DNA from: Candidatus Zhuqueibacterota bacterium
GTDB taxonomy: Bacteria > Zhuqueibacterota > Zhuqueibacteria > Residuimicrobiales > Krinioviventaceae
DNA length: 47,516 nt
Direction: 5' to 3'
Assembly: GCA_016929295.1 (NCBI GenBank)
Contig: JAFGJB010000365.1
Coordinates: 1-47,516 of the forward strand
Shown here: piece by piece, positions 1 through 47,516 of the stretch
Layout: every line of letters starts with the position of its first letter
Position numbering within the stretch: position 1 is the first letter of the stretch
Notes under the pieces: generated by a model
Database searches by the model: none
What the model was told of the DNA's origin: nothing
What the model saw: the letters and a program-made list of their open reading frames with translations, nothing else
Translations under genes and position numbers: made by a program

Positions 1-86
1 TCGCGATGGAAGAGGGATTGCGTTTTGCGATTCGCGAGGGTGGGCGAACCGTTGGCGCCGGCGTCGTGACAAAGATCATTGCCTAG
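1..86 (+). CDS. tuf: Elongation factor Tu, C-terminal end (partial)
   Basis: The frame ending in TAG at 84-86 encodes 27 residues matching the extreme C-terminus of EF-Tu domain 3, including the hallmark GLRFAIREGGRTVGAG segment. EF-Tu delivers aminoacyl-tRNA to the ribosome as a GTP complex. The rest of the gene lies before the window. It sits 37 bp upstream of rpsJ, the usual str-to-S10 junction, so the two are probably co-transcribed. Only the tail is visible, but the motif is very characteristic. Confidence 0.93.
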   Translation, partial: AMEEGLRFAIREGGRTVGAGVVTKIIA

Positions 87-123
87 TGAAATGAATGTCA
101 TCATAACAGTTGGAGTTAATTAA

Positions 124-432
124 ATGGCGGGTCAAAAAATTCGGATCAAGCTCAAAGCTTACGATCATCGCCTCATTGACAAATCGACTGAGAAAATAAT
201 AAAGACCGCAAAGACGACGGGCGCGATGATCAGTGGCCCGATTCCACTGCCGACAAATCGGTCAGTCTATACAGTCAATCGGTCGCCTCATGTTGATAAA
301 AAGTCTCGTGAGCAGTTTGAAACTCGAGTTCATAAAAGATTGGTCGATATTCTCAACTCTTCTCCCAAGACGGTCGACGCTTTGATGAAACTGGAGTTGC
401 CGGCCGGCGTGGATGTTGAGATAAAGGTCTGA
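124..432 (+). CDS. rpsJ: 30S ribosomal protein S10 (NusE)
   Basis: This 102-residue protein has the normal S10 length and its conserved features, including the [14 protein letters not shown] start and the GPIPLPT loop. S10 helps assemble the 30S head and also acts as NusE in transcription antitermination. A GGAG at 112-115 lies 8 bases before the ATG. It is the first gene of the S10 section and directly follows tuf. Confidence is high from motif, length and position. Confidence 0.98.
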
Positions 433-496
433 TCTCTGCAGTCGGTCGGAATTGAGATCCGTTCTTTCTGTCGAGTAAAAAGAGTTTGGAAAACAC

Positions 497-1117
497 ATGC
501 GCGGAATAATTGGAAAAAAAATAGGAATGACTCGTCTTTTCGACGATGTCGGCAATGCTTATGGGATCACCATCATCGAGGCTGGTCCCTGCTACGTCAC
601 CCAGGTAAAGTCTGTCGAGAATGACGGCTACCAAGCCATTCAAATCGGTTTTGCCGAGAAAAAAGAAAAGCAGGCGACAAAGGCGGAAATTGGTCACGTT
701 GCCGCTGCCGGCCTGAAGCCGTTTCGCATTCTCAAAGAATTTCGTGATTTTGAGAGTGAAAAGCCGCTTGAAAAGGGTGTGGAAATTAAAGTCGATATAT
801 TCCACGAAGGTGAGAAAGTCAATGTCACGGGCGTCACCAAAGGTCGTGGTTTTGCCGGTGTGATGCGGCGCCATCACTTTAGCGGCGGTCCGCAGACACA
901 TGGCCAGAGCGACAGGTGGCGAGCACCTGGTTCGATTGGTTCGTCGTCCTGGCCTTCGAGGGTCCTCAAAGGATTGAGAATGGCGGGACGAATGGGCGGC
1001 AACAACGTGACGATGCGCAACGTCCAAATCCTCAAAGTGGACGCGGAGAATAATATTATGCTTTTAAAGGGCGCTATTCCCGGCGCCAATAATAGTATTG
1101 TTTTTATCAGAAAGTAA
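497..1117 (+). CDS. rplC: 50S ribosomal protein L3
   Basis: The 206-residue protein begins with the L3 signature GIIGKKIGMTRLF. It contains the central extension that reaches the peptidyl-transferase centre (KGRGFAGVMRRHHFSGGP, then the HGQSDRWRAPGSIG segment). L3 initiates 50S assembly by binding 23S rRNA. The 64-bp gap after rpsJ is among the larger ones in this cluster. The gene is followed 6 bp later by rplD, the canonical S10 order. Confidence 0.98.
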   Translation: MRGIIGKKIGMTRLFDDVGNAYGITIIEAGPCYVTQVKSVENDGYQAIQIGFAEKKEKQATKAEIGHVAAAGLKPFRILKEFRDFESEKPLEKGVEIKVDIFHEGEKVNVTGVTKGRGFAGVMRRHHFSGGPQTHGQSDRWRAPGSIGSSSWPSRVLKGLRMAGRMGGNNVTMRNVQILKVDAENNIMLLKGAIPGANNSIVFIRK

Positions 1118-1123
1118 GATAGT

Positions 1124-1753
1124 ATGGAACTCACAGTTTACACGAAACAGGGCGCCTCAGCGGGCCGAACAGTCGATGTTCCCGATACGGTTTTTGCTGT
1201 AGAGCCAAACGAGCATGCGGTCTATCTGGCTGTTCAGGCGCAGCGCAAAAATTCTCGCCAGGGCACACGTGCGACAAAGAACCGCTCTCTGGTTTCCGGT
1301 GGTGGCAAGAAGCCATGGAAGCAGAAGGGTCGTGGAACAGCTCGCTCGGGTTCAAGCCGTTCACCCATATGGCGTGGCGGTGGCACGGTATTCGGACCGC
1401 AGCCAATTGATTTCAGGTACAGATTGCCAAAGAAGGTGAAAAAGCTGGCGCGCGTCTCCGTGCTCTCTGCAAAAGTGAAAGAAGATCAAGTGAAAATACT
1501 TGAAGATTTTACATTTGATCAGGCAAAAACCAAAGAGATGTTTCGCATTCTCTCCGGATTGGGTTTGGAAAACACCAGAACGCTCCTTCTCCTGCCGGCG
1601 CACGACGAAAAGGTCTATTTGGCAAGCAGGAACCTGAAAAATCTGCAAGTTGCTGTGGCGACCGATGCCTCGGCATATGACCTCATCCGTTGTCAGACGC
1701 TGCTCATCATGGAAGGCGCCATTGAAAAGCTAAAAGGTGTGCTGTTATCATGA
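1124..1753 (+). CDS. rplD: 50S ribosomal protein L4
   Basis: The 209-residue protein has the L4 layout. A globular N-terminus is followed by the basic glycine-rich loop around residues 45-95 (KKPWKQKGRGTARSG and WRGGGTVFGP) that lines the peptide exit tunnel, and then a Rossmann-like C-terminal part. In E. coli, L4 also represses its own operon. Whether that happens here cannot be seen. Its stop overlaps the ATG of rplW (ATGA), suggesting translational coupling. Confidence 0.98.
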   Translation: MELTVYTKQGASAGRTVDVPDTVFAVEPNEHAVYLAVQAQRKNSRQGTRATKNRSLVSGGGKKPWKQKGRGTARSGSSRSPIWRGGGTVFGPQPIDFRYRLPKKVKKLARVSVLSAKVKEDQVKILEDFTFDQAKTKEMFRILSGLGLENTRTLLLLPAHDEKVYLASRNLKNLQVAVATDASAYDLIRCQTLLIMEGAIEKLKGVLLS

Positions 1754-2052
1754 AAAGTCAAAGAGAAATATTAGTACGGCCGATTCTCACAGAAAAAATG
1801 CTGAAAATGCAGGAGACCGCTCGGAAATACGGTTTTGTCGTCAATATCGAGGCCAACAAAATCGAGATTAAAGATGCTGTCGAAAAAAAATTTGATGTCT
1901 CTGTCATCAACGTCGCGACGATGAAGGTGAAGGGCAAGACCAAACAGAGCAATACCAGGCGTGGCCTGACTCACGGCAAAAGACCGGACTGGAAAAAGGC
2001 GATCGTCACTTTGCGAGAAGGCGATTCAATTGATTTCTTTGCGACGACATAA
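1750..2052 (+). CDS. rplW: 50S ribosomal protein L23
   Basis: The 100-residue protein carries L23 features: the PILTEKM motif near residues 11-17 and the conserved VEKKFDVSVINVATMKVKGK stretch. L23 sits at the tunnel exit and is the docking point for trigger factor, SRP and the translocon. The start overlaps the rplD stop by 4 bp. Length and order are standard. Confidence 0.97.
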   Translation: MKSQREILVRPILTEKMLKMQETARKYGFVVNIEANKIEIKDAVEKKFDVSVINVATMKVKGKTKQSNTRRGLTHGKRPDWKKAIVTLREGDSIDFFATT

Positions 2053-2079
2053 TGACGATGGCATGTGAGGAGAAACTTT

Positions 2080-2904
2080 ATGGCCGTAAAATCATTTAAA
2101 CCAAAGACTCCCGGGCAGCGGTTCAGGACCGTCAGTTCATTCGCCGAAGTGACGGAGAGCAAACCTGAAAAATCATTGCTGACACCATTGAGCAAAACAG
2201 GAGGCCGCAATAACCTTGGCCGCATCACAGCGCGTAGAAGAGGCGGCGGCCATAAGAGAACGTATCGAATTATCGATTTCAAGCGCGATAAATTTGATAT
2301 ACCTGCCAGAGTCGCCTCCATTCAGTATGATCCAAACAGAAGTGCGTTCATCGCGCTGCTCAATTATGTGGATGGCGAAAAGAGATACATCATTGCTCCG
2401 CACGGATTAAATGTGGGTGATACACTGGTGTCTGGTGAACGACCTGAAATTCGAGCGGGCAACTCAATGCCATTGGCGAATATTCCTCTGGGTACGACCA
2501 TTCACAATGTTGAGTTGAAAGCCGGCAAAGGTGGCCAGATAGCCCGCGGCGCCGGTATGGGCGTGCAATTGATGGCGCGCGAAGGGAACTATGCCACCCT
2601 GAAATTACCCTCCGGGGAAGTGAGATTGGTTCGCACAGAATGCAGAGCGACCATCGGGCAGGTGGGAAATCTGGATCATGAGAATATCACGATCGGCAAA
2701 GCCGGCCGATCACGCTGGCTGGGCAAACGTCCAAAAGTCCGTGGCGTTGCCATGAATCCCATCGATCACCCGATGGGCGGCGGAGAAGGAAAAAGTTCAG
2801 GCGGACGTCATCCCTGTACGCCATGGGGTAAACCAACCAAAGGCTACAAGACACGGAAGCGTCAGGTCTCTGACGGGCTCATCATAAAACGCAGGAATAA
2901 ATAG
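2080..2904 (+). CDS. rplB: 50S ribosomal protein L2
   Basis: From the ATG at 2080 the product is 274 residues, the usual L2 length, beginning [14 protein letters not shown]. An in-frame GTG at 2065 would add five residues but overlaps the purine-rich ribosome binding site (GAGGAG near 2067-2072), so 2080 is preferred. The C-terminal [16 protein letters not shown] segment holds the conserved histidine near the peptidyl-transferase centre. L2 is needed for subunit association and peptide-bond formation. Confidence 0.98.
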
Positions 2905-2915
2905 GATTTCACGTA

Positions 2916-3197
2916 ATGGCACGATCCGTAAAAAAAGGTCCTTACATTGACGAAAAGCTTTTGAAGAAAATCAATGCCTTGAATGATGCCAATGAAAAAA
3001 AGGTGATCAAAACATGGGCTCGTCGCTCCACTATACCACCTGAATTCATCGGACATACGATTGCCGTCCATAACGGCAACAAGTTCATCCCGGTGTTCAT
3101 TTCAGAAAATATGGTTGGACACAAATTGGGCGAATTTTCGCCGACGCGCACGTACCGCGGGCACGTCAATAAAAAGGCCGAAAAAGTAAGAAGATAA
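2916..3197 (+). CDS. rpsS: 30S ribosomal protein S19
   Basis: The 93-residue product has the S19 hallmarks [10 protein letters not shown] at the start, [20 protein letters not shown] in the middle and the basic [15 protein letters not shown] near the end. S19 binds S13 and the 30S head and contacts the A-site tRNA region. It lies 11 bp after rplB, the standard order. Confidence 0.98.
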
Positions 3198-3224
3198 TAC
3201 TAACTGCCGGTGGAGATAAACAAA

Positions 3225-3572
3225 ATGGAAGCAAAGGCGATGGCAAAATGGATTCGCATTTCTCCCTACAAGGTGAGACGCGTCGCCAATATGGTGCGGG
3301 GTTTGGGAGTTGATGATGCATTGAATATTTTACATTTTAACGGCGCCGGACCTTCATTGCCCATTGAAAAGGTCGTCAGATCCGCAGTCGCAAACTTGAT
3401 GAACAAGGAGGAAGGGGCCAAGATTTCATCTCAAGATCTCTACATCAAAGAATTGAAAGTGGATGGTGGCTTTGTGATGAAAAGATTTCGTGCCGCTTCC
3501 ATGGGCCGGGGCATGCGTATTCGAAAAAGGACGAGCCATATCTCGGTTGTTGTTGCGCAAAAGCAAGACTAA
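3225..3572 (+). CDS. rplV: 50S ribosomal protein L22
   Basis: The preferred start is the ATG at 3225, giving 115 residues starting MEAKAMAKWIRISPYKVRRV. A GTG at 3210 would overlap the GGTGGAG ribosome binding site at 3209-3215. L22 contributes a beta-hairpin to the narrowest part of the exit tunnel. Here that is the segment ending AASMGRGMRIRKRTSHISVV. Size and context are typical. Confidence 0.97.
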   Translation: MEAKAMAKWIRISPYKVRRVANMVRGLGVDDALNILHFNGAGPSLPIEKVVRSAVANLMNKEEGAKISSQDLYIKELKVDGGFVMKRFRAASMGRGMRIRKRTSHISVVVAQKQD

Positions 3573-3588
3573 TTTTTAGGAGAAAGGT

Positions 3589-4230
3589 TTGGGACAGAAA
3601 ACAAATCCTATTGGCTTTCGACTGGGTGTCATTCGAACCTGGGATTCCAAATGGTTCGATGAAAAGAATTTCGATGAAAAGTTGGCAGAAGATTTAATGC
3701 TGCGCAAATATGTCCATAATCGCCTGCAAAGAGCCAGCATATCGCGCATCATCATCGAAAGGACCCCCAAGCAAATTACCTTGACAATATACACAGCCCG
3801 TCCGGGTATCGTCATCGGTCGCAAGGGAGCTGAGGTCGACAAGCTGAAAGAGGAGCTGCAACGGATCACCGGCCAAGATATTCAGTTGAATATTAACGAG
3901 ATCAAGCGACCGGAGCTGGATGCAAAACTCGTAGCGGACAATATTGCCAGTCAACTGGCCGGCAAAATATCATTCCGTCGCGCCATGAAAAAAGCAATCA
4001 TGTCGGCGATGAGAATGGGCGCAGAAGGCATACGAATCAGTTGCGCCGGCCGACTGGGCGGCGCTGAGATGGCTCGTCGAGAACAGTACAAGCAGGGCCG
4101 GATTCCACTTCACACCCTGCGCGCGGATATTGATTATGCGACGGCAAATTCATATACGACATATGGCATCATTGGCGTGAAAGTATGGATCTGCAAAGGT
4201 GAAGTCATCGGCGAGATGATGGAAGAGTAG
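3589..4230 (+). CDS. rpsC: 30S ribosomal protein S3 (TTG start)
   Basis: The 213-residue product begins [14 protein letters not shown], the family N-terminus, but the start codon is TTG with AGGAGAAAGG just upstream. A KH RNA-binding domain with the GRKG loop lies near residues 77-80, and the C-terminal domain carries the [10 protein letters not shown] segment. S3 helps form the mRNA entry tunnel and its helicase function. TTG initiation recurs in rpsN, rpsM and rpsK in this cluster. Confidence 0.97.
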
Positions 4231-4254
4231 TGACGACTTTGGAGAAATAATCTC

Positions 4255-4674
4255 ATGTTAATGCCAAAACGCATTAAATATCGCAAGCAACAGCGCGGGC
4301 GAATGACCGGCAAAGCTGTCCGGGGATCCCGCTTATCTTTCGGAACATATGGTTTGAAAGCGCTTGAGCCGGCGTGGATCACAGCCCGGCAGATTGAGGC
4401 CGCTCGTGTGGCGATGACGAGATATGTCCGACGGAGTGGCAAGATATGGATCCGGATTTTTCCGGACAAACCGGTGACGAAAAAGCCGGCGGAGACGCGT
4501 ATGGGCAAAGGCAAAGGCGCGCCCGAGCTGTGGGTCGCTGTCATCAAGCCCGGACGAATTCTCTTTGAAATGGAAGGTATACCGGAAGAGACAGCGCACG
4601 AGGCACTCCGGCTGGCCGCACACAAGCTGCCTATCAAAACGAAATTTATCACCGCTTCAGACTTTGGAGACTAG
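4255..4674 (+). CDS. rplP: 50S ribosomal protein L16
   Basis: The 139-residue protein starts [19 protein letters not shown] and has the conserved [13 protein letters not shown] and [18 protein letters not shown] segments. L16 sits near the A-site tRNA elbow on the 50S subunit and matures late in assembly. It lies between rpsC and rpmC as in other S10 operons. An ATG two codons downstream is possible, but the longer start matches the family. Confidence 0.97.
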
Positions 4675-4678
4675 TATA

Positions 4679-4888
4679 ATGAAGATGGACGAGATTCGTC
4701 AATTAACGACAAATGAAATTAGAGTTCATCTTGAAGACGCACTGGAGGAGATGGAGAATCTGCGTTTTCTGCATTCCACCCATCAACTTGATAATCCCAT
4801 GCGTCTTCGGTTGCTGCGTAAAGATATCGCCCGTTACAAAACAGTCTTGCGGGCACATGAGCTTGAGCATGAGCCGTTGTCAAAGTAA
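4679..4888 (+). CDS. rpmC: 50S ribosomal protein L29
   Basis: The open frame extends upstream into rplP, but the real start is the ATG at 4679, with GGAG 9 bases upstream. This gives 69 residues. The protein is a two-helix hairpin with the L29 patterns MDEIRQLTTNEI and the NPMRLRLLRKDIARYKT helix. L29 contacts L23 near the tunnel exit. It starts 4 bp after the rplP stop. Confidence 0.95.
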   Translation: MKMDEIRQLTTNEIRVHLEDALEEMENLRFLHSTHQLDNPMRLRLLRKDIARYKTVLRAHELEHEPLSK

Positions 4889-4907
4889 TCGTTATTGGAG
4901 ATAAAAA

Positions 4908-5162
4908 GTGGATCGAGGCCGAAGAAAAGTCATTCAGGGTGTGGTTTCCAGCGATAAAATGGATAAAAGCCGTGTTGTCGTTGTCGAACACCGGGTGAAA
5001 CATCCCCTTTATAAAAAATTTGTGAAAAAAACGTCCAAATTTATGGCACATGATGAACAGAATGAAAGCCATATCGGCGACGTTGTAAGGATCATGGAAA
5101 CGCGGCCATTGAGTAAAAATAAATGCTGGCGCCTCGTGGAGATTGTTGAAAGAGCAAAATAG
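4908..5162 (+). CDS. rpsQ: 30S ribosomal protein S17 (GTG start)
   Basis: The 84-residue OB-fold protein starts at GTG with TTGGAGAT upstream. Diagnostic segments are [33 protein letters not shown] and the C-terminal [18 protein letters not shown]17 binds 16S rRNA early in 30S assembly. It is the last gene of the S10 section and is followed 29 bp later by rplN. Confidence 0.97.
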
Positions 5163-5191
5163 TACAACTGCCCAAGCTGAAGGGAAATGAA

Positions 5192-5560
5192 ATGATTCAG
5201 GAATATACCAAATTAAACGTCGCGGATAACACGGGCGCTAAAAAGGTTCAATGCATCCGCGTCCTGGGCGGCAGCAAGAGAAAATATGCGGGAATCGGCG
5301 ACATCATCGTCGTCTCTGTGAAGCAAGCGTTGCCAAACGCAGCCGTTAAAAAAGGCGATAAGAGCAGAGCTGTGATTGTGCGGACGACAAAAGAAAGTCG
5401 GCGCAAGGATGGCTCTTATATTCGATTTGACGAAAATGCCGCCGTCCTGATTAACGAAGCCGGTGAACCAAAGGGAACTCGTATTTTCGGGCCGGTCGCT
5501 CGCGAACTGCGCGAAAAGCAGTTCATGAAGATTTTATCCCTGGCGCCAGAAGTCATTTGA
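5192..5560 (+). CDS. rplN: 50S ribosomal protein L14
   Basis: This protein has 122 residues, the exact typical L14 length. It starts [18 protein letters not shown] and contains the conserved [11 protein letters not shown] and [19 protein letters not shown] patterns. L14 forms the inter-subunit bridge with 16S rRNA and binds L19 and the silencing factor RsfS. It opens the spc section, which here joins the S10 section without a terminator. Confidence 0.98.
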
Positions 5561-5584
5561 GTTCATTAAAGATCGGATTGTCAT

Positions 5585-5917
5585 ATGCGTGTTAGAAAAA
5601 ATGATCAGGTGTTGGTGTTATCAGGAAACTATAAAGGCAAAAAGGGCAAGGTGCTCAAAGTCTTTCCTGAGCAGAACAGGATTATCGTCGAAGGCGTCAA
5701 TTTCATCAAACGTCACAGCAGGCCGACGCAGCAGAATCCCCAGGGTGGAATTATTGAGAAAGAGGCGCCGATACACGTCTCAAACGTGATGGTTGTGTGC
5801 CCCAAATGTTCGACACCCGCTCGCATGGGGCGACAGACTGTTTACGACGAGACGCGGAAGCGAAAGAATAGTGTCCGCGTCTGTAAAAATTGTGGCGAAA
5901 TGTTGGTTTCTAAATAA
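5585..5917 (+). CDS. rplX: 50S ribosomal protein L24, zinc-ribbon form
   Basis: The 110-residue protein has an N-terminal KOW motif ([17 protein letters not shown]) and the [22 protein letters not shown] segment. The C-terminal part retains four cysteines, C72-x2-C75 and C100-x2-C103, arranged as a zinc ribbon. This is the cysteine-bearing L24 type. Many bacteria have lost these residues. L24 is an assembly initiator near the tunnel exit. Confidence 0.97.
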
Positions 5918-5937
5918 TATTCCAGTGGACCAAGAGA

Positions 5938-6498
5938 ATGGCAAAAAAAGATGTTTACAGACCGAGACTGATCGAGACCTTTAGAAAAGAGATTGCCGGT
6001 CAGTTGCAGGAAAAGTTTAAATACGACAATGTGCACCAAATCCCGCGATTGGAAAAGATCGTCCTCAACATCGGCGTGGGTGAGGCGACTGAAAATGTCA
6101 AGAATTTGGACGGCGCATTGGATGACTTGACAAAGATCAGCGGACAAAAGCCGGTGGTGCGTCGCGCGAAAAAGTCCATTTCTAACTTTAAGCTGCGCGC
6201 CGGCATGCCGATCGGTTGTTCTGTCACGTTGCGAAAAGATCGTATGTACGAGTTTTTTGACCGTCTCATCAGCATCGCCATTCCGCGGATTCGCGACTTT
6301 CGCGGTTTGCCGGCCAAGTTTGATGGACGAGGGAATTACAATTTTTCCGTCAAAGAGCAAATCGTATTTCCCGAGATAGATTATGACAAGATTGACAAAA
6401 TTCGCGGCATCAATATAACCATTGTGACGACAGCCCATTCCGATGAGGAAGCATTGGCGTTGCTCACTGCATTCGGAATGCCGTTTGTCAAAAAGTAA
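5938..6498 (+). CDS. rplE: 50S ribosomal protein L5
   Basis: The 186-residue protein shows the L5 signatures [34 protein letters not shown] and [18 protein letters not shown]5 binds 5S rRNA with L18 and contacts the P-site tRNA. Length and gene order (rplX-rplE-rpsN) are standard for a spc section. Confidence 0.98.
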
Positions 6499-6527
6499 TG
6501 GTCGAACCTTTCAAGTGAGGAGTTCTC

Positions 6528-6713
6528 TTGGCAAAGACGTGTTTGATTTACAAGGCGAAAAAAGAGCCAAAATACAAGGTGAGAAAGTATAATCGTTGCT
6601 CCCGTTGCGGCCGATCGCGAGGCTATTATCGGAAATTTGGCGTGTGCCGCATCTGTTTGAGAGAGCTGGCGCTCGATGGAAAAATCCCGGGCGTTGTCAA
6701 ATCAAGCTGGTAG
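6528..6713 (+). CDS. rpsN: 30S ribosomal protein S14, zinc-binding short form (TTG start)
   Basis: The 61-residue product is the short zinc-binding S14 type. Cysteines C24-x2-C27 and C40-x2-C43 flank [11 protein letters not shown]. It starts at TTG with GTGAGGAG upstream and ends with the canonical tail [10 protein letters not shown]14 helps assemble the 30S head. No zinc-free paralogue is in the window. Confidence 0.97.
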
Positions 6714-6773
6714 TCAACAAAGAAACCATGATCTCAAAAGTTAGCCGGTTTAGGGTTGTTAGGGAGAAAATAA

Positions 6774-7172
6774 ATGTCAAAAACTGATCCCATCGCAGAT
6801 TACTTGACAAGAATCAGAAATGCGACACGGGCGAAGCACCGCAAGGTTGATATTCCTGCTTCCAATCTCAAAAAAGAGATCACCCGAATTTTGCAGGAAG
6901 AGCACTATATTAAAAACCATATTATCATTGAAGATAATAAGCAGTCTGTCATTCGCATTTACCTCAAATATAAAGATGACGATGAGAGTGTCATCGCCGG
7001 TCTGGATCGCGTCAGTCGGCCGGGCTACAGACGATACGTCGGCAAGCGACTGATTCCGCGCGTCTATAATAATCTTGGCGTCGCCATCATGACGACGTCC
7101 CAGGGAGTGATGACAGGTCAGGAAGCGCGGCGTCGCGGCGTTGGCGGCGAAATTCTCTGCTATGTCTGGTAA
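6774..7172 (+). CDS. rpsH: 30S ribosomal protein S8
   Basis: The 132-residue protein starts MSKTDPIADYLTRIRNA and ends with the S8 tail, including TTSQGVMTGQEARRRGVGGE. S8 binds the central domain of 16S rRNA. In E. coli it represses the spc operon by binding mRNA. No matching mRNA structure was resolved here. The 60-bp gap before it contains the site TTAGGGAG used as ribosome binding site. Confidence 0.98.
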   Translation: MSKTDPIADYLTRIRNATRAKHRKVDIPASNLKKEITRILQEEHYIKNHIIIEDNKQSVIRIYLKYKDDDESVIAGLDRVSRPGYRRYVGKRLIPRVYNNLGVAIMTTSQGVMTGQEARRRGVGGEILCYVW

Positions 7173-7195
7173 AAAAAGATGATGAGGAGTTCATT

Positions 7196-7732
7196 GTGTC
7201 ACGAGTTGGAAAACAACCCATATCAATACCGGAAGCCGTGACGATTCATATTGAGGATAATGTCGTCACAGCAAAAGGGCCCAAGGGTGAATTGTCAGTT
7301 GAGGTCAATAGCGATCTCACTTTAACGATGAAAGATGGCGTTCTCGCGGTCGGGCGACCCTCGGACGAAAAATATTATAAATCAATGCACGGATTATATC
7401 GGTCATTGGTGAATAATATCATCGAAGGTGTGACGAAAGGATTCGAAAAACGACTGGAGATAGTCGGCGTCGGATTCCGCGCCGAAATGAAGGGAAAGAA
7501 TCTCTTACTGTCGCTCGGCTTTTCGCACGACATTTTATTCAAGCCCAGCGCCAACATCGAGTTAGCGACTGAAGGAAATAATGTCATCATCGTCCGCGGC
7601 ATTGACAAGGTGCTTGTTGGTCAGGTCGCCGCAAAAATTCGCTCCTTTAGACCACCAGAGCCCTACAAAGGAAAAGGCGTTCGCTATGCGGGTGAAACGG
7701 TTCGACGGAAAGCCGGCAAAGCGGCCGCATAA
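7196..7732 (+). CDS. rplF: 50S ribosomal protein L6 (GTG start)
   Basis: The 178-residue product has the two L6 domains and the family signature PPEPYKGKGVRYAGE near the C-terminus. It begins SRVGKQPISIP after a GTG start with GATGAGGAG upstream. L6 lies near the sarcin-ricin loop and supports factor binding. It sits between rpsH and rplR in standard order. Confidence 0.98.
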   Translation: MSRVGKQPISIPEAVTIHIEDNVVTAKGPKGELSVEVNSDLTLTMKDGVLAVGRPSDEKYYKSMHGLYRSLVNNIIEGVTKGFEKRLEIVGVGFRAEMKGKNLLLSLGFSHDILFKPSANIELATEGNNVIIVRGIDKVLVGQVAAKIRSFRPPEPYKGKGVRYAGETVRRKAGKAAA

Positions 7733-7777
7733 TTGAGGCGATGTCTCTGAACTGAAAAATAACGTTGAGATCATACC

Positions 7778-8152
7778 ATGGCAGATAGAAATATACAAAA
7801 GCAGCGTGCGCGCGCGCGCCGTAAAAAACATCTTCAGAAGAGAATCCGCGGCACCCAGGAGCGTCCCCGACTCGTCGTGTTCCGCAGCAATAAAGAAATC
7901 TATGGTCAAATAATCGATGATGTGAAGCATGCGACCCTGGCGGCGGCGTCGACGAGATCCAAGGATATTGCTGCAGAAATCGCCGGCGCTAAAAACAAGA
8001 CTGCGCAAGCAAAGGTCGCCGGCAAACGGCTGGGTGAACTTGCCACAGCAAAAAAAATTGAGCTGGTCGTATTTGATCGGGCTGGTTATTTGTATCACGG
8101 TCGCGTCAAAGCGTTTGCCGATGGCGCCCGCGAAGGCGGCTTGAAATTTTAA
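7778..8152 (+). CDS. rplR: 50S ribosomal protein L18
   Basis: The 124-residue protein has a very basic N-terminus ([18 protein letters not shown]) followed by the conserved [21 protein letters not shown]. It ends [22 protein letters not shown], the L18 hallmark. L18 binds 5S rRNA with L5. Position between rplF and rpsE is canonical. Confidence 0.98.
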
Positions 8153-8190
8153 TATGAATGAAAGTATAATCTCTCAAAGAAGGTTGTCAA

Positions 8191-8739
8191 ATGGCTAGAA
8201 AACGGATGGAAAGAATCAATCCAAACGAACTTGAGCTAACTGAAAAGGTTATCCACGTCAATCGTGTTGCCAAAGTGGTCAAGGGTGGACGACGATTCAG
8301 TTTCAATGCCATTGTCGTCGTCGGCGATGGCAAAGGGACCGTCGGCATCGGCTTGGGCAAAGCGAATGAAGTATCAGATTGCATCGCCAAAGGCACAGAT
8401 GCCGCCAAAAAGAGCCTCGTGCGCGTGCCGGTGTACAACGGCACCATCACACATGAGATCGAGGGCAAATTTGGCGCCGGCCATGTTTTTCTCAAACCAG
8501 CTGCTCCTGGTACGGGCGTGATTGCCGGCGGCCCTGTTCGGGCGATCATGGAAGCCGCTGGCGTGACCGATGTTTTGACAAAAAGTCGCGGTTCCGCCAA
8601 TCCGCATAACGTTGTGAAAGCCACCATGGTCGCGCTTACCAGCTTGATGGACGTCCAGTCCATCGCACGAAAACGCGATATGGCGGTCATGCGTGTCTTT
8701 AATACGGAGCCCAAAAACCAGCCCGTTGAAACCGAATAA
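8191..8739 (+). CDS. rpsE: 30S ribosomal protein S5
   Basis: The 182-residue protein contains the double-stranded RNA-binding-like N-terminal domain ([20 protein letters not shown], then [16 protein letters not shown]) and the C-terminal [14 protein letters not shown]5 forms part of the mRNA entry channel and affects decoding fidelity. The GGRRF region is where spectinomycin-resistance changes occur in other bacteria. Its residues look wild-type. Confidence 0.98.
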
Positions 8740-8762
8740 TACAATATTCAGGATGTGACAGA

Positions 8763-8957
8763 ATGGCAAAAAAGGCTGTAAAAAAACTTAAAATAACCCT
8801 GGTGCGCAGTACAATCGGTCGATTGCAGGTGCAGAAAGATACAGTGCGCGCTCTTGGTCTGCGCAAGATGCACCAGACCGTCGAACATGCCGATACGCCG
8901 GCTATTCGCGGCATGATTAACAGAGTAGCGCATCTGGTCACGGTCGAAGAAGCATAG
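8763..8957 (+). CDS. rpmD: 50S ribosomal protein L30
   Basis: The 64-residue protein is a short L30 with the conserved core [20 protein letters not shown] and [20 protein letters not shown]. Many bacteria lack this gene. Here it occupies its normal place between rpsE and rplO. Confidence 0.96.
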
Positions 8958-9003
8958 CTGGCTTTCAGCCGCTGACACTGAACAGGATGACATTGAGGCG
9001 ATC

Positions 9004-9438
9004 ATGGATCTATCGAATTTAAAATATGCTGACGGTTCTCGCAAGAACCGCAAACGTATCGGCCGAGGTGGCGCGCATGGAAAAACAGCGTGTCGGGGCC
9101 ACAAAGGTCAACGTTCCCGCTCCGGCGCCAAGCGTCGACTCTGGTTTGAAGGCGGCCAAATGCCGATCATGCGACGGTTGCCAAAGCGTGGCTTCAAGAA
9201 CTTTAATCGTATCGAGTATCAGGTGGTTAACGTGAGTGATCTGGCGAGAATCCAGGGTGTTGAAGAAATTACTCCCGAGATCTTGCGTCAAAATGGTCTG
9301 ATCGCGAAAAGAGGCATGCCGGTGAAGGTCCTTGGCAAGGGTGAACTCGAACAGAAGGTGAATATTGCCGCAGATGCATTCAGCAAATCGGCCATAGCAA
9401 AAATCGAGGCTGCCGGCGGGAGGACGACAACATTATGA
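9004..9438 (+). CDS. rplO: 50S ribosomal protein L15
   Basis: The 144-residue protein has the glycine- and arginine-rich N-terminal half (RKNRKRIGRGGAHGKTACRG and FEGGQMPIMRRLPKRGF) and a globular C-terminal half. L15 is a late-assembly protein contacting many 23S domains. Its stop overlaps the start of secY, suggesting coupled translation of the translocon gene. Confidence 0.98.
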   Translation: MDLSNLKYADGSRKNRKRIGRGGAHGKTACRGHKGQRSRSGAKRRLWFEGGQMPIMRRLPKRGFKNFNRIEYQVVNVSDLARIQGVEEITPEILRQNGLIAKRGMPVKVLGKGELEQKVNIAADAFSKSAIAKIEAAGGRTTTL

Positions 9439-10766
9439 TGGACAAGTTACAAAGTATCTTCAAGATACCCGAGCTCAAAAGGAAGATTTTATTCACATTT
9501 CTCATCCTGATTGTCTACCGCATTGGAGGGCATGTTCCGGTCCCCGGCGTGAACGCCCAGGCTTTGGTCGAGTATTTTCGACAAGCACAGCAAGGTTTGC
9601 TTGGTTTGTACGACCTCTTCGCCGGCGGCGCCTTTAGTCGCGCCACCATATTTGCCCTTGGCATCATGCCGTATATTTCCGCGTCGATCATTCTGCAGCT
9701 ATTGGGCGCTGTGCTTCCCTACTTTCAAAAATTGCAGCGGGAAGGCGAACAGGGTCGCAAAAAAATAACTCAATACACTCGCTACGGCACGGTGGCCATC
9801 TCCGCCATGCAAGCCGTGGGTGTGAGCATATTTCTCGAACGGATTGGCGCCAGCTCAACCGGGCAGCTGGTCGTGCCGAATCCCGGCATGGGTTTCCGAC
9901 TCATGACTCTGCTGACGCTGACGGCGGGCACTGTCTTGATCATGTGGCTTGGAGAGATGATCACAGAAAAGGGCATCGGCAACGGCATCTCGTTGATCAT
10001 TTTTATCGGCATCATCGCGCGTTTTCCGAACTCGATTCTCGAAGAGGTGCAACAGGTTGGCGCCGGCAACCGAACCTTGCTGACAGAGATTTTATTATTG
10101 GCGGTGTTCGTCATCACCGTTGCGGGAACAGTGTTGTTGACGCAAGGCACGCGAAAAATACCCGTACAATACGCAAAGCGGGTGGTCGGTCGCAAGGTCT
10201 ATGGCGGTCAGAGCACACATATTCCATTGCGCGTCAATACAGCGGGCGTCATGCCAATCATCTTTGCCCAGTCGATTTTGTTCGTACCGCAGACTATAGC
10301 GCAATTCTTTCCAAACAGCGAGTTCATGGCTTCGGTCAATCGGATGTTTGACTATACCTCATGGGTTTACTGGCTCATCTATTCGCTGATGATCGTTTTC
10401 TTCACCTATTTCTATACGGCTATCGCCTTCAATCCGACGGATGTCGCCGATAACATGAAGAAGCAGGGCGGATTCATTCCCGGCGTTCGCCCTGGTAAAA
10501 AGACGGCCGAGTTCATTGACAATATATTGACGCGAATCACCTTGCCGGGATCGATTTTTCTCGCGATCATTGCCATTTTGCCCTATATTGTCAGTCGGTT
10601 CACAAATGTCTCCATGGGATTTTCCAGCTTTTTTGGCGGAACGTCCCTGCTGATCGTTGTGGGCGTGGCTCTGGATACATTGCAGCAGGTTGAGTCGCAT
10701 CTGCTCATGCGTCATTATGACGGTTTTTTGAAAAGCGGCAAAATACGCGGTCGCAAGAGATTTTAG
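9435..10766 (+). CDS. secY: Protein translocase subunit SecY
   Basis: The 443-residue integral membrane protein is the pore subunit of the Sec translocon. It begins with a cytosolic helix, and about ten hydrophobic segments follow. Conserved stretches include RIGGHVPVPGVN, FSRATIFALGIMPYISASII, GNGISLIIFIGI and the cytosolic loop RKIPVQYAKR that binds SecA or the ribosome. Two adjacent ATG codons (9435 and 9438) are possible starts. SecE and SecG are not in this window. Confidence 0.98.
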   Translation: MMDKLQSIFKIPELKRKILFTFLILIVYRIGGHVPVPGVNAQALVEYFRQAQQGLLGLYDLFAGGAFSRATIFALGIMPYISASIILQLLGAVLPYFQKLQREGEQGRKKITQYTRYGTVAISAMQAVGVSIFLERIGASSTGQLVVPNPGMGFRLMTLLTLTAGTVLIMWLGEMITEKGIGNGISLIIFIGIIARFPNSILEEVQQVGAGNRTLLTEILLLAVFVITVAGTVLLTQGTRKIPVQYAKRVVGRKVYGGQSTHIPLRVNTAGVMPIIFAQSILFVPQTIAQFFPNSEFMASVNRMFDYTSWVYWLIYSLMIVFFTYFYTAIAFNPTDVADNMKKQGGFIPGVRPGKKTAEFIDNILTRITLPGSIFLAIIAILPYIVSRFTNVSMGFSSFFGGTSLLIVVGVALDTLQQVESHLLMRHYDGFLKSGKIRGRKRF

Positions 10767-10780
10767 AGAGGGAGCGTGAG

Positions 10781-11428
10781 ATGAGGCTTATATTCCTGGG
10801 CGCCCCTGGAACCGGCAAAGGAACGCAAGCGTCTGTTTTGGCGGAAAAATATCATATCCCGCAGATATCCACCGGCGATATCCTGAGAAAAGCGGTCGCC
10901 GATGGCACCGAGCTGGGCGTCAAAGCCAAAACCATCATGGAGTCCGGCGGATTGGTTTCTGATGATATCATCATCGGCCTCATCGACCAGCGCCTGGCAC
11001 AAGATGATTGCAAAGCAGGCTATATCCTGGATGGTTTTCCACGGACAATAAAACAGGCCGAAGATTTGGATGAAATGTTAGCCACGTCCGGAATTGATGC
11101 TGTGATTTATTTTGATGTTGCTGAAGGCGAGATCGTCAAGCGTTTGACGAGTCGACGAACCTGCACGCGGTGCGGCTACAATCACAATATGATTTACGAT
11201 CCACCTGTTGCCGGCGACAGATGTGCCAAGTGCGGTGCACCGGTCATTCAGCGCGATGATGATAAGGAACAGACGGTGCGCAACAGATTGGCGGTTTATG
11301 CGGAAAAGACAGCACCTCTGATAGAGTATTACAAGCGGCAGAGAAAGTTGTATACCGTCGATGGCGCACAGGAGGTGGAGAAGGTTCGTCAGGACATAAT
11401 TGACCTGTACGAAAAATTATCTGTTTGA
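10781..11428 (+). CDS. adk: Adenylate kinase, zinc LID form
   Basis: The 215-residue enzyme catalyses ATP + AMP = 2 ADP. The P-loop GAPGTGKGTQ is at residues 7-16, and the AMP-site DGFPRT follows near 84-89. The long LID domain carries four cysteines (C128, C131, C148, C151) forming a zinc site, as in Gram-positive and FCB enzymes. It follows secY by 14 bp and precedes map by 3 bp, the classic spc-end order. Confidence 0.98.
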   Translation: MRLIFLGAPGTGKGTQASVLAEKYHIPQISTGDILRKAVADGTELGVKAKTIMESGGLVSDDIIIGLIDQRLAQDDCKAGYILDGFPRTIKQAEDLDEMLATSGIDAVIYFDVAEGEIVKRLTSRRTCTRCGYNHNMIYDPPVAGDRCAKCGAPVIQRDDDKEQTVRNRLAVYAEKTAPLIEYYKRQRKLYTVDGAQEVEKVRQDIIDLYEKLSV

Positions 11429-11431
11429 GAG

Positions 11432-12181
11432 ATGATCAATATCCGGAATGAACGAGAGATAGAGCTGCTTCGAAAAAGTGCTCAGATTGTGGTCGAGGCT
11501 TTAAATTTGATCGAAACCAGAATTCAGCCGGGAGTTCGGACCGGTGATCTTGATCTTGAGATTGCGGATTTCATACGGTCACGACATGGCCGCCCGGCTT
11601 TCAAGGGTTTTCACGGTTATCCGGCAAACAGCTGCATCTCCGTGGATGAGCAGGTTGTGCACGGCATTCCCGGCAATCGGCGCTTGAAAGAGGGCGAGAT
11701 CGTCAGCGTCGATATTGGCGTTGAGTTGAATGGTTATTATGGCGATGCGGCAAAGACGTTCAAGGTCGGATGTGTGAGTGCTGAAAAAGAGAGACTCATG
11801 AAATGCACAAAAGAGTCACTCGATTTGGCAATGGAAGCGGCGGTCGCCGGCAATCATCTTTCCGATATCGGATATGCTGTGCAGAAACATGTTGAAACAG
11901 CTGGTTACTCGGTCGTACGCGATCTGGTGGGGCACGGTTTGGGTACAGAGATGCACGAGCCGCCGCAAATCCCAAATTACGGCCCGCCCGGAAAAGGCCC
12001 GCGGCTGAAACCCGGCATGGTTTTCGCTATCGAACCCATGGTGAATATGGGAAGTTATGAAGTGTTTACCGACGACGATCAATGGACGGTGGTGACGAAA
12101 GATGGCAAGCCATCCGCTCATTACGAACATGATATAGTGATCACGAATGGTAAACCGGATATATTAACAGCCGGATTATAG
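11432..12181 (+). CDS. map: Methionine aminopeptidase type I
   Basis: The 249-residue enzyme removes the initiator methionine from new proteins. The five metal ligands of the pita-bread fold are all present: D94, D105, H168, E201 and E232. There is no N-terminal zinc-finger extension, so it is the short type Ia form. It lies between adk and infA, spaced by 3 bp on each side. Confidence 0.98.
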   Translation: MINIRNEREIELLRKSAQIVVEALNLIETRIQPGVRTGDLDLEIADFIRSRHGRPAFKGFHGYPANSCISVDEQVVHGIPGNRRLKEGEIVSVDIGVELNGYYGDAAKTFKVGCVSAEKERLMKCTKESLDLAMEAAVAGNHLSDIGYAVQKHVETAGYSVVRDLVGHGLGTEMHEPPQIPNYGPPGKGPRLKPGMVFAIEPMVNMGSYEVFTDDDQWTVVTKDGKPSAHYEHDIVITNGKPDILTAGL

Positions 12182-12184
12182 AAT

Positions 12185-12403
12185 ATGGCAAAAGAAGATC
12201 CCATAAAAATTGACGGTACGATTCTCGAAACGCTTCCCAACGCGACATTTCGAGTTGAATTGGAAAATGGTCACAAGATCCTGGCGCACATTTCTGGCAA
12301 AATGAGAATGCATTTCATAAAAATATTGCCCGGAGACAAAGTGACCTGCGAGTTGTCACCGTATGATCTGACACGTGGTCGAATTACCTATCGATATAAA
12401 TGA
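12185..12403 (+). CDS. infA: Translation initiation factor IF-1
   Basis: The 72-residue protein is a single OB-fold with the IF-1 sequence pattern [20 protein letters not shown], the [16 protein letters not shown] loop and the C-terminal [17 protein letters not shown]-1 occupies the A site of the 30S subunit during initiation. Length and context are typical. Confidence 0.98.
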
Positions 12404-12447
12404 GTTGGCGATAGGACTCTGAACAGGTTTGAAAAAGGACCAGAGCG

Positions 12448-12564
12448 ATGAAAGTAAAAGCGTCTGTTAAAAAACAATGCGAATATTGCAAAGTGATCCG
12501 ACGGAAAGGTCAAATTCGCATTATCTGTAGTCGAAATCCACGACATAAACAACGTCAGGGATGA
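12448..12564 (+). CDS. rpmJ: 50S ribosomal protein L36, zinc-binding form
   Basis: This gene encodes only 38 residues. It starts [20 protein letters not shown] and ends in RHKQRQG. The ligands C11, C14, C27 and H33 form the standard L36 zinc knuckle. AAGGA lies upstream of the ATG. Position between infA and rpsM is the canonical one. This completes the ribosomal set of the cluster. Confidence 0.96.
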
Positions 12565-12584
12565 TCAAGTAAAAGGAGATTATT

Positions 12585-12968
12585 TTGGCTCGTATAGCTG
12601 GAGTTGATTTACCGAGAGAAAAAAGAATCGAAGTCGCCTTGACCTATATCACAGGTATTGGCCTGGCTTCTGCGCAAAAAATCCTGGCAAAGGCGGGCAT
12701 TGATCCGGACAAGCGCGTTCATGCCATGTCCGCCGAGGATGTTGCCCAAATACGCGATGAGATCACCGAACATTATAAAGTCGAGGGCGCCTTACGCAGT
12801 GAGGTGCAGATGAATATAAAGAGATTGATGGACATCGGCTGCTATCGTGGATTGCGCCATCGACGAAATATGCCGTGCCGCGGCCAGCGCACGCATACGA
12901 ACGCGCGAACCCGAAGAGGCAAAAGAAGCCTGGCGGTGAAAAAGAAGGCAATTGCTGGAAACAAATAG
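12585..12968 (+). CDS. rpsM: 30S ribosomal protein S13 (TTG start)
   Basis: The 127-residue protein begins [20 protein letters not shown] after a TTG start with AAAGGAGA upstream. It has the S13 C-terminus with [21 protein letters not shown]13 bridges the 30S head to the 50S subunit and contacts P-site tRNA. The basic tail is slightly lysine-extended. It opens the alpha section. Confidence 0.98.
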
Positions 12969-12983
12969 AACACGAGGTGCTCG

Positions 12984-13376
12984 TTGAGTCCGAAAAAACG
13001 AACAAGAGTCACAAAGAAAAAAGACAAAGTTGAAGCCAATGGTGTCGCCCACATAAAGGTCACATTCAACAATACCAATATTACCCTGACAGATATTTAC
13101 GGCAATGTGATTTCATGGGCGACGGCGGGTCGAAGCGCATTCAAAGGATCACGAAAAAGTACTCCGTACGCGGCTCAGGTGGCGGCAGAACGAGCTGCGA
13201 GAGAGGCGATTGATCTGGGTCTGCAGCGCGTCGAAGTGATGGTCAAAGGTCCCGGTTCCGGTCGCGAAGCGGCGGTTCGTTCCTTGCAGGCTGCCGGTTT
13301 GGAAATTACGGCGATTAAAGATGTCACGCCCATCCCGCATAATGGCTGCCGTCCGCCAAAGCGACGTCGGGTATAA
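12984..13376 (+). CDS. rpsK: 30S ribosomal protein S11 (TTG start)
   Basis: The 130-residue protein has the S11 features [35 protein letters not shown] and the C-terminal [19 protein letters not shown]11 forms part of the platform lining the mRNA exit channel. The TTG start at 12984 follows GAGGTGCTCG and lies 15 bp after rpsM. Confidence 0.98.
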
Positions 13377-13442
13377 TTTCAAAGACACTGCGAATGACAA
13401 AGATGCAACCATTTTTGTCCTGGCATTAGGAGGTAAAGTCAT

Positions 13443-14072
13443 ATGGCGAGGTATACCGGTGCTGATTGCGTATTGTGCCGTCGGGAAGGGATGAAGCTCT
13501 TTTTGAAAGGCACGAAATGCAGCACCAATAAATGTCCTTTTGAAAAAAAAGGATACGCTCCCGGTCAACATGGGCAGAAGCGACATTTCAAGCAGTCCGA
13601 ATACGCTGTACAACTTCGCGAAAAGCAGAAAGTGAAAAGGATGTATGGATTGCTGGAACGTCAATTTCGCATCTATTTTGAAAAGGCCGAGCGTGCCAAA
13701 GGTATCACGGGTGAAAATTTGCTCAAGTTTTTGGAATGTCGTCTGGACAATATCATTTATCGTCTTGGCATGGCGCCGTCTCGTTCAGCAGCGCGACAGT
13801 TTATCCGGCATCGCCATTTCATGGTGAATGGCAAGCTCGTCGATATTCCGTCGTACCAGATTCGTGCGGGCGACGAGATCCAGGTTGTTGAAAAGAGCCG
13901 ACAGATGGACGTCATCCATGATTCGATGAAGCGCGTGCGCGACGGCAAACTTGTCAGTTGGCTCTCTTTGGATAAAGCGCAGATGAAAGGCAGTATGCTG
14001 CAGATGCCCGTGCGAGCGGAAATCCCGACGAATGTGAATGAAAAACTCATCGTCGAGCTCTATTCCAAATGA
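13443..14072 (+). CDS. rpsD: 30S ribosomal protein S4, zinc-finger form
   Basis: The 209-residue protein nucleates 30S assembly. Its N-terminus carries four cysteines (C9-x2-C12 and C26-x4-C31), the zinc-bound S4 type. An S4 RNA-binding domain lies in the middle, with SRSAARQFIRHRHFMVNG. The long-spaced ribosome binding site AGGAGGT precedes the ATG. It sits between rpsK and rpoA. Confidence 0.98.
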   Translation: MARYTGADCVLCRREGMKLFLKGTKCSTNKCPFEKKGYAPGQHGQKRHFKQSEYAVQLREKQKVKRMYGLLERQFRIYFEKAERAKGITGENLLKFLECRLDNIIYRLGMAPSRSAARQFIRHRHFMVNGKLVDIPSYQIRAGDEIQVVEKSRQMDVIHDSMKRVRDGKLVSWLSLDKAQMKGSMLQMPVRAEIPTNVNEKLIVELYSK

Positions 14073-14123
14073 GCTGATGATCAATCAATGGGCCACTATT
14101 TTACCTAAAAATTGGAGAAATAA

Positions 14124-15110
14124 ATGGCTTTACCAAGTTTTCAGATGCCCGAAAGCATTGAACTGGATGAGGCAACATATACGCACACATTTGGCAAATT
14201 TATCGTCCAGCCCCTCGAGCGTGGCTTTGGCGATACCATCGGCAATGCACTCAGACGGGTGCTGCTGTCGTCCATCCCTGGAGCTGCCATCACCATGTTT
14301 CGCGTCGACGGCATTCTGCACGAGTTCAGCACTATTCCCGGCGTTCGCGAAGATGTATCGGAAATGGTTCTGAACCTGAAGCAAGTTCGGATCAAGACGC
14401 TTGAAAAAAAGCCGGACAGGGTCCTCATCGATTTGAAAGGCCCCAAAGAATTCAAGGCAAGTGATATTCAAAAAGGCTCAACAGAATTCGAAGTGTTGAA
14501 TCCGGATCTTTTGATCGCAACGCTGAATGAAGATGCGGAATTCCAGATAGAGCTGCGTCTCGGTCGCGGTCGCGGTTATGTGCCGGCAGATGAAAATAAA
14601 GTGTCTGACATGCCGATCGGCATGATTCCAATTGATGCGATCTTTACTCCGGTCACTCGAGTCACCTATCGCGTTGAAAATACGCGGGTCGGACAACGGA
14701 CCGACTATGAAAAGCTCATTCTTGAAATCACCACGGACGGAACCCTGACGCCCGATGATGCACTGAGTTATGCCGGAAAAATTCTACGGGATCATATTCA
14801 GATGTTCATCGGATTCGATGTGGAGACAGAAGAAGAAGAAGTGCCCGAAGTGGATGAAGAGGTGATTCGTATTCGGAAGCTGCTGCAAATGAGCGTTGAT
14901 GAACTTGAACTCTCGGTGCGATCACACAACTGTCTCACCGCCGCCAACATCACCACCATTGGCGATCTAGTTCGTCGCGATGAAAATGAAATGTTGAAAT
15001 TCAGAAATTTTGGCCGCAAGTCATTGACCGAATTGAACAAGATTCTCGATGAAAAAGGCCTGCACTTTGGCATGGATATCGAAAAGTATATGAAAAAGAA
15101 AGACGATTGA
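14124..15110 (+). CDS. rpoA: RNA polymerase alpha subunit
   Basis: The 328-residue protein has the N-terminal dimerisation domain, with LERGFGDTIGNALRRVLLSS near residues 31-50 and RGRGYVPADE. An acidic linker of about 20 residues (rich in glutamate, near 233-248) leads to the C-terminal domain with SVRSHNCLTAANI and RNFGRKSLTELN. The C-terminal domain contacts UP elements and activators. It lies in the normal place before rplQ. Confidence 0.98.
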   Translation: MALPSFQMPESIELDEATYTHTFGKFIVQPLERGFGDTIGNALRRVLLSSIPGAAITMFRVDGILHEFSTIPGVREDVSEMVLNLKQVRIKTLEKKPDRVLIDLKGPKEFKASDIQKGSTEFEVLNPDLLIATLNEDAEFQIELRLGRGRGYVPADENKVSDMPIGMIPIDAIFTPVTRVTYRVENTRVGQRTDYEKLILEITTDGTLTPDDALSYAGKILRDHIQMFIGFDVETEEEEVPEVDEEVIRIRKLLQMSVDELELSVRSHNCLTAANITTIGDLVRRDENEMLKFRNFGRKSLTELNKILDEKGLHFGMDIEKYMKKKDD

Positions 15111-15143
15111 GGTCATCGCCGTCTTTGATGAAGGAAGAGTTTG

Positions 15144-15602
15144 ATGAGACACTTGAAAGCAGGAAGAAAATTAGGCAGAACAGCGAGTCACCGCAAAGCC
15201 ACCCTGGCCAATATTGCCGCCTCACTCATTGAGCACAAAAGCATCATCACCACGACGCTGAAAGCAAAGGAGGCTCGGGGAGTTGTGGAACGCCTGATAA
15301 CATTTGCCAAACGCGGCGAGCTGGCGGACCGTCGCCAGGTCTTGCGCACGCTGCAGAATAAAAAACTGGTGAAAGAGCTATTCGACGATATTGCGCCGAA
15401 ATATGAAAATCGACCCGGAGGCTACACAAGAGTCGTCAAAATCGGCAACCGCAAAGGCGATAATGCGCCGATGGCTGTTTTCGAGCTCGTCGGCTACGAA
15501 GGCGCCCAAGCCGCAAAAATTGAAAAGGCTCGTCAAAAGCGCGAAAAGAAAGAAAAAGCGAGCCGCGAAGCAGCTGAAAAAAAAGAAAGTGACGCAGAAT
15601 AA
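15144..15602 (+). CDS. rplQ: 50S ribosomal protein L17
   Basis: The product starts MRHLKAGRKLGRTASHRKA at ATG 15144, with AAGGAAGAG upstream. A TTG one codon earlier is less likely. The 152-residue protein has the L17 core to about residue 118, including NRKGDNAPMAVFELV. A highly charged lysine- and glutamate-rich tail of about 35 residues follows, longer than in E. coli. It closes the superoperon and a terminator lies 27 bp downstream. Confidence 0.97.
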   Translation: MRHLKAGRKLGRTASHRKATLANIAASLIEHKSIITTTLKAKEARGVVERLITFAKRGELADRRQVLRTLQNKKLVKELFDDIAPKYENRPGGYTRVVKIGNRKGDNAPMAVFELVGYEGAQAAKIEKARQKREKKEKASREAAEKKESDAE

Positions 15603-15628
15603 CACTTGCTTTACTTCATGGACATGAG

Positions 15629-15655
15629 AGGGCAGTCATCTTGATTGCCCTTTTT
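15629..15655 (+). terminator. Intrinsic terminator of the ribosomal superoperon
   Basis: An AGGGCA stem at 15629-15634 pairs with TGCCCT at 15646-15651, extended by one G-T pair, and is followed by a run of five T. It lies just after rplQ and before an unrelated gene with its own candidate promoter. It therefore marks the end of the ribosomal transcript. Confidence 0.75.
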
Positions 15656-15681
15656 CATTGCAAGACTCACGCTTTAAAAAG

Positions 15682-15710
15682 TTGAAATTTCACCACAATT
15701 TACTTAATTT
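15682..15710 (+). promoter_or_regulatory. Candidate sigma-70-like promoter for the jelly-roll/barrel genes
   Basis: TTGAAA at 15682-15687 and TAATTT at 15705-15710 are separated by 17 bp in an AT-rich stretch just after the terminator. The gene start is about 94 bp downstream. The hexamers are near-consensus, but no transcript evidence is available. Confidence 0.45.
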
Positions 15711-15803
15711 GCTGCGAAAACCAGATCGTCATGGAACCATAGCGGCGGATTGAAGTAAAAGGTTAATGCATACTGTTGATCACGAGTTGCTGCAGGATAT
15801 TTT

Positions 15804-17033
15804 ATGAAAAAAATTCTCGCCCTGATAGTAATAATCATATCTTTTTTCCGATGCACAAATAACAAACCTCTTCCCAACGGCTATGAGCTTTTGGATCTCG
15901 ACAATCAATCCGAACTGGCGCCGCCGATCACCCTGCGACCGACGCACGTCGGATGCTATTGGTCTTGCCAGCCTGCTGGCGATAAATCGACTTTGTTGCT
16001 CGGCTCTGGAAAAGATGCGCAGTCCTTTGTGGTATTTCAATGTCGAAATTTGAACAAAGTTGATTCGGCTGCCACTGTTGTTTCAGCAAAATTGGCCATG
16101 CGCTCAAGCTTTCATGTGGGTGAAGAAAGTGCTTTGACCGTGACGGCGCACCAGGTGATAGACGAGTGGGATGAATCCACTGTACTCTGGCAAGATATTG
16201 AAGATTCCTACATCGTTGAACCAGTGGAAACATTCGAATTCACTCCGCGCGACACCACCTGGCAGATCATACCCATTGCGAATGTGGCGTTCATAGAAGA
16301 ATGGATACAAGACTCTTACAGGAGCACCACTGAAATCTATGGATTGCTGTTGAAATTTGATCGCGCCCGTGGCGGAGCCGTTTTCTATTCATCCGAAGCG
16401 ACAGTTTATACACCCTATGTAGAGATCGTGACGCAACGCGAGCAAGTTGGTCTCGATACAACCTATGCCTATTTTTCTCATGACGCCAGCCTCGTTCAAA
16501 ACCAAACGAATTCGCCGGCGGAGACATTGGAAAGAGATCCGGCGACTCTCAGAGTCGGAAACGGGACCGGCTATAAAAGTCTGTTGCAGTTTGATCTGTC
16601 GCAGATACCTCGCGAGGCGACAATTCATCAGGCGCTGCTGACTTTGGCGATAGATCAAGCGGAAATTTATATGCCTGGAGAAAGCTTTGGTGAGACCTTT
16701 TCAGTCGCAGCGCATGCCGTTGCAGCTGATTCGCTATGGGAGCCGACAGCTATCAAAATTGATTCCTCGCGGTCAGCTGCGGTGGATGTGGCGGCAGGTG
16801 GATCTGAGGCATTCGCTTTTGACAGCAAAAGCCCGGTGCAAAATATGTCGCGCATCGTTCAACGCTGGGTGTCGGAGATCACCCCCAACTATGGCATGCT
16901 GATCTATCCATATAATCAAAATTCGGATTTCCAGGAAATGGCATTTATGTCGGGTGTGACCGATACGAGCAGTGCGCCCACTCTCAAGATAACCTACTCC
17001 TTGCTGCCGGCGCATCGTTTCGCGCATCCATAA
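15804..17033 (+). CDS. Exported protein with two DNRLRE-like jelly-roll units
   Basis: This 409-residue protein starts with a hydrophobic signal segment and a cysteine at 17. The residue before the cysteine is arginine, so lipidation is doubtful. The rest shows an internal duplication. Residues about 50-215 and 235-400 both follow the pattern of the DNRLRE/TGF-propeptide-like jelly roll found in surface proteins. Each has a strand rich in alternating hydrophobics, a segment such as AHQVIDEWDESTVLW or AAHAVAADSLWEPTA, and a C-terminal strand ending in TLKITY or YVEIVT. Function is unknown; a surface or cell-envelope role is inferred. It lies 28 bp before the barrel gene, probably in one operon. 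Confidence 0.75.
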   Translation: MKKILALIVIIISFFRCTNNKPLPNGYELLDLDNQSELAPPITLRPTHVGCYWSCQPAGDKSTLLLGSGKDAQSFVVFQCRNLNKVDSAATVVSAKLAMRSSFHVGEESALTVTAHQVIDEWDESTVLWQDIEDSYIVEPVETFEFTPRDTTWQIIPIANVAFIEEWIQDSYRSTTEIYGLLLKFDRARGGAVFYSSEATVYTPYVEIVTQREQVGLDTTYAYFSHDASLVQNQTNSPAETLERDPATLRVGNGTGYKSLLQFDLSQIPREATIHQALLTLAIDQAEIYMPGESFGETFSVAAHAVAADSLWEPTAIKIDSSRSAAVDVAAGGSEAFAFDSKSPVQNMSRIVQRWVSEITPNYGMLIYPYNQNSDFQEMAFMSGVTDTSSAPTLKITYSLLPAHRFAHP

Positions 17034-17061
17034 TTTTCTGTATCAATCGGACCGGTTTTAA

Positions 17062-18255
17062 ATGAAAAAATTTACTCTTCTCTTCCTGTTTGCCACAGCC
17101 CTCAGTCCATTTGCTGTTGCGGATTCATTTTATTCTGCCTATGGCTTGGGAATTCCACAGTATTACGTCTCCGCTCGCTCCGCCGGCATGGGAGGCGCCG
17201 GCATCGGCGTCGGTCAGCATCTGGTGATTAACGCGATGAATCCTGCGGCCATACCATTGCAAGGCTTCACCATGATAGCAGCAAGTTTTCAAGGTGAAAT
17301 GGTGGACAATACGGTGAGCGGTTCTACGGTGACAACTCGCCAGGGAAATGCGAGCGGTTTTCAGTTTGCCATTCCCATGTACAAGAGCAGGATATCGCTG
17401 CTGGCATCACTCAAGCCGCTCGTCAGATCTCAACTGACCGTTGATTTTTCGAGTGAAAGCCAGGATTTTACTCTGCTCAGGACAGTGCGTTCGAGCGGCG
17501 GCATCTCGGCGGCATCCATTGGATTGAACTATGCCGTTCTTTCAGCTTTAACCATCGGAGGATTATTTAATTTCAATTTTGGCGCCTACAATGAAATCTG
17601 GAGCACTGACTTTGATAATGACACCTACATAAGCACAAAAGATGATATAACGAGCCATCTGTGGGGAACGGGCGTCGAGTTTGGCATTCTCTTCAAACCG
17701 CTCAGCTTTTTATCGATCGGTGGCATGGTCAAGTTGTCCTCCCAACTGGCAATCGAGACGACGACGATCGCGGCGAGTGGCGTCAATCTGACACCCATTG
17801 AACAGACCGCCAGCTATCCGCTGGCCTTTGGCGGCGGAGCGGCCATAGATATCAGCAAATTTACGATGGCGACTGATTTTTATATGCAGCGCTGGGAAGA
17901 TTATAGGGTAGATGATCAAAAGGTTTCCACTCTGACAAACTATATCCGATTTGGCGGCGGCATCGAATTCATCGGGAGCAAAGACCAGCTCGCGACATAC
18001 TATAAACGGGTGGCATTTCGCCTGGGCGTCGCTTATGCGCAGCTGCCTTTTGTTGATACAAACGGTGACGCGGCCACGGAATTGTTCTTCACCGGCGGCA
18101 TCGGTTTGCCCTTCAATAAAGACGCCGGTCGAATCGATCTCGCTCTTGAGTTTGGTGAGCGCAGCAGCACCAGTGCCTATCCCTATTCTGAAAACCTCGT
18201 CAGGCTGACAGCGAGCGTCACTATGGCTGAGAAATGGTTTCAGCGCTTGTACTAG
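17062..18255 (+). CDS. Outer-membrane beta-barrel protein, FadL/PorV-like
   Basis: The 397-residue product has a signal peptide ending near residue 20 (FAVA-DSF). It then has the motif SARSAGMGGAGIGVG followed by MNPAAIP, which is typical of FadL/OMPP1 and PorV/PorQ-type barrels in FCB bacteria. The remainder alternates hydrophobic and polar residues, with many aromatic strand ends, as expected for a large barrel. The substrate cannot be told. PorV-type proteins serve the type IX secretion system, which would suit the sorting-domain protein at 30048-31541. That link is an inference. Confidence 0.75.
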   Translation: MKKFTLLFLFATALSPFAVADSFYSAYGLGIPQYYVSARSAGMGGAGIGVGQHLVINAMNPAAIPLQGFTMIAASFQGEMVDNTVSGSTVTTRQGNASGFQFAIPMYKSRISLLASLKPLVRSQLTVDFSSESQDFTLLRTVRSSGGISAASIGLNYAVLSALTIGGLFNFNFGAYNEIWSTDFDNDTYISTKDDITSHLWGTGVEFGILFKPLSFLSIGGMVKLSSQLAIETTTIAASGVNLTPIEQTASYPLAFGGGAAIDISKFTMATDFYMQRWEDYRVDDQKVSTLTNYIRFGGGIEFIGSKDQLATYYKRVAFRLGVAYAQLPFVDTNGDAATELFFTGGIGLPFNKDAGRIDLALEFGERSSTSAYPYSENLVRLTASVTMAEKWFQRLY

Positions 18256-18274
18256 TCTGCCGGCCAAAAAAGTC

Positions 18275-18303
18275 TTGCATTTTAGTCCGTTTTTAGGTAA
18301 AAT
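18275..18303 (+). promoter_or_regulatory. Candidate sigma-70-like promoter for the TPR lipoprotein
   Basis: TTGCAT at 18275-18280 and TAAAAT at 18298-18303 are separated by exactly 17 bp and lie in the gap between the barrel gene and the TPR gene. The transcript would have an untranslated leader of about 100 bases before the GTG start. The assignment is based on pattern only. Confidence 0.45.
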
Positions 18304-18414
18304 TAAAATATCTTTTTTGACGCATTTACAGACTCACCCTTGTCTTGTCCTGTAAGTAACGATACAAAACCTGGCAAATTGCAATATTTAAAAGTTCTGA
18401 TAAGGAGGATTAGA

Positions 18415-19722
18415 GTGTTGAGAAAAGAAATGTTGGCTAACACGTTGCTGTTTCTTGTGGGGCTGGTCAGTGCTGGGATGGTAGTGTCATCTCTCATGAC
18501 CGGATGCGCGACAACGACCGGCGGCAGTGGCGGCACCGGTGCGGTGACAGTTGACGAAGCGACCGAGACAGTGCAAGTGACGCGAGATTCGGTCATGTCA
18601 GAAGAAAAAAAACGAGAGTTCCTGATTGCGCTGAGCACAGGCAATGAGCATCATAAAAACAAGAATTACATCGATGCTATCAAACCTCTCAAAAAAGCAG
18701 CAGCCATGGATATTGAGCGTAAATATCCCTCCACCTACACCAAACTGGCTGATTCCTACGTCAAACTCGACAAGCCCGATAGCGCTCTGATCGTTTACCA
18801 GCAAGCCGTCGAGATTTATCCTGACAATGCATTCTTTTATCGAAGCGCGGGTTACTATCTGGCAGCCCTGCAGCGCACCCCTGAAGCGATCGATGCGTAT
18901 GTGAATGCAATCAAGTATGATGGCCAGACAACCTCCGATTATAAGAACATCGGCCCGTTGCTGATGAGTGAGAATCGTCTGGAAGAAGCACTGGAAAGTT
19001 ATCAAAAGCTGGCAGAGCTCGATCCGGGCGATGCCCAAACCCAAGAAATAATTGCCTCACTGCTGAGCCAGCTCGGCTATGACGCGTCCGATATCATTGA
19101 ACAGAAGAAAAAAGCATTGGAGGCCAATCCGGAAGACACGACTCTCATGTTTGAAATTGCCGAAATGCTCTTCAAAGAACAACATTATGAAGAGTCCATT
19201 GAGTATTTTGATAAATTTTTGGCTGTCTCGCCAGATGACGCCGTCGCGCTGGAATACAAGGGAAATGCCCTGCAAAATGACGAAAAGTACGCGGCAGCCA
19301 TTAAAAGTTATGAAAAGGTTTTAGCGCTTCAGCCGACGAACGTCAAGGTTATCTGCGAAATGGCTACATGCTACCTTGAACTGGGCAATCTGCAAAGAGC
19401 GATGAGTATCTCCCAACAGGCCATCAATACAAATTCAAATTTTGGCCTCGGATACATCGTCAGGGGAGATGTTTACGCGAAAACGGCGGATGAATGCATC
19501 AACAAACGCGACAAACGGATTGTCAACTTTGACGACAAGCTTGTCTACGAAAAAGCGCACAATTACTACCAGCTTGGCGCATCCAAAGATGTTCAATACG
19601 CTGATCTTGGCAGGCGCAAGATGAATTATGTCAAACCTGATATGCCGACAACCGAAGATCGATTCATGCACCCGAACCAGAAACAACCGGAGCTCGAATG
19701 CTATAAATGGCTTCCCTGGTGA
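18415..19722 (+). CDS. TPR-repeat lipoprotein
   Basis: The open frame begins at a TTG at 18340, but a strong AAGGAGG at 18402-18408 sits 6 bases before a GTG at 18415. That start yields 435 residues with a clean signal peptide and a lipobox ending MTGC. After a short glycine-serine linker, tandem 34-residue helical repeats of the TPR type run over roughly residues 65-370, with motifs such as PDSALIVYQQAVEIYPDN and YAAAIKSYEKVLALQPTN. Such proteins scaffold envelope complexes or cell-wall enzymes. The partner here is unknown. Confidence 0.82.
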   Translation: MLRKEMLANTLLFLVGLVSAGMVVSSLMTGCATTTGGSGGTGAVTVDEATETVQVTRDSVMSEEKKREFLIALSTGNEHHKNKNYIDAIKPLKKAAAMDIERKYPSTYTKLADSYVKLDKPDSALIVYQQAVEIYPDNAFFYRSAGYYLAALQRTPEAIDAYVNAIKYDGQTTSDYKNIGPLLMSENRLEEALESYQKLAELDPGDAQTQEIIASLLSQLGYDASDIIEQKKKALEANPEDTTLMFEIAEMLFKEQHYEESIEYFDKFLAVSPDDAVALEYKGNALQNDEKYAAAIKSYEKVLALQPTNVKVICEMATCYLELGNLQRAMSISQQAINTNSNFGLGYIVRGDVYAKTADECINKRDKRIVNFDDKLVYEKAHNYYQLGASKDVQYADLGRRKMNYVKPDMPTTEDRFMHPNQKQPELECYKWLPW

Positions 19723-19812
19723 TAGATCCTTGTTGACAAATATTTCCGAGAGGGATTTGTGCGCCCCTCTTCACATGTGCGCGGCAGAATTTAACTGTTC
19801 TGTGGTGATGAT

Positions 19813-20253
19813 ATGACGATAGCCATCGGCTCTGATCATGCCGGATTTGAGCTCAAGCAGCAGATCATCAACTATCTCGCTGAAAATGGCATGGACTATA
19901 CAGACTATGGCGCCTATGGTTCAGCACGCGTCGATTATCCCGATTATGGCGTCCTTGTCGGGAAAAAGGTCGGCGCCGGCGAGCACGAAAAAGGCATCAT
20001 CATATGCGGAACCGGCATTGGCATCAGCATCTCTGCGAACAAAATGAAAGGTGCGAGAGCGGCTCTCTGCACCTCCGATTATATGGCCGAAATGGCGCGC
20101 AAGCATAACAACGCCAATATCATCGCCCTCGGCGGTCGGACGACGACAGCAGAGTTGGCCATGCGGATGATTCGTATTTTTTTAGACACAGAATTTGAAG
20201 GCGGTCGACACGCCACTCGGGTGGCAAAAATACATTCTCTAACCAAAAGGTAG
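19813..20253 (+). CDS. rpiB: Ribose-5-phosphate isomerase B
   Basis: The 146-residue enzyme interconverts ribose 5-phosphate and ribulose 5-phosphate in the pentose phosphate pathway. It shows the RpiB/LacAB signatures IAIGSDHAGFELK at the start and the catalytic cysteine C65 in IICGTGIGISISANK, followed by the conserved HNNANIIALGGR. It lies 9 bp before glyA, suggesting co-transcription that links pentose supply and one-carbon metabolism. Confidence 0.96.
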   Translation: MTIAIGSDHAGFELKQQIINYLAENGMDYTDYGAYGSARVDYPDYGVLVGKKVGAGEHEKGIIICGTGIGISISANKMKGARAALCTSDYMAEMARKHNNANIIALGGRTTTAELAMRMIRIFLDTEFEGGRHATRVAKIHSLTKR

Positions 20254-20262
20254 TGTTGCTGA

Positions 20263-21546
20263 ATGTCATTCATTGCGAAATTTGATCCTGAAATAGATGA
20301 TGCCATAAAGCGAGAAACGGAACGGCAGAACTATAAACTCGAACTCATTGCGTCAGAAAATTTTGTCAGCTACGCGGTGCTTGAAGCAATGGGTCAGGTG
20401 ATGACCAACAAGTATGCCGAAGGGTATCCGGCAAAACGCTACTATGGCGGCTGTGAGTTCGTCGATGTCGCCGAAAACCTGGCGCGAGAACGCGCAAAAG
20501 AGCTTTTCCACGCCGACCATGCAAACGTCCAGCCGCACTCCGGATCACAAGCCAATATGGCCGCCTATTTCAGCCTGATTCATTATGGCGATACGGTGAT
20601 GGGCATGGATTTGGCGCACGGCGGCCACTTGACGCATGGCAGTCCCGTCAATTTCTCCGGCCGATTTTTCAAAATGGTCCATTATGGCGTCACGCGCGAT
20701 GGCATCATCGATATGAACCGCGTCGAAGAGATGGCGCTGAAAGAAAAGCCCAAGTTGATCATCGCCGGTGCAAGCGCCTATGGGCGAGAATTCGACTATG
20801 CCGCTTTCCGTCGCATCGCCGACAAGATTAACGCCAAACTGGTGGCGGATATCGCGCACCCGGCAGGACTCATTGCCGCCGGGCTGATCCAGAGCCCCAT
20901 TCCCCATTGCCACATCGTCACGACAACCACCCATAAAACGTTGCGTGGACCACGCGGTGGTATGATCCTCATCGGGCGCGATGCGGAAAATGATATGGGG
21001 ATTAAAAATCCAAAAGGATCTTTGAAAAAATACTCAGAATTGGTTGATTTCAATGTGTTTCCGGGATTTCAGGGTGGACCCTTGATGCACGTGATTGCTG
21101 CCAAAGCGGTCGCCTTCAAAGAGGCGCTGCAGCCAGAGTTTGTCGATTATCAAAAGCAGGTGATCAGGAATGCCCAGACGCTGGCCGCTGCATTGATGGC
21201 GCGCGGTTATCATATCGTCTCCGGCGGCACCGATACGCACGTCATGCTGGTCGATTTGCGTTCCCATAAATTGACCGGCAAGGAATCGGAGCGCGCGCTG
21301 GAAAATGCCGGCATCACGGTGAATAAAAATATGGTGCCGTTCGATGATCAGAGCCCATTCATCACCAGCGGAATTCGATTGGGCACACCGGCGCTGACGA
21401 CGCGCGGTATGAAAGAGGATGAGATGCGCGACATCGCCGCATTCATCGATGATGTGTTGGTCCATATCGCCAGTGAGACGACGCAACAAAAGATCAGACT
21501 CCAAGTTCGCGAACTCTGCGAACGATTTCCCTTGTACGCACATTAG
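20263..21546 (+). CDS. glyA: Serine hydroxymethyltransferase
   Basis: The 427-residue PLP enzyme converts serine and tetrahydrofolate to glycine and methylene-tetrahydrofolate. It has the N-terminal [10 protein letters not shown] motif, the PHSGSQAN substrate segment, and the PLP lysine K225 inside [14 protein letters not shown]. Aspartate 196 in [14 protein letters not shown] contacts the PLP ring. Length matches the bacterial family. It is flanked by rpiB and nrdR. Confidence 0.98.
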
Positions 21547-21569
21547 AAAACTATTTTCGTGGGTCTACT

Positions 21570-22013
21570 ATGAGATGCCCATTTTGCAGTTATCATGATA
21601 CCAAAGTGATTGATTCACGCACACGTGACGGCGGTCGATCGATCCGCCGACGTCGGGAATGCATAAAGTGCCGCCGTCGTTTCACGACGCGCGAGACTGT
21701 CGACGAAATTCCACTGTGGATCATCAAACAGGACGGCACTCGCGAAGAGTTTGATCGAACAAAACTCATCAGAGGCATCCAGTTCGCGTGCATCAAACGA
21801 CCGGTATCCGCGGCCGCCATTGAACAAACAGCCTCAAAAATAGAGTACGCTGTTCGCGACAAGGGTGTCGAAGAAATCGCATCCGAGGAAATCGGCGAGA
21901 TGGTCATGGCGGAGTTAAAAGAGCTTGACGAAATCGCCTATGTCCGATTTGCCTCTGTCTATCGAAATTTTCAGGCAAAAGAAGAATTTCTTACTGAATT
22001 GAAACAGCTATAG
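21570..22013 (+). CDS. nrdR: Transcriptional repressor NrdR
   Basis: The 147-residue protein has an N-terminal zinc ribbon (C3, C6, C31, C34) and an ATP-cone domain (about residues 49-139, with KQDGTREEFDRTKLIRGI). NrdR senses ATP or dATP and represses ribonucleotide reductase genes through NrdR boxes. It lies 23 bp after glyA, an arrangement common in bacteria. No obvious NrdR box pair was noted nearby. Confidence 0.97.
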   Translation: MRCPFCSYHDTKVIDSRTRDGGRSIRRRRECIKCRRRFTTRETVDEIPLWIIKQDGTREEFDRTKLIRGIQFACIKRPVSAAAIEQTASKIEYAVRDKGVEEIASEEIGEMVMAELKELDEIAYVRFASVYRNFQAKEEFLTELKQL

Positions 22014-22045
22014 AAAGACTCCTCATTCATCACTAGATGTATCAT

Positions 22046-22073
22046 TTGACAAAATTTTAAGATTCTGAATAAC
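22046..22073 (+). promoter_or_regulatory. Candidate promoter of the rnf operon
   Basis: A perfect TTGACA at 22046-22051 is followed, after 16 bp, by AATAAC at 22068-22073, which matches the minus-10 consensus at four of six positions. The gene start is about 18-30 bp downstream. The match at minus 35 is strong and at minus 10 is weak. Confidence 0.42.
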
Positions 22074-22090
22074 GACTATGAGCGGAGCAA

Positions 22091-23431
22091 ATGGTGGGAT
22101 TCATGAGCAGTAAATCATTTCCCGGCGGCATTCATCCGCCCGGGAACAAAAAAACGACCGAATCATTGCCTATTGAAAAATGCCCGGCGCCCCCAAGCGT
22201 CGTCATTCCTCTCCAGCAACACATAGGAGCGCCGTCAAAGCCAATCGTCGCAACGGGAGACGCTCTTCGAATCGGTGATTCGATCTCCGAGAGCGGTGGT
22301 TTTGTCTCGGTTCCGTCGCATGCGACCGTATCCGGCACTGTCAGCGCTATAGAGGTTCGACCACATCCACTGGGTGTGAAAGTGCTGTCCGTCGTCATTG
22401 AAAATGACGGCCAGGAGAAATGGCGCGATGACATTGGCTTTGATGAGAATTATCGCGAACTCGGCAAAAAAGAGATGATAAATCGCATTCATGCCGCTGG
22501 TCTGGCCGGCATGGGAGGAGCGACTTTTCCAACCCACGTGAAATTAAGCCCGCCAGCCGACAAAAAAATAGACACATTGATCTTGAATGGCGCCGAGTGC
22601 GAGCCGTATTTGACCTCCGACCATCGTCTCATGCTGGAAGAGCCGGAAAAAATTGTGCGAGGCATGGAAATTCTTTTCAAGATATTGGGAGCAAAGTCTG
22701 GCGCGATCGGCATCGAGGGCAACAAGCCGGATGCGATCAAAGTCATGCGCCAAAAAATTGCGGAACTTGGCTTGCCGTTTAAAATCCATGCTCTACATGT
22801 CAAGTATCCCCAGGGCGCCGAAAAGCAATTAATCAAAGCCATCACCAACCGTCGCGTGCCGGCCGGCGGCCTGCCAATGGATATTGGCTGCGTCGTTCAT
22901 AATGTTGGCACCGCTGCAGCCGTCTACGATGCAGTCGCTTGCAAACGCCCGCTGGTTGAGAGAGTTGTCACGATCACTGGCGCTGGAGTGAAAACGCCAA
23001 AGAATTTGCTCATCCCCATTGGCACGCCATTTTCACACGTTTTCAACCATTGCGGTGGCCTCACCGATGACGCCGGGAAAATCATCATGGGTGGACCGAT
23101 GATGGGGCTCGCACAATCTGATCTTGCAGCGCCTGTCATCAAAGGCACATCCGGACTCCTGGTGCTGAATGAAAAACAAAGTCGACGAAAACAGGAACAG
23201 CCCTGTATTTCATGTGCGCACTGCGTCGATGCATGCCCGATGGCACTCCTCCCCAAGATGCTCAGCCAATTCGTCAAACACGAACGTTTTGCAAGCGCTG
23301 AATCTTATAACATCCTCGACTGCATCGAGTGCGGTTCCTGCGCCTTTGTCTGCCCGGCGAATATTAATCTGGTTCACTGGATTAAATATGGCAAACTCAA
23401 AGTCATGCAAAAGCGAAAAAAAGCGAACTGA
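22091..23431 (+). CDS. rnfC: Rnf complex subunit RnfC
   Basis: The 446-residue protein is the peripheral NADH/FMN-binding subunit of the Rnf ferredoxin:NAD oxidoreductase. It has the GLAGMGGATFPTHVK nucleotide/FMN motif near residues 137-151 and two [4Fe-4S] cluster motifs (C372, C375, C378, C382 and C411, C414, C417, C421). An alternative ATG at 22103 would give a slightly shorter N-terminus. It is the first gene of the rnf run and precedes rnfD by 24 bp. Confidence 0.96.
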   Translation: MVGFMSSKSFPGGIHPPGNKKTTESLPIEKCPAPPSVVIPLQQHIGAPSKPIVATGDALRIGDSISESGGFVSVPSHATVSGTVSAIEVRPHPLGVKVLSVVIENDGQEKWRDDIGFDENYRELGKKEMINRIHAAGLAGMGGATFPTHVKLSPPADKKIDTLILNGAECEPYLTSDHRLMLEEPEKIVRGMEILFKILGAKSGAIGIEGNKPDAIKVMRQKIAELGLPFKIHALHVKYPQGAEKQLIKAITNRRVPAGGLPMDIGCVVHNVGTAAAVYDAVACKRPLVERVVTITGAGVKTPKNLLIPIGTPFSHVFNHCGGLTDDAGKIIMGGPMMGLAQSDLAAPVIKGTSGLLVLNEKQSRRKQEQPCISCAHCVDACPMALLPKMLSQFVKHERFASAESYNILDCIECGSCAFVCPANINLVHWIKYGKLKVMQKRKKAN

Positions 23432-23455
23432 CAAATAGGAAAATAAAAGCCATCC

Positions 23456-24493
23456 ATGGATAAGAAATATTTTGTCTCGAGTTCCCCGCATATTTACACC
23501 CAGGATTCCATTCCCAAAATAATGTACACCGTCATTTTGACGTTGGTGCCCGCGGGGATCGGCTCGGTTTATTTTTTTGGTCTTCGCACATTGTGGATTA
23601 TGGCGATTGCGATTGTCTCCGCTGTTGCAGCGGAAGCAATCGTCCAAAGAATGATGAAACGTCCTGTCACAGTTTACGACGGCAGCGCCATCTTGACCGG
23701 CCTTTTGTTGGCCTACAATGTTGCGCCGAGCGTGCCGCTGTGGCTGCCCGCCGTCGGCTCTGTTTTTGCCATCGCGGTCGGCAAGATGGTGTTTGGCGGA
23801 CTTGGTTACAATCCGATGAATCCGGCCCTGCTCGGACGCGCGTTTCTCCTGGCCTCATGGCCGGCGCATATGACAATATTCTCCGGCGCTGTGCCAAGAG
23901 GCGGCACAGTGTCGGGAATTGATGCGATTACGAATGCCACGCCGCTCAATGTTTTAAAAGCGGCGCAGGATGTTTTACAACATCCCCAGGATTTCTCCCC
24001 GGCGCAAAAAATGGAAGCAAGCGAGGCAATCGGTCAGCTCTATGATTCGATAGAGGATTTGTTCCTCGGCCGAATCGGCGGCTGCATTGGTGAAACGTCG
24101 GTCGTTCTGCTTTTGATCGGTGCAGCATTCCTGATGTACAGACGTTATATTGGCTGGAAAGTCCCCTTCACCTACGTTGGCACCGTAGCCCTGCTCACCT
24201 GGATCTTTGGCGGCGCCGATGGCCTTTTCACCGGCAATCCCATTTTTCACGTTCTCTCCGGTGGTTTAATCCTCGGTGCGTTTTACATGGCAACCGATAT
24301 GGTCACATCGCCGGTCACAGTGGGCGGACGGATATATTTTGGCATTGGCTGCGGCGTGATCACCGTCGTCATTCGTCTGTACGGCGGCTATCCCGAGGGC
24401 GTATCGTATTCCATCCTGCTGATGAATTTGCTGACGCCCTTGCTCGATCGCTGGACTCGGCCAAAAGTTTTTGGAGGAAAGAAAAAGGCATGA
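23456..24493 (+). CDS. rnfD: Rnf complex subunit RnfD
   Basis: The 345-residue membrane protein belongs to the NqrB/RnfD family, with about nine hydrophobic segments. It begins with the family pattern SSSPHIYTQDSIPKIMY and has GYNPMNPALLGRAFLL. The motif DAITNATPL near residues 156-164 fits the covalent FMN attachment site, with T162 as the likely acceptor. It helps move ions across the membrane while electrons pass between ferredoxin and NAD. Its stop overlaps the rnfG start (ATGA). Confidence 0.95.
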   Translation: MDKKYFVSSSPHIYTQDSIPKIMYTVILTLVPAGIGSVYFFGLRTLWIMAIAIVSAVAAEAIVQRMMKRPVTVYDGSAILTGLLLAYNVAPSVPLWLPAVGSVFAIAVGKMVFGGLGYNPMNPALLGRAFLLASWPAHMTIFSGAVPRGGTVSGIDAITNATPLNVLKAAQDVLQHPQDFSPAQKMEASEAIGQLYDSIEDLFLGRIGGCIGETSVVLLLIGAAFLMYRRYIGWKVPFTYVGTVALLTWIFGGADGLFTGNPIFHVLSGGLILGAFYMATDMVTSPVTVGGRIYFGIGCGVITVVIRLYGGYPEGVSYSILLMNLLTPLLDRWTRPKVFGGKKKA

Positions 24494-25065
24494 GAGATAT
24501 TGGAAAACTCGGCGGTCTTTTGCTGCTGATCACAACCATCGCTGCAACCGCGCTCGCCGGTATCTATAATGTCACCAAACCGCGTATTGAGGCGCAAAAA
24601 GCGCTGGAACTGGACCGCGCTTTGACGATCGCATTGCCCGCTGCACCGCGCGAAGCAATATTTCCGGTGCAAGCCAATGATGACATCCTCTATTATGTGG
24701 GATACAAAACGCCTGAGAAAAAAGAATTGATCGGTTATGCGTTTGTTTCCCATGGGCCGGGTTATTCAAGCCTCATTGAGACGATGGTTGGCGTCGATAG
24801 CCTCGGCGCTATATTGGGCATGAAGGTGCTGAATCAGGTGGAAACGCCCGGCTTGGGCACAAAGGTCGAGGAGACCAGGCACGGTGAAGGTGAGCCGTGG
24901 TTCACCCAACAGTTTCTGCGTAAGCCGGCCGGACAGCTGGCAGTTGACAAGGACGGCGGCGACATTCAGAGCATCACCGGCGCGACGATTTCGTCTCGTG
25001 CAGTGGTGAAATCCGTTGTGGCGGCGTATGAAAAATTATTGGCTGATAGAGTCAAGCAAGACTAG
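24490..25065 (+). CDS. rnfG: Rnf complex subunit RnfG
   Basis: The 191-residue protein has one N-terminal membrane helix and a periplasmic FMN-binding domain. The covalent flavin motif is SITGATISS near residues 161-169, with S168 the likely acceptor by analogy with RnfG/NqrC. The conserved QVETPGLGTKVEE segment lies near 116-128. It overlaps rnfD by 4 bp and precedes rnfE by 15 bp. Confidence 0.95.
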   Translation: MRDIGKLGGLLLLITTIAATALAGIYNVTKPRIEAQKALELDRALTIALPAAPREAIFPVQANDDILYYVGYKTPEKKELIGYAFVSHGPGYSSLIETMVGVDSLGAILGMKVLNQVETPGLGTKVEETRHGEGEPWFTQQFLRKPAGQLAVDKDGGDIQSITGATISSRAVVKSVVAAYEKLLADRVKQD

Positions 25066-25080
25066 AAATTTGAGGCGACC

Positions 25081-25677
25081 ATGTCTGTAACGAGCGAGTT
25101 TACCAAAGGTCTATATAAGCAGAATCCTGTATTTAAGCAGGCACTCGGTCTGTGCCCCACTCTGGCGGTGAGCAATTCAGTGGAGAGCGCCCTGGGCATG
25201 GGCGTGGCCGTCACCTTTGTTTTGTTATGTTCAAATTCTATCATTTCGCTCATTCGAAAAATTGTTCCCGCAAAAATACGCATCCCAATTTATATTGTCG
25301 TTATTGCTACGTTTGTGACGATTGTTGACTTGTCGATGGCCGGCTTTCTTCCGGCTTTGCACAAAACATTGGGCATCTTTGTTCCGCTCATCGTGGTGAA
25401 TTGCATCATCCTGGGTCGCGCAGAAGCGTATGCGGGGAAAAATAATATCGGGCTGTCGATCATAGATGGCCTTGGCATGGGCATCGGATTCACCATGGCG
25501 CTTTTGCTTCTCGGCACGATTCGAGAGTTCATGGGCAATGGCAGTTTTATGGGGATACCGGTCATGGGCCCCGCTTTTGAACCCGTCCTGATCATGATTT
25601 TGCCCCCCGGGGCTTTTTTAACGATAGGTTTTGTTTTGGGCTTTTTCAATTGGCTCGAGAATAAAAGAGCCAAATAA
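25081..25677 (+). CDS. rnfE: Rnf complex subunit RnfE
   Basis: The 198-residue membrane protein is of the NqrD/RnfE type. It has six hydrophobic segments, the paired motifs LGLCPTLAVSNSVESALGMG near the start, and VVNCIILGRAEAYA in the middle. The cysteines in these half-membrane motifs coordinate the intramembrane iron-sulphur cluster together with RnfA. Both cysteines are present. Confidence 0.95.
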   Translation: MSVTSEFTKGLYKQNPVFKQALGLCPTLAVSNSVESALGMGVAVTFVLLCSNSIISLIRKIVPAKIRIPIYIVVIATFVTIVDLSMAGFLPALHKTLGIFVPLIVVNCIILGRAEAYAGKNNIGLSIIDGLGMGIGFTMALLLLGTIREFMGNGSFMGIPVMGPAFEPVLIMILPPGAFLTIGFVLGFFNWLENKRAK

Positions 25678-25692
25678 GTTTCGAGGTTGTGT

Positions 25693-26328
25693 ATGGATCT
25701 GCAAAACTTGCTCGTCATTTCACTTGGCGTCATTTTCATCAACAATTTTGTCTTTGCCCGCTTTCTTGGCATCTGTCCTTACATTGGCGTTTCAAAGCAA
25801 CTCGATTCGGCCATTGGCATGGGTGCGGCAGTGACCTTTGTGCTGACTCTGGCTTCAACTGTCACATGGCTGATTTATACCTATCTGCTCTCTCCATCGC
25901 CCGCCAATCTTTTTTTTAAATTGTTTGGCGGCAGCGCTCCACCGGACCTGACATTTCTGAAAACGATAGCCTTTATACTGGTGATTGCGGCGCTGGTGCA
26001 ATTTGTCGAAATGGTCATTCAAAAAACCAGCCCGGCCTTGTACAAGTCCCTCGGCATCTATCTGCCGCTCATCACGACAAATTGCGCCATCCTGGGAGCG
26101 GCGCTGCTGAATATTGATCAAGGCTATACTTTCATCGAGAGTGTTGTGCATGGTATATCCGCCGGCATCGGTTTCGCCCTGGCGCTCTTGCTCATGGCGG
26201 GAATACGAGAAAAATTGGAAATGGCCGAGGTGCCAAAGGCGATGAAGGGCATACCCATCGCCTTTATAATGGCCGGATTGATGGCCATCGCATTTCTTGG
26301 CTTTTCCGGACTCAAGCTCGGCAATTGA
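25693..26328 (+). CDS. rnfA: Rnf complex subunit RnfA
   Basis: The frame is open from a TTG at 25687, but the ATG at 25693 gives the family N-terminus MDLQNLLVISLGVIFINNFV and 211 residues. Cysteine motifs FLGICPYIGVS and TTNCAILGAA mirror those in RnfE. The protein has six membrane helices and forms, with RnfE, the ion-conducting core. It ends the rnf run, and no rnfB follows. A hairpin terminator lies 37 bp downstream. Confidence 0.95.
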   Translation: MDLQNLLVISLGVIFINNFVFARFLGICPYIGVSKQLDSAIGMGAAVTFVLTLASTVTWLIYTYLLSPSPANLFFKLFGGSAPPDLTFLKTIAFILVIAALVQFVEMVIQKTSPALYKSLGIYLPLITTNCAILGAALLNIDQGYTFIESVVHGISAGIGFALALLLMAGIREKLEMAEVPKAMKGIPIAFIMAGLMAIAFLGFSGLKLGN

Positions 26329-26365
26329 TTTAAATCTTGATTTTCGTTCGCACTTTATTTATCTT

Positions 26366-26400
26366 GCCCCTTGCTTCATTCGCAAAGAAAGGGGCACTTT
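26366..26400 (+). terminator. Probable terminator after rnfA
   Basis: GCCCCTT at 26366-26372 pairs perfectly with AAGGGGC at 26389-26395, with a 16-base loop, followed by ACTTTTATAT. The T tract is interrupted, so efficiency is uncertain. It separates the rnf operon from tatC. Confidence 0.6.
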
Positions 26401-26443
26401 TATATCATGACAATGCGAATTTGGAAAGGATTACTATAAAAGC

Positions 26444-27628
26444 ATGGCAAAATCAAAAAAGGCACAAGACCGGAATCCCCACAAGATAGAAAATGTGCAT
26501 CCGCAGGGACCGGAGGAGGAGGGAGGAACGTTTAAAGAGACCGCGAACGAACCGCATCCATCCGCGACTGATCCGATTCATCCGCCGGTCGGCGATGAGA
26601 CTGATCCACAAAGAGCGGCAAACGGGACGAAATCCGCGGATCATAGCTCCGACAGCAAGGAGCGCACATCGCCGGACTCGATAGAGCGCCAGGATGGCGA
26701 TCATGATGAAGGACATGGTGAAGAATATTATTACAATGGCTCGGCTCACCAGGATGATCAGCCGGGCGAGGAGTCGGCGAAAAAATCGGCAGATGCGCCT
26801 AAAGACAGCTCACCATCGCCAAAGAACGGATCGACGCGAGGTGGAGGCGGCAACAACGGCGATGATGACGGTGATGGCGAGATTGAAGACGGGAATCCGG
26901 AAAAGAAAATGCCGTTTCTTGATCATCTGGAAGAATTGCGCTGGACGCTGATGCGCAGTTTGATTGCCGTCGTGATTGGTTCGATCATCTGCTTTATTTT
27001 CAATGAAAAAATTATCCAGGCCCTGCGTTGGGTGGCGCCGCCGGACATGAACCTGGTCATTTTAGCCCCCACAGAAGGATTCATGATTTCCGTCAAAGTG
27101 GCGCTTTTTGCCGGCCTGGTTCTCGCGCTCCCTTTTGTTGCTTACGAGTTCTGGAGGTTCATTGTCCCGGGATTGCTGTCAAAAGAAAAAAAACTCGTTC
27201 CCCCCATCGTCTTTTTTACCGTCTTGTGTTTCATCCTCGGAGCGGCTTTTTCCTATTTTCTGATTCTGCGATACGCCTTGAAATTCTTGCTCAATTTTCA
27301 GGAACAGACGGAAAATATGATCGCCATCGGCAAATACCTGGGATTTGTCGTGACGTTGATCCTTGTCTTTGGGATTGTGTTTGAATTGCCGGTGATGTCA
27401 TTTTTTCTCTCCAGGATTGGACTTCTCACGCCCGATTTTCTGCGTACAAAGCGTCGCTACGGCATCGTCATCATCTTTATCGTTGCGGCACTGCTGACGC
27501 CGCCGGATGTCATGACCCAGCTGATGCTCGCCGTCCCCTTGATTGTTCTGTATGAGATCAGCATCTGGGTCTCAGCCATGGCTGTCAAAAAGAAAGAGCA
27601 AAAAGAGGCAGAAGATCTGGCTGGATAA
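26444..27628 (+). CDS. tatC: Sec-independent translocase TatC with long disordered N-terminal extension
   Basis: The C-terminal part from about residue 156 is a complete TatC. It has the MPFLDHLEELRWTLMRSL start, six hydrophobic segments, EFWRFIVPGL and the LTPPDVMTQLMLAVP segment. TatC is the receptor for twin-arginine signal peptides. Residues 1-155 are a hydrophilic, acidic, proline- and glycine-rich tail with no hydrophobic segment. They contain D/E clusters and a GGGGNNGDDDGDG stretch. An internal ATG at 26909 would give a normal-length TatC, and either start is possible. The ribosome binding site of the long start is weak. TatA is not nearby. Confidence 0.92.
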   Translation: MAKSKKAQDRNPHKIENVHPQGPEEEGGTFKETANEPHPSATDPIHPPVGDETDPQRAANGTKSADHSSDSKERTSPDSIERQDGDHDEGHGEEYYYNGSAHQDDQPGEESAKKSADAPKDSSPSPKNGSTRGGGGNNGDDDGDGEIEDGNPEKKMPFLDHLEELRWTLMRSLIAVVIGSIICFIFNEKIIQALRWVAPPDMNLVILAPTEGFMISVKVALFAGLVLALPFVAYEFWRFIVPGLLSKEKKLVPPIVFFTVLCFILGAAFSYFLILRYALKFLLNFQEQTENMIAIGKYLGFVVTLILVFGIVFELPVMSFFLSRIGLLTPDFLRTKRRYGIVIIFIVAALLTPPDVMTQLMLAVPLIVLYEISIWVSAMAVKKKEQKEAEDLAG

Positions 27629-27647
27629 TGTGGACCGGTGAAACTGC

Positions 27648-28490
27648 ATGCACGATGCCCTGACAACGACGAACGCCTACATCGATCTGCATATCCATTC
27701 GACCTGTTCCGATGGCCTGCTCAGCCCTGCTGAAATAGTGTCCGTCGCCCAGGAGAGAGGTCTGCAGGCGATTTCTATAACCGATCATGACACGGTTGCT
27801 GCCATGCCCATTGTCGCCACATCAGCGGAAAATACAGGTATTGAAATTGTGCCGGGCATCGAGATCGGCGTCGCCCACAAGGGGTGTGAAGTGCATTTGC
27901 TCGGTTATTTCGTCGATGTGACGAGTAAAAGTTTGCAGGAATATGCCGCTTTGCTCTTGCAGTCGCGCGAAGGACGGGCGCGCGAAATTGTCCATGTACT
28001 GCAAAAACAAGGAATTAAAATTTCCTACGAGATGGTTCTGCAAAAAGCCAACGGCGCTCCTATCGGTCGCCCTCATATCGCCCAGGTCCTGGTCGAAGAA
28101 GGATATGTTTTTTCATCCTACGAAGCTTTTCAAAAATATCTCGGGGAAAATAAAGCGGGCGATATTCCAAAACTGAACATTGGCCTGCAACGAGCTGTGC
28201 AAATCATCCAAGAGGCGGGCGGATTGGCCTTTCTGGCGCATCCGGCGACCATCACTTGCTGTGAGGAGGTGTTGATGCGCTTGCTGGAGTATGGCCTGGA
28301 CGGCATCGAGACCCTTCACCCCAAACATGTCGGCGGACTGCGTGAACAGTATAGCCGGATGGCGCGAAAATATAATCTCCTCGAATCCGGCGGATCCGAC
28401 TGCCATGGCGGACGCGATGGCGAGATCTCCATCGGCGCTTTGCAGGTTCCCGCCTGTTTTCTTGAAGAAATTAAAGCACGACTACGCTAG
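27648..28490 (+). CDS. PHP-domain phosphoesterase, RNase AM / YciV-like
   Basis: The 280-residue protein has the PHP metal-binding motifs: DLHIHSTCSDG at residues 13-23, DHD near 46-48, the E72 region (GIEIGVAHKGCEVHLLGYF), AHPA near 206 and GSDCHG near 255. The family includes nucleotide phosphatases and the 5'-3' RNase AM (YciV/RnmA), which shares this length and the inserted helical domain with GRPHIAQVLV. Exact substrate cannot be fixed from sequence. It is 19 bp after tatC. Confidence 0.88.
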   Translation: MHDALTTTNAYIDLHIHSTCSDGLLSPAEIVSVAQERGLQAISITDHDTVAAMPIVATSAENTGIEIVPGIEIGVAHKGCEVHLLGYFVDVTSKSLQEYAALLLQSREGRAREIVHVLQKQGIKISYEMVLQKANGAPIGRPHIAQVLVEEGYVFSSYEAFQKYLGENKAGDIPKLNIGLQRAVQIIQEAGGLAFLAHPATITCCEEVLMRLLEYGLDGIETLHPKHVGGLREQYSRMARKYNLLESGGSDCHGGRDGEISIGALQVPACFLEEIKARLR

Positions 28491-28723
28491 ACTTCTTTTC
28501 TTTCTACAAATTCCAGCCTCATGCGCTCCGGAGGAAAATATCTCTCACTGTCCAATCATCAAACTTTATTCTGGTCCCGATTATTCATGGGCGCCTCACA
28601 CAAAGCCAGTGAGGAAAATGGGGGGAATAAAAAAAAATGGCCAAATGTTAAGGCAGTGTAATTAATCTGGAAATAGAGCAAAGGTGGTTGTATGTGTAGC
28701 CTCCCTCCTGCAACAGCCACCTG

Positions 28724-28756
28724 GGAATGGCGAGTCTGACTCGCCATTCCTATTTT
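28724..28756 (+). terminator. Perfect 12-bp hairpin, terminator-like
   Basis: GGAATGGCGAGT at 28724-28735 pairs with ACTCGCCATTCC at 28739-28750 across a 3-base loop, followed by TATTTT. The stem is long and perfect, and it lies after the PHP gene. The near-symmetry also fits a dispersed palindromic repeat, so both readings are open. Confidence 0.65.
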
Positions 28757-28762
28757 GTCCTC

Positions 28763-28791
28763 TTGGCTAATTGAGCCGAATTTTGTATATT
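28763..28791 (+). promoter_or_regulatory. Candidate promoter of the M24 peptidase gene
   Basis: TTGGCT at 28763-28768 and TATATT at 28786-28791 are spaced by exactly 17 bp. They lie just downstream of the hairpin terminator and 43 bp before the ATG. The pattern is good but untested. Confidence 0.5.
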
Positions 28792-28834
28792 CATTTGCCT
28801 TCAATACCGTGCACCTAAAATCCGAGGTTACCCC

Positions 28835-30010
28835 ATGATCAGTGAAAAGATACAACAAGCGATTGACATATGCCGAGAAAAAGGCATCGATGCCTGGCTG
28901 ACATTTGCCAGAGAAACGACCTCATCGCCGGATCCGACTCTGGACTTGATCCTGGGAACCTCGTGCACCTGGGCGTCGGCATTCATCATCACCGCCGATG
29001 GCCATGCCATTGCCATAGTCGGCAGCCTTGATGTGCAGAATATCAAAGATCACGCACCGTACCAGGTTATCGGCTATGTTGATTCGATTAAAGATGAGCT
29101 GATCAGGACGCTCGACAAATATAATCCGCAGAAAATCGCCATCAACTATTCCACCAACGATGTGATGGCCGATGGACTTTCGCATGGCATGTATCTCATA
29201 TTGCTGGACTATCTGCGCGATACAGCGTATTGCGATCGACTCGTGTCCAGCGAAAGTCTTGTCTCCGCGTTGCGGGGGCGCAAGTCAAAATCAGAGGTCG
29301 AGCTGATTCAAGGCGCCATTGCCGAAACGCTCGACATTTTTGATAAAGTGACGGCATGGGTGCATAGCGGACTCTCCGAGCAGGAGGTGGCCGATTTCAT
29401 CAGGGGGGAAGTGAAAGCACGCGGATTAGGCTTTGCCTGGGATGAGGCCCATTGTCCGGCGGTGTTTTCCGGTCCCGATACCGCCGGTGCGCATGCCGGC
29501 CCCACAGCGCGCCGGATCGAGCGCGGGCATGTGATGAACATTGATTTTGGCGTGCGCAAAAAAGGTTATGTGTCCGATTTGCAGCGCACCTGGTATTTCG
29601 CCCGGCGCGGGGAGGCAGATGCTCCTGAAGAAGTGAGGCGCGGCTTTATGACCATTCGAGATGCGATCCGTAAAGCGGCAGAATTTCTCAAGCCCGGCAG
29701 GCTCGGTTGGGAAGTGGATGCGGTGGCTCGCGACTATATTACCGACGCCGGCTATGCTGAATTTCCGCACGGCCTCGGTCATCAGGTGGGCCGCCAGGCG
29801 CACGACGGCTCCGCGTTACTGTGCCCCAGATGGGAGAGATATAAAGATTTGCCCTATTCCGTCGTCGAAGCCGGTCAAGTGTTCACGCTCGAACCGCGTT
29901 TGACAATCGATGGCTATGGCATTGCCACGATCGAAGAGATTGTGCTGGTGACGAAGGACGGCTGCACGTTTTTATCAACACCGCAGGAGGAGCTGCTGCT
30001 CATCGCCTGA
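28835..30010 (+). CDS. M24-family metallopeptidase (Xaa-Pro aminopeptidase-like)
   Basis: The 391-residue protein has an N-terminal creatinase-like domain and a C-terminal pita-bread catalytic domain. Metal ligands D237 (MNIDFG), D248 (VSDLQR), H316 (GLGHQVG), E353 (TLEPRL) and E367/E368 (TIEEIV) are all present, so it is likely an active prolidase or aminopeptidase P. GAGG lies 7 bp before the ATG. The family also includes creatinase; substrate specificity is not determinable. The gene is isolated and meets the opposing GH99-like gene 37 bp downstream. Confidence 0.93.
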   Translation: MISEKIQQAIDICREKGIDAWLTFARETTSSPDPTLDLILGTSCTWASAFIITADGHAIAIVGSLDVQNIKDHAPYQVIGYVDSIKDELIRTLDKYNPQKIAINYSTNDVMADGLSHGMYLILLDYLRDTAYCDRLVSSESLVSALRGRKSKSEVELIQGAIAETLDIFDKVTAWVHSGLSEQEVADFIRGEVKARGLGFAWDEAHCPAVFSGPDTAGAHAGPTARRIERGHVMNIDFGVRKKGYVSDLQRTWYFARRGEADAPEEVRRGFMTIRDAIRKAAEFLKPGRLGWEVDAVARDYITDAGYAEFPHGLGHQVGRQAHDGSALLCPRWERYKDLPYSVVEAGQVFTLEPRLTIDGYGIATIEEIVLVTKDGCTFLSTPQEELLLIA

Positions 30011-30047
30011 TGTGATCGCCGGGCTTTCATTCATCTTGTCATCCCGC

Positions 30048-31541
30048 CTATTTCAACAACAGGCATTTTTGCGACCTGTTTTCATAGTGATAGAAAAATA
30101 TCCCAGAGCCGGCATCGCCGGCTTCCCACAGGACCGCATGTTCGCCGGCATCTTGATGCGCATTCACCAGCTCGGCTACACATTGTCCGGCACAGTTATA
30201 GACCTGGATGCTGACATAAGACGGTGATGCCACGCTATAGGTGATAGTTGTACTGGCGCTAAACGGATTCGGATGATTTTTCAGGCTAAATTCCGACGGC
30301 ACTTTTTCCTCCGGATTTTCGCCGCATTCAAGGATGTCCAATAGTTGATGCGCCGAGTCCAGTTTCATGGTGACGAAAAGCTCAAAGACTCTATCCAGGG
30401 TGTCGTTGATCTGGCTGTCGTTCGCATGCTGTCGCCGCAGAGTGTACAACCGCAGCGGCAGTTGCAGGTGCTTTGACTGCGGCTGAAAGGTCAAGTCGAT
30501 GGCGGAGCGAACATTTTGCACCCTCTCGAGATAGCGATAGCCAAACTCTTCAGTCGGTTCGATGATGGTGCCTTCGCCATAGTCGTTCCATGTCACGAGT
30601 TGAATGATATGCGGCGCGTCAGACAACGCCTGCTCCAGGGTCAATGCAAACGTCGCACCATTCCCCGCATCGAGGTAGCCGTATCCCGCACTTACGCCGG
30701 CTTCCCGATAAATATCATGAAAAGCCGGGAAGGCGCTCGATATACGATATGGCCATAGCGCGGATTTTGTTGAAAACTGATTGAGGTATTCCTGCAATGA
30801 TGCGTGCGTCAAGATGCCGTTGGATGATGTTTTCCACATGGGCGGCCAGGAGAATGCACCCGCGGCAGGAGCAAGCCGATTATCCAGCGTAAAGAACAGT
30901 GGCTGAACCGGTAATACGGAAAAGATGTTCTCCCACTCGGCGCTGCTTTTAAAATGCTGCGGCCCGAATGTCAGCAGCAGCGGCCGATTGTCAATTTTGA
31001 CATATTCTCTGGACTGGAACCAGGTCTTGTTCAGATAGGTCATGACCTCACGGGCGTGATCATACTTGTCTTCTTGCCGTAAAACGGTCTGGCTGATCAT
31101 GTGGGTGATGGTTTGATCCTCGTAAACGATAGCGAACAGCAGCTCCGCCTTGCGTATATATTCGAACACGGCGTGGGTACGATCATTAATGGCTGCATAG
31201 TCCCATAAATTACCTATCCCATACCAGTCAACTAAAATGCCGTCGATGCCGCTCACCTTCATCAACAGCACCTGGTATTCCATAATATCTTTGTCCATTG
31301 AATCGTAGGGACCGGTGAGCGGGTAATAGTGAGACGCTATCTCCCGGCGACCGTTCTCATTTGTGTTGTTCGGATTAAAATGATCCATGGTCCAGTGCCA
31401 ACCCCAGCCCGATTCGACGGGTGGCGCTGTGTACCACGGCATAAAATGGGCGAGTAGAAGCGGTCTGTCTCCTGAACTGTCCTTGGCCGCGACGGTCGAG
31501 AGCATCAGTGAGACCGCGAGAAAAAAAACAGCAGATTTCAT
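30048..31541 (-). CDS. Secreted GH71/GH99-like glycoside hydrolase with T9SS-type sorting domain
   Basis: The 497-residue protein has a signal peptide (about residues 1-19). The body resembles GH71/GH99 alpha-glycan hydrolases, with AHFMPWY near 31-37, DWYGIG near 105-110 and the acidic catalytic-region motif TWNDYGEGTIIEP near 317-329 (E323, E328). From about residue 424 to the end is a sorting domain. It begins HPNPFSASTTITYS and ends in a lysine- and leucine-rich tail, typical of type IX secretion C-terminal domains. The glycan target is unknown. The start overlaps the upstream protease gene by 4 bp, so they are translationally coupled. Confidence 0.85.
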   Translation of the reverse strand: MKSAVFFLAVSLMLSTVAAKDSSGDRPLLLAHFMPWYTAPPVESGWGWHWTMDHFNPNNTNENGRREIASHYYPLTGPYDSMDKDIMEYQVLLMKVSGIDGILVDWYGIGNLWDYAAINDRTHAVFEYIRKAELLFAIVYEDQTITHMISQTVLRQEDKYDHAREVMTYLNKTWFQSREYVKIDNRPLLLTFGPQHFKSSAEWENIFSVLPVQPLFFTLDNRLAPAAGAFSWPPMWKTSSNGILTHASLQEYLNQFSTKSALWPYRISSAFPAFHDIYREAGVSAGYGYLDAGNGATFALTLEQALSDAPHIIQLVTWNDYGEGTIIEPTEEFGYRYLERVQNVRSAIDLTFQPQSKHLQLPLRLYTLRRQHANDSQINDTLDRVFELFVTMKLDSAHQLLDILECGENPEEKVPSEFSLKNHPNPFSASTTITYSVASPSYVSIQVYNCAGQCVAELVNAHQDAGEHAVLWEAGDAGSGIFFYHYENRSQKCLLLK

Positions 31542-32374
31542 AAAGTTTGTCTCTTGTTCAGAATGATGAGCGACAGTGTTGCCAGGAGCAGAGCCGCGGC
31601 CAGGCAGACAACGTAGAGAAAATTATTGCCGATCAGCTCGCGGGTTGTGATCATCTCATCGGCGCCGGTTGGGATAAAATAACCCAGAACTGCTCCCGTA
31701 CCATTGGCGATAAAATGTATGACTATCGTCACCATCAAAGACCGTGACCGATAATATATCCATCCCATGAAGAGGCCGAGAGCGAGGGCAGGTATGAATT
31801 GCCAGGGATTCAGGTGAAAGAGCCCGAAAAAAATAGCTGACCAGAAGATCGCTTTCCCGGGTGGGTAGATTTTTAAAAGTCCGTCCAGCATGATGCCGCG
31901 CACCAACAGCTCTTCGCAGATCGGCGCTGCAATCACCACCGTGATGATCATCCAGACATTTTGATCGCCCAGCAGCTGCAAAAAGAGCCGCTCGATGAAG
32001 GCGGGCATCGGTATCAGATCGACGAGGGGATCGACGAGAAAGTAGATGGCCAGCGTCGCCAGCACGATCAGCAGCATGCTGACGGGCGACGGCAGCGAGC
32101 AGTCTGGTGCAAAACGCCCTTCGACGCGCACTTTTTTTCGCACCGCAATCCAAATGACGACGGCAAACAGCGCGACATAACTCAGCAGCATTGTCAGAGA
32201 ATGACCGACGATGGTCTGGCTCAACCCTGGCGGCCCCACTTTGGAGACAATGAAATAGAGGATGAGGATGAGCACATTGAGCGCTATTGCTGCCAGAACG
32301 GTGATCGCCAAAATCACCCAGCTTTCTTTGAGGTCGGGATAGGCTGTCCTCTTTTCTTCCCTGTCGAGTATCAT
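31538..32374 (-). CDS. CPBP-family intramembrane metalloprotease
   Basis: The 278-residue membrane protein has the CPBP (CAAX-prenyl protease-like, Abi) motifs EEllvRG at residues 154-160, H187 in FGLFHLNP, and H220-x3-N224, within about seven hydrophobic helices. This family cleaves or processes membrane proteins, and its targets in bacteria are mostly unknown. It overlaps the downstream GH99-like gene by ATGA and diverges from the isoprenoid-like gene on the other strand. Pairing with a sorting-domain protein is notable. Confidence 0.87.
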   Translation of the reverse strand: MILDREEKRTAYPDLKESWVILAITVLAAIALNVLILILYFIVSKVGPPGLSQTIVGHSLTMLLSYVALFAVVIWIAVRKKVRVEGRFAPDCSLPSPVSMLLIVLATLAIYFLVDPLVDLIPMPAFIERLFLQLLGDQNVWMIITVVIAAPICEELLVRGIMLDGLLKIYPPGKAIFWSAIFFGLFHLNPWQFIPALALGLFMGWIYYRSRSLMVTIVIHFIANGTGAVLGYFIPTGADEMITTRELIGNNFLYVVCLAAALLLATLSLIILNKRQTL

Positions 32375-32452
32375 TTCTCCACTCTATTAAAAAAAGATAT
32401 TACGAAAATTAATTCAATCCAGCAAGTGCTTTGGGAGGTGAATGATTTTACC

Positions 32453-32490
32453 TGTTACGGGTAACAATGCTGTATTTTAACGTATATAGT
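32453..32490 (+). promoter_or_regulatory. Palindromic operator-like site and overlapping promoter candidate
   Basis: TGTTAC at 32453-32458 and GTAACA at 32461-32466 form a perfect 6-2-6 palindrome. GTAACA also matches four of six positions of a minus-35 box, with TATATA (32483-32488) 16 bp downstream. The site lies between divergent genes and would sit about 80 bp before the isoprenoid-like gene. A repressor binding here is a reasonable guess. Confidence 0.35.
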
Positions 32491-32545
32491 ACGACAGTAC
32501 AGGATTGGCAATCGATTGGATTTTGCGCTATTCGAAGGACCATAT

Positions 32546-33796
32546 ATGGCACAACCTTTTTTTCTGCCCGTTGAAATATTTCGACAGACCCTGCTCTTTC
32601 ATCAAGTTGAAAAGCTTGTCGATGAATTCTCGTGGCGCTGGCACGACTGTTCTGCGGACGACTTGCCGTTAGTGAAAATCTATGCGCCGGCCGAGCAGCA
32701 AGAGAGAGAAGCCCATCTCGATCTATTCATGCAAACCCTGCAGGAAGAAAGAAAGCAGGAGGCTCGATTTGAAGATGTCGAGATGCAGGAACGGATTTTC
32801 GCGCATATCCGAGCTTTTTTTAAATACGCGCTCGGATTCCGACCGGCAGAGGTCGATTTGATTCTCGATCTGGGATTCAAGGAATCGACGAAAAAATTTC
32901 TTCATCTGGCGCGCCAATTTGACGCGGCAATGGCGCCGGCGGACATTTTTCAGGCCTGTCGAAATGTGTGGATCATGAATGGCCTGCAACTCATGTTGGG
33001 ACTCAAGGTGCGACTCACACCCGCCATATTCGCCTACAGCATGCTCTATCCCTACACAGATAATTATCTCGATAGCGCCGCCATCCCAAAAGAAGAGAAA
33101 ATTGCCTTTAACGATCGTTTTGCGCGACGGCTGGCGGGAGGGAACGTTGCGCCAACGAATGAACATGAACGGATCGTTTTTTCACTCATCGAAAAGATAG
33201 AAGGAGATTTTGACCGCTCACGTTTTCCGCTGGTGTTCGAGAGTCTCCTGGCCATTCATCAGGCGCAGACGAAGAGTGTTCTCCTGTTGGGCTCGGTCGA
33301 GTTGGCACAAAAAGATGTCCTGCGCATCAGTCTGGAAAAAGGCGGGACTTCTGTGCTGGCTGACGGTTATTTGGTCGCCGGAAGATTGACGGATGCACAA
33401 GCCGCTTTTCTGTTCGGTTATGGCGCCTATCTGCAATTCCTGGATGATCTTCAAGATGTCTATGAAGATGAGCGTAGCGGCCAACGTTCCATCTATACGC
33501 TGGCCGTGCAAACGACATCCCTGGATCTGATCACGACTCAAACCTTTGATTTTGGCGAACGCGTGCTGGCTTCTCAGCAAGGATTCACTGGCCGCGCCGT
33601 CAAAGGTTACACGGACTTGATGCGCACGAGCATTCAGCTCATGCTGCTCGAAGCTGTGGGATTTGCAGGAAAATATTTCACGCCGGGATTCATCAGTAAA
33701 ATTGAAAAATATTCACCTTTTCGTTTTTCTCATCTGAAGGCGCTGAAGGACCGACACGCGCCTTATTATATGTCGATGTTTGGCAGGTTAATCTGA
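32546..33796 (+). CDS. Putative class I isoprenoid biosynthesis enzyme, unassigned
   Basis: The frame opens at a TTG at 32516, but AAGGA at 32535-32539 fits the ATG at 32546, giving 416 residues. The protein is mostly helical, with two aspartate-rich motifs. The first is TDNYLD near residues 171-176. The second is FLDDLQDVYEDERSG near 299-313, in the helix order seen in all-alpha prenyltransferases and terpene cyclases. A SLEKGGTSVLADGYLV segment lies between them, where family members have a basic diphosphate-binding stretch. I infer a class I isoprenoid-synthase fold. The product is unknown, and homology to a named synthase is not claimed. The 3' end overlaps the opposing DUF4097 gene by 9 bp. 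Confidence 0.6.
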   Translation: MAQPFFLPVEIFRQTLLFHQVEKLVDEFSWRWHDCSADDLPLVKIYAPAEQQEREAHLDLFMQTLQEERKQEARFEDVEMQERIFAHIRAFFKYALGFRPAEVDLILDLGFKESTKKFLHLARQFDAAMAPADIFQACRNVWIMNGLQLMLGLKVRLTPAIFAYSMLYPYTDNYLDSAAIPKEEKIAFNDRFARRLAGGNVAPTNEHERIVFSLIEKIEGDFDRSRFPLVFESLLAIHQAQTKSVLLLGSVELAQKDVLRISLEKGGTSVLADGYLVAGRLTDAQAAFLFGYGAYLQFLDDLQDVYEDERSGQRSIYTLAVQTTSLDLITTQTFDFGERVLASQQGFTGRAVKGYTDLMRTSIQLMLLEAVGFAGKYFTPGFISKIEKYSPFRFSHLKALKDRHAPYYMSMFGRLI

Positions 33797-34678
33797 CTTG
33801 GTCAACTTCCTGATATAAATATTGCCGGTAAAATTGGTGAACTCTATATCCTGGCCGCCGCCGTTCAACGGTATTTCGGTCAGTTGCTCGAGGGTGGCTT
33901 CATAACCGTCATCTTTTTTATTCTCGGTTTTGCTTTTTGAAATCTTTCTTTTTGATGTATCAAAATCAGTATAGATGTCTCCATGCGACTTGAGTTTAAG
34001 ATTTGCCTTGACATGTGACGGCAATGCCACATCAATATCGCCGCCAAAGGTGCTGAAAGACATGGGCTTGTCGGTTGCGACATGGGCGATGGTCGCCTCT
34101 ATATTGCCCATGGTGTGTGCGACGATGGCGCCGCCAACATTGTGCATAGTAATGCCACCACCCAGTGCTTCAACCTCGATTTCGCCGTTGACATTCTCAA
34201 TTGTCACCCCGCCGGTCACGGTCTTGAGATGAAGTGAAGTCTGCCTGGGCACAATGAGCTCCAGCTCATTGCCGCTGGGATTCACAAAAGACATCGGCGG
34301 CATATTGATTTCAATGATATTGTCGCGCTCTTCCACGTTGATGCCAAAGCGCGATGATTGAATTTTTTGCAGGCCCTTTATCTTTTCGGCATCCGGCTTG
34401 CTTTTCCATTCGTCGCTGACATCTGGCGCAAGCGGTACGTCGAAATTCATCACCGGCACGGCCAATCGTTGTACGTTGGCATTTTCTTTTGAGAGTATGA
34501 TGACATCTCGTCCGGAATGCGTCTTCACTATGATGCTGCCGGCGATCATTTCAGCTTTGACCGTGCCTGACTGCGACGGATTGCTGAAAGCCACGACGAG
34601 GCTGTCGACGTTTTCCGCGTGCCCGACGATGATGAAGAGCAGCAGTGCAGCGAAAATTTTAATAGTGCATTCTCTCAT
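33788..34678 (-). CDS. DUF4097-type adhesin-like secreted protein
   Basis: From the ATG at 34678 (with AAGGAG upstream) the product is 296 residues with an N-terminal signal peptide. The frame extends further upstream inside the anti-sigma gene, but that part is noncoding in this frame. The body is a repetitive parallel-beta pattern (VTIENVNGEIEVEAL, ITMHNVGGAIVAHTMG, SFSTFGGDIDVALP, HGDIYTDFD), as in DUF4097/auto-adhesin proteins. It overlaps the anti-sigma gene by 20 bp and is likely part of the same sigma regulon. Function is unknown. Confidence 0.8.
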   Translation of the reverse strand: MRECTIKIFAALLLFIIVGHAENVDSLVVAFSNPSQSGTVKAEMIAGSIIVKTHSGRDVIILSKENANVQRLAVPVMNFDVPLAPDVSDEWKSKPDAEKIKGLQKIQSSRFGINVEERDNIIEINMPPMSFVNPSGNELELIVPRQTSLHLKTVTGGVTIENVNGEIEVEALGGGITMHNVGGAIVAHTMGNIEATIAHVATDKPMSFSTFGGDIDVALPSHVKANLKLKSHGDIYTDFDTSKRKISKSKTENKKDDGYEATLEQLTEIPLNGGGQDIEFTNFTGNIYIRKLTKSD

Positions 34679-35492
34679 TTTGATTCTCCTTAATAATTGT
34701 ATCTCCCCTGAGCGTGCCAATGGTCCACTTGATGTGCTGGCGAACGGCACGATGAATGTTTTCGTTCTGTTCGAGTGCACCCAGCAGCTCTGCCGGACGG
34801 GTTTCTGTCTGACGAATGAAATCGACAATTTCAACCTGAACGAGCGGCGATTTCTGTTGTGAAAAGGAATCGATGACGTGCCGTCGCAGGCGCACATCGG
34901 TGGCAAAAGGTCGTAACGCGCGCAGGGCGGCCAGGCGCACATTGGTGCTCGGATCTGTTTCGAGCGTACGCTGCAGCGCTTCGCGAACGTCGTCTCGCGG
35001 TCCTACCAGGGAGCTGTAACTGACCGCTTGCAGCCGGTCCGCCGATGACGGCTGCTTGAGCATGGAAAACATGACCTCTTGTCGCATATCGTCAAGCTCA
35101 TCCGCTAGCCGGGCAACGCGAGCGTGAGTCGATGCGGACGTGACCGTGACGCCAAGGACGAAGCCGATGACCAGCAGAGCGACGGCAAAGCCGAGTCGTA
35201 AAGCCGGTTTGGCTGCGAGACTTTTCCATGCGGGCAGTGCGCCCGGGTGGCGCGCCTCGCGCGCTCCGTGCTGATAGCCGGCTAACATGGCGTTGAATTT
35301 TTCCGTCAGCTTTTCGCTCGGTTTTTCTTCAGGCATCTCATCCAATCGGCGCCACACTCGCTCAAACGATTCGAATGCCATGCGGCAGGCATCGCAGCTG
35401 TCGATATGGCTCTGAATCTCTCGCTTTGTCGAATTTTCCAGTTCGCCGGCGAAATAGGGGACGATCTGCCTCATTATTTGATCATGCGACAT
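34659..35492 (-). CDS. Membrane anti-sigma factor with zinc-finger and HEAT-like sensor domain
   Basis: The 277-residue protein has an N-terminal zf-HC2 zinc anti-sigma domain (H29-x3-C33-x2-C36), a cytosolic linker and a single membrane helix (about 98-120). A periplasmic part follows. Residues about 140-260 look like alpha-helical HEAT/PBS-lyase-type repeats (DPSTNVRLAALRALRPF, SPLVQVEIVDFIRQ). The start overlaps the sigma gene by 11 bp, the classic sigma/anti-sigma pairing. The periplasmic repeats may sense envelope stress, which is an inference. Confidence 0.87.
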   Translation of the reverse strand: MSHDQIMRQIVPYFAGELENSTKREIQSHIDSCDACRMAFESFERVWRRLDEMPEEKPSEKLTEKFNAMLAGYQHGAREARHPGALPAWKSLAAKPALRLGFAVALLVIGFVLGVTVTSASTHARVARLADELDDMRQEVMFSMLKQPSSADRLQAVSYSSLVGPRDDVREALQRTLETDPSTNVRLAALRALRPFATDVRLRRHVIDSFSQQKSPLVQVEIVDFIRQTETRPAELLGALEQNENIHRAVRQHIKWTIGTLRGDTIIKENQNERMHY

Positions 35493-36045
35493 CTTGTTGG
35501 ACCTCAGCTAATACAGCGTAAATGGCGCCCAGCTCCTTTATTGCACGGTGAATTCTCACTTTGACACTGTTGACCGGGCAGTTGAGTATCTTGGCAATCT
35601 CTTTCAAGGCGAGATTTTCGAAACGCGCCATCAATATCACTTCGCGATGCTTTCTCGAAAGCTTTTGCAACGCCTGATGAAGAATCTCTATCTGCTGCTT
35701 TTTTGCTGATTCATCAAACGGCGTCGGCTCTTCGCTTTTCAAGTCGGAGCATATCTCATGCAGCGGATCGAAATGACGATTTTTGCGATAATGATCAATG
35801 CCGACGTTGCGCGCGATCTGAAACATCCATGATATGCAGGATCCTTTGCCCTTGAAGGTATGGCGGAAACGCAGCATCCGTAAAAAAACATCGTGTGTCA
35901 GATCTTCACTCACGGCGCGGTCACCCGTTAGCATGACAAAGTAATTGAACAGCTTTACATGATGTCTCGCGAAAAGATGGCTCAACTGATCGATCTGGCC
36001 ATCACGAACGAGAAACATGATTTCCTCATCAGATCGTGAATTCAA
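35482..36045 (-). CDS. ECF-family RNA polymerase sigma factor (TTG start)
   Basis: The 187-residue protein has a sigma-2 region at about residues 20-90 (FNYFVMLTGDRAVSEDLTHD, W73 region ISWMFQIARN) and a sigma-4 helix-turn-helix at about 125-172 (LKEIAKILNCPVNSVKVRIH). It lacks regions 1 and 3, as ECF sigmas do. The start is TTG at 36045, because the SDEEIM segment aligns with the family N-terminus. An ATG at 36018 has a better ribosome site but would remove it. It is followed by its anti-sigma. Confidence 0.93.
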   Translation of the reverse strand: MNSRSDEEIMFLVRDGQIDQLSHLFARHHVKLFNYFVMLTGDRAVSEDLTHDVFLRMLRFRHTFKGKGSCISWMFQIARNVGIDHYRKNRHFDPLHEICSDLKSEEPTPFDESAKKQQIEILHQALQKLSRKHREVILMARFENLALKEIAKILNCPVNSVKVRIHRAIKELGAIYAVLAEVQQDVA

Positions 36046-36156
36046 AAGAGACGCCCTTTTTTATTCATCTGTATAAACTGACGAAATGAGAAAAGGTTAC
36101 CAGGTCGGATCACTTTCTTTTTCAAATAAATGTTTGCGCGGAAGGGCAAGTGCGTG

Positions 36157-36756
36157 TTAAAATATATAGAACAGTTTCATCGCTATTTTGGGCCCGCTGT
36201 AGTTATCCGTCAAGCCGACGCGCTTTGCAAAAACGGCATAGGAATATTGATATTCAATCCCCAGTCCAACATTTGCGCCGAGCAGGAAATCGATGCCTGC
36301 GCCGAGGTTGAAACCCCAGCCGGTGCGATCCAGAGGTATTTTTTCCCCTGCGGCGCCATTCGGCCGTTCGCGAGACCAGATGGCAGCGACGCCGTAGGAA
36401 ACGTACGGACTGATTTTATAGTCCGGCAGCAGCAGATATTTGAGATCAAAGGAGAGGTGCCGCAGGGTCACGGATTCGAGATCAATGTCAACGAGGTCGC
36501 GCTGCTGCCATTGCATGAGCGATACTCTGAGCGCGTGACCTTTATATCGCGGTGCGGCACATGCAAAGCCAAGATACGGCGCCGCGCCGTCAATGTTTTT
36601 GATGGGTTGGTTGGGATAAGCGTCCAGCGCGCTCGGTTTCCATACACCATAGTCAAGGCCAACATGGGCCCGTGACAGGCGGCCCTGCGACACGGCTGCC
36701 GTCGCCAGAGCAAAGCTGATGAGGAGTAGTAACTTTATAGAGTGCGCACCTTGCAT
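36157..36756 (-). CDS. Small outer-membrane beta-barrel protein
   Basis: The 199-residue product has a signal peptide to about residue 23 and a body of alternating strands with aromatic ends (YLGFACAAPRYKGHALRVSL, ISPYVSYGVAAIW, GWGFNLGAGIDFLLG, LGIEYQYSYAVF). It ends in a C-terminal phenylalanine typical of outer-membrane proteins. It fits an eight-stranded OmpA/OmpW-type barrel. Function is unknown. It lies upstream of the sigma factor on the same strand, separated by 111 bp. Confidence 0.75.
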   Translation of the reverse strand: MQGAHSIKLLLLISFALATAAVSQGRLSRAHVGLDYGVWKPSALDAYPNQPIKNIDGAAPYLGFACAAPRYKGHALRVSLMQWQQRDLVDIDLESVTLRHLSFDLKYLLLPDYKISPYVSYGVAAIWSRERPNGAAGEKIPLDRTGWGFNLGAGIDFLLGANVGLGIEYQYSYAVFAKRVGLTDNYSGPKIAMKLFYIF

Positions 36757-36940
36757 AGTGATGAAAAGTATGGTTATCCGATTTGGGATTTAGACGCGCG
36801 CAGCGGATTGCTGTTACGCTTGATCCATAAAATATCAGGATCGATATTCGATTCGTTTACGAGATGTTGCCTCAATTTGTTTTGATAGTGAGTTACACGA
36901 AGGCAAAAAAGATCTTCACCCGCTGGATGGCAAAAAAATC

Positions 36941-37276
36941 TTAATCTTGATCATTGCTGTGAGCATCGGTTGACGCCTGAAAGCCGATGGGTTGAGTTTT
37001 TGCCGGCTCGTTGATAACTTTAATCTCGCCAAATTGCGCCTCATATTTATTGAGATTTTCTTGCAGGGCTTTTGATAACGCTTTGGCGTGTTGAGGAGTC
37101 ATAATGATGCGTGAATAAACCTTTGTTTTTGGCACACCGGGCAATACGCGAGTGAAATCGATGATGAATTCCGCAGGTGAATGTGAAATGATCGCCAGAT
37201 TGGCGTATGTGCCCTCAGCCTCTTTTTCACCTAATTGGATGTTAACCTGGTGCATCGGCTGATTATTTGCTGTCAT
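36941..37276 (-). CDS. DUF3467 family protein
   Basis: The 111-residue protein matches the DUF3467 pattern. It has VNIQLGEKEAEGTYANLAIISHSPAEFIIDF at the start and the VYSRIIMTPQHAKALSKALQENL segment. The family occurs widely in FCB and other bacteria with no known function. An acidic C-terminal tail follows. It is a single gene with its own upstream terminator and no obvious partner. Confidence 0.85.
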   Translation of the reverse strand: MTANNQPMHQVNIQLGEKEAEGTYANLAIISHSPAEFIIDFTRVLPGVPKTKVYSRIIMTPQHAKALSKALQENLNKYEAQFGEIKVINEPAKTQPIGFQASTDAHSNDQD

Positions 37277-37353
37277 AAGTGCCTCCGGTTGGTCTTTTTC
37301 GAGAGTTAATTATAAGGATTTCAAAATTGAACAGCAATAAAAATATATGAAGT

Positions 37354-37381
37354 AAAAAAAGCCGAGCAAATGCCCGGCTTT
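37354..37381 (-). terminator. Intrinsic terminator after the 93-residue unknown gene
   Basis: On the minus strand, AAAGCCGGGC pairs with GCTCGGCTTT over 10 bp with one wobble and a 4-base loop (37358-37381), followed by a run of T to 37354. It is placed after the minus-strand gene ending at 37424 and before the DUF3467 gene. It would end the unknown gene's transcript. Confidence 0.8.
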
Positions 37382-37423
37382 ATCTATGAGCCTCTCATGG
37401 GGACGAACATAGCCCGATTAGCC

Positions 37424-37705
37424 TCAGGCGGCAAATCTTAGAACGTCCCACGGACTCTCTTTCTGATACAGCTCATGCAGATCGCAAAACTCATCAACGG
37501 TCAGTTTGTCATATGGTTTGTTGAAATAATTGCTGCTCATCTCATCCAGTGTCTTCAGGGCGCTCAAGGCAATGGGCGCCTCGCGCACGAGCTGCACCTC
37601 GGTGCAGTCCGGATAGAGTGCATCGATCAACTGTTCAATTTTGCCCGCATATGAGTAGTCACACCCCGTCACTTTGACGATAATTGATTTCCAGTAAAGT
37701 CCCAT
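37424..37705 (-). CDS. Small hypothetical protein (93 residues)
   Basis: I do not recognise this protein. The preferred start is the ATG at 37705, because GAGGAG lies 7 bases upstream. The longer frame to 37735 lacks such a site. The product is soluble, begins MGLYWKSIIVKVTGCDYSYA and has four helices by eye, with two cysteines in CTEVQL and EFCDLH. No membrane segment or known motif is visible. It is followed by a good terminator and lies divergent from polA. Confidence 0.6.
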   Translation of the reverse strand: MGLYWKSIIVKVTGCDYSYAGKIEQLIDALYPDCTEVQLVREAPIALSALKTLDEMSSNYFNKPYDKLTVDEFCDLHELYQKESPWDVLRFAA

Positions 37706-37907
37706 GATATTTCTCCTCATCTTCACATCAGCCACCCAACATAATCTATTTCTGGCCTAGTGTACCCGCAAAAAAAAGGATTAGCGTACGATTTCTTCCG
37801 CACACGCGCACGCTGTCTGCGAATGCGCAGCCAAATCGGCAAACAAATGGCTGTTCTGCGGAAAAGAGCAGGTCTTTGTCTTTTCATCTGAATATTCATA
37901 GCCCTCA

Positions 37908-37937
37908 TTGACTTTTGCTTGCGAAACATCCTATTTT
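37908..37937 (+). promoter_or_regulatory. Candidate promoter of polA
   Basis: TTGACT at 37908-37913 and TATTTT at 37932-37937 are spaced by 18 bp. The ATG of polA is 46 bp downstream. No strong ribosome site is seen before that ATG. The promoter call is pattern-based. Confidence 0.4.
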
Positions 37938-37982
37938 ATCCTACATTAACGAAAAATTATCGCGAGCAACCACTCAAATGTT

Positions 37983-40688
37983 ATGAGCAGATCCAGCAAC
38001 AAAAGATTGTTTCTCATCGACGGTATGGCCCTCGCCTATCGCGTCTATTTCGCCTTTGCGCGCAATCCCCTGATCAATTCCAAAGGTGAGAACGTCAGCG
38101 CAGTTTACGGCTTTACGCAGACGCTGCTCAATCTTCTGGATTCGGAAATGCCCGACTATATCGCCGTGGTTTTTGACACGCCGGAGCCCACCTTTCGCCA
38201 CGAGTTGTACGCTGAATACAAGGCCCAGCGCGCCGAGATGCCGCAGGATATGGTGGATCAGCTGCCGCGCATTCGCGAGATGCTCGATGTGCTGAAAATT
38301 CCGCTCATCGAAAAACCCGGATTCGAGGCGGACGATATCATCGGCACATGCGCTCGAGTGGCGAGCCAACAAAAAATAGACACCGTCATCGTTTCCAGTG
38401 ACAAGGATATGCTGCAATTAGTCAATGAGCAGGTGAAAATCCTCAATCCCAGAAAGAGTGGCGATGAAGCGGAATGGCTCGATGTAAAGGGCGTCGAAGA
38501 CAAGATTGGCCTGCCGCCTGACAAAATAATTGACTATCTCGCCCTCATGGGCGATTCATCGGACAATATTCCGGGCGTTCCCGGCATCGGTCCCGTATCT
38601 GCGTTAAAGCTGCTGCGGGAATATGGCTCGCTCCAGGGTGTTTTGGCCAACATTGACAATGTGACGGACACGCGCGCGCGCAGCGCACTGCAAAAGAATC
38701 CCGCTTCAGCGCTCCTGTCAAAAGAACTCACGGCCATCCACTGCGATGTGCCGCTCGATTTTTTGCCCGCCGATCTCGTTGTGGGCACAGTTGACCGGGG
38801 ACGGGTATTCGAGTTTTTTCAGAACATGCAGTTTCGCACGCTGGCGGATCGGTTCGCACCGGCTCAGCCAAAGATGAAACGCGATTATCGACTCATTCAA
38901 ACGGAAAATGAGTTGAACGAGCTGATCCAGCGGCTGCAGGTCCTCGAAAAGCTTGCCTTTGACACGGAAACGACACACCAGGATCCCATGCGGGCCGAGC
39001 TGGTCGGACTCTCGTTCTCATATGAGGATGGCGTCGCCTATTACATTCCGGTGCAGGGTTCCGGCCAGTTGATGAGCGACGTCAAGTCGCTTAAAATCGA
39101 TGTGGTTCTGGCCGACCTCAAGCCGATTTTTGAAAACGAAAATATTGGCAAATGCGCCCATAACGCCAAATACGATATCATCATCCTGTCTCATTATGGC
39201 ATCACGGTCAGAGGTTTGCTCTTTGACACGATGGTCGCCAGCTATTTGCTCGATCCATCCGCCCGGCAACATAATCTCGACGCGTTGGCGCTGGCCCATT
39301 TCAACCTGAAAAAAATACCGACGTCACACATCATCGGCAGCGGTGCAAACCAGATCAGCATGGACATGGCGTCCATTGAAGAGGTGGCCGAGTACGCGTG
39401 CGAAGATGCGGACGTGACGTGGCGGCTGTGGGGGCTGTTGCAGCCCATGGTTGAAGAAAAAGAGTTGTTGCCGCTTTTACAGGATGTCGAGATTCCTCTC
39501 ATCCATGTTCTTGTGGCAATGGAGCGGGCGGGCGTGGCAATCGACAAGCCGTACATGGCTCGCATCTCCAAAGAGTTGCAGCGCGAGCTCGCGACGGTCG
39601 AGAATACAATTTATGAGCTCGCGGGAGTGAAATTCAACATCAATTCTCCCAAGCAACTTGGCAAAATTTTGTTTGAAGATATGGGTCTGCCGGTCATCCG
39701 CAAAACAAAAACCGGCTACTCGACGGATGTTTCAGTCCTGGAAGAGCTGGCAAAGGAACACGAGTTGCCAAAACAGATTCTGGAATTTCGTCAATTCGCG
39801 AAATTGAAATCCACCTATGTGGATGCACTTCCCAGGTTGATGAATCCCAGAACCGGACGACTGCACACCTCCTACAATCAGACGGTCGCCGCGACCGGAC
39901 GTCTGTCATCCAGCGACCCAAATTTGCAGAACATACCGATTCGTTCGGAAATTGGGCGATCGATACGCGCCGGATTTGTTGCGACGGATGAGCGGCACAT
40001 ATTGCTCGATGCGGATTATTCGCAAATAGAGCTTCGTATCATGGCACATCTCTCCGGCGATGCGACCTTGCGAGACTCTTTTGCAAAAGACGAAGATGTG
40101 CACAGGCGAACGGCCGCGTTGGTCTTTGATGTCGAGCCGGCAGAGGTGACGGAGGATCAGCGACGCAAAGCGAAAGAAGTGAATTTTGGCATCATGTACG
40201 GCATGGGCGCTTTTGGCTTGTCGCAGCGAATAGGCATCTCCGCCGACGAAGCCGCGCAATTCATTGGAGCTTATTTTGCCAATTATCCCGGCGTACAAAA
40301 ATTCATGGTGGATATTGTCCATCAGGCGCGCAACAAGGGATATGTGACCACACTCTTGAATCGACGCCGGTACATTCCCGAGATCAATAGCGATAACAGA
40401 CGGATACGCGATTTTGCGGAAAGGACGGCCATCAATACGCCGATTCAAGGCAGCGCCGCCGATATGATCAAGGTGGCGATGATCAGAATACAACGACAAA
40501 TTGAAAAACAAGGACTTGGCTCCAAAATGATTTTGCAGGTGCATGATGAACTCGTATTTGATGCCGTTAAGAGCGAGCTGCCGCTGCTGCAGGATCTGGT
40601 CAAAAAAGAGATGGAGAACGCCATTCCACTTGATGTGCCGATCAGAGTGGAGATGGGGACAGGGAGTAACTGGTTAAAAGCGCACTGA
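37983..40688 (+). CDS. polA: DNA polymerase I
   Basis: The 901-residue enzyme has all three Pol I domains. The 5'-3' flap nuclease occupies about residues 1-290, with LIDGMALAYR and GDSSDNIPGVPGIGP. The 3'-5' proofreading domain has intact catalytic motifs: D327 and E329 in DTET, N394 and D398 in HNAKYD, and D475 in YACEDAD. The polymerase domain carries DADYSQIELRIMAHLSG and the QVHDELVFD motif C. Many bacteria have lost the proofreading acids; here they are kept. It lies just before the phosphatase gene. Confidence 0.98.
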   Translation: MSRSSNKRLFLIDGMALAYRVYFAFARNPLINSKGENVSAVYGFTQTLLNLLDSEMPDYIAVVFDTPEPTFRHELYAEYKAQRAEMPQDMVDQLPRIREMLDVLKIPLIEKPGFEADDIIGTCARVASQQKIDTVIVSSDKDMLQLVNEQVKILNPRKSGDEAEWLDVKGVEDKIGLPPDKIIDYLALMGDSSDNIPGVPGIGPVSALKLLREYGSLQGVLANIDNVTDTRARSALQKNPASALLSKELTAIHCDVPLDFLPADLVVGTVDRGRVFEFFQNMQFRTLADRFAPAQPKMKRDYRLIQTENELNELIQRLQVLEKLAFDTETTHQDPMRAELVGLSFSYEDGVAYYIPVQGSGQLMSDVKSLKIDVVLADLKPIFENENIGKCAHNAKYDIIILSHYGITVRGLLFDTMVASYLLDPSARQHNLDALALAHFNLKKIPTSHIIGSGANQISMDMASIEEVAEYACEDADVTWRLWGLLQPMVEEKELLPLLQDVEIPLIHVLVAMERAGVAIDKPYMARISKELQRELATVENTIYELAGVKFNINSPKQLGKILFEDMGLPVIRKTKTGYSTDVSVLEELAKEHELPKQILEFRQFAKLKSTYVDALPRLMNPRTGRLHTSYNQTVAATGRLSSSDPNLQNIPIRSEIGRSIRAGFVATDERHILLDADYSQIELRIMAHLSGDATLRDSFAKDEDVHRRTAALVFDVEPAEVTEDQRRKAKEVNFGIMYGMGAFGLSQRIGISADEAAQFIGAYFANYPGVQKFMVDIVHQARNKGYVTTLLNRRRYIPEINSDNRRIRDFAERTAINTPIQGSAADMIKVAMIRIQRQIEKQGLGSKMILQVHDELVFDAVKSELPLLQDLVKKEMENAIPLDVPIRVEMGTGSNWLKAH

Positions 40689-40695
40689 GAGGATT

Positions 40696-41997
40696 ATGGA
40701 GTATCAGGACAAAGTTCGTGAACTGGAGTCACGCGTTGAAGACTTGTCAAGTCTGATACACGTGACCAATATCATCAGTTCAACGCTCGATCTGGATGAG
40801 CTTCTCGGCCTGGTGATGGAAAAAGCGCAGGAAGTGATGCGGGCCGAAGCGAGCTCGGTCTTTTTGGTCAACGAAGAGTTCAATGTGCTGGAGTGTGAAG
40901 TCGCGTTGGGAAGTCATGGCGATAAAATTATAAAAACCATTCGACTGGAAAAAGGTCAGGGAGTGGCCGGTTGGGTGTGGCAGCAGGCGGCCTCTCTCAT
41001 CGTTCCCGACGTCACAAAAGATCAACGCTTCTACTCGGCGGCCGATCAGCAATCCGGATTTCAAACGAAATCGATTTTGGCCGTGCCGCTGCAGAATAAA
41101 GAGAGAATTATCGGGGTGGCGGAGGTCATCAATCGCGCGGATGGCAACGAATTCACCGACTATGATCTCGATCTTTTTAAAACATTTTGCCAGCAGGTGG
41201 CGATGGCCATTGAAAATGCGCGGGTCCATCAAATCGAGTTGGAACAGGAACGTCTGCGTCAGCAACTGGAATCCGCAAAAGAGATTCAGCAAAGTTTTAT
41301 GCCGCAAAAATTGCCCCAGGGCGAAAACGGCATATTTGATATTGCGGCGCGAAATTTGCCAGCAATTTCTGTTGGCGGCGATCTTTTTGATGTGCTCATG
41401 CTGGATGACCGTCATGTTGGCATTCTCATCGGCGATGTATCCGGAAAAGGCATACCGGCCGCCTTGTATATGGCTCGCCTGATGAGCGATTTTCGCTTCT
41501 ATGTGCAAAAGCATCGCGATCCGGGTGTGTTGTTGGACAAGCTCAATGATCTCCTGGTTGATCGAAGTCGACACGGTATGTTCGTCACGTTACAATTTGC
41601 CGTGGTTGATATCTGGACCGGCAAAATTGTGCATGGTGATGCGGGTCATCTGCCAATGGTTCATATACGCGATGGCAGAGCTGAGCCGGCTGTTCGCGCG
41701 TCCGGTGCGCCGCTGGGTGTGTTGAAAAGCATACCATTTGACAATGGCATCATGCAGCTGGCCCCGGGCGACATGTTGGTGTTCTACACGGACGGCATCA
41801 TCGAGGCGATGAATACCAAGGGCGAAGAGTATTCCTTTGATCGACTGTTAGCGTGCCTGAATCGTCACTGGGCATCTGCAGGCCAGGTTATCGAGGAATG
41901 TTTGAAGCAGATTTACAGATTTACAAAATCCAGTCCCCAGAACGATGACATTACACTTGTCGCCTTTCAGTGGAACAAGGCGCACTCCATGTCTTGA
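40696..41997 (+). CDS. GAF-domain PP2C/SpoIIE-type serine phosphatase
   Basis: The 433-residue protein has an N-terminal coiled coil (about 1-22) and a GAF sensor domain (about 30-178). A linker coiled coil (about 178-208) ends in KEIQQSFMPQKLP, a motif typical of RsbU-like phosphatases. The C-terminal PP2C domain has the metal aspartates D229 (GGDLFD) and D247 (GDVSGKG), plus DAGHLP, FYTDGIIEA and the final NDDITLV. It would dephosphorylate the STAS protein two genes downstream in response to a GAF signal. It is 7 bp after polA. Confidence 0.93.
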   Translation: MEYQDKVRELESRVEDLSSLIHVTNIISSTLDLDELLGLVMEKAQEVMRAEASSVFLVNEEFNVLECEVALGSHGDKIIKTIRLEKGQGVAGWVWQQAASLIVPDVTKDQRFYSAADQQSGFQTKSILAVPLQNKERIIGVAEVINRADGNEFTDYDLDLFKTFCQQVAMAIENARVHQIELEQERLRQQLESAKEIQQSFMPQKLPQGENGIFDIAARNLPAISVGGDLFDVLMLDDRHVGILIGDVSGKGIPAALYMARLMSDFRFYVQKHRDPGVLLDKLNDLLVDRSRHGMFVTLQFAVVDIWTGKIVHGDAGHLPMVHIRDGRAEPAVRASGAPLGVLKSIPFDNGIMQLAPGDMLVFYTDGIIEAMNTKGEEYSFDRLLACLNRHWASAGQVIEECLKQIYRFTKSSPQNDDITLVAFQWNKAHSMS

Positions 41998-42041
41998 GCT
42001 TCTGGTGAGCTTTTCGCGCAGAGGCGCTCTATAACAAGCAA

Positions 42042-42485
42042 ATGAACAAAAACGATTGTGGCAAAATGACAAAAATAATAGTGCTAAATCTGACAAGCGA
42101 TCCGCCTCTGCTCTCCGTCATGCGGGCAGCCGTGAGCAAGGTGTGCGAAATCGCCGGTTTTGATGCCCTGGATACGAGCAAGATCATTTTGGCGATTGAT
42201 GAAGCATGTTCGAATATCATCCGACATGCTTACAAAGGCAAGGGCGGACAGAGCATACGCATCACGTGCAAAATAAAGCCGACCAAGCTCGAATTCATTC
42301 TCGAAGACGAGGGCGAACCGGCGGATGTGAAAAAGATCAAATCACGTCCGCTCGATGAAATCCGTCCAGGTGGACTGGGAGTTTATATCATCACCAGTGT
42401 GATGGACAAGGTGATATATGCCGACGGCATGGAGGCCGGCAATCGATTGGTCATGCAGAAATCAATTCCAAAGGATAAAAAGTGA
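42042..42485 (+). CDS. RsbW-like serine kinase / anti-sigma-type ATPase
   Basis: The 147-residue protein is an HATPase_c of the RsbW/SpoIIAB kind. The N box is AIDEACSNIIRHAYKG (E54, N58). The G1 box is in LEDEGEPAD with D89, and the G2 loop is RPGGLGVYIIT near 108-118. All ATP-binding residues are present, so it can phosphorylate its STAS partner. An ATG at 42066 would trim eight residues, and neither start has a clear ribosome site. Its stop overlaps the STAS gene by 4 bp. Confidence 0.9.
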   Translation: MNKNDCGKMTKIIVLNLTSDPPLLSVMRAAVSKVCEIAGFDALDTSKIILAIDEACSNIIRHAYKGKGGQSIRITCKIKPTKLEFILEDEGEPADVKKIKSRPLDEIRPGGLGVYIITSVMDKVIYADGMEAGNRLVMQKSIPKDKK

Positions 42486-42820
42486 GCCTGAAAATATCAA
42501 ATACTGTCAAGGGCAAGACAGCGGTATTGAGAATCGCCGGGGAAGTGGACATGTTTTCTTCGCCACAAGCCCGCAACGCCATTATGGAGTTGGTCAAACA
42601 ACGGGTGCCCAAAGTTATTGTGGATTTAGGTGAGGTGAGCTACATGGACAGCTCTGGCGTCGCCACCCTCATCGAAGGATTGCAGCTGTGCCACAAGTAT
42701 AACGGCAATTTGGTTGTGGCCGGGCTTCGCGATAATGTTCGGGAAGTTTTTGAGCTGACGCGGCTGGACAAGATATTTCAAATTTTTCAAGACGTAGAAA
42801 CGGCTAAAGCAAATGGCTGA
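42482..42820 (+). CDS. STAS-domain anti-sigma antagonist / MlaB-like protein (GTG start)
   Basis: The 112-residue protein is a complete STAS domain with the phosphorylation loop SYMDSSGVATL (S57/S58). It overlaps the kinase gene upstream and the MlaE gene downstream by 8 bp. It could serve as the RsbV-type switch target of the kinase and phosphatase next door. It could also act as the MlaB-type cytosolic partner of the MlaE-MlaF transporter. Both roles at once is the most interesting reading, but it is unproven. Confidence 0.9.
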   Translation: MSLKISNTVKGKTAVLRIAGEVDMFSSPQARNAIMELVKQRVPKVIVDLGEVSYMDSSGVATLIEGLQLCHKYNGNLVVAGLRDNVREVFELTRLDKIFQIFQDVETAKANG

Positions 42821-43616
42821 TTTGAAAGCAACCGCCGGTCAGTCAGGTCGAAGTCTGGCCTTCTTTTTCGTTCACGTCGCCCGCATGGCCAGGCTCACTG
42901 GTCTGTCCTTGATCTGGATATTTGTCGCCCCTTTTAAAGGCAAAAAACTGCGCTGGGGTGTGACATTTGTGCAGATGGTGCGAATCGGCGTCGAGTCGGT
43001 GCCGATCGTGGGCGTCATTTCATTCTGCGTCGGACTGATTATTGCCATGCAGGCTGCTGATCAACTGGAGAAATTCGGCGCCACCATTTACGTGGCGGAT
43101 CTCGTCAGTGTGACGATGTGCCGTGAGCTGGGTCCCCTCATAACGGCCATCATTGTCGCGGGCCGCAGCGGTTCGGCCATCGCAGCTGAAATTGGCACGA
43201 TGAAGGTGTCAGAAGAGATTGACGCGCTGCAAACGATGGCGTTGAATCCGATCGGCTTCCTCGTGGTGCCGCGCCTGCTGGCGATGATGATTGTTGTTCC
43301 CTGTTTGACGATCCTGTCTGATTTTGTCGGCATTGCCGGCGGCTTTGTTTTGGCTCTGACCAATCTTAAATTGGCCTTCATCGCCTATTTTAATGAGACG
43401 GCCGGGGCTTTATATGCCAAAGACTTTATCACCGGCCTGGTCAAAAGCTTTTTCTTCGCCATCATCATCGCCCAGGTTGGCGCCTATCAGGGATTCAATG
43501 TATCCGGCGGTGCTGAAGGTGTGGGCAAATCAACCACGACGGCAGTGGTCGTGTCGATATTTTTGGTCATTTTTGCTGATCTAATGTTCACCATGCTGTT
43601 TTATTCCACGCTCTAG
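42813..43616 (+). CDS. mlaE: MlaE-family lipid ABC transporter permease
   Basis: The 267-residue membrane protein is an MlaE/TrgH-type permease with about five to six hydrophobic segments. It has the conserved RELGPLITAIIVAGRSGSAI and MALNPIGFLVVPRLLAMM stretches. With MlaF and MlaD it moves phospholipids between the membranes. The start overlaps the STAS gene by 8 bp. Confidence 0.95.
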   Translation: MADLKATAGQSGRSLAFFFVHVARMARLTGLSLIWIFVAPFKGKKLRWGVTFVQMVRIGVESVPIVGVISFCVGLIIAMQAADQLEKFGATIYVADLVSVTMCRELGPLITAIIVAGRSGSAIAAEIGTMKVSEEIDALQTMALNPIGFLVVPRLLAMMIVVPCLTILSDFVGIAGGFVLALTNLKLAFIAYFNETAGALYAKDFITGLVKSFFFAIIIAQVGAYQGFNVSGGAEGVGKSTTTAVVVSIFLVIFADLMFTMLFYSTL

Positions 43617-44402
43617 ATGAACGAACCCATTATCAAAATACGCGATTTGCACACCAGCTACGGCAAGCGCAAGATTCTCAAGGGCATCAATCTCGATATT
43701 TATCCCTACGAGACGCTGGTCATTCTGGGGCGTTCCGGTTGTGGGAAAAGTACATTGTTGCGGCATATCATTGGTCTGAATGCGCCGGACAGGGGTGAAA
43801 TCATTATGAAGGATGTTGATGTCACCAAGGCCTCCGAAGAAAAAAGGGATGAGATACTGAAGAGAATCGGTATGCTGTTCCAGAATGGCGCTCTGTTCAA
43901 TTCCATGAGCGTCGGCGAAAATGTCGCGCTGCCGTTGCTAGAACATACGCCGCAGGACAAGTCGATCATAAAAATTATGATGCGCATGAAGTTAAATATT
44001 GTCGGACTGTCCGGTTTTGAGGATTTTATGCCGTCCCAATTGTCCGGTGGCATGAAAAAACGCGCCGCGCTGGCGCGCGCCATCGCCATGGATCCGGACA
44101 TCCTTTTTTGCGACGAACCGTCCGCCGGGCTGGATCCGATTGTCGCGGCGGGCATTGATCAGCTCATTCTCAAGCTCAAGACGGCGCTGAGAATGACGAT
44201 TGTGGTGGTGACGCACGAGATGGCGTCCGTATTTATGATCGCCGATCGCGTCTGTCTGATGCATGACGGTGAGATTAAATTCCTCGGCTCCCGGGAAGAG
44301 ATGAAAAAAAGTACAATTCCATATGTCATGCAGTTTCTCGAACGCCGCCCGGATGAGGATCGACTTGACCCGGAGAACTATTTGGAAGAATTGGTAGCCT
44401 AA
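43617..44402 (+). CDS. mlaF: MlaF-family lipid ABC transporter ATPase
   Basis: The 261-residue protein is the ATPase of the Mla-type transporter. The Walker A is GRSGCGKSTLL (residues 38-48). A Q-loop follows in MLFQNGALFNSM. The signature is LSGGMKKRAALARA, and the Walker B is ILFCDEPSAGLDP. The start abuts the stop of mlaE with no gap. The MlaF type is indicated by the order MlaE-MlaF-MlaD. Confidence 0.95.
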   Translation: MNEPIIKIRDLHTSYGKRKILKGINLDIYPYETLVILGRSGCGKSTLLRHIIGLNAPDRGEIIMKDVDVTKASEEKRDEILKRIGMLFQNGALFNSMSVGENVALPLLEHTPQDKSIIKIMMRMKLNIVGLSGFEDFMPSQLSGGMKKRAALARAIAMDPDILFCDEPSAGLDPIVAAGIDQLILKLKTALRMTIVVVTHEMASVFMIADRVCLMHDGEIKFLGSREEMKKSTIPYVMQFLERRPDEDRLDPENYLEELVA

Positions 44403-44432
44403 GTCAATATTTTACAGAATCAGGATTCAAGT

Positions 44433-45332
44433 ATGGACTATAGAGCAAGTGAAATCAAAGCCGGCATATTTATCATTATCAGCATCATTCTGTTCGTCGT
44501 TTTCCTGGCGATCATCATCGGCATGAACTCCTTTTCCGAGAAGGAAACCTTCCTGACGCGATTTCACTATGTCGGCGGCGTCGAAAAGGGATCGGCTGTG
44601 CGGTACGCCGGTCTGCAGGTTGGCAGCGTCGTTGATGTGCGTTTGGTGGACGACAATTACCCGGGAGCAGAGGTGGTCATACAGGTGGCTAAAGAAACGC
44701 CTATTCGAGTGGACAGTCGAGCTTTCATGACGACCATCGGTATTATGGGCTCAGTCTATATCGAAATTACCGCCGGATCAGCTGACGCCCCACTGCTGGC
44801 GCCGGGCTCGCTGATTCCATCCGAGAATGTCACTGGATTCGCCCAGTTGTCGGGCGCCGCCTCTTCCATACTGGATGAGCTCACCGAATTGCTGCGCGGA
44901 TTGAACGATATGCTCAACGAAAATAATAAAAAACGCATCTCGGATATGATCACCTCCCTGAATCAGATCGCTCGCATGATTGAAGTCAACTTGCAGGGAA
45001 CACTCGTGGATATGAGTGCGCTGACGGCAGAGTTGAACAGCATGACGCTGGCGGCGAAAGATATCATCGTCAAGAATGATGCTTCCCTGACCAACAGCGT
45101 TCAACATCTCGAGACCTTGCTCAGCCATAGCGTCCAGGCGCTCAATAACCTCAACGATGTGCTTTCGGAGGTTGATCGTTCCATGTTCGAAAATCAGCAG
45201 CAATACAACCAGATCATGGATAATTTGAGTTCCATGACCGAGAATTTAAACGATTTCAGCCAGACAATCAAAGAACGGCCGTGGACCGTCATACGAAAAA
45301 CCACGCCCACTCAAAGAAAACTGGATCAATAG
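44433..45332 (+). CDS. mlaD: MlaD-family MCE substrate-binding protein
   Basis: The 299-residue protein has one N-terminal membrane helix (about residues 11-31) and an MCE domain (about 38-120; GGVEKGSAVRYAGLQVGSV and MTTIGIMGSVYIEI). A long helical C-terminal part, longer than in E. coli MlaD, follows. MCE proteins form hexameric rings that pass lipids. The C-terminal helices may extend the channel. AGGA precedes the ATG. Confidence 0.93.
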   Translation: MDYRASEIKAGIFIIISIILFVVFLAIIIGMNSFSEKETFLTRFHYVGGVEKGSAVRYAGLQVGSVVDVRLVDDNYPGAEVVIQVAKETPIRVDSRAFMTTIGIMGSVYIEITAGSADAPLLAPGSLIPSENVTGFAQLSGAASSILDELTELLRGLNDMLNENNKKRISDMITSLNQIARMIEVNLQGTLVDMSALTAELNSMTLAAKDIIVKNDASLTNSVQHLETLLSHSVQALNNLNDVLSEVDRSMFENQQQYNQIMDNLSSMTENLNDFSQTIKERPWTVIRKTTPTQRKLDQ

Positions 45333-45364
45333 TAAAAAAGCACGCCATGACGGAGGAAAGATTT

Positions 45365-45949
45365 TTGAACGCTAAATTGCTGGGGACCTTTATTGGTTTC
45401 GTCTTTTTGCTGACATGCGGCCGAACACCGGAAACCCACTATTTCACCCTGGAATGGCAGCAGTTGTCGAATGCTGATTTGCAGCGGGGCGGCGTGCTGC
45501 ACATCCAAAATTTCGATGCTACGCCCATGCTGAAAAATGACAAGATGATATACAAGACATCCAGGTACCAGATAAAATACGACAATTACCGACGCTGGGT
45601 GATGGCGCCAAACAGCCTGCTCACCTATAAAGCGGCCGAGTATTTCGTGGAAAGCGGACTGTTCGACAGCGTCGTCTTTGACATTCCGCGCGGTTCAGAT
45701 AGCCTTTCGCTTTTTGGCCGGGTGAATCATTTTGAAGAGATCGACTGTGACGGTGAACACAAGGTGGTCGTTTCCATCAGTTTTGAGCTGACCAGCGTTG
45801 ATACACGAGAGCCGTTGCTGCATACGACCATCGAAAAGCAAGCTCCTGTTGCCGGCGGAGCGGTTGACGATATTGTCGCTGCCATGAGCCAGGCGACAAA
45901 GCTGGTCTTTGATGACCTCGCTTCCAAGATTGCAGAACTGTTGGAATGA
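45365..45949 (+). CDS. PqiC-like (DUF330-type) transport auxiliary lipoprotein
   Basis: The frame opens at 45281 inside mlaD, but GGAGG just before 45365 points to a TTG start. This gives 194 residues with a hydrophobic signal and cysteine in FLLTCGRTPETHYFTL. An ATG at 45347 is an alternative. The domain resembles the PqiC/ABC-auxiliary lipoproteins that accompany MCE transporters. It likely acts in the periplasm at the outer membrane. The TTG start is moderate confidence; the family call is better. Confidence 0.75.
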   Translation: MNAKLLGTFIGFVFLLTCGRTPETHYFTLEWQQLSNADLQRGGVLHIQNFDATPMLKNDKMIYKTSRYQIKYDNYRRWVMAPNSLLTYKAAEYFVESGLFDSVVFDIPRGSDSLSLFGRVNHFEEIDCDGEHKVVVSISFELTSVDTREPLLHTTIEKQAPVAGGAVDDIVAAMSQATKLVFDDLASKIAELLE

Positions 45950-45992
45950 AAATTGAATTTGTTAATCCGGCCACTTTTAGATTCACATTAAT

Positions 45993-46091
45993 CCCAACAA
46001 GGGGTGGCTCGGGTACCCAGGAGAATAGCTGCAAATAAAATAATATCAATTACTTCAAATATCTCGCGATTCCAAGCCACCCCTTGTTGGG
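45993..46091 (+). repeat. 17-bp perfect inverted repeat with 65-base spacer
   Basis: CCCAACAAGGGGTGGCT at 45993-46009 is the exact complement of the sequence at 46075-46091. The 65-base spacer is AT-rich and has a small GGGTACCC palindrome at 46010-46017. The pair lies between the PqiC-like and propeptide-like genes. It could be a terminator-like structure or a MITE-like remnant. No flanking duplication was seen. Confidence 0.65.
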
Positions 46092-46138
46092 TGCAAAATA
46101 ATTCACGGCCGAATTAATGACAGAGAGGTGGCCCGATC

Positions 46139-46588
46139 ATGAAACATTTTTGCTTGATCATTCTTTTTTTCCTGTTATTCATTCACTGCGTGGAGAGAGA
46201 GGGTGCAGAAAAGACAGCCATCGGCAGTCTGCAGAAAATTGCTCATCCGAGTGACGCGCAGATCCAGGAGCTTCGCCAGGCGCACGCAGAGATCATCGTC
46301 CGCGAGCCGGATTATATCATCATCCGGACGACAAAAATGACCATGCCGCTGGCTTTCGCCGCGAGTCCGGTCTTGGAAAAAGATCTGGTGCAGCGTTTGG
46401 TGCACATCCATCTCCCCGATTCGACCGCTCTGCAGACGGTGATCAATTCGGGTGTTGATTTTTGGGGCGTCGAGGGCGATACTGCGGTGGCGCGCGCTTT
46501 CGACATTTACATTGATGATCTACGGGCTGCCGGTTTGACTGTGCGCATCGTCGCTCAAAAGGCGGCCAGGCTGGAGGGACAAAAATGA
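46139..46588 (+). CDS. Exported protein resembling an M14 carboxypeptidase propeptide
   Basis: The 149-residue protein has a hydrophobic signal segment, with a cysteine at 17. The residue before it is histidine, so lipidation is weak. The C-terminal half (VHIHLPDSTALQTVINSGVD, then VARAFDIYIDDLRAAGLTVR) matches the pattern of the prodomain found in M14 zinc carboxypeptidases. Its stop overlaps the start of the M14 peptidase gene by 4 bp. I infer an inhibitor or chaperone of that peptidase, encoded separately. No catalytic residues are present. Confidence 0.6.
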   Translation: MKHFCLIILFFLLFIHCVEREGAEKTAIGSLQKIAHPSDAQIQELRQAHAEIIVREPDYIIIRTTKMTMPLAFAASPVLEKDLVQRLVHIHLPDSTALQTVINSGVDFWGVEGDTAVARAFDIYIDDLRAAGLTVRIVAQKAARLEGQK

Positions 46589-47516
46589 AAAAGACTCTCT
46601 TGCTCGTCCTGTCGCTGGCCCTTCTCTCTTGTCTCTTGATCAACAGCATTTGCGATATCGACGATGATCCGGGCGATCCTGATGCCGGGCTCTATCATAC
46701 ATATGCTGAATTGACAAGCGAATTGTCCTCTCTGGCCGATGCCCATAGCGACATTGCCGCCGTCATGCCAATCGGGACTTCTCACCAGGGCAGAGAACTG
46801 TGGGCTATAAAAATCAGCGATGACGTCAACACCGATGAGGATGAAAAAGTCATTGCCCTCATGGGGGCGCACCATGCGCGCGAATGGATCTCCGTCGAAG
46901 TGCCCGTGCTGATCGCTCGTTATTTGCTCGACAATTATGATGCCAATCAGATGGTGAAAGACTATGTCGACAATGCCGAAATCTGGGTTGTCCCTCTGGT
47001 CAATCCGGACGGGCATCACTATTCGGTCAGCTCGGATCGTCTGTGGCGCAAAAATCGCCGCGACAACGGTGATGGCAGTTATGGCGTCGATTTGAATCGC
47101 AATTATAGCTACGCCTGGGGTGGGCCAGGATCATCTGGAGATACCTTTTCAGAAACCTATCGCGGCCCGTCGCCGTTTTCCGAGCCGGAATCGCGCGCGT
47201 GCCGCGATTTCTTGTCCGCTATTGAACCGCGCGCCCTCATCAGCTATCACAGCTATTCCCAGCTCATTTTATTCCCTTGGGGCTATACAGAAGATCCGGC
47301 GCCGGACAAGGCTTTGTTGGAACATCTCGCTGTCACGATGGCAAATGAAATCAAGGCTGTGCACAATGTCAGCTATACAGCGGATCAGGCTTCGGGCCTC
47401 TATCTGGCCAGCGGTGATACGGTCGATTGGCTGTACGCGCTGCTCGGCGTGCCGGCCTTCACCATCGAGCTGCGACCGCGCAGCAGTTATCCGGGATTTG
47501 TCCTGCCCGAGAGCGA
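46585..47516 (+). CDS. M14-family zinc carboxypeptidase (partial at 3' end)
   Basis: The first 310 residues are visible and the gene runs off the window end. A signal segment with LALLSC at residues 11-16 suggests a lipoprotein. The M14 zinc ligands are H97 and E100 in HHARE, and H222 in ISYHSYSQ. E295 in FTIELR is the catalytic base. DLNRNYSYAWG is the substrate-binding segment. It overlaps the upstream propeptide-like gene by ATGA. The remaining C-terminal part, possibly with a sorting domain, cannot be seen. Confidence 0.93.
   Translation, partial: MKKTLLLVLSLALLSCLLINSICDIDDDPGDPDAGLYHTYAELTSELSSLADAHSDIAAVMPIGTSHQGRELWAIKISDDVNTDEDEKVIALMGAHHAREWISVEVPVLIARYLLDNYDANQMVKDYVDNAEIWVVPLVNPDGHHYSVSSDRLWRKNRRDNGDGSYGVDLNRNYSYAWGGPGSSGDTFSETYRGPSPFSEPESRACRDFLSAIEPRALISYHSYSQLILFPWGYTEDPAPDKALLEHLAVTMANEIKAVHNVSYTADQASGLYLASGDTVDWLYALLGVPAFTIELRPRSSYPGFVLPES

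Follow-up and report, generated by a model that had tools for sequence, protein, structure and literature searches.

A 416-residue class I isoprenoid synthase-like protein as the predicted founder of an unnamed bacterial family

Background

In prenyl synthases, the glutamine of the GQxxD region, the lysine of the KT motif, and the DDxxD motif succeed each other along the chain, and the GGKxxRP and DDxxD-RRG motifs of the chain-elongating synthases hold IPP. Fungal bifunctional terpene synthases, such as fusicoccadiene synthase, have the cyclase first and the prenyl synthase second. The class IB large-terpene synthases have the motifs DYLDNLxD and DY(F,L,W)IDxxED (PMC7839719).

The gene described here lies in the window, i.e., the whole analysed stretch of 47,516 nucleotides, and its features are collected in Table 1. 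Neither the protein nor the alignment of its homologs found a sequence relative in Pfam, NCBIfam, or PDB, which, for these libraries, bears out the remark of the first-pass annotation that the rest of the sequence matches none of the isoprenoid enzymes known to it. The literature, which was partially covered, yielded no description of the family or of the fusion proteins related to it.

Gene, distribution, and genomic context

The open reading frame is intact, starts with ATG, and is preceded at ~7 nt by a Shine-Dalgarno-like AAGGA. The copy in the sister genus (RQOI01000403.1, candidate division KSB1) has 74% amino acid identity to the product, with dN, dS, and dN/dS equal to 0.165, 1.04, and ~0.16, respectively, so the protein is under purifying selection.

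According to whole-genome searches, the family is present as a single copy in 13 of 82 KSB1-phylum genomes, 12 of which are among the 22 genomes from the source order, and 1 elsewhere in the class. One divergent copy (L032) belongs to a genome of another phylum, and plasmid records contain no relative. The copy in genome G007 (L003/L014, G007:C5:1154167-1155406) seems to carry two frameshifts, one close to the first Asp motif and the other at the C-terminus, which continues in another frame. Elsewhere in the source genome lie two genes for prenyl synthases and one for a squalene-type synthase (L018, a true PF00494 member). Three family-carrying genomes of the order (G003, G012, and G014, with G012 only 78% complete) yielded no squalene-type gene, so the family probably does not act at a post-squalene step. 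A separate locus of G007 (L036, G007:C5:2158849-2159616) has a squalene-type synthase and an acyltransferase-like stretch in one frame of 540 aa; this could reflect either a genuine fusion or an artefact of frameshifting, given that the G007 assembly shows other frameshifts.

The gene had been described as isolated, and it is: its upstream neighbour is a divergent CAAX-protease-type gene, and a convergent 384-aa reading frame (33788-34942, minus strand) with no Pfam match overlaps the 3' end by 9 bp. Relatives of the convergent frame adjoin the family gene or lie near it in G001 (L062) and in the class-level genome G052 (L070). Across the 13 genomes, only secretion-tail proteins and this unnamed convergent gene are kept as neighbours beyond the genus, and no tailoring or isoprenoid gene is conserved beside the family gene. 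Because the neighbours are not conserved, no pathway is readable from the context. The minus-strand gene at 30048-31541 encodes a secreted glycosyl hydrolase-like protein with WbsX/GH71/GH99 matches, and the C-terminus of this product is similar to those secretion-tail proteins, which other genomes repeatedly have close to the family gene.

As for the promoter-operator-like region proposed in the first-pass annotation, the candidate −35/−10 pair has similar elements in the sister genome. The perfect palindrome TGTTACGGGTAACA (32453-32466), which overlaps the candidate −35 element, is only half preserved, however, as the sister genome keeps the right arm but not the left.

Table 1. Positions of the gene, its candidate elements, and the related fusion protein
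Feature	Position	Strand	Basis
Class I isoprenoid synthase-like protein (predicted), 416 aa, founder of an unnamed family	32546..33796	+	Reading frame, homologs, predicted fold
Candidate promoter GTAACA-18-TATAGT	32461..32490	+	Similar elements 5' of the sister gene; count not above shuffles
N-terminal helical extension, ~residues 16-95, before the class I core; invariant W32	32591..32830	+	Model and alignment; the core by itself yields the same fold class
First Asp-rich motif TDNYLD, residues 171-176; family form DNxxDD	33056..33073	+	Conservation; end of model helix 159-176
Q241-x-x-S244, at the GQxxD-region position of prenyl-diphosphate synthases	33266..33277	+	Invariant; equivalence suggested by spacing
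K265-G266-G267, where the KT motif has its diphosphate-binding Lys	33338..33346	+	Invariant; equivalence suggested by its place after Q241 and before DDxxD
Second Asp-rich motif Q297-FL-DDLQDVYED, residues 297-308; Q..DD..D...D	33434..33469	+	Invariant D300/D301/D304/D308; hhalign register
Fusion protein L076/L078, ~794 aa	G132:C1, ~3268171-3270555		Relatives L079-L097

Conserved residues and motifs

A residue count along the intact frame confirms the previously reported length of 416 residues and the position of TDNYLD at 171-176. The second Asp-rich motif, FLDDLQDVYEDERSG, is also present, but it occupies residues 298-312 and not 299-313 as first reported. Among 13-14 homologs with 25-74% identity, D172, N173, D300, D301, D304, and D308 are invariant, and the same holds for W32, R139, N140, Q241, S244, K265, G266, G267, D273, and Q297 (13-14 sequences). 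D176 is kept in all of 14 sequences except the apparently frameshifted L003 row, and a motif scan finds the second motif as Q-x2-3-DDxxD in 14 of 14 members. At position 177 the window protein has Ser, whereas nearly all other members carry Asp. Judging by this conservation, the two Asp-rich motifs are not a product of chance, and a candidate metal site in the protein is well supported.

Q241, K265, and D300 follow one another along the chain. The distance from Q241 to K265 is 24 residues, which, counted by eye on the alignment, equals that between the Q of GQALD and the K of KTA in L016, the source genome's own prenyl synthase. This order and spacing, resembling those of a prenyl synthase, support a putative diphosphate site, with the GQ and KT equivalences being matters of spacing by eye and not of a structural residue map.

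Regarding the motifs of described enzymes, GGKxxRP occurs in 0 of 14 family members versus 10 of 15 same-order prenyl synthases, and DDxxD-RRG in 0 of 14 versus 15 of 15, the latter controls having been picked with the RRG motif. The absence of these IPP-binding motifs makes chain elongation unlikely. None of the 14 members has the NSE/DTE motif that marks canonical class I terpene synthases, and the two class IB motifs are likewise missing (0 of 14 each, versus 20 of 20 and 19 of 20 controls).

Profile comparisons

The family profile aligns to the prenyl synthases of the order with hhalign E-value 0.0066, a result that none of 60 column shuffles equals, and the DDxxD motifs are aligned. For the squalene-type synthases the E-value is 0.028, with 1 of 60 shuffles as high; squalene-type and prenyl synthases, both accepted members of the superfamily, score no better against each other (0.028). 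These alignments match the second motif, position by position, to the DDxxD of prenyl synthases and the DxxED of squalene synthases, and the family profile also finds an FPP-synthase-like protein, again at the second motif. The class IB profile gives an E-value of 0.31. Global hhalign alignments gave no meaningful result. PF00348 has no match in the window protein at E-value 10, nor in 13 members at E-value 1; L032 alone reaches it, below the cut-off (0.019). PF00494 matches neither the window protein nor 13 members.

Predicted fold

AlphaFold2, run on the family alignment, gives a confident all-alpha model with pLDDT 87.9 and pTM 0.89 for the whole protein (88.7 and 0.86, respectively, for the core alone, residues 96-408), in agreement with the earlier description of the protein as mostly helical. 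In the model, the first Asp motif lies at the end of helix 159-176 and the second at the end of helix 283-303, i.e., the two conserved motifs stand in order on separate predicted helices.

Structure prediction and fold search, which the first-pass annotation had proposed as a check, point to the class I all-alpha fold: for both the whole-protein and the core models, the 50 best PDB matches listed by Foldseek are all class I isoprenoid enzymes. The E-values are weak (~1e-3), but the probabilities reach 0.89-1.00 with the whole-protein model and 0.98-1.00 with that of the core. The matches include the prenyltransferase domain of fusicoccadiene synthase and, for both models, the carbazole prenyltransferase CqsB4. 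According to VIA-align, the whole protein superposes on a polyprenyl synthase with Z 16.1 (258 residues, 3.9 Å), and the best value for the core is 16.0 (257 residues, 4.0 Å); at rank 50 of the matches listed, all of them isoprenoid enzymes, Z is still 13.7-13.9. Since VIA-align rows within 1 Z count as tied, the fold class is supported but the subfamily is not. A class I isoprenoid synthase fold is well supported by prediction, and we regard the protein as a new family inside the known class I superfamily.

Fusion proteins in another order

Proteins of ~794 aa (L076/L078 and relatives) in another order, first reached via a weak genome hit, have an N-terminal half related to the family and a C-terminal polyprenyl synthetase half. 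The strongest sequence-level link of the family is to this fused N-terminal domain, with hhalign probability 96.5, E-value 8e-10, and score 79.9 over 234 columns, versus a shuffle maximum of 26.9. Together with the predicted fold, this link to a domain fused with a prenyl synthase supports the original likening of the protein to class I isoprenoid enzymes. The C-terminal half is a canonical prenyl synthase (profile E-value 1.5e-32; PF00348 9.9e-53). As for the N-terminal domain alone, no Pfam family scores above its cut-off; PF00348 gives 0.0016 at residues 283-382, below the curated cut-off. To our knowledge, this domain has no assigned function.

Of the 151 genomes sampled from that order, 72 have the domain at near full length; judging by genome type and a universal YtpB-type gene, the order lies within Bacilli and is probably Paenibacillales. 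The neighbourhoods of 14 fusion genes are uninformative, with an ABC transporter ATPase as the sole recurrent neighbour. The presence of a prenyl synthase in the same chain, as in the fungal enzymes, suggests that the fused domain consumes a prenyl diphosphate.

Proposed function and alternatives

The protein is very likely a class I enzyme that ionises a prenyl diphosphate, and the most economical interpretation is that it does so without elongating a chain. In the proposed mechanism, D172, N173, and D176 on one helix and D300, D301, D304, and D308 on another would hold Mg2+, and these ions together with K265 would bind the diphosphate of an allylic prenyl diphosphate, supplied by the cell's separate prenyl-diphosphate synthases or, in the relatives from the other order, by the fused second domain. 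Diphosphate loss would give a carbocation, most likely cyclised or quenched to a terpene inside the pocket, because the family lacks the elements with which chain-elongating synthases bind IPP. To this more specific reading, a terpene synthase-like enzyme, we assign a probability of roughly 0.55. It is weakened by the absence of NSE/DTE and of the class IB motifs, by a second motif of the prenyltransferase type (DDxxD), by the lack of a conserved tailoring or isoprenoid neighbour, and by Foldseek E-values of only ~1e-3. The product is probably a hitherto undescribed terpene or lipid, and the earlier suggestion that the protein may make a new lipid or terpene is plausible.

A serious rival, although one we hold to be rather unlikely, is a class I prenyltransferase that joins the prenyl cation to a non-IPP acceptor, such as a second prenyl diphosphate (head-to-head, in the manner of squalene/phytoene synthases), a sugar lipid (in the manner of MoeN5), an aromatic ring, or a peptide. 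The closest structural matches listed include MoeN5, CqsB4 is also among the fold matches, and the second motif, DDxxD plus D and not NSE, is in register with the squalene-synthase DxxED. In addition, the first motif of the squalene-type synthase encoded in the source genome, VDNIVD, is of the DN type. However, PF00494 is not matched, the squalene-synthase score is equalled by one of the shuffles, no acceptor-pathway gene is conserved nearby, and the fused relative's own prenyl synthase agrees no less well with a single diphosphate substrate. Elongation of chains with IPP by a divergent trans-prenyl-diphosphate synthase appears improbable: polyprenyl synthases are the top fold matches listed, Q, K, and DDxxD are ordered as in regions III-V of prenyl synthases, and the family profile reaches an FPP-synthase-like protein, but GGKxxRP and RRG are absent from all members, ordinary prenyl synthases are already carried by 22 of 22 genomes of the source order, and the fused relative has a canonical synthase for that activity.

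A catalytically silent or regulatory protein, comparable with the small subunits of heteromeric prenyl synthases, would fit a lone gene without pathway context and the S177 of the window copy; the strict conservation of all Asp residues and K265 makes it very improbable. Helical proteins often give middling Z values, and an unrelated helical bundle with chance Asp motifs might be suspected for that reason, yet this reading is already disfavoured and hardly credible, given that all 50 matches listed are isoprenoid enzymes with Z of at least 13.7 at rank 50 and that a homologous domain shares a chain with a prenyl synthase.

Returning to the terpene synthase-like reading, the window protein and the N-terminal halves of the fusions may, tentatively, constitute a new bacterial class of terpene synthases, with the fusions as bifunctional members in a fungal-like arrangement. 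Such a class would, with the same reservation, be marked by DNxxD/DDxxD as its first motif, KGG or KSS as its Lys motif, and DDxxD...D as its second. If active, the family would be an isoprenoid-making one that is invisible to genome mining based on Pfam and NCBIfam. It sits in a little-studied candidate phylum, with the fusion form in about half of the sampled genomes of the other order, and some of the fusion-bearing organisms can probably be cultured. The fusion opens the function to direct testing, since one gene might yield both the substrate and the product.

Comparison with known systems

Trans-prenyl-diphosphate synthases (PF00348) resemble the protein in predicted fold (Z 16) and in the Q-K-DDxxD order. 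In contrast to them, it has no PF00348 match, GGKxxRP, or RRG, the family has DN for DD in the first motif, and there are extra N-terminal helices. With squalene/phytoene synthases (PF00494) it shares the class I fold and a second motif in register with LQxTNILRDIxED; however, PF00494 is not matched and the profile score is barely above shuffles. The longest structural alignments (290-292 residues, Z 15.1-15.4, 4.3 Å) are with class IB large-terpene synthases (BalTS, YtpB, PF10776), whose two motifs are nevertheless absent from the family. MoeN5-type prenyltransferases are similar in predicted fold (Z 15.0, 247 residues, 3.7 Å), but identity in the structural alignment is ~9% and no moenomycin-type genes are seen near the gene.

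The fused N-terminal domain, in a half of ~500 aa, is homologous to the family and has the same motif order (YPF-DDLLD-S, K, Q-x2-DDFADMFDD), differing in being joined to a prenyl synthase and in having DD for DN and KS for KG. By analogy with the fungal enzymes, the ~794-aa fusions look like bacterial bifunctional terpene synthases.
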